A stretch of DNA of 33,831 nt from Phycisphaerae bacterium SM23_33 (lineage in GTDB: Bacteria > Planctomycetota > Phycisphaerae > SM23-33): assembly GCA_001303665.1 (NCBI GenBank), contig LJUF01000015.1:8064-41894 (forward strand), read 5' to 3'. Both the position numbers and the translations under genes were made by a program. Of the stretch, positions 1-33,831 are shown in pieces. Within the stretch, counting starts at the first letter, position 1, and every line of letters begins with the position of its first letter. The notes beneath the pieces are model-generated. The model worked only from the letters and a program-made list of their open reading frames with translations. It was not told the DNA's origin and did no database searches.

Positions 1-630
1 CTGCCGCTCCTCGCTGACGTTCAGCGGCACCTTCACCGGCCACTTCTGCTGCATCGTTACCGACATGGTCTCGCCGTCGCGGCTGAGGGTGGCGATTTCC
101 TCTTCCACGGTGTATTCCCCGCCGGGGGCCACCTTCTCGACATTCCACTCATCGCGCGCCCCGAACGGAACCATGAGCTGGTGCTCGAAGATGCCTTCGG
201 GGACGGTCCCGAGCGTATCACCGGCCGCCACGACCTGGCCCGGTTCAGCCGCGGGGGTGAACTGCCACTTCTTCTGGGTGTCCAGGGCGTGGACGTACAC
301 GCCGGGCGTGAGGAAGTAACCCTCGGTCTGGCCCACTTGGTAGAGAGGGTTCTGCAGGCCGTCGTACACCTGCCCCAGCAGCCCCGGGCCCAGCACCACC
401 GAAAGCATCTCGCTGGTGAACTCCGCGTGGTCCCCCACCTTGAGTCCGCGGGTCTCCTCGAAGACCTGCAGGTCGGCCCGGTTGCCGCGCACGCGGATGA
501 CCTCGCTCAGCAGGCGTCGGCCGTCGCCGCGGCAGCAGTACGCCACGGCGTTCTGCACCACGTCGTGGTCCAGCTCAGCCGTCACCATGTTTCCGAAAAC
601 GGCAACGATTCTTCCCGTAACCGATTCCAT
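1..630 (-). CDS. atpA: V-type ATP synthase subunit A, N-terminal part (3' end outside window)
   Basis: This is the catalytic A subunit of a V/A-type rotary ATPase, the nucleotide-binding subunit of the cytoplasmic V1 head that couples ATP turnover to ion movement across the membrane. The 210 residues present begin MESVTGRIVAVFGNMV and form the beta-barrel and the start of the non-homologous insert, ending at a QKWPVKVPLNVSEERQ segment that matches the family's conserved WPVR stretch just before the nucleotide-binding domain. The P-loop lies beyond the window edge; full-length family members are near 580-600 residues. The ATG at 630 directly follows the stop of the DUF2764 gene (TAGATG), so translation is probably coupled. 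The order E > DUF2764 > A matches V-ATPase operons of chlamydiae and spirochaetes. Subunits B, D, I and K would be expected further downstream (inference). Confidence 0.93.
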   Translation of the reverse strand, partial: MESVTGRIVAVFGNMVTAELDHDVVQNAVAYCCRGDGRRLLSEVIRVRGNRADLQVFEETRGLKVGDHAEFTSEMLSVVLGPGLLGQVYDGLQNPLYQVGQTEGYFLTPGVYVHALDTQKKWQFTPAAEPGQVVAAGDTLGTVPEGIFEHQLMVPFGARDEWNVEKVAPGGEYTVEEEIATLSRDGETMSVTMQQKWPVKVPLNVSEERQ

Positions 631-1335
631 CTACGCGTCCTGACTGATTGTGTTCCCGGCCTCCTCACGAGCGAGGACATGCCACCTGCTCACCAGGATG
701 AGCCTTCTTGCGTAGGCCGCCAGTTCGTCCAAGGCAAAGCTGAAGTACTGCGAGTGCTCCTGGGTCCACCGCCAGCGGCCTTCGTCCAGGACGCGCAAGG
801 CGGCCAGGGGGTTGGGCGCCTCCGACCAGGCCGCCACGACGTCGTCCACGCCCGCCTCCGCGAGGGCGAGCTCCTCGGCCACCAGGTAGTTCTGCGGATC
901 CAGCTTCAGGGCCGCCGCCCGGGCGACGACCAGGGCGTTGCGCAGCCCCACCTCGAATCCGACCCAGCGGCGGGCGAAGTCGCAGCGGCGCTGCCCGGCC
1001 AGGCGGTCCACGTACCGGTAGTAGGCCTCCCAGATCGCGTCGGCCGGGATGCGCCGCGCTGCGGCCGGCTCCACCGAAAGGAATTGCGGCAGGGGCGCCT
1101 CGCCGCGGGCCTGCTCGCGCGTCAACACGGCCGGCGTGGGGGCGGGGATCTCGCCGGCCATCGCCGCTTCGCGCAGCACCAGGTCGTGATCCAGCAGCAG
1201 GGCGTCGATCAGGCCCGCCGCGGCGGCGTCTTCCGCCGCCATTCGCCGGAAGTCCGCCAGCTCCACGGGAGGCGTCTCGCCCAGGACCGGCAAGCCCGGC
1301 AGCGATGTCAGAAGGAAGTAGTACCGTCTGGCCAT
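631..1335 (-). CDS. DUF2764 family protein of the V-type ATPase operon
   Basis: A 234-residue soluble protein starting MARRYYFLLTSLPGL. The opening (a tyrosine-rich start followed by a short strand and SLPxL) and the position between subunits E and A identify it as DUF2764, a family found almost only in V-ATPase operons and often thought to stand in for a stator or assembly component such as subunit C. That role is inference. The rest is mostly helical and rich in Ala, Glu and Arg, with no membrane segment or signal peptide. An earlier in-frame ATG at 1368 would overlap the end of the subunit E gene by 20 bases; the ATG at 1335 gives the characteristic N-terminus and a 13-base gap, so it is preferred. 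The stop abuts the ATG of atpA. Confidence 0.82.
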   Translation of the reverse strand: MARRYYFLLTSLPGLPVLGETPPVELADFRRMAAEDAAAAGLIDALLLDHDLVLREAAMAGEIPAPTPAVLTREQARGEAPLPQFLSVEPAAARRIPADAIWEAYYRYVDRLAGQRRCDFARRWVGFEVGLRNALVVARAAALKLDPQNYLVAEELALAEAGVDDVVAAWSEAPNPLAALRVLDEGRWRWTQEHSQYFSFALDELAAYARRLILVSRWHVLAREEAGNTISQDA

Positions 1336-1348
1336 GGCGATACCGGCG

Positions 1349-1984
1349 CTACTGGCCCTTTTCGGCAATGACCTGATCGATCGTCTGGCGGATCCGGGGG
1401 GAGAGCATCTCGCCCAGGACCGACGCCACGGATTCCGGCGTCACCTCCACCACCCCGCCGGTGGCGTTGTACTCGAACCCCGCGGACTTGAGCTTGCCCT
1501 TGAGGTCGATGCGCGATTGCCAGTCCTCCCGGCCGCGCTGCTTCATTTCGCTGATGGCCCACTCGGTCGCGACCTTGAGCTTCTCCTCGCTGACCCGCAC
1601 TTCCACCGGCTGGTCGCCCGTGGCGTCACTCTCGGCATACTGCACGCAGACGTCGTGCAGCAGCACCCGGAGGAAGCCATCGTCATTGAGGGTCTGTTCG
1701 GCCGCCTCGCGCAGAACGGTCTCCAGCACGGCCACGATCGTTTCGCGCAGTCGCAGCAGCGCGTCCCGCGAGGCCAGTTGCAGCTCGTTCCGTCCCTGCC
1801 GGAGCGTCTGCTCGCCCTTCTCGCCGGCGTCCTTACGGATGCGCTCGGCCTCGGCCTGGGCATCCGCGATGATCTTGTCAGCCTGGGCCTTGGCCTGGTC
1901 CACAATCTTGGCGGCCTCGGCCCGCCCGGCATCCACGCCCTCTTCCTGCAACCTCTGCACAAAGGTCTCAATTGAGCCCGCCAT
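1349..1984 (-). CDS. atpE: V-type ATP synthase subunit E
   Basis: Peripheral-stalk subunit E of a V/A-type ATPase, 211 residues from MAGSIETFVQRLQEEG. The N-terminal 100 residues form a long charged helix rich in Ala, Glu, Lys and Arg (for example AKIVDQAKAQADKIIADAQ), as expected for the coiled-coil stalk that pairs with subunit G. The C-terminal part is a globular alpha/beta domain that contacts the head. An in-frame GTG at 1996 is open, but a GGAG lies 6 bases before the ATG at 1984, while the upstream GGAGG sits only one base from the GTG, so 1984 is chosen. It is the first gene of the operon visible here. Confidence 0.9.
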   Translation of the reverse strand: MAGSIETFVQRLQEEGVDAGRAEAAKIVDQAKAQADKIIADAQAEAERIRKDAGEKGEQTLRQGRNELQLASRDALLRLRETIVAVLETVLREAAEQTLNDDGFLRVLLHDVCVQYAESDATGDQPVEVRVSEEKLKVATEWAISEMKQRGREDWQSRIDLKGKLKSAGFEYNATGGVVEVTPESVASVLGEMLSPRIRQTIDQVIAEKGQ

Positions 1985-2041
1985 AGGCAACTCCACGCCT
2001 CCCCTGCCCGTGCTCGCGCACAGCTTCGCTTATGACATCGG

Positions 2042-2070
2042 CATATTCGCTAAGAGCTATAACCTCACAA
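2042..2070 (-). promoter_or_regulatory. Candidate promoter of the V-ATPase operon
   Basis: In an AT-rich island in otherwise GC-rich DNA, the minus strand carries TTGTGA (2070-2065), a 17-base spacer and AATATG (2047-2042), about 60 bases before the subunit E start. The -10 match is mediocre, and an alternative pair (TGTAAT / TATAGC) lies slightly upstream. Assignment rests on position and base composition. Confidence 0.35.
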
Positions 2071-2396
2071 AGCATTTATTACAGCCGCACGCCAGGCGAA
2101 CTCAAGGCTTCGACCTCACCGCGTACACGACCTCAGGATCTTCACCAACAGACATCCCAGCGTCGGACCCGAGCAACCGAATTCCAGTGCCCGTATCCTA
2201 CGCAATCCGGGCCGCCGGCGCAAGTGGTTTCTCAAACCTCGCCACTGCCACCATTCTATGTGCTGCTGGCAAGGCCCGCGCAAAAAGGGTAAGCTCGCAC
2301 CGGCTCGGCGCGGGCTCAGGCGGCGGAATGGCCGGTTCCGCCGGCCGGGCCCGTTCAGGCCGCAGTGGAGGATCCGATTGTGCCCGGAGTACCCAC
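2071..2396 (+). other. Intergenic region between divergent V-ATPase and methyltransferase genes
   Basis: This stretch has long open frames on both strands, but they look like GC-rich shadows: their translations are Ser/Arg/Pro-rich with no recognisable domain. The plus-strand frame that continues into the methyltransferase is open well upstream of it, so an upstream start (for example the ATG at 2328) cannot be fully excluded. No RNA gene or clear terminator was seen. Confidence 0.4.
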
Positions 2397-3137
2397 GTGA
2401 GCCAAGTGTTCCGCAGCGACGACTGGCAGCGGTACCGGATGGACTGGCACCACCCCCACCGCCAGCTCGAGCCGCCGGCAAAGGAGATCGCCATCGTCGA
2501 TGACGCCCTGGCCGTGCTGCGGCAGGCGGGCCTGCCGGACGTGCCCTACGACCGTGAGAAGATGCTCGCGCACCGCGCGGCCGTGGCGGAGCTGTTTGAA
2601 ATCCCCTGGACGGCGATCACGCCGCGGATGGAACGCCTGCTGTACGCCATCAACGCGGCGGCCCGCCCGGCCCACATGATCGCGGCCGGGGTGTTCTGCG
2701 GCTTCACGTTCATCTCAAACGCCGGAGCCGCCGTCGGGCCGGGGGCGTGCTACGCCGCCGGCCAGCTCATCGGCATCGAGATCAAACCCGAGGAAGCCCA
2801 ACGCGCCGAGCGGAACGTCCGCCGGATCGACCCGACCGGCGTGGCCCGGGTGGTGGCGGCCGACGCCGTGGAGTTTGCCGGGAGATTCCGCGACCCGATC
2901 CACCTGCTGTATCTCGACGCCGACGGGGCCGGCGGAAAGGGCAAGGGCATCTACCTGGACATCCTTCAGGCCGCCTACGACCGCATCCCGCCCGGCGGGG
3001 TCGTGCTGGCGCATAACAGCGTGAACGGGGGCAATCGCATCCAGCCTTACCTGGACTTCGTCCGCGACGAACACCATTTCGGCGCCAGCGTCAACGCGGT
3101 CCTCGACGCGGAAGGCCTGGAGGTATCGATGAGATAG
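2397..3137 (+). CDS. Class I SAM-dependent methyltransferase (O-methyltransferase-like)
   Basis: A 246-residue protein with a Rossmann-type methyltransferase fold. After a helical N-terminal cap (about 1-90), residues near 95-120 (MIAAGVFCGFTFISNAG) take the place of the Gly-rich SAM-binding motif I. They are followed by an acidic motif II region (LIGIEIKPEEAQRAERNV) and DPIHLLYLDADGAGG as the motif IV equivalent. GGVVLAHNSV near the C-terminus matches the catechol/caffeoyl-CoA O-methyltransferase group, in which PGG and an Asn/Asp follow the substrate pocket. The substrate is unknown. The GTG start at 2397 has a GGAG 8 bases upstream. The gene stands alone between two minus-strand operons and converges on the creatininase gene with a 32-base gap. 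Confidence 0.7.
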   Translation: MSQVFRSDDWQRYRMDWHHPHRQLEPPAKEIAIVDDALAVLRQAGLPDVPYDREKMLAHRAAVAELFEIPWTAITPRMERLLYAINAAARPAHMIAAGVFCGFTFISNAGAAVGPGACYAAGQLIGIEIKPEEAQRAERNVRRIDPTGVARVVAADAVEFAGRFRDPIHLLYLDADGAGGKGKGIYLDILQAAYDRIPPGGVVLAHNSVNGGNRIQPYLDFVRDEHHFGASVNAVLDAEGLEVSMR

Positions 3138-3169
3138 CGCCGCGCCCCAGCCGCCCTTCGCACGCGGCG

Positions 3170-3976
3170 TCATGGGGCGGCCCCGGACGACTTCCGCCCT
3201 GACTCCAGCCTGCGGATCAAGTCCACGAGCACGGCGACCATGCCCTGGAAGATCTTGCGGCCCCATTCGGCGCTGGCCTTGGTCGGATCGCCCTGGACGC
3301 CGACCTTCATGTCATCGTGCTGGCGAATCCTGGGCACGACGGCCGGGTCGTCCACCAGCTTCTCGCCGACGAAGATGCCGAGCTGGCCGGCAAAGAGCTT
3401 CCGCATGAATTCGGGGGAATCCACCGGCATGTCCGGGCGGACCCACTCCGGCTTCAGGTGCATCATCAGGGACGTTTCGTAGAAGCCCGCGTGGCAGTCG
3501 AGGTGGCCGACGGGAGACGTCCCGCCCAGCCCGTCCTGGCTGAAGACCGTCGCCTGGGCCACCATCACGTCCGGCGGCAGATTCCGCAGCCACTGGGCCA
3601 TCTTGGCGCCCAGCTCCAGCATCTGAAGGAAGATCGTGTCGCCGTGGCCGGGAACCAGAATGATCGTCTTGAAGGCCTGCCTGGCCAGAGACTCCACCGT
3701 GTCGGCCACCATCAGTGAGACGGTCTGGGGGGAGAGGTTGATCGTCCCGGGCAGGGTTCCGCCGGAGTATCCGCAGGTGTAGGGCGGCGTCACGAACGCG
3801 CCCGTCTGCTCGGCCGCGGCCTTGCAGGTTTCGTAGCCGATGAGTGTGTCGGTGCACAGCGGCAGGTGGTAGCCGTGCTGCTCAGTCACCCCCATGGGCA
3901 CCAGGACTGTCTGGGTTTCCTTCAGGGCCTCCATCACGTCCTGGACGGTCATGGACTCCATCAGTTTGGCGGGCAT
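3170..3976 (-). CDS. Creatininase family protein (creatinine amidohydrolase-like)
   Basis: A 268-residue cytoplasmic metal-dependent amidohydrolase-type protein. The metal-site segment GVTEQHGYHLPLCTDT (Glu32, His34, Asp43) is intact. The second metal-binding motif reads PGHGDT (His111) where most of the family has GHGGN, and the later conserved segment is HAGFYETSLM where HAGE-x-ETS is usual. The fold and first metal site are therefore conserved, but the active site is altered. Family members act on creatinine, formamide intermediates of riboflavin/F420 synthesis or mycofactocin peptides; the substrate here is unknown. The ATG at 3976 has AAGGAG 6 bases upstream. It lies 40 bases downstream of the M14 peptidase gene on the same strand, probably one operon. 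Confidence 0.8.
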   Translation of the reverse strand: MPAKLMESMTVQDVMEALKETQTVLVPMGVTEQHGYHLPLCTDTLIGYETCKAAAEQTGAFVTPPYTCGYSGGTLPGTINLSPQTVSLMVADTVESLARQAFKTIILVPGHGDTIFLQMLELGAKMAQWLRNLPPDVMVAQATVFSQDGLGGTSPVGHLDCHAGFYETSLMMHLKPEWVRPDMPVDSPEFMRKLFAGQLGIFVGEKLVDDPAVVPRIRQHDDMKVGVQGDPTKASAEWGRKIFQGMVAVLVDLIRRLESGRKSSGAAP

Positions 3977-4016
3977 GAATCGCTCCTTCGGCCGTCGGCG
4001 CCGCCGGCGTCGGCGG

Positions 4017-5159
4017 TCACTGTTTTCCGGAACCCAGCAGGCGGGCGCTGATGGCCTGGGCCAGGGCGGCCCCCAGCCGGTGGTAGTCGTCCATCCCGTA
4101 GTACGTCGTTCCGTTGCCCTGGTAGCTGATCTCCAGGGAGATAGCCTCCGCGCCCAGGACGGTCTGGGCCCAGGTCCGGCTGCTCATGCCGGCGTAGATG
4201 AAGGCGGTGGGACTTGGGGCAACATGCGACGTCGGCGAGCGGATGTCCTCCGGGCAGGCGGCCTGGAAGGCCAAGGCGAATTCCTCGGCGATGGGGTTGG
4301 CCGGGGAATCGGGGTCCCAGCCCCGCAGCGGGACGTAATTGGCCTGCTCGCCGTGGCCGGGAGCGTGAATGTCGGCAAAGAAGACGCGCTTGGCCGCGCC
4401 CTTGAGCCGTTCGGCGTCGCGCTGCACCGCGCCGACTTCGGGACGCCTCGGCCCCGGCGGGCCGTACGCCCGGTTGCAGTCGTGAGGCCACGGATCCTTG
4501 CCGTAGCTGCCGGCAATGGCGTCGTCGAGGTCGACGATGGGCACCGCCCACCAGGTGATGCTCTCGTACAGGCGTTTCTCGGCAGCCACGTGCCGCAGCA
4601 GGCCGTCCAGCACCCAGGAGCCGGGGGTCTCGCCGGCGTGGTGGCGGGCGGTCAGCATCACGGCCGGGCGGCCGGCGTCAGGCAGGCTGCTGAAGACCCT
4701 CGGCAGCGGGCGACTGCCCAGGGTGAGGCCGATCATCGTCTTCTGGAACGCCCCACCCAGCTCGTCCAGGGTGGCATCCAGGTCGGCCAGTTGGTACGGG
4801 AAGCAGTGGGCCAACTCGACGGCGTCGCCGCCGGCGTCCAGGTCCCAGGCCCACTCCACCCGGCCGCCGGGCGTCTGGAGCCGCTGGGGGGTGCCGATTC
4901 GCGCCCAGGGCCGGGGCTGCCGGCGGGCCACCGGACGATTGGCTGACCAGTCCACCCCGCCCAGGGTCTGCTCCGGATTGGCCAGCACGATCCTGGCTGC
5001 GCGGCCGGCCAGGGCGGTGACGCGAAAGTGGAACCACAGCGCCTGCGGGCAGTTCCTGGGCTCGGCCGCGAAACGCAACACCGGCCGATCGGCCGATTCG
5101 TCAACCTCCAACAACAGGCCGTTGCCGCCGGGAAAATCCGTCCGCCATGAAATCGACAT
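4017..5159 (-). CDS. M14-family zinc carboxypeptidase (cytosolic-carboxypeptidase-like)
   Basis: A 380-residue protein with no signal peptide. Residues 1-130 form a beta-rich N-terminal domain like the one preceding the catalytic domain in cytosolic carboxypeptidases and related bacterial M14 enzymes. The catalytic domain shows the zinc ligands His174 and Glu177 in ARHHAGETPG and His265 in DIHAPGHGE. The substrate-carboxylate pair Asn229-Arg230 (DCNRAYG) and a late LEISYQG segment supplying the general-base glutamate are also present. It would remove a C-terminal residue, or cleave an amide next to a free carboxylate; the substrate is unknown. The ATG at 5159 has a perfect GGAGG 6 bases upstream, so the longer frame to 5243 is rejected. 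The creatininase gene follows after 40 bases; the pair suggests stepwise breakdown of one amide substrate (inference). Confidence 0.8.
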   Translation of the reverse strand: MSISWRTDFPGGNGLLLEVDESADRPVLRFAAEPRNCPQALWFHFRVTALAGRAARIVLANPEQTLGGVDWSANRPVARRQPRPWARIGTPQRLQTPGGRVEWAWDLDAGGDAVELAHCFPYQLADLDATLDELGGAFQKTMIGLTLGSRPLPRVFSSLPDAGRPAVMLTARHHAGETPGSWVLDGLLRHVAAEKRLYESITWWAVPIVDLDDAIAGSYGKDPWPHDCNRAYGPPGPRRPEVGAVQRDAERLKGAAKRVFFADIHAPGHGEQANYVPLRGWDPDSPANPIAEEFALAFQAACPEDIRSPTSHVAPSPTAFIYAGMSSRTWAQTVLGAEAISLEISYQGNGTTYYGMDDYHRLGAALAQAISARLLGSGKQ

Positions 5160-5298
5160 CGAAGGCCTCCGACCGCGATCACCGAGGAAACAGCGGACAA
5201 AGGGACCACGAAGAACGGAGAAATGCAAGTCTGCAGCCGGCAAGGAAGGGGTGGCGGTTCCGCAGCGGCCGCCTCGGCGGCTCCGGCAGGAAGCAGGC

Positions 5299-6294
5299 TC
5301 AGAACTGCCGCAGGAAGCGGACGTCGTTCTCGAACAGCAGGCGGATATCGGGGATGTTGTACTTCCGCATCAGCATCCGCTCGATGCCCAGCCCGAAGGC
5401 CCAGCCCGTGTACCTTTCGGAGTCGTACCCGACGGCCTCCAGGACGTTGGGATCGACCATGCCGCAGCCGCCCAGCTCCAGCCAGGCCGTCGAGCCGTCC
5501 GCGTAATGGAAGAGCATGTCCACTTCCGCCGAGGGCTCGGTGAAGGGGAAGAAGCTGGGGCGAAAGCGCGTCGCCACCTCCGGGCCGAAGTAGGCCTTGC
5601 AGAACTGGTCGACGTCGCTTTTCAAGTCGGCCATGGTCACGCCCTCGTCGACGTACAGGCCCTCGAGCTGGTGGAACATGTAGCTGTGGGTGGCATCCAC
5701 GGTGTCGGGGCGGTACACCCGCCCCGGGCTGATCACGCGCACGGGGGGCGGCTGCGATTCCATCACCCGGATCTGGACGGTCGAGGTCTGGCTGCGAAGC
5801 ATGACCGAAGGGGTGATGTAGAAATTCGCGAGTTCATCGCGGGCCAGGTGATCCGGCGGGATGTTCAGCGCCTCGAAGTTGTGGCGCTCATCCTCGACCT
5901 CCGGGCCGTAGGCGACGGAGAACCCCATCCGAGCGAAGATCTCGGTGATCTCCTCGATGGTCTGGGTGATGACGTGCCGGTGGCCGATCCGCAGCCCCGC
6001 TCCGGGCAAGGTGACGTCGACGGCCAGCCTGCGGCTTTCCTCCCCGCCGCCCAGCTCGGCCTTGCGCCGCTCATAGGCGGCCGTGAGGGTGTTCTTCACC
6101 TCATTGGCCAGCCGGCCAAAGTCGCGGCGCTGCTCCGGGGAAAGCTCCTTCAGCAGCGTCATCGCGGCCCGGACCGCGCCCTTCATGCCCAGGTAGCGAA
6201 TCCGCCACTTCTCCAGCGTGTCGGCGTCGACGACGAGGTGCAGCGCCTCCATCGCCTCCTGGCGAAGCCTCTCAAGCCGGACGTCTGATGCCAC
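5299..6294 (-). CDS. pheS: Phenylalanyl-tRNA synthetase alpha subunit
   Basis: Catalytic alpha subunit of the heterotetrameric synthetase that charges tRNA-Phe. It is 331 residues, the usual length. Residues 1-85 form the N-terminal coiled coil. The class II core follows, with motif 1 around GHRHVITQTIEEITEIF, motif 2 around MLRSQTSTVQIRVM and HQLEGLYVDEG, and motif 3 GLGIERMLMRKYNIPDIR. The Trp/Glu-rich WLELGGCGMVDPNVL pocket is intact. The start is a GTG at 6294 with GGAG 6 bases before it. It is the last gene of thrS-infC-rpmI-rplT-pheS, 35 bases after rplT. The beta-subunit gene pheT, which usually follows pheS, is not here; an unrelated peptidase gene follows. Confidence 0.97.
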   Translation of the reverse strand: MASDVRLERLRQEAMEALHLVVDADTLEKWRIRYLGMKGAVRAAMTLLKELSPEQRRDFGRLANEVKNTLTAAYERRKAELGGGEESRRLAVDVTLPGAGLRIGHRHVITQTIEEITEIFARMGFSVAYGPEVEDERHNFEALNIPPDHLARDELANFYITPSVMLRSQTSTVQIRVMESQPPPVRVISPGRVYRPDTVDATHSYMFHQLEGLYVDEGVTMADLKSDVDQFCKAYFGPEVATRFRPSFFPFTEPSAEVDMLFHYADGSTAWLELGGCGMVDPNVLEAVGYDSERYTGWAFGLGIERMLMRKYNIPDIRLLFENDVRFLRQF

Positions 6295-6329
6295 CTCTGT
6301 CTCCGACCCCGCCGGCCGGGCCCCGCCAG

Positions 6330-6968
6330 CTACCCCTTGGGGTCGTCTTGGCCCTTGGACTTTTTCCTGGCAGGCCTCTTCGGGGCGGGCTTGCTGGCCC
6401 TGGGCTTGGCGGCGGTCTTCTTCCTGGCGGGCTTGGCCTTTTCACGGGCCTTGGCCGCTGCCGGGGCCTTCTTGGCTGCTCGTCTTCGCGCGGGCTTGGG
6501 TTCCTCCTTCGCCGCGGGCTCCTTGGCGACCTCGACGGGCTCGGCTTGGGCCTGGGCGGCTTTCGGTCTGGGCTCGGCCGCAACCTTTTGCGCGGCGGGC
6601 TCTACCGGCTCGGCACGCTTCTGCCCGGCCGCCACGGCGACCAAGTCGTCGAAGGCCGCCGGGTCGGACACAGCCAAGTCGGCCAGGACCTTCCGATTGA
6701 CGGAAACGTGATTCTGCGACAATCCGTGCATGAAGCGGCTGTAGTTCAACCCTCGCCGTCGGCAGGCGGCCGAAATCCGGGTGATCCAAAGCTGGCGGAA
6801 CTCGCGCTTCTTGAGCTTGCGGCCGACGATGGCGTGCTGGCCGGCACGCAGCAAGGCCTCCCGGGCCACGCGGTACCGGCGAGAGGCGGCGCCGATATAG
6901 CCCCGGGCAGCCCTCAGAATCTTCTTGTGCTTGCGGGCGCGGGCGGCGCCCTTTCTTGCTCGTGGCAT
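6330..6968 (-). CDS. rplT: 50S ribosomal protein L20 with a long basic C-terminal extension
   Basis: Residues 1 to about 115 are a complete L20 (MPRARKGAARARKHKKILR through HGLSQNHVSVNRKVLADLAV). L20 binds 23S rRNA early in large-subunit assembly. Standard L20 stops at about 118 residues, but this one continues for a further 97. The tail is first acidic/Ala/Pro-rich, then strongly basic with repeated AKK, ARKK and PARK units resembling histone H1 or bacterial AlgP/Hc1 tails. Base composition and frame continue smoothly, so the tail appears to be truly translated. The ATG at 6968 has GAGGAG 6 bases upstream; a GTG directly before it is not needed. Confidence 0.93.
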   Translation of the reverse strand: MPRARKGAARARKHKKILRAARGYIGAASRRYRVAREALLRAGQHAIVGRKLKKREFRQLWITRISAACRRRGLNYSRFMHGLSQNHVSVNRKVLADLAVSDPAAFDDLVAVAAGQKRAEPVEPAAQKVAAEPRPKAAQAQAEPVEVAKEPAAKEEPKPARRRAAKKAPAAAKAREKAKPARKKTAAKPRASKPAPKRPARKKSKGQDDPKG

Positions 6969-7050
6969 CACAAGCTCCTCAAGGGCCGGTGAACGATCCC
7001 GCCTGAGGAAGTCCGTTCGCAGTCCCAGTCGGCCTCACGAATACGTATTC

Positions 7051-7245
7051 TCACAGTCCCAGCAGCTTCTTGGCTTGCTTTGCAAAGCACTTGGAGACGC
7101 CTCTGCCTTGACGCAGGAAGCGGACCCGCTTAGGCGTCTTCCGCGACTTCAGATGCCGGCCCAGAGGCCGGCCGCGCCGCAACTTGCCCCTCCCGGTCAC
7201 CTTGATCCGCTTGGCCACAGCTTTGCTTGTCTTCATCTTCGGCAT
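7051..7245 (-). CDS. rpmI: 50S ribosomal protein L35
   Basis: A 64-residue, very basic L35, a structural protein of the large ribosomal subunit. It begins MPKMKTSKAVAKRIKVTGRG, the family signature, and ends near AKQAKKLLGL. The frame is open to 7335, but the extra 30 residues are not part of L35, so the ATG at 7245 is chosen even though its ribosome-binding site is weak. It lies between infC and rplT in the conserved infC-rpmI-rplT order, with 78 bases to rplT. Confidence 0.95.
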   Translation of the reverse strand: MPKMKTSKAVAKRIKVTGRGKLRRGRPLGRHLKSRKTPKRVRFLRQGRGVSKCFAKQAKKLLGL

Positions 7246-7566
7246 AAGCACAGGCTCGAATCGTTTGACCAATAAGGCCCTTGGCAGGCCAGTTGTCGGC
7301 GACGGCGAATCCGACTCGCGGAAAGGCAACGCCAACCGCCGCCCGGCACATAGAACAGCGTATTCTAATCAGCGCCCCGGCCCTGGAAAAGCTTTTTCCG
7401 GCGCATTTCGGCAGGAGAGACGCCGACCCCGTTTACAGGGCTTTGAGGGCACTGAAGATTCCCCCTGGGCTGTCTGACGCCGGCCAGCTCCATCTTCCGG
7501 ATGGGCGGCAACACACACATCGGCAGCCTGCCCGAGACCCACGGGCCGAGCCCGGCCGCAACAGAC
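7246..7566 (-). other. infC-rpmI intergenic leader with candidate internal promoter
   Basis: This 321-base gap is long for an infC-rpmI junction. It holds a candidate promoter (see 7362-7390) and a run of short inverted repeats after it, such as GTCGG/CCGAC (within about 7292-7315) and GGCC/GGCC just before rpmI. In several bacteria this is where L20 binds its own messenger to repress rpmI-rplT; here that role is only suggested by position. No additional gene was recognised. Confidence 0.4.
7362..7390 (-). promoter_or_regulatory. Candidate promoter for rpmI-rplT-pheS
   Basis: The minus strand reads TTTTCC (7390-7385), a 17-base spacer and TAGAAT (7367-7362) followed by A. The same TAGAATA -10 recurs before other genes in this window. 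The -35 overlaps a near-palindrome (GGAAAA..TTTTTCC on the plus strand, 7385-7399). Transcription would start about 110 bases before rpmI. Confidence 0.45.
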
Positions 7567-8196
7567 TCATGTCGGCGGGGCCGAAGAGCCCTCCTCCGTG
7601 GGGGCCGCGCCGGAATCGCCGGTCGGCTCCTCAGCCGGTGCCGGCCGCTCGGCGGGGGCCGCTTTGGGCCTCTCCCGCTTGCTCTTGACCACCGGGACCA
7701 GCAGCATGGTCGCGGCCCGCCTGTCCATGTGAAGCCCTTCCTCGACCTTGGCGATGTCGGCCAGCGACGCGGCAGTGGCAGCAAGGATCTCCTGTCCCAG
7801 GTCGGTGTGGGCCATCTCCCGGCCGCGGAACCGCAGGGTGAAGCGCACGCGGTCGCCGCGCTGGAGAAACTCTCGGGCACGGCTGACCTTGATCTGAAGG
7901 TCATGCCGACTGATCTTGGGGGTGCGGATTCGGATCTCCTTCAGCTCCGTCGCGTGCCGGCGGGCCTTCGCCTTGCGCTCCTTTTTCTTCTGGGCGTACT
8001 TCCACTTGCCGTAGTCCATGATGCGACAGACGGGAGGCTTGGCCTGGGGGGCCACTTCGACCAGATCCAGCCCGGCGGCGCGGGCTTTCTCCAGCGCTTC
8101 ACGGGTGTCGAGGATGCCGACCTGGCTGCCGTCGGCGTCGATCAGACGGATCGGCGAGATGCGGACGCGTTCGTTACGGCGGAGTTCCTGTGCGAT
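7567..8196 (-). CDS. infC: Translation initiation factor IF-3, with AUC start codon
   Basis: IF-3 binds the 30S subunit, checks the start codon and initiator tRNA, and prevents premature 50S joining. The N-domain (RRNERVRISPIRLIDADG, then EKARAAGLDLVEVAPQAK) continues into PPVCRIMDYGKWKYAQKKKE and the C-domain (EIRIRTPKISRHDLQIKV). No ATG, GTG or TTG lies between the in-frame stop upstream and the start of the N-domain. The only sensible start is ATC at 8196, giving (Met)-AQELRRNER, with GAGGG about 8 bases before it. The first conventional codon (GTG at 8055) would cut off the whole N-domain. IF-3 is known to use rare AUU/AUC/AUA starts for autoregulation, which fits. At 209 residues it carries about 35 extra C-terminal residues rich in Ala, Pro and Glu. 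Confidence 0.93.
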   Translation of the reverse strand: MAQELRRNERVRISPIRLIDADGSQVGILDTREALEKARAAGLDLVEVAPQAKPPVCRIMDYGKWKYAQKKKERKAKARRHATELKEIRIRTPKISRHDLQIKVSRAREFLQRGDRVRFTLRFRGREMAHTDLGQEILAATAASLADIAKVEEGLHMDRRAATMLLVPVVKSKRERPKAAPAERPAPAEEPTGDSGAAPTEEGSSAPPT

Positions 8197-8279
8197 GGCT
8201 CTTACCCTCGAATTTCCTTACAAACCGGCGGCCCCGGCCCACCGCGGGCCGGTCCGCGGCGGCAAGCATTATTTTACCA

Positions 8280-10274
8280 CTAGGTTTTGCAAAACGCCGC
8301 CCGGGCGCCTCGGGAATTTACCTCTTCCCGCAGCGCCTGCACGGCCTCAGCCAGCGGGAAAGAGCCCACCTCGCCGACACCGCGGCGGCGGACGGATACG
8401 CTCCGCGCCCCGGCCTCGCGCGCCCCGACAATAAGCAGGTAAGGCACCTTCTGGAGGGTCCAGCGGCGGATCTTGGCCGCAATCTTGTCCGGTGTGTCGT
8501 CGTTTTCGACGCGCAGGCCGGCCGATCCGGCCGACCCCGCGACCTCGGCGGCATAGTCGTTGAACTTCTCGCTGACCGGCAGCACCGCCAACTGCACCGG
8601 CGAAAGCCACAGGGGAAACGCCCCGCCGAAGTGCTCGATCAGGATGCCGATAAACCGCTCCAGCGAGCCGAACGGCGCCCGATGAATCATCACCGGGCGG
8701 TGCACGGCGTTATCGGCGCCGACGTATTCCAGGCCGAACCGCTCGGGGATGTTGTAGTCCACCTGGATCGTCCCAAGCTGCCACTCTCGCCCGAGGCAGT
8801 CCTTGACGATGAAGTCGATCTTGGGGCCGTAGAAAGCGGCCTCATCCGGCTCCTCGGTGAAGTTCATTCCCAGCGCCGACACCACGGAACGGATGTTGGC
8901 CTCGGCCAGGTCCCAGTTCCTGGGCTCGCCGACGTACTTGGAGGAGTCCGGGCCGCGCAGCCCGATCCGCACGCGGTAGTCCCTCAGCTCCAGCGTCCCC
9001 AGCACCAACTCGACCAGCCCGACGCAGGACTCGAGTTCCGACTCAAGCTGCTGGGGCGTGCAGAAGATGTGGGCGTCGTCGCAGCAGTACCCGCGGACCC
9101 GGGTCAGGCCGGTCAGCTCGCCGGATTGCTCAAAGCGATAGACGGTGCCGAATTCCGCCAGCCGCAGCGGCAGCTCGCGGTAGCTGCGCTGGGTGGACTT
9201 GTATATCTGCACGTGGTGCGGGCAGTTCATGGGCTTCAGCAGGTAGCCCTGCTCCTGCCCCTCCGCCGAGGTGCCCGTCAGGATCGGCGGGAACTGCGAT
9301 TCCTTGTAGTAAGGGTAGTGGCCGCTGGTGCGGTACAGGCCCAGCTTGCCGATGTGCGGGGTCACCACCATCTGGTAGCCGCGCTTGACCAGCTCTCCGC
9401 GCAGCCAGGATTCCAGTTCGTGGCGGACGATCGCGCCTCGCGGCAGCCACAAAGGCAGCCCCGGCCCGACCTCGTCGGACAGCAGAAACAGCCCCAGCTG
9501 CCTGCCCAGGACGCGGTGATCGCGCTTCCGGGCCTCCTCGATCCGCTGGAGGTGCTCGTCCAGCTGCTTCTTGTCGAAAAAGGCCACGCCGTACACCCGC
9601 GTGAGCATCTGCCGGGCTTCGTCGCCGCGCCAGTAGGCCCCGGCCACGGACAGCAGCTTGAACACCTTGACCTTACCGGTGGACGGCAGGTGCGGGCCCC
9701 GGCACAGGTCCAGGAAGTCGCCCTGCTCGTACAGGCTCACGGTGGAGAGGCCCTCCTGCCGGGCCCGGTCGTCGATCATCTCCACCTTGTACTGCTGGCC
9801 CAGCTCGGCAAAACGCTTCCTGGCCTGCTCAACGGGCAGTTCCGTGCGGCGGATGGGAATATCCTCGGCGACGATCTTCCGCATTTCCTGCTCGACCTTC
9901 TCCAAGTCTTCCGCCCCCAAGGGCTTGGGAAGATCGAAATCGTAGTAGAAGCCGTACTGGAAATCGTCGGTCAGCGGGGGGCCGATGGTGTACTGAACTT
10001 CCCGGCCGTACAGTCGGCGCATCGCCTGCGCCAGCACGTGGGCCACGGTGTGGCGCAGCACCTGCAGGGACTGCTCGTCGCGGTCGGTAAGGATCCTCAG
10101 CCGGTGGGAGCCCTGGGTCAATTCCGCGGTCAGGTCGGTGGGCTGACCGTCCACCTCGGCGGCCAAGGCGGCCTGGGCCAGGCGCGGAGAGATGTCGGCC
10201 GCCACGCAAGCGGGTGTGACGGCCTTGTGGTATTTGAGGCTGCTTCCGTCGGGCAGCTCGATCAAGACGGTCAT
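8280..10274 (-). CDS. thrS: Threonyl-tRNA synthetase
   Basis: A 664-residue class II synthetase that charges tRNA-Thr and edits Ser-tRNA-Thr. Domains in order are TGS (1-65, TVLIELPDGSSLKYH), the N2 editing domain (about 70-230, with HTVAHVLAQAMRRLYG), the catalytic core (about 250-540) and the anticodon-binding domain (about 550-650). The core zinc ligands are present: Cys in LKPMNCPHHVQIY, His in DDAHIF and His in MIHRAPFGSLERF. The motif 2 loop reads RGYCCDDAHIF where the family normally has RGFTQDDAHIF, so the conserved Gln before the two Asp is Cys. The ATG at 10274 has GGGAG about 10 bases upstream. The gene is preceded by an apparent threonine attenuator and followed after 83 bases by infC. 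Confidence 0.97.
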   Translation of the reverse strand: MTVLIELPDGSSLKYHKAVTPACVAADISPRLAQAALAAEVDGQPTDLTAELTQGSHRLRILTDRDEQSLQVLRHTVAHVLAQAMRRLYGREVQYTIGPPLTDDFQYGFYYDFDLPKPLGAEDLEKVEQEMRKIVAEDIPIRRTELPVEQARKRFAELGQQYKVEMIDDRARQEGLSTVSLYEQGDFLDLCRGPHLPSTGKVKVFKLLSVAGAYWRGDEARQMLTRVYGVAFFDKKQLDEHLQRIEEARKRDHRVLGRQLGLFLLSDEVGPGLPLWLPRGAIVRHELESWLRGELVKRGYQMVVTPHIGKLGLYRTSGHYPYYKESQFPPILTGTSAEGQEQGYLLKPMNCPHHVQIYKSTQRSYRELPLRLAEFGTVYRFEQSGELTGLTRVRGYCCDDAHIFCTPQQLESELESCVGLVELVLGTLELRDYRVRIGLRGPDSSKYVGEPRNWDLAEANIRSVVSALGMNFTEEPDEAAFYGPKIDFIVKDCLGREWQLGTIQVDYNIPERFGLEYVGADNAVHRPVMIHRAPFGSLERFIGILIEHFGGAFPLWLSPVQLAVLPVSEKFNDYAAEVAGSAGSAGLRVENDDTPDKIAAKIRRWTLQKVPYLLIVGAREAGARSVSVRRRGVGEVGSFPLAEAVQALREEVNSRGARAAFCKT

Positions 10275-10334
10275 GATCTGGCGGCTCCCTGCCGCTCCGG
10301 GGCTCGCCTCGAGTTGCGCCTTGTCGCTGTCGGC

Positions 10335-10455
10335 AAAAAAGCCGGTACACGAAGGTCCGGAGGACCCACGGCAAGCGCGCGCCCCGGGCTGACCCGGAGG
10401 GCCCTTAGCACGTCGTGGTGATCCTCGTCGTCTTCGGCATAGTTCGTGTACCGGC
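10335..10455 (-). terminator. Long-range intrinsic terminator of the thrS leader
   Basis: On the minus strand GCCGGTACACGAA (10455-10443) is perfectly complementary to TTCGTGTACCGGC (10353-10341), which is followed directly by TTTTTTG (from 10340). The 89-base loop holds two smaller hairpins, giving a compact multibranch structure that ends in a U-tract. It lies about 60 bases before thrS, so termination here would prevent synthetase expression. Confidence 0.72.
10405..10440 (-). CDS. Threonine-rich leader peptide of thrS
   Basis: An 11-codon frame encoding MPKTTRITTTC then TAA; five of the eleven codons are threonine (ACG, ACG, ACC, ACG, ACG), with one Ile, much like the thr operon leader peptide of enteric bacteria. 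The same frame is open upstream to a GTG at 10473, which would give 22 codons with eight Thr. Neither start has a strong ribosome-binding site. The ATG lies two bases after the 5' arm of the leader terminator. Codon content, position before thrS and fit with the terminator are the evidence; it is too short for homology. Confidence 0.68.
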   Translation of the reverse strand: MPKTTRITTTC

Positions 10456-10483
10456 TGACCCGATAAAGGTCACTGCAAACCAT

Positions 10484-10511
10484 AGGGTATCGCCCGGGGC
10501 TCGAAAGTCAA
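10484..10511 (-). promoter_or_regulatory. Candidate promoter of thrS
   Basis: TTGACT (10511-10506), a 16-base spacer and TACCCT (10489-10484) on the minus strand, between the glucan phosphorylase gene and the thrS leader. The -35 is good and the -10 moderate; TATGGT at 10486-10481 is an alternative -10 with longer spacing. If correct, transcription starts near 10477, just before the threonine-rich frame. Confidence 0.5.
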
Positions 10512-10563
10512 ATGGAATTTGGCCCCGGCGAAGCGCCATTCCGGCGTCCGCCGGGTGGACCCA

Positions 10564-13119
10564 TCATGCCCAGCGGACGAGGCCCATCTCGCGGGGATCC
10601 GGCATGGCCTGATGGCGCGGCAGGACGCGGACGGTATAGCCGGCCAGGCCGCTCTTCCTGCAAGGCATGTCCGCGGCGTACCGCACGCGCCCTTCGGTGT
10701 CGGGGTCGCCCTGCGGCTCCATTTGCACGGCCTCGCCGGTGATCAACTGGCCGTCGGGGTCCAACTGCCCGTGGTACAGTTGCACCGACACGTCGCCGGG
10801 CGAGACCTTGCCCAGCATCACCGTGGCCTCGACCCGCACCGGCCGGCCGACGCGGGAAACGCCGTCCATGTCGTCGTGAACGAACTCGATCCGCACCTGA
10901 TTGAACTGCTCGAGGAACCACCGCTTCCATTCGGCCAGGGCCTGGGCCCCGCCCATCTCATCGGCGGTCAGCTTGCGCCAGCGCTCGGAGGCCGGCAGGT
11001 AGGACTTCTCGCAGTACTCCCGGACCATTCGGTTGGTGTTGAAGCACGGGGCGAGCTTCCGCATGGCGGCCTTCATCCGCCCGATCCACTGCCGCGGCAG
11101 GCCGTCCGGGCCCCGGTTGTAGAACATCGGAACGACTTCCCTCTCCAGGAGATGGTACAGCGCCTGGCTTTCCACGGCGTTCTGGTAGTCCAGGTCCTCG
11201 TAGGTCTCGCCGGAGCCGATGGCCCAGCCCACCTCGGGGCTGTAGCCCTCGTCCCACCACCCGTCCAGGATGGAGACGTTCAGCCCGCCGTTGGCGGCGA
11301 CTTTCATGCCGCTGGTGCCGGAGGCCTCCATCGGCCGCAGCGGCGTATTCAGCCAGACGTCCGCGCCCTGAACCATGTAGCGGGTCAGGTTGATGTCGTA
11401 ATCTTCGAGGAAGACGATGTTTCTGCGGAACTCCGGACGGCGGGCGATGTGCACGATCTGACGGATGAGTTCCTTGCCGGGGTTGTCCCGCGGGTGGGCC
11501 TTTCCGGCAAAGAGGATCTGCACGGGCATCTTGGGGTCGTTCAGCAGCCGACCCAGCCGCTCGATGTCCTGCAGGATCAGGTTGGCCCGCTTGTACGTGG
11601 CGAACCTGCGCGAGAAGCCGATGGTGAGGGCTTCGGCGTCGAGGACCTCCTCGGCGGCGGCCAGCTCCGCCTGGCCGGCGCCCCTGCGGGTCAACTGCTC
11701 CCTGAGCCGCCGCCGGGCAAACGCCACCAGCCGCTCACGACGCCGCTCGTGCGTCCGCCACAGCTCGGTATCGGGGATCTGGTCGACCGCGTCCCAGACG
11801 TGGACGTCGGCGGGCTGTTCCTGCCAGTCCGGGCCAAGATACCGGTCGTACAGCCCCGCCAGGTCGTAGCTGATCCAGCTGCCGGTGTGGATGCCGTTGG
11901 TGATGTGGTCGATGGGGATTTCGTGGTCCGGCAAAGAGGGCCAGACGCCCGACCACAGCCTCCGGCTGACCTGCCCGTGCAGCCTGCTGACGCCGTTGCG
12001 GCAACTGCTCAGCCGCAGGGCCATCACCGTCAGGGACATCGGCTCCTCGGCGTTGTTGGGGTCCTGGCGACCCAGGCCGAGGAACTCGTTCCGCGACAGC
12101 CCGAGTTTTTCCCAGAAATCCTTGAAGTACTTCTCAATCAGCCAGGCCTCGAAGGCGTCGTTGCCGGCCGGGACCGGCGTGTGGGGCGTGAACACATTCG
12201 AGGCGATGACCGCCTCGCGGGCGGCCTGGAACGAAACTCCCCGCTCGGCCATGAGCACGCGGATCCGCTCCAGGCTCAGAAAGGCCGAGTGGCCCTCGTT
12301 CATGTGAAAGACTTCCGGCTGAATGCCCAGCGCGGCCAGCGCCCGCACGCCGCCGATGCCGAGGATAATCTCCTGGCGGATCCGCATCTCCTGGTCGCCG
12401 CCGTAAAGCTGGCCGGTAATCTGCCGGTCCTCGGGGGAGTTCTCCGGCACGTTGGTGTCCAGCAGATACAGGTTCACGCGGCCGACGTGGACCACCCAAA
12501 TGCGAACCTTGACCGGCCGGCCGGGGAATGCCACCTCCGCCGTCAGCGGCTGGCCGTCCCGGGTGACCGGCTCGACCGGCATGTTGTAAAAGTCATTGCG
12601 AGGGAACAGTTCGAGCTGCCAGCCATCGGCGTTGAGCCTTTGCCCGAAATACCCTTGCTGATACAGCAGCCCGATCCCCGCCAGGGGCACGCCCAGGTCG
12701 GAGGCGCTCTTGAGATGATCGCCGGCCAGCACGCCCAGCCCGCCGGAGTACATGGGGATACACTCGGTCAGGCCGAATTCGGCGCAGAAGTAACCGATTC
12801 TCGGCTTGTCCGCCTCGCCGTAGTTCTGGTTCCACCACGACCCCCTGGCCAGGTAGTCCTGCTGCTCGCCCAGGGCCCGGCGGAACTGGGTGAGAAAACC
12901 GGAATCCCTGCTGACCGCCTCCAGCCGTTCCTGGTCGATCTGGCCGAGCATGGCCACGGGGTTGTGACCCGTCTGGTCCCAGCCCTTAGGGTCCAGGCGG
13001 CGGAACACCTCGCGGATCTCGCCCCGCCAGGACCATCGAAGGTTGTAGGCCAACTCGACCAGACCGGTCAGGTTCTCGGGCAAGGCCGGCTCGACTCTGA
13101 ACGAGCGAAGCGGTCTCAT
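10564..13119 (-). CDS. glgP: Alpha-glucan (glycogen/maltodextrin) phosphorylase, GT35
   Basis: An 851-residue pyridoxal-phosphate enzyme that releases glucose 1-phosphate from alpha-1,4-glucans. Residues 1-100 match the DUF3417 N-terminal region of the shorter phosphorylase group ([19 protein letters not shown]). The catalytic body follows, with [36 protein letters not shown], and the cofactor-lysine segment [19 protein letters not shown], then a beta-rich C-terminal region (about 740-851). The DUF3417 type lacks the allosteric N-terminal arms of muscle-type enzymes. The ATG at 13119 is the first start and matches the family N-terminus. It is a monocistronic minus-strand gene divergent from the lipoprotein gene upstream; no other glycogen gene is nearby. 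Confidence 0.94.
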
Positions 13120-13272
13120 ACGCCATCCCTATCCTCATCCGGGCAGGCGGGGGCGCGCAGAACCCCTGCGTGCCCTGCACAGCCTTAATCGGCCATTCCG
13201 GTCGGAAAGATTACAGGCATTGCGGTACTCGCCCGCCGCTGCGAAGCAACTGGGCCCGCCCCCCGGTCCCGC

Positions 13273-13300
13273 TTGCCCTCAGGACACGCCATGCTAGAAT
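13273..13300 (+). promoter_or_regulatory. Candidate promoter of the lipoprotein gene at 13340
   Basis: TTGCCC (13273-13278), a 16-base spacer and TAGAAT (13295-13300) followed by AATA. It sits 40 bases before the lipoprotein start in the divergent region with glgP. Confidence 0.6.
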
Positions 13301-13339
13301 AATACGCCGTCGAGGTCGAAGCCGATACCAAAAGCCGAA

Positions 13340-14002
13340 ATGTTACCTGCACGTCAGAAAGCTCGCGCGTTGTGCCCCATCAGCTTTCTCGCCGCCTTGG
13401 CGGCCGCGGGCGGGCTCGGCTCCTGCAAAAGCGGCGTACCTCGCCCCCAACAGCCGACCACCACCGCGGCCAGCCTGCCCGCCGCCTCACCGGTGAAAGC
13501 AGACGCCCTGGAGAAGCTGGACGAGCTTATGCAACAAGGGCTTATGGAAATCCGGCAGCGCCGGCATGGGCCGCTGCTGCGGATCGCCCAGGCCATCGAG
13601 CAGCTGGCCTTTCAAGACCCAGACACCGCACAGCGACGGGATGCCCTGGCCGAGACGTTCCGCGGCGAGGCCGCAATCATAAAAGACGCGCTGCACCGCT
13701 TTCTATTTGTCGAGTTGCGGCCCCTTCCGGATGCGGAAAGAAAGGAATGGCTGGCCGCAGGCGACCGCGGCGAGGAGGATGCCCTCAGCCGTTCGGCCTG
13801 TGCCCTGGCCGAGCATTTCTTCCAGGCCGGCCAGGCCCACCTGCGGGCGACGCCGGCCCTGCGATCCGGCAGCGCCGACCCGGCCACCCAACTGCCGGTC
13901 CGCTACGCCGGGCCGACCGACTCGCCCTGGAAGCGCCAGTTCGATGAGGCATTCAATGCCCGCATGCGTGCCCTGGCCCTGGCCGGCCGGTCGCACCAGT
14001 AG
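13340..14002 (+). CDS. Predicted lipoprotein, function unknown
   Basis: A 220-residue protein. The first 29 residues are a lipoprotein signal: basic MLPARQKARA, a hydrophobic stretch PISFLAALAAAG, and the lipobox LGSC with the acylated Cys at about residue 29. A Pro/Thr/Ala-rich linker (30-50) leads to a helical domain with regularly charged segments (LEKLDELMQQGLMEIRQRRH, RRDALAETFRGEAAIIKDAL) and no recognised family. It is probably anchored in a membrane facing the periplasm. The ATG has only a weak ribosome-binding site, but the candidate promoter 40 bases upstream supports this start. Confidence 0.65.
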   Translation: MLPARQKARALCPISFLAALAAAGGLGSCKSGVPRPQQPTTTAASLPAASPVKADALEKLDELMQQGLMEIRQRRHGPLLRIAQAIEQLAFQDPDTAQRRDALAETFRGEAAIIKDALHRFLFVELRPLPDAERKEWLAAGDRGEEDALSRSACALAEHFFQAGQAHLRATPALRSGSADPATQLPVRYAGPTDSPWKRQFDEAFNARMRALALAGRSHQ

Positions 14003-14149
14003 GCAGAGGCGCGGAGGCATGGCAGGGGAGCCAATCCGTCGCGGCCTGTCGCGCAGCCGACAAACACGTCGGATGGAAAGCCATTTGGATCAATCCCTGC
14101 CGGGGCCGTGACGCAATCAAACTGTAGCAAGGAACTGCCGATAAAGTAG

Positions 14150-14177
14150 TTGGCTCGGATTTCCCTTGCGGTATGGC
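14150..14177 (+). promoter_or_regulatory. Weak candidate promoter of trpB
   Basis: TTGGCT (14150-14155), a 16-base spacer and TATGGC (14172-14177), about 85 bases before trpB. Both boxes are imperfect. No Trp-rich leader peptide or trp-type terminator was found in the 260-base gap between the lipoprotein and trpB. Confidence 0.3.
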
Positions 14178-14263
14178 CCGAGAACGGGTACTAATCCGGC
14201 CCGGCCGTGGCCGACATCGAGTAATAGGTCCATGAGGACGCAGAACCTGATCTGGAGAGCGAC

Positions 14264-15655
14264 ATGAGTGATACCAAGATTTTCCTGCAAGAAAAGGACA
14301 TTCCGCGGCAGTGGTACAACCTGGCCGCCGACCTGCCCACACCGCTGCTTCCCCCGCTGGGTCCGGGCGGGAAGCCGGTCACGCCCGACATGCTGGCGCC
14401 GGTTTTCCCGATGAACCTGATCGAGCTGGAAGTCAGCACGGAGCGGTGGATCGACATCCCCGAGGAGATCCTGCAACTGCTGTATCTGTGGCGCCCGACC
14501 CCGCTGTACAGGGCCCACCGGCTGGAGGAGTTCCTGGGGACGCCGGCCCGGATTTACTACAAGAACGAGGGCGTCTCCCCGCCGGGCAGCCACAAGCCCA
14601 ATACCGCCATCCCCCAGGCCTGGTACAACAAGCAGTTCGGCATCCAGCGGATGACCACCGAGACCGGGGCGGGCCAGTGGGGCAGCGCCCTGGCCTTCGC
14701 CTGTGGCCTGCTGGGCCTGGAATGCAAGGTGTTCATGGTCCGCATCAGCTACGACCAGAAGCCCTACCGGCGGCTCATGATGGAGACCTGGGGCGCCACG
14801 TGCACTCCCAGCCCGTCGGAAGAGACCCAGGCCGGCAAGCAGATCCTGGCCAAGAACCCCGACACGCCCGGGTCGCTGGGGATCGCCATCAGCGAGGCCA
14901 TCGAGGCGGCCGTGACCGACCAGAGCGGCAAGACCCGCTACAGCCTCGGCAGCGTCCTCAACCACGTGCTGCTGCACCAAAGCATCATCGGCCTGGAGGC
15001 CAAGAAGCAGTTGAAGAAGGCCGGCGAAAAGAAGGTGGACGTGGTCATCGGCTGCGCCGGCGGCGGGTCGAACTTCGCGGGGACGGCGTTTCCGTTCGTG
15101 GCCGACAAGATCGCCGGGGCCAAGATCGACATCATCCCGGTGGAGCCGACCTCCTGCCCCACCATGACGCGGGCGCCGTTCGCCTACGACCACGGCGACA
15201 CCGCCGAGATGACCCCGCTGCTGCCCATGCACACGCTGGGGCACAGCTTCGTTCCGCCGCCGATCCACGCCGGCGGGCTGCGGTATCACGGCATGGCCCC
15301 GCTGGTCAGCCAGGCCATCGTCGAGGGCCTGCTGGCGCCGCGGGCGTACGGCCAGTTGACCTGCTACGAAGCCGCCATCACCTGGGCCAAAACCGAAGGG
15401 TTCATCTCCGCCCCCGAGACCTCCCATGCCATCGCCGCCGTCATCGACGAGGCGAAAAAGGCCAAGCAAGAGGGCAAGGAGAAGGTGATCCTGTTCAACT
15501 GGTCCGGGCACGGGCTGATGGACCTGACCGGCTACGAGAGTTACCTGCGCGGCAAGCTGGTCGACTACCCGCTTCCGGAAAAGGAAATGGCCAACAGCCT
15601 GACGGCCATCAAGGGCCTGCCCAAGGCGGAAGCCCGCAAGAGCGGAAAGTGGTGA
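14264..15655 (+). CDS. trpB: Tryptophan synthase beta chain, TrpB2 type
   Basis: A 463-residue PLP enzyme that makes tryptophan from indole and serine. The long N-terminus ([20 protein letters not shown]) and overall length identify the TrpB2 group rather than the roughly 400-residue TrpB1 that pairs tightly with TrpA. The cofactor lysine is in [10 protein letters not shown] (about residue 110), the phosphate-binding loop is [11 protein letters not shown], and [14 protein letters not shown] and [12 protein letters not shown] are the conserved substrate segments. GGAGAG lies 4 bases before the ATG. There is no trpA or other trp gene nearby; TrpB2 commonly occurs unlinked and may scavenge free indole (inference). 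Confidence 0.94.
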
Positions 15656-15681
15656 CCCCGCCCGCTTCGCTGTGGTAGAAT
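15652..15681 (+). promoter_or_regulatory. Candidate promoter before the small Cys-rich gene
   Basis: GTGACC (15652-15657), an 18-base spacer and TAGAAT (15676-15681) followed by A. The -35 overlaps the trpB stop codon. The -10 is identical to those at 13295 and 28363. Confidence 0.45.
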
Positions 15682-15684
15682 ACA

Positions 15685-15710
15685 GGCGTCCTTCCGTGGG
15701 GAAGGACGCC
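15685..15710 (+). repeat. Perfect 11-bp hairpin after trpB
   Basis: GGCGTCCTTCC (15685-15695), loop GTGG, GGAAGGACGCC (15700-15710). It is followed by TGATTCTTC, not a clean U-tract. It could end the trpB transcript or, given the TAGAAT box only three bases before it, form the very 5' end of the next transcript. Confidence 0.6.
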
Positions 15711-15730
15711 TGATTCTTCGGGCCGAATCC

Positions 15731-16006
15731 GTGGACCAGGAGATTACCAGTCAGGACTACCGCAGGCGCCGCTGCCCCATGCTGGGGCACGACGTCGGCT
15801 TCGGCTATTGCCGGGCGCCGGGCAGGCCCCTGCCCTGCGGAAAGGTCTTCGATTGCTGGTTTGAGACCTTCGACGTGCAGGCCTTCATCCGGAAGCACTT
15901 CAGCGAGCACGAGGTCCAGGAGATACTGGCCCCCCGCCAGGAAAAGCTCACCTCGCTGGTTGAGCTCATCGAAAAGGCCAGGAAGGCCAACGAGTCGAAG
16001 CCGTAG
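15731..16006 (+). CDS. Small conserved hypothetical protein with four-cysteine motif
   Basis: A 91-residue protein from a GTG at 15731. The segment from residue 14 holds four cysteines: RRRRCPMLGHDVGFGYCR, then LPCGKVFDCWFETFDVQAF. The pattern CPxLGxxVxFxYCR...PCxKxxDCWxxxFDV is one I recognise from uncharacterised small proteins of Deltaproteobacteria and planctomycetes and suggests a metal-binding knuckle. The remainder (45-91) is a charged helix. It has no signal peptide or membrane segment, and no strong ribosome-binding site is visible before the GTG. It follows trpB by 75 bases, behind a candidate promoter and a hairpin. Confidence 0.7.
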   Translation: MDQEITSQDYRRRRCPMLGHDVGFGYCRAPGRPLPCGKVFDCWFETFDVQAFIRKHFSEHEVQEILAPRQEKLTSLVELIEKARKANESKP

Positions 16007-16109
16007 CAGCCGCCCCGGCGGGTGGCCATGGGATGTCGAAGACGTAAGCCAAGCGAAAGAAGGCCGATCTCTCGACGAGCTGCGCGGCCGGCCGCGCGGC
16101 GAGCCCACT

Positions 16110-17483
16110 TCAACTCTGCACCGCATTGCCCGGGGGTACGCGGCTACAAGAGCTCGGCGGCGTAGCCGTCAGGGTCGAGCTGACGGACCCGCGGGTCGAG
16201 GGCGGCGGCCTCTTCGCGCAGCGGCTCGATCCTCTCGGCGAGATACCGCCGGATCCAGATGGGCTCGACCAGCCCTTGGTAGGCCCGCGCTTGAGGGACG
16301 ACACCAGGTGGCTGCCGGCGCGGCGGCGGGCGTCCAGTGTGCACATGACCGTCTGCTCGCGCAGCACGGCCAGGTGCCGCCAGCCGGCCTCCCGGGCGCG
16401 GGCGAGCTGCTGCATGGCGGCCCGGCAGGCTTCGAAGGGCTGCTTCTCGCCGAGCTCCGCCAGCGCCTCGACGCACGCAGGCAGCCCCCCGGCCGGTGGG
16501 CGGCCGTCGTGAAGGATCGCCGCCACATTCACCAGCGAATCCAGCGCGGCATCGATGGTTTCGCAATGCACGTTATGCGTGCTGTACCGGCTCCAGGCGG
16601 TGGCGAAGACCCCCTTCATGCCGTATCGCGCCGCCACCTCCGCCCAGCCCAGGGCGTTGACCCGGTGCACCTCCTGATCGGTCAGGTCGGCGTTGTGCCC
16701 GCTGGCGCCCTTGTAGGCCGTCCCGCCCCACATGGGCACGCCCTGGGCCTGGAACCGCTCGATCACCCTGATGGAATGGTGGCCCGTGGTGGTGTCGGGA
16801 TGCCCCCTGTAGCCCCAGACGCACAGGTCGGCCTTCCCCGCCAGTTGCTTCAGCGACTGGGCGTCCCAGTGCTGCATCATGTCGTGCCACAGGATCGGGC
16901 GGACGCGGCGGGCGTTCAGCGAATCGAGGATCGGCCCAACGTGGTGCAGGTACAGCGCCCCCTTGCCGTGCTTTTCGACGTAGGCCTTCGTGTCCGGATG
17001 CGTGCCGAAGCTCCAGGCCTCATCGCCGCCCAGATGAAAATGCTTCAGCCCCGGCGAGAGGGCCAGGACGTCGTCCACCATCTTCAAGACCAGCTCCCTG
17101 GCCCCCTCGGCCAGCGGGTTCAGCACGTCCGCCCGATGCGGCACCTCGCGCAGGCGCTCGTAGCCGGGCACGCTTAACGGCGTCTCCATGTGCCCCAGGC
17201 ACTGGACGAGCGGGATCACCTCGATGCCCAGCCTCTCGGCCGCGGCGTGGAACCGCCCCACGTCCTCGGGCGTGTACGCCGTCTCGCAGCGGAAGCGCTC
17301 GTCCACCGTCCAGGGGAACGTGTCCTCCCATTCCAGCAGCACCGCGTTGTAGCGCAGCGCCGCGAACAGCTCCAGCAGGCTCATCAGCCGCCCGGCGGTC
17401 GGCGGCGTGCCCTTCAGGTCCAGGTGCACGCCGCGGATCGCCACGACCGGCTTGCCGGCGGTGAAAAGCTCTTTCAGGGACAT
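16110..17483 (-). CDS. GH20-type glycosidase (beta-N-acetylhexosaminidase-like), frameshifted near 3' end
   Basis: A TIM-barrel glycoside hydrolase of the family 20 type. Residues 1-40 carry the opening strand (AIRGVHLDLKGTPPTAGRL), followed by YNAVLLEWEDTFPW and the catalytic Asp-Glu pair at about 154-155 in HFHLGGDEAWSFG, which in GH20 positions the substrate N-acetyl group and donates the proton. There is no signal peptide. The ATG at 17483 has AAAGGA 6 bases upstream. Up to about residue 400 the frame is good. Near 16286 sense continues in another frame (LVEPIWIRRYLAERIEPL, then EEAAALDPRVRQLDPDGYAA) and stops at 16144, while the original frame becomes Ser/Pro-rich until 16110. One base appears lost near the GGG at 16284-16286. 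The barrel and active site precede the shift. Confidence 0.78.
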   Translation of the reverse strand: MSLKELFTAGKPVVAIRGVHLDLKGTPPTAGRLMSLLELFAALRYNAVLLEWEDTFPWTVDERFRCETAYTPEDVGRFHAAAERLGIEVIPLVQCLGHMETPLSVPGYERLREVPHRADVLNPLAEGARELVLKMVDDVLALSPGLKHFHLGGDEAWSFGTHPDTKAYVEKHGKGALYLHHVGPILDSLNARRVRPILWHDMMQHWDAQSLKQLAGKADLCVWGYRGHPDTTTGHHSIRVIERFQAQGVPMWGGTAYKGASGHNADLTDQEVHRVNALGWAEVAARYGMKGVFATAWSRYSTHNVHCETIDAALDSLVNVAAILHDGRPPAGGLPACVEALAELGEKQPFEACRAAMQQLARAREAGWRHLAVLREQTVMCTLDARRRAGSHLVSSLKRGPTKGWSSPSGSGGISPRGSSRCAKRPPPSTRGSVSSTLTATPPSSCSRVPPGNAVQS

Positions 17484-17663
17484 CGGCTGTCCTTTCAATC
17501 CCGGGTCGCAGACAGAAGCTACCGCCGGAACCGGGCCCTGGCAATACTCCGCGGGAAGCCCCCGAGCCGCGAACCCGATATCAGGGCGCCTCGGTCCGGC
17601 CGCGGGCGGGGGCCGCCAGTCGGATCCATCTCGGCGGCCTGTGAGAAGGCGCCGCCCGCGCAA

Positions 17664-17696
17664 AGAGCGGCGGGCCGACCCGCAGGCCGGCCCGCC
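17664..17696 (-). terminator. Terminator downstream of the porin gene
   Basis: On the minus strand GGCGGGCCG (17696-17688), a 10-base loop and CGGCCCGCC (17677-17669), followed by GCTCTTTG. The 9-bp GC stem with a short U-rich tail lies 30 bases after the porin stop, separating it from the GH20 gene. Confidence 0.55.
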
Positions 17697-17726
17697 GAAT
17701 GGCACCTTCACAAGTGCTCGCGGGCG

Positions 17727-19151
17727 CTACCAGGTGAAGACGATCTCGTACCGGAACATGCCGGCGACCTCGTTCCTGACGTCGGAGTAGTAGTCGCCCG
17801 GGAAGAACAGCTCCGCCAGCACGTGCCCGGCGATGTGCTTATTGAACTTGTACTTCAGCAAGCCGGTGAGAAGCTGCCCCTTGAAGCAGCCGTGGTCGGT
17901 GAAGAAAGGCCTGTCCCTGAAGGTGTTCTTGTCGGCGAACAGCAGGTGGTAGTCCGCGCACAGCTCCAGCTTCTCGTGGGGGGTGCAGCTCCAGCCGACG
18001 CCGACGCGGTGGAGGTTGGTCTGCTCGCCGGGGCGGTTCTCCAGAGCCACCGTGTAGGCCAGCAGCTCGCTCCACTGCGGCCAGCGTCCCCAGAGAGGGT
18101 CGAACTGGCTGTCGCTGCCGCTGTCCGGGTCGTTTTCGCCGGAGAGGTACTCGTAGCCGACGCGGAAGTTGTTGTTCCAATTGTCCCTGAGGAAGTAGCT
18201 GACCTGGCTGTTGAAGCCGAAGGCGCACAGGTCCCGGCCGTTCTTGTCCCCGAACTCCTGGGCGAACTCGGCCCGATACTTCCAGTGCTCGCCGACGTCC
18301 CCGGCCACGCGGGCGCCGAAGGTGAAGATGTCGGCATTCGTGCCCACCTGCCAGGGGGCGAGCGGGCCGATGTCCCCCGGCTCACTGCCCAGGTCCTGCT
18401 CGTCGTGCTTGTAGATGAAGTAGCCGTCGATCTGGGTTCTGTCCAGGGACTTGTTGGTGACGTACACGATGACGCCCTGCTCGTCCTGCTCGATGTTGTG
18501 GAAGTCCTTGTCGCAGAAGGGCGGCAGGCGCTGGTCGCTGTCGGCCTGCTGGCAGATGTAGATCAAGTCGACCGTGGTGTTGATGTCCTTCAGGTCCAGC
18601 GTGCCCCGGATGGCGTCGAAGAAGATGGTTCGCGAGCCGTCCAGCGGCGTGCCGTCCAGCACCAGCCAGCCGTTGCCGAAGATGATGTCCTGCCGGCCGG
18701 CCTTGACCGTCACGGGCAAGCCGAAAATGTTCTTCCATTCGATGTTGAACTGGTCGGCGATGGCCTCGTTCACGGTCCATTCGTCGATGATCCGCGCGTT
18801 TCGCGCGTTCAGCGTCCGCGAGGGCTGACAGAAGTGCCTCGGCTCCCAGACGAGTCGGGCGTTGAAGCTGAGGTTCTCCACCGGCGTGACCGTGGTCCAG
18901 ATCCGGAACCGGTACCGCTGGAAGTGGCGGTCCTCCCGGTCCAGCAGCAGGTTGGGGGTGAAGATTTCCCTCAGGCGGGCATCCGCGCCCCACGTCAGCC
19001 ACGGCACCGGCTGCTTGGTCTTCTGGATGAAATCCTCGACGGGATCCGCCGCCGGCTCCGTCGCCTGGGCCAGCGCCGCAGACCAGCTCCCGCCGACGAC
19101 CGCGGCCGCCAGCGCCATGCTGAGCAGCCCCATCCATGTTCTTGCCTTCAT
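17727..19151 (-). CDS. Alginate export family outer-membrane beta-barrel protein
   Basis: A 474-residue exported protein. Residues 1-29 are a signal peptide (MKARTWMGLLSMALAAAVVG..., cleavage probably after SAALA). The mature part consists of alternating amphipathic strands ending in the aromatic pattern MFRYEIVFTW, typical of an outer-membrane barrel recognised by the assembly machinery. Segments such as RYRFRIWTTVTPVENLSFNA, VKAGRQDIIFGNGWL, FTFGARVAGDVGEHWKYRAE and FRVGYEYLSGEND match the AlgE/alginate export family, whose members form sugar- or anion-selective pores. It lies between the symporter gene (70 bases upstream) and the GH20 gene, suggesting it admits the substrate of that locus. 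The specific ligand is unknown. Confidence 0.85.
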   Translation of the reverse strand: MKARTWMGLLSMALAAAVVGGSWSAALAQATEPAADPVEDFIQKTKQPVPWLTWGADARLREIFTPNLLLDREDRHFQRYRFRIWTTVTPVENLSFNARLVWEPRHFCQPSRTLNARNARIIDEWTVNEAIADQFNIEWKNIFGLPVTVKAGRQDIIFGNGWLVLDGTPLDGSRTIFFDAIRGTLDLKDINTTVDLIYICQQADSDQRLPPFCDKDFHNIEQDEQGVIVYVTNKSLDRTQIDGYFIYKHDEQDLGSEPGDIGPLAPWQVGTNADIFTFGARVAGDVGEHWKYRAEFAQEFGDKNGRDLCAFGFNSQVSYFLRDNWNNNFRVGYEYLSGENDPDSGSDSQFDPLWGRWPQWSELLAYTVALENRPGEQTNLHRVGVGWSCTPHEKLELCADYHLLFADKNTFRDRPFFTDHGCFKGQLLTGLLKYKFNKHIAGHVLAELFFPGDYYSDVRNEVAGMFRYEIVFTW

Positions 19152-19221
19152 AAGTTTTGTCTCCTTCTCCGGGACCCTTTATTTCGGGGCCAATGCCTTG
19201 TTATGAGGCCATCCGCCAAGC

Positions 19222-21234
19222 TCAGGACGTCTTGGCTTGGGACGGAAAACACCTAGCCAACTGCTCCTCCGACGGGCGCCGAGTCAGCAGGCTCACTACG
19301 ATCGCCACGCGAAAAGACAGCGGCAGCGCCACCACGATGGGGTCCACCACGTGCCAATTGGGGCTGATCGGCGTGGCCAGGGGCATGGTCAGGGAGCGCT
19401 TGTTGAACAGGGCCTGGCAAAGGCCCAGGGCGCGGGCCTCCTGGTCCTTGACGAACAGCAGCCAGAAGGCGGTCACGACAAAGCCCACCACCATGGAGGC
19501 GATGGCCCCGGCCTTGGTGGTGCGCTTGAAGAACAGCCCGCCGATGAAGGTCGGCAGGAAGGCCGAGGCGCACAGCCCGAAGAAGATCGACGTGGCCCGG
19601 GCAATGATGTAGCCGCCGCGGGCGTACCCGCTGATCAGCACGGCGATCACGATGCCGATGATGATCCCGATGCGCGTCACGGCCACGCCCCGGCCGTGCC
19701 GCCCGGTGACCTGCTCGTAGACGTCCCGGCCGATGCTGGTGCCCAGGGCGTGGAACTGGCTGGACAGGGTGCTCATGGCCGCCGCCAGCAGCGTCAGCAG
19801 GAAAAGCAGGCCGAACCATCTCGGCATCGCCGAGGTGATGAACATCGGGATGATGCTATCGCCGTTGAACTCCCACTTGCCTTCCTTCTCCACCACCGCC
19901 CGCGTGTAGGCCGTAGCCCTCGGGTGGACGACGACCTGCTGGCCGATCCTGGAGGCGACGTCCTCGCCCTCCCCCAGGCCCTCGATGCTGGCGGCAGGCA
20001 TGATCGCCGCCGCTCCGCCATAGCCCTTGTACACCAGGTGCGTGTCGGCCTCCCCGCTGCCGGTGGTGTCCAGGTGCATCAGCACGCAGGGGACGGACTT
20101 CTCGTCCGGGCCGATGGCCGGGTTGGCCAGCGTGCCGTCCTTATTGAGGTTCAGCCCCCGCTCTTTCTTGGCGATGACCCAGTCCCACTCGGCCGGCTTC
20201 TTGCCCACGCCGCTGAGGCTGATGAGCCTGCCCCTGACGGTCTCGTGCTGCTTGAAGTACACGTTGCTCAGTGCCCCGACGGTAAACGCCACGCCCGTCA
20301 TGGTCAGGATGAAGATGCCGCCCACCAGCACCGCCCGGTTCAGCTCGCGCTTGGACTTGACGGTCATGAACCGCACGGCCAACTGCGGCTGGGCAAGCAC
20401 GCCAATGCCCACGCCCAGGGTGATGGTGCTGACCACGATCCACCACAGGTCGTACCCGGTGGGATTCGGCTGCTTGCCTGGGACGAGCTTCTCGCCCCAG
20501 CCGAACTCCGGCATGGAGGTCCACCCCCGGAAGCCGATCCCGCCGAAGAGGTTGGGGGCCTCCCCCGCCTTGGCCAATCCGTCGTGGGCCGGACCCACCC
20601 CGCCCAGAATCGCGTACGTGCCGATCAGCAGGATCACCATGCCCACGAACATGATCGAGCCTTGCAGGGCATCCGTGTACATGACGCCCTTCAAACCGCC
20701 GATGACGACGTAGACGGCCACGATCACGGAGAACACAAACAGCGCCACCTCGTAACCAATGTGGAAGTTGGTCGAAATGAACTCGCACCCCCCGATCAGC
20801 ACGGCGGCGGCGTACAGGGGCATGAACAGGAAGATCACCAGACCGCAGAAGACCTGGACGAACTTGCTTTCGAAGCGTTTCCCCAGAAGCTCCGGGAAGG
20901 TATGGGCATCGAGGCGATGACCCATGTGACGGGTGGGTCCGGCCAGAAAGACGAAGGCGATGAAGATGCCCACGAAGATGTTCAGAAACGTCAGCCACAG
21001 CAGGCTCATCCCGAACATGCCGGCCACCCCGCCGAAGCCCACGATGGCGCTGGTGGAGATAAACGTCGCCCCGTAACTCATGGCCATCACGAACGGGTGG
21101 ATTCTCCGCCCCGCGATCATGTAGTCGGTGGCCGTCTTGGTCCGTCGATACCCCAGCCAGCCCAGATAGCCCACCACCAACAGGTAAACCACGACAATGG
21201 TGATCTCCGGGGCACCAACCGCTCTTGCCAGCAT
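19222..21234 (-). CDS. Sodium:solute symporter (SSS family) with large soluble insert
   Basis: A 670-residue inner-membrane transporter that couples substrate uptake to the sodium gradient. Hydrophobic segments start at residue 10 (ITIVVVYLLVVGYLGWLGYRR), and DYMIAGRRIHPFVMAMS and the TFISTSAIVGFGG helix are typical of the family. Helices run to about 325 and resume at about 460 (SIIPMFITSAMPRWFGLLFL, then AAAMSTLSSQFHALGTSIGRD). Between them, residues about 328-460 form a soluble insert of about 130 residues (KKPAEWDWVIAKKERGLN, SVPCVLMHLDTTGSGEADTH), much longer than the usual loop. GGAGA lies 7 bases before the ATG. A 59-residue accessory membrane gene precedes it. The substrate is probably a sugar or uronate from the adjacent porin/GH20 genes (inference). 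Confidence 0.9.
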   Translation of the reverse strand: MLARAVGAPEITIVVVYLLVVGYLGWLGYRRTKTATDYMIAGRRIHPFVMAMSYGATFISTSAIVGFGGVAGMFGMSLLWLTFLNIFVGIFIAFVFLAGPTRHMGHRLDAHTFPELLGKRFESKFVQVFCGLVIFLFMPLYAAAVLIGGCEFISTNFHIGYEVALFVFSVIVAVYVVIGGLKGVMYTDALQGSIMFVGMVILLIGTYAILGGVGPAHDGLAKAGEAPNLFGGIGFRGWTSMPEFGWGEKLVPGKQPNPTGYDLWWIVVSTITLGVGIGVLAQPQLAVRFMTVKSKRELNRAVLVGGIFILTMTGVAFTVGALSNVYFKQHETVRGRLISLSGVGKKPAEWDWVIAKKERGLNLNKDGTLANPAIGPDEKSVPCVLMHLDTTGSGEADTHLVYKGYGGAAAIMPAASIEGLGEGEDVASRIGQQVVVHPRATAYTRAVVEKEGKWEFNGDSIIPMFITSAMPRWFGLLFLLTLLAAAMSTLSSQFHALGTSIGRDVYEQVTGRHGRGVAVTRIGIIIGIVIAVLISGYARGGYIIARATSIFFGLCASAFLPTFIGGLFFKRTTKAGAIASMVVGFVVTAFWLLFVKDQEARALGLCQALFNKRSLTMPLATPISPNWHVVDPIVVALPLSFRVAIVVSLLTRRPSEEQLARCFPSQAKTS

Positions 21235-21306
21235 AAAGGTGTCTCCTTATTCACGGGAGAAGAAGGGACGCACGAGGCAGATCGGTCAACGGACCTTGAA
21301 AAAGTC

Positions 21307-21486
21307 CTAGAGCTCCTCTTCGACCTTCTTCTCCTCGGCGGCCCACCGCCGGTCATCCGGTTCAATGGCTTCCTCGCCACGGTTCCAGGTGACCAGGCCG
21401 TAGACCACGCACAGAAGGCTGCTGAGGATGCACAACAGGTATGCCAGCCAGACGTAAATGTCCTTTATCCCGAGCATCCACCGCAT
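21307..21486 (-). CDS. Symporter small accessory protein
   Basis: A 59-residue membrane protein starting MRWMLGIKDIYVWLAYL. One hydrophobic helix of about 25 residues (VWLAYLLCILSSLLCVVYGLV) is followed by a charged cytoplasmic tail (WNRGEEAIEPDD, ending AAEEKKVEEEL). Such proteins sit directly before sodium/solute symporter genes in planctomycetes and some Deltaproteobacteria and probably stabilise or assist the transporter. The frame is open to 21543, but the ATG at 21486 begins the conserved part and has AAGGA about 10 bases upstream. It is separated by 72 bases from the symporter and is the first gene of the locus. Confidence 0.8.
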   Translation of the reverse strand: MRWMLGIKDIYVWLAYLLCILSSLLCVVYGLVTWNRGEEAIEPDDRRWAAEEKKVEEEL

Positions 21487-21824
21487 ACGCCGAGATTCCT
21501 TTCTCTGCGGGGTCGGCACAAGAAGTGCTCGGCCCCGAGGCACGTTGTGATATGTTGGGCGCGGTTATTAAACGAATCTTCGTCAATTGTACAGTAATTT
21601 CTGGAGGAAAATTTGCCTGCCGCTTACCGCAAGTTCAGGGCCTAAAGGCCCTACCTGCAACGGGGCCGAGCCCACCGCACGGGCTGCAAGAGGCCCTGCC
21701 ATGGTGCCCGATTCGCGCCCGAGGATGCCCGGCGTGGCCTGCGCGGGCCCGGCCGGCCGAAGCAAAGGCCGCGGCAGCGGCGAGGTTTCGACAGCCCGAA
21801 GCGTAGCACGCGGCTGTGGCGGGA
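21487..21824 (-). other. Intergenic region upstream of the symporter locus
   Basis: 338 bases. Near 21545-21610 the DNA is AT-rich and should contain the promoter of the minus-strand symporter locus; TTGACG, TACAAT and TTTAAT elements are present but no pair has ideal spacing. A small perfect palindrome AGGGCC TAAA GGCCCT lies at about 21636-21651 with no U-tract. The remainder has no gene I can support. Confidence 0.4.
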
Positions 21825-22688
21825 TCATTCCTCCTGGACGTGCCTCCAGGACATCAGGAACGAGATTCTCTCGTAAGTCTCTTTCGGCAAAGCCTTTTTG
21901 AGGATTCTTCGGGCCTCGGCCAGATTCGTCCGCCGGGTGAGGTGGGTGATGATGATCCGCTGGTTTTCGGTCCCTTCCAGGACTTCCGGCAGGTCGGCGA
22001 CGTGGAGGTGTCGGCCGGCGCGGGCCCGGCCGACATGCTCGGGGTCGAAGAAGGTGCACTCGATCAAGAGGGTCTTGGCGCCCCGGACGTAGGGCAGATC
22101 GGAGTAATTGGCCTTGGCCGTGTCGCCCAGGTAGGCCACCAGCGGCAGCTCCACCCGCCGGGTAATCTCCACGCCCCGTTTTTTCAGCGCCACCAGTTGC
22201 GGGCCGGTCCGGTCGGCGAACTCTTCCTTGAGCTTGTGGCGGACCTCGATTACGGAAAAGCCCAGGGAATTGCCCAGGTGCTGCGTCGAGAAGGCCCGGG
22301 CCAGCAGCGACCGGCGAATCTCATAATCCTCCCCGTGGGCCATCCCGACAAACCGGTGCGGCGAGGAATGGCCCTCGACGCCGGCCACGGCCTCCATGAG
22401 GCGCTCGAGCGGCTCGACGAGTGACCTGGCCGCCAGCACCACGCCGTCGGCGATGCCCTGGAAGTCGCGCTGGGAGAAGTAGTAGGCCACCCCGGCGGCG
22501 TGATCCATGTGGCCGTGGCTCAGCAGCACGTGGTTGATCGGCAGCGCCTCCCGCGGGCACTTGCCGATGTCAAAGACAACGTCCAGCTCCGGTACGATGA
22601 CGACCGACTCCTCGCCGGCCACGCTGTATCCCGCCAGCGTAAGGTCGTCCACCTTCACCAGGCTGAGTTGATAGGTCCGTGTTCTCAC
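21825..22688 (-). CDS. MBL-fold metallo-hydrolase, ribonuclease Z-like
   Basis: A 287-residue metallo-beta-lactamase-fold protein. Zinc-binding HGHMDHAAG (in HVLLSHGHMDHAAGVAYYFS) is intact, and further ligand positions are plausible in the central SSPHRFVGMAHGE region, LVAYLGDTAKANYSD (Asp) and IIITHLTRRT (His). The layout is closest to the tRNase Z/RNase Z-like branch, but the flexible tRNA-binding arm is not obvious, so the substrate is open. The frame extends to an ATG at 22769, but that overlaps the promoter region of the divergent gene. The GTG at 22688 (VRTRTYQLSLVKVDDLTLAG) matches where related proteins begin. Neither start has a clear ribosome-binding site. Confidence 0.75.
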   Translation of the reverse strand: MRTRTYQLSLVKVDDLTLAGYSVAGEESVVIVPELDVVFDIGKCPREALPINHVLLSHGHMDHAAGVAYYFSQRDFQGIADGVVLAARSLVEPLERLMEAVAGVEGHSSPHRFVGMAHGEDYEIRRSLLARAFSTQHLGNSLGFSVIEVRHKLKEEFADRTGPQLVALKKRGVEITRRVELPLVAYLGDTAKANYSDLPYVRGAKTLLIECTFFDPEHVGRARAGRHLHVADLPEVLEGTENQRIIITHLTRRTNLAEARRILKKALPKETYERISFLMSWRHVQEE

Positions 22689-22806
22689 GAGCGGGTCATC
22701 GTAAGTCAGGGCGGCGGTCAGGTCAAGCCGGGCGGGCCGGAAGCTTCCTGAAACACGTGGCCGGCGCATGCGTTACAATGGTAGCGAAGGAGGCGCGAAC
22801 GGAAAA

Positions 22807-24516
22807 ATGTCCGCGACGGCAAGACCAAGCGTATGGGCGGTGCTGGCGGTGCTGACCTTTGTGGCCGTGGCGGCGGGCGAAACCGTGTACCTCCGCGACG
22901 GCCGGACCCTCGTGGGCAAGGTCACGAGGCAGAAGGGCAAGGTCCGCATCGAGATGTCCTATGGGACCGTGGTCGTCAATGAATCCGACGTGACCTACAT
23001 CGGCCAGGGCCAGCCAGAGACCCAGCCGGCCGTCTCGGCTGCGGTGGATGATTACCGTCCGGCGGCCGCCCAGGTTCGCCCGGTCGTCCAGTGGGACCAG
23101 AGTCAGGCCACGCTCCCGGAACCCATACTGTTCATGACGGCCCGGCGGGTCGAGCTGCTGCCGGAGACCCTCACTCACGGCGGCCAGCAGGAACTCCAGC
23201 AGTGGCGAGCGGCCGTCCACGACCGCCAGCGCAAGATCAGCGGGCAGTGGGTCGCACGGGATCAGCAGGACCGCCGCCGCGCCGCATTCCAGGAAAAGCT
23301 CCAGCAGGCCAACGAGAAGGCCCGCCAGGCGGCCCGCCTGTACGACAGGACCCCTGCGGACAAGGCCCGAAAGCGGCGGCTGGAGGCCGAGGCGCAGGAG
23401 GAGCTGCTGGCGGCCGCCCAGCTCTGGCCGGACACCGTGATCCGGCTGTTCTTCCTGGCCACGCTGGACCTCCGGTCCAAGGAATACGCTCAGGCCGAAG
23501 GCAGATTCCGCTGGTGCGTTGAGGCGGAGCCGCTGGTGGCCGCCTTCCGCCAGGGCCGCGGACTGGCCTTGGTGGGACTCAAGCAGCACCTCCAGGCCCT
23601 GGAAGAGTTCATCCTCTGCCTGAAACTCCGCGACGATACCTACCAGACGCTCAAGCTGCTGGAGGACGCGATGAAAGAGACGCCCGGCAGCCTGATCAAG
23701 CACCCCACCTACGGGCAAGCCAAGGAGCTGCTGGACCGCTACGAAAAGCCGAAATACCCTTACCGTTCCTACGGCCGGGACATCTCCTGGCTGATGCCCG
23801 GCAAGCCCTGGACCACCCGCGACGACACGCTCTTCGCGCCGCCGTACGACCGTATCGTCGCCAAGCAGGCCCTGGCCGTGCCCGTGTCGGAAAACGGCGT
23901 GCTGCTGGTGGACAGCAACGCCATCTCCGGGGCATACCTGATGTACGTCGAGGTGGCCCCCGACCAGTTCGCTCGCGCCGACACGCCGCGGTACGTATCG
24001 TACAGCGCGCGAGCCAGGGACCAGGACGTTCCGGTCACGGCCATCGCCGTACGGGGCGTCACGTTCACGCCGGTGGACGTGGAAAAGCCCGCCCCGCTGA
24101 AGGCCCAGCAGAAGCTGACGATTCGGGCGGCCAACGTCTACCGCCAGATGGGCACGGAAATCCGCACCGGCGAGACCACGGTCGTCTCCGTCGACGGGGA
24201 CGCGGTGCAGTTGGAGTCGGCCTTGCTTCCGGGCGAGGCCGTGGGCGCTGCGTTCGCAGACGGCAGATTCGCGGGGTTCCTCACGGCCCGGGACAAGCCG
24301 GAGGCGGAAGGCTGCGGCCAGAGCGTCTTCGTCAAGCCGGCAGACGTGACCGCCTGGATGGCGCGGATGAAGAGGTACCTGACGGGCCCGCCGAGCTACC
24401 GCTCGTCCACGGCACCGGTCCTGAAAGAAGACGCCCGCAAGCTCACGGCGACCGGAAACGTCTTCCTCGTTCACATCCTCCACGGCGAGAAGCCGCCCCC
24501 AAAACTCGTAAAATAG
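22807..24516 (+). CDS. Secreted hypothetical protein with SH3-like N-terminal domain
   Basis: A 569-residue protein. Residues 1-24 are a signal peptide (SVWAVLAVLTFVAVAAGE). Residues 25-65 (ETVYLRDGRTLVGKVTRQKG, then VRIEMSYGTVVVNESDVTYI) resemble a small SH3-like repeat common in planctomycete exported proteins. The middle (130-230) is a highly charged helical region with Gln/Arg/Ala-rich coiled coil. Residues about 215-320 look like tetratricopeptide-type helices (AQAEGRFRWCVEAEPLVAAF, GRGLALVGLKQHLQALEEF). The C-terminal part is beta-rich and unrecognised. Function is unknown. A GAAGGAGG lies about 13 bases before the ATG at 22807; the longer frame to 22768 adds no plausible signal sequence. 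Confidence 0.7.
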   Translation: MSATARPSVWAVLAVLTFVAVAAGETVYLRDGRTLVGKVTRQKGKVRIEMSYGTVVVNESDVTYIGQGQPETQPAVSAAVDDYRPAAAQVRPVVQWDQSQATLPEPILFMTARRVELLPETLTHGGQQELQQWRAAVHDRQRKISGQWVARDQQDRRRAAFQEKLQQANEKARQAARLYDRTPADKARKRRLEAEAQEELLAAAQLWPDTVIRLFFLATLDLRSKEYAQAEGRFRWCVEAEPLVAAFRQGRGLALVGLKQHLQALEEFILCLKLRDDTYQTLKLLEDAMKETPGSLIKHPTYGQAKELLDRYEKPKYPYRSYGRDISWLMPGKPWTTRDDTLFAPPYDRIVAKQALAVPVSENGVLLVDSNAISGAYLMYVEVAPDQFARADTPRYVSYSARARDQDVPVTAIAVRGVTFTPVDVEKPAPLKAQQKLTIRAANVYRQMGTEIRTGETTVVSVDGDAVQLESALLPGEAVGAAFADGRFAGFLTARDKPEAEGCGQSVFVKPADVTAWMARMKRYLTGPPSYRSSTAPVLKEDARKLTATGNVFLVHILHGEKPPPKLVK

Positions 24517-24517
24517 C

Positions 24518-24546
24518 TTGACGCCCAACATCTGGCGGTATAGCTT
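24518..24546 (+). promoter_or_regulatory. Candidate promoter of nrdR
   Basis: TTGACG (24518-24523), an exact 17-base spacer and TAGCTT (24541-24546), starting two bases after the previous stop codon. The leader then carries a 7-bp hairpin CCCGGGC/GCCCGGG (24602-24628) ending 15 bases before the nrdR ATG. Confidence 0.6.
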
Positions 24547-24643
24547 TCCGCGAGCCCCTACATCTTTGAAAATCGCCCTTTATGAGGGGCCAAGGGAGCT
24601 TCCCGGGCCCAAGTGCCGGGAGCCCGGGTGAGAGAGCGCCGCC

Positions 24644-25144
24644 ATGCAGTGTCCATATTGCGGCCAGGATAACGACAAAGTCATTGATTCCCGCAGCAGC
24701 AACGGCGGGCGAGCCGTGCGGCGGCGGCGCCAGTGCCGTCATTGCCGCCGACGCTTCACCACCTATGAGCGGGCTGAAGAGTCCCCCCGCATCACCGTCA
24801 TCAAGAGGGACGGCTCCCGGATGCCGTACGACCGCCAGAAGGTCCTGGCCGGGCTCCAGAGCGCCTGCTACAAACGCCCGGTCAGCCAGGAGCAATTGCG
24901 CCGGATCGTGGAAGCGGTCGAGGAGGACGTCTTCGGCACGTTCGAGAAGGAGGTACCGTCCCAGTACATCGGCGACGCGGTCAGCAACCAGCTTCGGCGG
25001 ACGGACAAGGTGGCGTACGTCCGCTTTGCCAGCGTGTACCGCAAGTTCCAGGACGTGGGGGAGCTGATCGAGGAGGCCCAGGGGGTCCGCGACATGCCCG
25101 CGGAGACCCCCGGACAGGGAGAGCTTTTCGAGAAGGAAGGTTAG
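24644..25144 (+). CDS. nrdR: Transcriptional repressor NrdR
   Basis: A 166-residue NrdR, which represses ribonucleotide reductase genes when dATP is bound. The zinc ribbon uses Cys3, Cys6, Cys31 and Cys34 (MQCPYCGQDND and RQCRHCRRRF). The ATP-cone follows (ITVIKRDGSRMPYDRQKVLA to RTDKVAYVRFASVYRKFQDV, residues about 49-140). The C-terminal tail is slightly longer than usual. There is no ribonucleotide reductase gene and no recognisable NrdR box in the window. It is followed after 55 bases by a second ATP-cone-like gene. Confidence 0.97.
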   Translation: MQCPYCGQDNDKVIDSRSSNGGRAVRRRRQCRHCRRRFTTYERAEESPRITVIKRDGSRMPYDRQKVLAGLQSACYKRPVSQEQLRRIVEAVEEDVFGTFEKEVPSQYIGDAVSNQLRRTDKVAYVRFASVYRKFQDVGELIEEAQGVRDMPAETPGQGELFEKEG

Positions 25145-25199
25145 AGCGCAGCCGTCGGGTCGCAGGAATAAGGAGATTCCGGCCCTGATCCCATCAAGG

Positions 25200-25733
25200 A
25201 TGGTCTTCGTGCTCAAGCACGACGGGACGTTTGAGCCGTTCGATCGGCAGAAGCTTCGCGCGTGCCTGCTGCGGGTGCTGCCCGCGCCCCGGGAGGATTT
25301 CCACTTTGCCGAGGCCCTTTCCATCGCGATCCGATGTTACCTGAGGGGGCGCCGAATCCGGTGCCTGAGCAGCGCGGCGGTCCTGGAGATGGCCCTGACG
25401 GTGCTGAGGGCGGTGGGCCTGACCGGGGCGGCGGCGGAGCTGGAAAGCCAGCACGCGGCCCGGCTGCAAGGCCGCAGCCGGTTGACCATTCACCACAATG
25501 ACGGACGGCGAACGGCCTGGTCAAAGGAGTGGCTCGCCCGGCAGGCGGCGAGCCGGTGGGGCCTGGGGCGGCCGGCGGCCAGAATCCTCGCCGGCCAGAT
25601 CGAGCGGGAGCTCATCCGCCAAGATGTTCGGGACGTCGGCCGCGCTGAACTGATGCAGATGCTGGCTGTCAACGCCGCCGCCTACGGCCTGGCCGGTCCG
25701 GGCCAGCGCCAAGCCATAAGCCGCTCCCGCTGA
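25200..25733 (+). CDS. ATP-cone-like protein adjacent to nrdR
   Basis: A 177-residue protein without a zinc ribbon. Residues 1-85 resemble an ATP-cone (FVLKHDGTFEPFDRQKLRAC... then RRIRCLSSAAVLEMALTVLR), as in NrdR and ribonucleotide reductases. Residues about 93-165 look like a divergent second copy (DGRRTAWSKEWLARQAASRW, then LAGQIERELIRQDVRD and ELMQMLAVNAAAYGL). A nucleotide-sensing role is inferred only from this similarity and from being next to nrdR on the same strand. The start is uncertain: the ATG at 25200 has no spaced ribosome-binding site, AGGAG at 25171 is 24 bases away but would suit an in-frame CTG at 25185, and a GTG at 25209 is also possible. Confidence 0.6.
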   Translation: MVFVLKHDGTFEPFDRQKLRACLLRVLPAPREDFHFAEALSIAIRCYLRGRRIRCLSSAAVLEMALTVLRAVGLTGAAAELESQHAARLQGRSRLTIHHNDGRRTAWSKEWLARQAASRWGLGRPAARILAGQIERELIRQDVRDVGRAELMQMLAVNAAAYGLAGPGQRQAISRSR

Positions 25734-25840
25734 TGCCGCCGTTCTCCCCCGCGGCAGCCCTGCTCACGAACTCACCCTCGTCCCGCCAAGCCGCAGCCGG
25801 CCGCGCGGCCGCCGGCGACGCTCCGCATGCGATTTTCGTG

Positions 25841-27408
<1,568 letters not shown>

Positions 27409-27492
27409 AACCGGACCGCCGCGGAAACTCACGTTGCAGAATTCACACGGAAAAGGTAGGGTGAGCCCGGCTCGTCAATGTAGGGAGACAGC

Positions 27493-28014
27493 ATGATGAG
27501 GCAAACGACACGGCTACGCTGGATTCTGCTGGCCGGCGCGCTGGGGGCCGCCGGATGCAATATGGAGCAGTACCGCTCTCAGCCCCTGGGACAGGTGCCG
27601 TACCCCGAGGCCTTCCAGGCCGCCCGCACCGTTTTCTCGCAGTACTTCCCGGTGGCCTCGGCCGATCCACAAACAGGCAAGATCATCGGCCGGCCGAAGC
27701 TGGTCGAGGCCGCCCCGGACCGGCTGCTGGGCGTCACGCCGGCCCGGCAGGTCGCCAAGATGCGGATCCGCGAGAAAAAGGGCGGCCAGGTGTTCGCTGA
27801 AGTTCGGGTGGACGTTCAGCGACAGGACGTCGAGGCCTTCGGCGCCATGCGGCCCGTCACCGTGGACAACGAGCTGCCCAGCCGGACCCCGGCCCAGGAT
27901 GTCGCCCCGATCTCTGCCGAGCAGAACCAGGCCTGGCAGACGACCGGCCGAGACGCGGCGAAGGAACGCGACATCCTAATGGACCTGCTGCGGCGGGTAT
28001 CAGAGAAAAGCTAG
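27493..28014 (+). CDS. Predicted lipoprotein, function unknown
   Basis: A 173-residue lipoprotein. The signal is MMRQTTRLRWILLAGALG followed by the lipobox AAGC, with the acylated Cys at about residue 22. The mature part has a beta-alpha-rich fold of roughly 100 residues (YPEAFQAARTVFSQYFPVAS, KIIGRPKLVEAAP, AKMRIREKKGGQVFAEVRVD) and a C-terminal charged helix. The layout resembles small exported domains repeated in planctomycete genomes, but I cannot name a family. GGGAG lies 7 bases before the ATG at 27493; a second ATG follows immediately. Confidence 0.68.
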   Translation: MMRQTTRLRWILLAGALGAAGCNMEQYRSQPLGQVPYPEAFQAARTVFSQYFPVASADPQTGKIIGRPKLVEAAPDRLLGVTPARQVAKMRIREKKGGQVFAEVRVDVQRQDVEAFGAMRPVTVDNELPSRTPAQDVAPISAEQNQAWQTTGRDAAKERDILMDLLRRVSEKS

Positions 28015-28020
28015 CAGTCC

Positions 28021-28340
28021 AGGCCGCATTCTCCGACCGGATTCCCGGCGGAGGGCGGCGATCCGGGCCGGCCCGCATGCCTACCGCAGGTGGGCAGGCC
28101 TCATCGGGTCGGCGGAAGCCTCGCCGCCGGCCGCGGTGCCGACCGCCGGGCTCGGCCCCCTGCGAGCATCCCGCCCAATCAATCCTTGCGGCCGTTCCCG
28201 CTCGTGGTAACTGTGCCAGCGTGCGTGGTCACCGGATCGAGGCACGACCCGTTGGGCCGCGAGCCCTGTCCCAAGCCCCATAAGTTGCGGTCTGGAAAGG
28301 GTCGCACAATCGTTGGGACAGTTGCCGCTCGCGAAAACCC
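28021..28340 (+). other. Intergenic region before the PEP-CTERM genes, no gene seen
   Basis: 320 bases of GC-rich DNA after the lipoprotein stop. I looked for tRNA-like cloverleaf ends (GGTTCGA), a B12-box and SRP or RNase P RNA signatures and saw none. The translated frames on both strands are short and compositionally random. Confidence 0.4.
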
Positions 28341-28368
28341 TTGACAGCCGGCCACTTCGCGGTAGAAT
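28341..28368 (+). promoter_or_regulatory. Strong candidate promoter of the PEP-CTERM genes
   Basis: A consensus TTGACA (28341-28346), a 16-base spacer and TAGAAT (28363-28368) followed by A. It is the best sigma70-like promoter in the window. Transcription would start near 28376, leaving a 180-base leader. Confidence 0.72.
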
Positions 28369-28376
28369 ACATGCAA

Positions 28377-28556
28377 GCCTGGAGGGCGCCAAATCGCCAG
28401 GAGGTAAGCTCTGCTCAATGGCTCACGGGGGGCGGTGTGCGCTGAGGGCTCGCCGATGTGCAGCGGGCGGACAAGCGCCGTGACAGCGAGCTTCTGACAT
28501 GAGCAGAGCAGCCATATCCGATGGGCGGCGATTCGACGCCTGAAAGGAGAGCACAG
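28377..28556 (+). ncRNA. Structured 5' leader RNA of the PEP-CTERM genes
   Basis: After the promoter comes a hairpin (CCTGG..CCAGG, 28379-28402). A perfect 10-bp stem GCTCTGCTCA (28408-28417) / TGAGCAGAGC (28500-28509) then encloses about 80 bases. Inside, TCACGG (28423-28428) pairs with CCGTGA (28478-28483) and CGCTG (28440-28444) with CAGCG (28461-28465), giving nested stems. The closing stem ends about 35 bases before the ribosome-binding site AGGAG. I do not recognise a known riboswitch class; structure is inferred by eye. Confidence 0.45.
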
Positions 28557-29861
28557 ATGAGATCCAAGAGCCTGCTAATCGGCAGCGCGGTTGCGCTCGG
28601 GGCGCTGTGGCTTTGCGCCCCAGCCATTGGCGACGTACCGGAGGCCTTCGACTATCACTATCAGTGGACCCCCGCCGGCGAGTGGTTCATGATCCGTGAC
28701 GACTACGGCCTCGGGCCGCCGGTGCCGAGCAGCGACGGCTTCGAGGCCCCCAATCGCGAGGTGCTGGGCTACGTTAAGGCCGTGGCCCTGGAGGTGGAGT
28801 GGGTTGAAGGGCACACGCCGGGGGTCCCGCCGACGATGACCCTCACCTGCCCGGACCCGGGGGCTGAGATCATGGCCTCGCCGGCGTACCCCACGGACAA
28901 CGGCATGGGGTACACCTACCGTTGGGCCGTCGACCCCCAGCCCAGCGGCGAGGCGGTCTGGTACCCGGGGCTGGGCGAGTTCCACCTGTCCGAGGTGGCC
29001 GCGATGGACTTCGCGACCATCTGCGTCCCGGGCCAGCAGACCTACAACATCCAGAAGCCGGTCAACAAGTACGGCAATCTCGACCAGCACGACATCCCCA
29101 ACATCGGTGGCTGCGCCTGCGGACCGACGGCCGCCACCAACTCGCTGGCCTACCTCCAGAACGCCTACGGCGGCCACTACGACACCTTGCTGGTGCCCAC
29201 CCAGGGCCAGGACCTGGACGGGGATGGGGACGTGGACTCCTACGACGACCTGATCGCCGTGGCCCAGACCCTGGGCGACGCCAACCACATGAACTGCAAG
29301 TGCCCCGGCGGGACGTACTGGGACATGTTCATCTACGGCAAGCAGAAGTACATGGAGGAGGTCGCCCCGAACAAGACGGTGTACGCCGCCCAGTCCAGTT
29401 ACCTCTGGGGCCTGCCGGGCGGACGGCCGGGGCCGGACGACTACCCGCCGGCCGAGGCGCTGCCCGACTGGCTGGAGCAGAACAGGGCCCCCACGTGGCA
29501 GTTCATCTACGACAACCTGGTGGCCTGCGAGGACGTGGAGGTCCTCATCGAGGGCGAGAGCTTCGGTCACTACCTCACCGTCACCAGTTTCAGTTGGTTC
29601 GACGCCGACAACGATCGCGTGGTGGACTTCGCGGAAGGGGCGACGATTGACTACATCGACCCCTGCACCGGCACCAACCGGAACTCGCCGATCTGGCAGA
29701 ACAGCTACGAGGACCCGCTGGACCTGAAGTATTTCTTCGAGGAAGGCGGTTACACGGTGGCGCAGATCACCATGGCGATGAAGGAGAGCATCCCCGAGCC
29801 GGCCACGCTGGCCTTGCTGGCCCTGGCCGGGGGGCTGCTGCTGATCCGCCGCCGGAAGTAG
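28557..29861 (+). CDS. PEP-CTERM sorted secreted protein with C39-peptidase-like motifs
   Basis: A 434-residue exported protein. Residues 1-26 are a signal peptide (LLIGSAVALGALWLCAPAIG). The C-terminus is a PEP-CTERM sorting signal: PEP in SIPEPATLALLALAGG, a hydrophobic helix and the basic end LIRRRK, recognised by an exosortase (not in this window). The central segment GGCACGPTAATNSLAYLQN resembles the catalytic-Cys helix of C39-type papain-fold peptidases, and GESFGHYLTVTSFSWFD supplies a His. DLDGDGDVDSYDDLIA is a dockerin-like calcium-binding loop. Proteolytic activity is unproven. AGGAG lies 7 bases before the ATG at 28557. The next gene is a smaller relative. Confidence 0.8.
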   Translation: MRSKSLLIGSAVALGALWLCAPAIGDVPEAFDYHYQWTPAGEWFMIRDDYGLGPPVPSSDGFEAPNREVLGYVKAVALEVEWVEGHTPGVPPTMTLTCPDPGAEIMASPAYPTDNGMGYTYRWAVDPQPSGEAVWYPGLGEFHLSEVAAMDFATICVPGQQTYNIQKPVNKYGNLDQHDIPNIGGCACGPTAATNSLAYLQNAYGGHYDTLLVPTQGQDLDGDGDVDSYDDLIAVAQTLGDANHMNCKCPGGTYWDMFIYGKQKYMEEVAPNKTVYAAQSSYLWGLPGGRPGPDDYPPAEALPDWLEQNRAPTWQFIYDNLVACEDVEVLIEGESFGHYLTVTSFSWFDADNDRVVDFAEGATIDYIDPCTGTNRNSPIWQNSYEDPLDLKYFFEEGGYTVAQITMAMKESIPEPATLALLALAGGLLLIRRRK

Positions 29862-29877
29862 CCGTGCAAGATGAAAC

Positions 29878-29900
29878 TCAGCCGCTGGCGGCTGACTTTT
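29878..29900 (+). terminator. Intrinsic terminator between the two PEP-CTERM genes
   Basis: TCAGCCG (29878-29884), a short CTGG loop and CGGCTGA (29889-29895) followed by CTTTT. It begins 17 bases after the first stop codon. With its modest U-tract it may only partly separate expression of the second gene. Confidence 0.6.
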
Positions 29901-29955
29901 CGGAAAAATCGGTAGCTTGCAGGCGATAAGCTCGGGTTTTGTTAGGAGGCTCTAG

Positions 29956-30867
29956 ATGAGTGCGACAAGAATCCTTCAGTGGGCGACGTGCGCGGCGGCG
30001 CTGTGCGTGTTCGCGTCGGCCGGGGCGGCGGACAAGGTCATGATCAACGTGCCGGACTGGAACCAGCCCGACAACTACGCCGCAGCCACCCCGGGGTTGA
30101 ACGTGGGCGACTGCCCCCAGTGGTGCAGTCCCACGGCGGCGGCGGACCTGATGGGCTACTGGGATGACGTGAAGGGTTGCGCGGGGCTGACGGATGGACA
30201 GCCTCCCTCAGCCTTCCCCAATCCGGCAAACCAGGTCCCGTGCTGGCAGCAGAACCTCTGGCACGACGGCACGGTCGAGCTGGGATGGTTCATGAATACG
30301 GGGCTCTGGCAGGGCATGGGGCCCCCGCCGATGTTCCCGCCAAAGGCCGGCGTGACGGGCCTGGGCGCCATCGGCCCGGGCGCGGTGGCCTATGCCATCG
30401 GAGCCTGGAATGATCCGAACGGTGCGGTCAAGGTCGCCTTCCCCAACGCCAACAACAGCCTGGACAACGCCTTCAACGCCCAGATGTGGGCCAACTACAA
30501 GGCCGACATTGACGCCAACAAGCCGGTGCTTGTCTCGTTCGAGTATTGGCTCGACGTCAGCGACCCAGGCGCCATGGGCACCAAGATCGTGGACGGCCAG
30601 GTGGTCGAGATCTGGCCACTCAACCCCTTGGGCACCGGGCACACGGTCTGCGGCGTGGGCTACGTGGACCCGACCCCGAACCAGTGGATCGGCGACGAGG
30701 AGATGGTCGTCCAGGACAACTGGTCCGCGACCGGGCAGTATGTGCTGGCCCCGATCTGGGCTCAGGTCGGGTGGTGGCAGCAGAATGACTACATCTTCGT
30801 TCCCGAGCCGATGACGCTGGGGCTGCTGCTGGCAGGCGGAATGGTCCTGATCCGTCGGAGGAAGTAG
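29956..30867 (+). CDS. PEP-CTERM sorted secreted protein, C39-peptidase-like, second copy
   Basis: A 303-residue exported protein with a signal peptide (LQWATCAAALCVFASAGAAD) and a C-terminal PEP-CTERM signal (FVPEPMTLGLLLAGGMVLIR, then RRK). GDCPQWCSPTAAADLMGYW carries the Cys in the same setting as in the preceding gene, and LGTGHTVCGVGYVD carries the His. IADIN-like Asn/Asp are not obvious, so catalytic status is uncertain. Between them lie a Trp/Asn-rich region and an AIGAWNDPNGAVKVAFPNAN segment. The two genes appear to be diverged duplicates; only the first has the calcium-binding loop. GGAGG lies 6 bases before the ATG. Confidence 0.8.
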   Translation: MSATRILQWATCAAALCVFASAGAADKVMINVPDWNQPDNYAAATPGLNVGDCPQWCSPTAAADLMGYWDDVKGCAGLTDGQPPSAFPNPANQVPCWQQNLWHDGTVELGWFMNTGLWQGMGPPPMFPPKAGVTGLGAIGPGAVAYAIGAWNDPNGAVKVAFPNANNSLDNAFNAQMWANYKADIDANKPVLVSFEYWLDVSDPGAMGTKIVDGQVVEIWPLNPLGTGHTVCGVGYVDPTPNQWIGDEEMVVQDNWSATGQYVLAPIWAQVGWWQQNDYIFVPEPMTLGLLLAGGMVLIRRRK

Positions 30868-30929
30868 CAATCGAGAAGCTGCAAACGGCAGACGCGTTAC
30901 CAAGCGTTTGCTGGAGAGGCAAGATTCAG

Positions 30930-30975
30930 AAGCGCCGAACGGCAAGCCAGGCGGCTTGCCGTTTGGCGCTTTTTG
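30930..30975 (+). terminator. Strong intrinsic terminator after the PEP-CTERM genes
   Basis: AAGCGCCGAACGGCAAGCC (30930-30948), a four-base loop and GGCTTGCCGTTTGGCGCTT (30953-30971), with one mismatch, followed by TTTG. The 19-bp arms flanked by A and T runs could terminate transcription from both sides, serving the convergent glmS gene too. Confidence 0.85.
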
Positions 30976-31021
30976 TATTTCGCGGAACCGGCGGCGGCCG
31001 CCACGGCGCCGGCCCGGGGGA

Positions 31022-32866
31022 TCACTCCACGGTGACGGACTTGGCGAGGTTGCGCGGCTTGTCCACGTTGCAGCCGCGGGCCACCGCCGCGTGATAGGCC
31101 AGCAGCTGAAGCGGCAGCACCGTCAGCAGCGGCTGCAGCGGCACCGGGCAGTCCGGCACGTAGAAGACATGCTCGGCGCAGCGAGCGATCTGCTCGTCGC
31201 CCTCGGTGGCCACCGCGATGACGTGCCCGCCGCGGGCGCGAACCTCCTCAATATTGCCGAGGATCTTCTCATACGTCCCGCAGCGCGGAGCCACGAACAC
31301 CACCGGCATGCCCTCCTGAATGAGGGCGATGGGCCCGTGCTTCATCTCGGCCGCCGGCAGCCCCTCGGCGTGGATGTAGCTGATCTCCTTCAGCTTCAGC
31401 GCCCCCTCCAGGGCCACGGGATAGTTGTACCCCCTGCCCAGGAACAGCCAGTTCTCGCAGTCCACGTACCTCGCCACCGTCTGCTGGATGGCCTCGGAGT
31501 AGCCCAGGACCTCTTTCATCTGGCCCGGAATGGCCTCCAGCGCCTCCAGGTACCGCCGCAACTGGGCCTCGGACATGAACCGCCGCCGCCCCAGGTACAG
31601 GCTCATCAGCGCCAGCACCACCACCTGGGCCGTGAACGCCTTCGTCGAGGCCACGCCGATCTCCGGCCCCACGTGCAGGTACACCCCCGCGTCGGTCTCG
31701 CGGGCAATCGTGGAGCCGACCACGTTCACCACCCCCAGGGCCAGGGCGCCCCTGCGCTTGGCCTCCTGCAGCGCCGCCAGGGTGTCGGCCGTCTCGCCCG
31801 ACTGGCTGATGGCGATGACGACCGTGCCGTCCTCGATGATGGGGTTGCGGTAGCGGAACTCGCTGGCGTACTCCACTTCCGTCGGGATCCGCGCCAGGTC
31901 CTCAAAGAGAAACTCCCCGATCAGCCCGGCGTGCCAGGCCGTGCCGCAGCCGGTCAGGATCACCCGCTTCGTCTTGACCAGCTCGCGCGAGAGCTGCTCG
32001 ATGCCGCCCAACTGGATGCGGTTTTCCCGGGCCAGCAGCCGCCCGCTTATGCAGGTACGAATGGCCTCGGGCTGCTCGGCGATCTCCTTCAGCATGAAGT
32101 GCTGGTGCCCGCCCAGGGCAATCTGCTCCAGCGACCACTCGATCTGCTGAACCTGCTTGGAGACGGGCACGTTGTCGATGGTGAGCGTCCGCAGGCCCTG
32201 CCCGTCCAGCACCGCCATCTCGTTGTCGTTGAGATACACCACGTTGACGGTGTGCTCGACGATGGCCGAGGCGTCGGAGGCGACAATGTACTCATCGGCC
32301 CCGACGCCGATGATCAGCGGCGAGCCCTTGCGGGCGGCCACGAGCTTGTCCGGCTCGTCGGCGCACAGCACGGCCAGGCCATACGTGCCCGTAACCTCGC
32401 GCAGGGCCATCTGAACCGCCCGCTCGATGGTCTCGCAGCCGTCGTTGTTGTAGAACTCGCTGATCAGGTGGGCCAGCACCTCCGAGTCGGTCTCGGAGCG
32501 GAAGCTGTGCCCCTTCTCCACCAGCAGCTGTTTCAGGGCGGCGTAGTTCTCGACGATGCCGTTGTGGACGATGGCGATGCGGCCGGTGCAGTCGGCGTGG
32601 GGATGCGCGTTGGCCCCGGTCGGCGCGCCGTGCGTGGCCCATCGGGTGTGGGCGATGCCGACCACGGCGTGCTCGCCGACCGACTCGGCGGCCACGCGCT
32701 CCGCCAGGCGGCTGATCCGCCCCGGGCATTTGACGATGCGCAGCTCGCCGCCCTCCAGGACCGCGATCCCGGCGGAGTCATAGCCGCGGTATTCCAGCCG
32801 CTTCAGCCCCTCGATGAGGATCCCGGCGGCCTGTTTCCGCCCCACGTAGCCGACGATCCCGCACAT
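31022..32866 (-). CDS. glmS: Glutamine--fructose-6-phosphate aminotransferase (isomerizing)
   Basis: A 614-residue enzyme that makes glucosamine 6-phosphate from fructose 6-phosphate and glutamine, the entry to amino-sugar and cell-wall synthesis. The N-terminal class II glutamine amidotransferase begins MCGIVGYVGRKQAAG, with Cys2 as nucleophile, and includes RWATHGAPTGANAHPH and VVHNGIVENY-type segments. Two SIS sugar-isomerase domains follow (ILTGCGTAWHAGLIGEFLFE, and NWLFLGRGYNYPVALEGALK), and it ends KPRNLAKSVTVE with the catalytic Lys. The frame is open a further 43 residues upstream, but Cys must be residue 2 after Met removal, and GGGAGAG lies about 4 bases before the ATG at 32866. No glmS ribozyme was recognised in the short upstream gap. 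Confidence 0.97.
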   Translation of the reverse strand: MCGIVGYVGRKQAAGILIEGLKRLEYRGYDSAGIAVLEGGELRIVKCPGRISRLAERVAAESVGEHAVVGIAHTRWATHGAPTGANAHPHADCTGRIAIVHNGIVENYAALKQLLVEKGHSFRSETDSEVLAHLISEFYNNDGCETIERAVQMALREVTGTYGLAVLCADEPDKLVAARKGSPLIIGVGADEYIVASDASAIVEHTVNVVYLNDNEMAVLDGQGLRTLTIDNVPVSKQVQQIEWSLEQIALGGHQHFMLKEIAEQPEAIRTCISGRLLARENRIQLGGIEQLSRELVKTKRVILTGCGTAWHAGLIGEFLFEDLARIPTEVEYASEFRYRNPIIEDGTVVIAISQSGETADTLAALQEAKRRGALALGVVNVVGSTIARETDAGVYLHVGPEIGVASTKAFTAQVVVLALMSLYLGRRRFMSEAQLRRYLEALEAIPGQMKEVLGYSEAIQQTVARYVDCENWLFLGRGYNYPVALEGALKLKEISYIHAEGLPAAEMKHGPIALIQEGMPVVFVAPRCGTYEKILGNIEEVRARGGHVIAVATEGDEQIARCAEHVFYVPDCPVPLQPLLTVLPLQLLAYHAAVARGCNVDKPRNLAKSVTVE

Positions 32867-33105
32867 GGGTCTCTCCCTGCGCTGCGATGCTGCCCTGCAT
32901 CTTATCGGCCGTCCAGGGGCGCGGGTTGGGCAAGCAGGGCAATTCAAAGCGTATCGGTCGCCACGAGCCGAAGGGCGGCCGGCGGCTCGGCCCACGCGAC
33001 TTTCTAGGCCGCCGCCTGCCCCATTCTATCTATTACGCGGGCGGATCGGCTTCCTGCCGGCCCCTTGGGGGCGGGCGGCCGGCCCGGGAAGCACTGCAGG
33101 CATGC

Positions 33106-33831
33106 TCACACGCTCAGGATGCCGCTGCCGGCGACGGGCTGGCAAACGTGGACGTCGAAAGGCAGCCTTCGCCGGACATAATAGCCGTTTCGCAGGGCCG
33201 TCAGCAGCGGCCGGAGGGATTCGCTCCGCACGAGGACCATGGCGCAGCCGCCCAGGCCGGGTCCGGCAAGCTGGGCCCCCACCACACCGGCCTGCGCGCA
33301 AGCCAGGTCCACCATGCAGTCGATTTCCGGCGTGGAGCAAGCATAGCGCCCGGGCTGGGCCCAGAGGGCGGCGGCCTCGCGCCGGCGAGCGTCTTCGCTG
33401 GCGGCGTCGCGGATCAGGCGATCCAGCCGCGCGTCGCTGTACAGCGGACCGTGCCGGACGGCCCGGCCGTCGCGATAGCGGGCCACGCGGTCGCCGTCGT
33501 GGCTGACCCGCATCAGCTCGCCGAGCTGCCCCAGGCGGCCGCCGGCCAGAAGCCGGGTGAACATCTCGCTGCGGTGGCACTCGGCGATGCCGTACATGGC
33601 CACATCGCGCAGCCGGTACTCGCCGACGTGACGGTGCGTGGCAAAGACTTCCTCCAGCCGATCGCGATGCTCGCCCAGCAGCCGCAGGGCGCCGCGGCGG
33701 GTGAGCTGCCGGGGCAGGCGCTGGAGCACGCGGTAGATCTCGGCCGGCGAGACGCCCAGCGACCTGGGGCTGACGTCGCGGAGGTGCTCCATGGAACGCA
33801 GGATGGCGTTGCGCTTCCGCATCAGCATCTC
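33106..33831 (-). CDS. Galactokinase-like GHMP kinase, C-terminal part (5' end outside window)
   Basis: The last 241 residues of a GHMP-superfamily sugar kinase. LPRQLTRRGALRLLGEHRDR matches the helix before the C-terminal domain of galactokinases. STPEIDCMVDLACAQAG followed by GAQLAGPGLGGCAMVLVR is the conserved C-terminal motif (GARmtGgGfGG), with Pro and Leu replacing the usual Gly and Phe. The N-terminal galactokinase signature and the ATP-binding GLSSSA motif would lie outside the window, so the exact sugar cannot be fixed. It ends 240 bases upstream of glmS on the same strand, possibly cotranscribed. Confidence 0.75.
   Translation of the reverse strand, partial: EMLMRKRNAILRSMEHLRDVSPRSLGVSPAEIYRVLQRLPRQLTRRGALRLLGEHRDRLEEVFATHRHVGEYRLRDVAMYGIAECHRSEMFTRLLAGGRLGQLGELMRVSHDGDRVARYRDGRAVRHGPLYSDARLDRLIRDAASEDARRREAAALWAQPGRYACSTPEIDCMVDLACAQAGVVGAQLAGPGLGGCAMVLVRSESLRPLLTALRNGYYVRRRLPFDVHVCQPVAGSGILSV

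Follow-up and report, generated by a model that had tools for sequence, protein, structure and literature searches.

The gene that directly follows nrdR in the window (the whole 33.8-kb stretch of DNA analysed) suggests that an enzyme has turned into a regulator. Its product is almost certainly a double ATP-cone, and the gene very probably belongs to the NrdR regulon, judging from predicted NrdR boxes. The protein is also likely to be a descendant of the class III RNR (NrdD) without its catalytic domain. The whole account, in which a leftover of NrdD is kept as a nucleotide sensor under NrdR control and tunes NrdR itself, could be right or wrong with about equal probability. NrdR is a repressor that controls the synthesis of DNA building blocks and has been described as sensing ATP and dATP unaided, through its own cone. 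If the account is true, NrdR has a co-regulated partner that brings an additional nucleotide site, which alters the view of dNTP control in a whole phylum; and the passage from active enzyme through dead full-length enzyme to bare sensor shows how an essential enzyme becomes a regulator, in a rare instance that can be tested directly.

The open reading frame spans positions 25,200 to 25,733 of the plus strand (177 aa, stop codon included in the span). It begins 55 bp after the stop codon of nrdR (24,644 to 25,144, plus strand, 166 aa), on the same strand; as an earlier sequence-only reading of this DNA had said, no gene lies between. The nrdR product is the transcriptional repressor with zinc ribbon and ATP-cone (TIGR00244, 179 bits; PF22811 and PF03477 above cut-off). 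The same reading took the first half of the neighboring protein for an ATP-cone without a zinc ribbon and the second half for a diverged copy, and both proposals are borne out. Cone 1 (residues 1–93; 25,200 to 25,478, plus strand) is recognized by HHalign, AlphaFold and a table of conserved residues, with a Pfam match slightly short of the threshold: residues 3–70 match the Pfam ATP-cone PF03477 (E = 4.4e-5; 24.4 bits, curated cut-off 25.8 bits), and the profile matches the NrdR cone at 98.5% in HHalign. The Pfam search found no zinc ribbon (PF22811), and the frame begins at the cone. Cone 2 (residues 94–166; 25,479 to 25,697, plus strand) is degenerate, contains the invariant W107 and W111 and has no Pfam match of its own, being recognized by AlphaFold, HHalign and the residue table. 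There the protein stops: neither Pfam nor AlphaFold revealed an NRDD catalytic domain bearing the active-site Cys and the glycyl radical, and only a C-terminal tail of low confidence follows (residues 167–177 plus stop codon; 25,698 to 25,733, plus strand; pLDDT <50).

The predicted structure shows the ATP-cone fold twice. In the AlphaFold model built from eight sequences (pLDDT 86), one order of strands and helices, a beta-hairpin plus helical bundle, occurs two times over. The top Foldseek match in the PDB, with 186 aligned columns and E = 2e-6, is Pseudomonas aeruginosa NrdA (5IM3), a protein with two consecutive ATP-cones (PMC9669993); the overall rmsd of this alignment is 17 Å, so the two cones are positioned differently relative to each other. 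The next matches are the cones of NrdR, P. copri NrdD and L. blandensis NrdB, at ~2 Å over single cones, and a viral fold search returned RNR cones as its sole matches. Profile–profile comparison with the NrdR cone succeeded directly for cone 1 but not for the second half, which matches it at only 39%. The second half is reached through an intermediate, the second cone of planctomycete NrdD: this cone is matched by the profile of the second half (95%, E = 3e-8) and itself matches the NrdR cone (90.6%, E = 1e-6). We rejected an origin as an NrdR paralogue without zinc ribbon, since cone 2 is closer to the second cone of NrdD than to the NrdR cone. An origin from a kinase was likewise rejected: residues 9–153 match NF008994 (2-phosphoglycerate kinase) weakly, at E = 1e-4 and 21 bits where the cut-off is 603 bits, and there is no kinase domain.

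The pairing with nrdR, on which the sequence-only reading had leaned, is conserved. The repressor gene is the immediate upstream neighbor, on the same strand, in 27/29 testable genomes with the short form (the window, 22 of its relatives and four further genomes of the class); one locus, on a contig too short to tell, stands outside this count. The two exceptions belong to genus g22 (G021, G030), where nrdR is on another contig than the double-cone gene. For comparison, the gene preceding nrdR was found in only 2/25 related loci, and so was the downstream guaB, which is undercounted because the flanks are only 1.5 kb. Longer versions of the protein have nrdR upstream in 53/55 loci across Planctomycetota; in the remaining two, the contig ends just upstream (L142) or no nrdR occurs in the available 640 bp (L145). 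Neither outcome that would have counted against the sequence-only reading, a predicted fold unlike an ATP-cone or a neighborhood that is not conserved, was observed.

Predicted NrdR boxes, scored with a simplified consensus of our own, point the same way. Two box-like sites on the plus strand lie between the preceding gene and nrdR, GCCCAACATCTGGCGG at 24,523 to 24,538 and CCCCTACATCTTTGAA at 24,555 to 24,570, with a spacing of 32 bp, roughly three turns of the helix, and with the start of nrdR 73 bp further on. They form the only pair in the window that scores at least 20, and random 250-bp segments of related loci reach a score of 21 in ~2.5% of cases, real sites included. Predicted pairs precede nrdR in 16/27 short-form loci and the class II RNR gene nrdJ in 23/29 loci, the window's genome among them. 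In genus g22 the unlinked double-cone gene has a predicted pair of its own (L166 and L168; shuffle P = 0.004 each), and the tie to the NrdR regulon is therefore independent of operon inertia; the two pairs, from two species of one genus, probably represent one event.

Homologues of the double cone form a family under selection. The window belongs to a planctomycete genome. In a set of 60 related genomes, 24 in addition to the window carry one at E < 1e-19 and a further genome does so at 9e-7, and a genome-contig search with a 4-row alignment of double-cone homologues found matches in 7 named Phycisphaerae/Planctomycetota metagenome bins. Both halves are conserved, with K6, E12, R92, W107, W111, E135, G163 and L164 invariant in an alignment of 24. 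Several relatives of the window (L174–L184) carry nrdR followed by other genes, a Na/Pi-cotransporter-like frame in G026 and the four genomes of genus g9; there the double-cone gene was lost or was never present, and since unrelated genes stand in its place it is dispensable. These absences, together with the higher dN/dS of more distant pairs (0.37–0.53, where the estimate is less reliable), are what one might expect of a functionless, decaying relic of nrdD, a reading that we regard as highly improbable. Close pairs have dN/dS of 0.09–0.21 with constraint on both halves, which indicates purifying selection; residues are invariant, the frames are open in all full-length homologues, and the gene is retained with its own predicted box pair when unlinked.

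The origin of the family can be traced in longer proteins found throughout Planctomycetota (open frames of 475–1031 aa), whose N-termini match the family profile over both cones. We arranged them with the short forms into groups. Group A is intact NrdD (PF13597, E ~1e-120 to 1e-130), in which the two active-site Cys, the zinc Cys and the RIVGYF motif are all present. Group B (L064 and L123, family f55) is full-length NrdD in which both catalytic Cys are lost and the radical glycine is replaced by D. Groups C and D have C-termini with patches of NrdD similarity in phmmer searches, or none; HHalign finds them collinear with NrdD in five families (99.4, 98.8, 95.8, 89.3 and 84.1%) and weakly so in two eroded families (21.6 and 4.8%). 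Group E is the double cone alone, comprising the window's family and its relatives. The activase NrdG2 goes with the intact enzymes and is mostly absent elsewhere: it scored above cut-off in 12/12 genomes of group A, 0/2 of B, 4/33 of C and D and 6/22 of E, and a separate ordinary NrdD is present in three of the four NrdG2-bearing C and D genomes and in all six of group E. The series explains planctomycete genes that follow nrdR and have no NRDD match or mere remnants of one.

Constraint appears to have shifted from the enzyme part to the sensor part along this series. The catalytic part exceeds the cones in conservation in two pairs whose active-site Cys are intact (0.83 vs. 0.75 and 0.81 vs. 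0.74), while a third intact pair (f12) is reversed, with the cones better conserved than the C-terminus. Among dead or eroded pairs, conservation of the cones relative to the C-terminus is 0.71/0.59, 0.75/0.56, 0.73/0.50, 0.60/0.44, 0.56/0.38 and 0.59/0.52. In family f28 (L067–L069, L077) ~300 aa without a clear NrdD match follow the double cone, and in one pair of this family (L068 and L069) they are as conserved as the cones; the C-terminal part may have been put to new use.

The direction of change bears on a second alternative, in which the free double-cone regulator beside nrdR is ancestral, had the same role with NrdR and was later fused to the NrdD catalytic domain. An unrooted tree of the double-cone region is compatible with such a history, placing the short forms in one clade (98/87) at one end, intact NrdDs at the other and eroded forms between them. 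The intermediates, however, keep collinear remnants of NrdD (84–99% in the five families above), which makes fusion the less likely course, and the survival of two full-length dead NrdDs fits loss, not gain; we consider the ancestral free cone improbable. The full NrdDs from two families of the same class (f3, f12) branch apart from the short forms, which accordingly did not simply derive from them; their placement possibly reflects an older split, gene transfer or artefact, and fast-evolving forms may attract each other in the tree.

Descent from NrdD by loss, our preferred reading, leaves the question of what the cones do. In Streptomyces coelicolor NrdR, residues V48, K50, R51, E56, F58 and K62 contact nucleotides or shape the adenine pocket (PMC9110341, PMC12176259). 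Their counterparts in cone 1 are kept in 20, 24, 21, 24, 23 and 22 of 24 sequences, respectively; the window's protein has H7 at the R51 position, where most sequences have R. In cone 2 the positions of K50, R51, E56, F58 and K62 mostly hold H, an acidic or other residue, T, W and W, and because these counterparts are replaced, cone 2 probably does not bind nucleotides in the known way. The proposal of the sequence-only reading, a nucleotide sensor or NrdR partner, is partly supported and well motivated because the cone 1 residues are kept and the gene has its own predicted NrdR boxes where it is unlinked. We also considered whether the loss of E56 in the adjoining NrdR, which has M there in the window, means that the double-cone protein has taken over sensing, and set this aside; this position is variable throughout the planctomycete NrdRs.

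These observations suggest the following mechanism. The ancestor was most likely an NrdD within an nrdR–nrdD–nrdG operon; the lineage would then have turned to other RNRs, losing the NrdD catalytic domain and retaining the double cone. Going by its residues, cone 1 may bind ATP/dATP, and cone 2 would be a degenerate structural or docking cone. NrdR pairs through its zinc ribbons, and larger assemblies form when its ATP-cones pair in turn, a step controlled by ATP/dATP (PMC9110341, PMC12176259); a co-regulated double cone would be well placed to join such assemblies; the lack of a zinc ribbon makes mixed ones conceivable. Made under NrdR control, the protein would most likely tune the repressor by cone-to-cone contact, with mixed assemblies that block or reshape NrdR's DNA-binding tetramer in response to the dATP/ATP ratio. 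In this scheme we infer which way evolution ran, that nucleotide is bound, that the protein touches NrdR and what sign the effect has. A more specific version, in which an RNR lost its catalytic domain stepwise and its regulatory head became a free subunit that senses nucleotides and assembles with NrdR, the mixed complex setting RNR transcription, is advanced tentatively and we think it somewhat doubtful.

Comparison with known systems places the protein outside each of them. Multiple-cone RNRs are known in all three classes (PMC9669993), and the tandem cones of P. aeruginosa NrdA (5IM3) resemble the double cone in having two ATP-cones in series and matching its structure over the full length; the double-cone protein differs in standing alone, without a catalytic domain, and in having a gene tied to nrdR. 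The nrdR-linked planctomycete NrdD (e.g., L061, L062, L089) has homologues of both cones (residues 3–168, the span of the profile match to its N-terminus) and occupies the same slot after nrdR, but continues into an NRDD domain of 560 aa that holds the active-site Cys and the glycyl motif. NrdR shares an ATP-cone with the same nucleotide-contacting residues, a common operon and boxes, whereas the double-cone protein lacks the zinc ribbon and carries a second, degenerate cone. The L. blandensis NrdB cone (5OLK, PMC5794259) likewise lies outside the RNR catalytic subunit, but it is fused to NrdB rather than free-standing, and its target is the RNR holoenzyme. We file the double-cone protein as neither NrdR nor NrdD, as a variant of the ATP-cone regulators. 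The open-access literature searched contained no stand-alone double cone, nrdR-linked ATP-cone protein, RNR pseudoenzyme or series toward a bare cone.

In other RNRs, ATP-cones are known to have moved to NrdB, the subunit that generates the radical (PMC5794259), and this favors the main alternative, that the protein is a detached allosteric domain acting in trans on the cone-less class II NrdJ through the dATP/ATP ratio, with adjacency to nrdR reflecting co-regulation only. No ATP-cone is seen in the larger class II NrdJ of the window's genome or in the NrdJs of its family, and nrdJ too has predicted NrdR-box pairs, at the loci counted above. Yet the gene adjoins nrdR, not nrdJ; relatives without it have the same kind of NrdJ; and eroded forms persist where NrdA has its own cone (G115, G158, G140), which speaks against action on NrdJ as a general rule. 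For these reasons we judge the alternative unlikely. Simple compensation for a cone-less RNR was rejected as a general explanation on the same coexistence of eroded forms with cone-bearing NrdA. Tuning of NrdR by the double cone is the reading that we retain.

The RNR genes themselves showed several further features. In the window's genome, two RNR genes read as class II (L117/L171 and L170); the larger, without an ATP-cone, is preceded by a predicted NrdR-box pair, and the smaller is cut by the contig end. Four families (f50, f79, f87 and f88; L063, L129, L135, L136, L145, L162 and L194–L205) encode full-length nrdR-linked NrdD with intact active-site and zinc Cys in which the RxVGYF glycyl-radical motif is replaced in most members, G-Y being kept in two of f79. 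NrdG2 is present in all six genomes checked among these families. Searches of four genomes (G088, G136, G319 and G224) found neither a class I/II RNR nor a second NrdD, and their sole detected RNR thus seems to be without the radical glycine. Finally, L210 (G272, family f58) reads RIGDYF instead of RIVGYF, a recent change at the glycyl-radical site, with the motif intact in five other genomes of f58.
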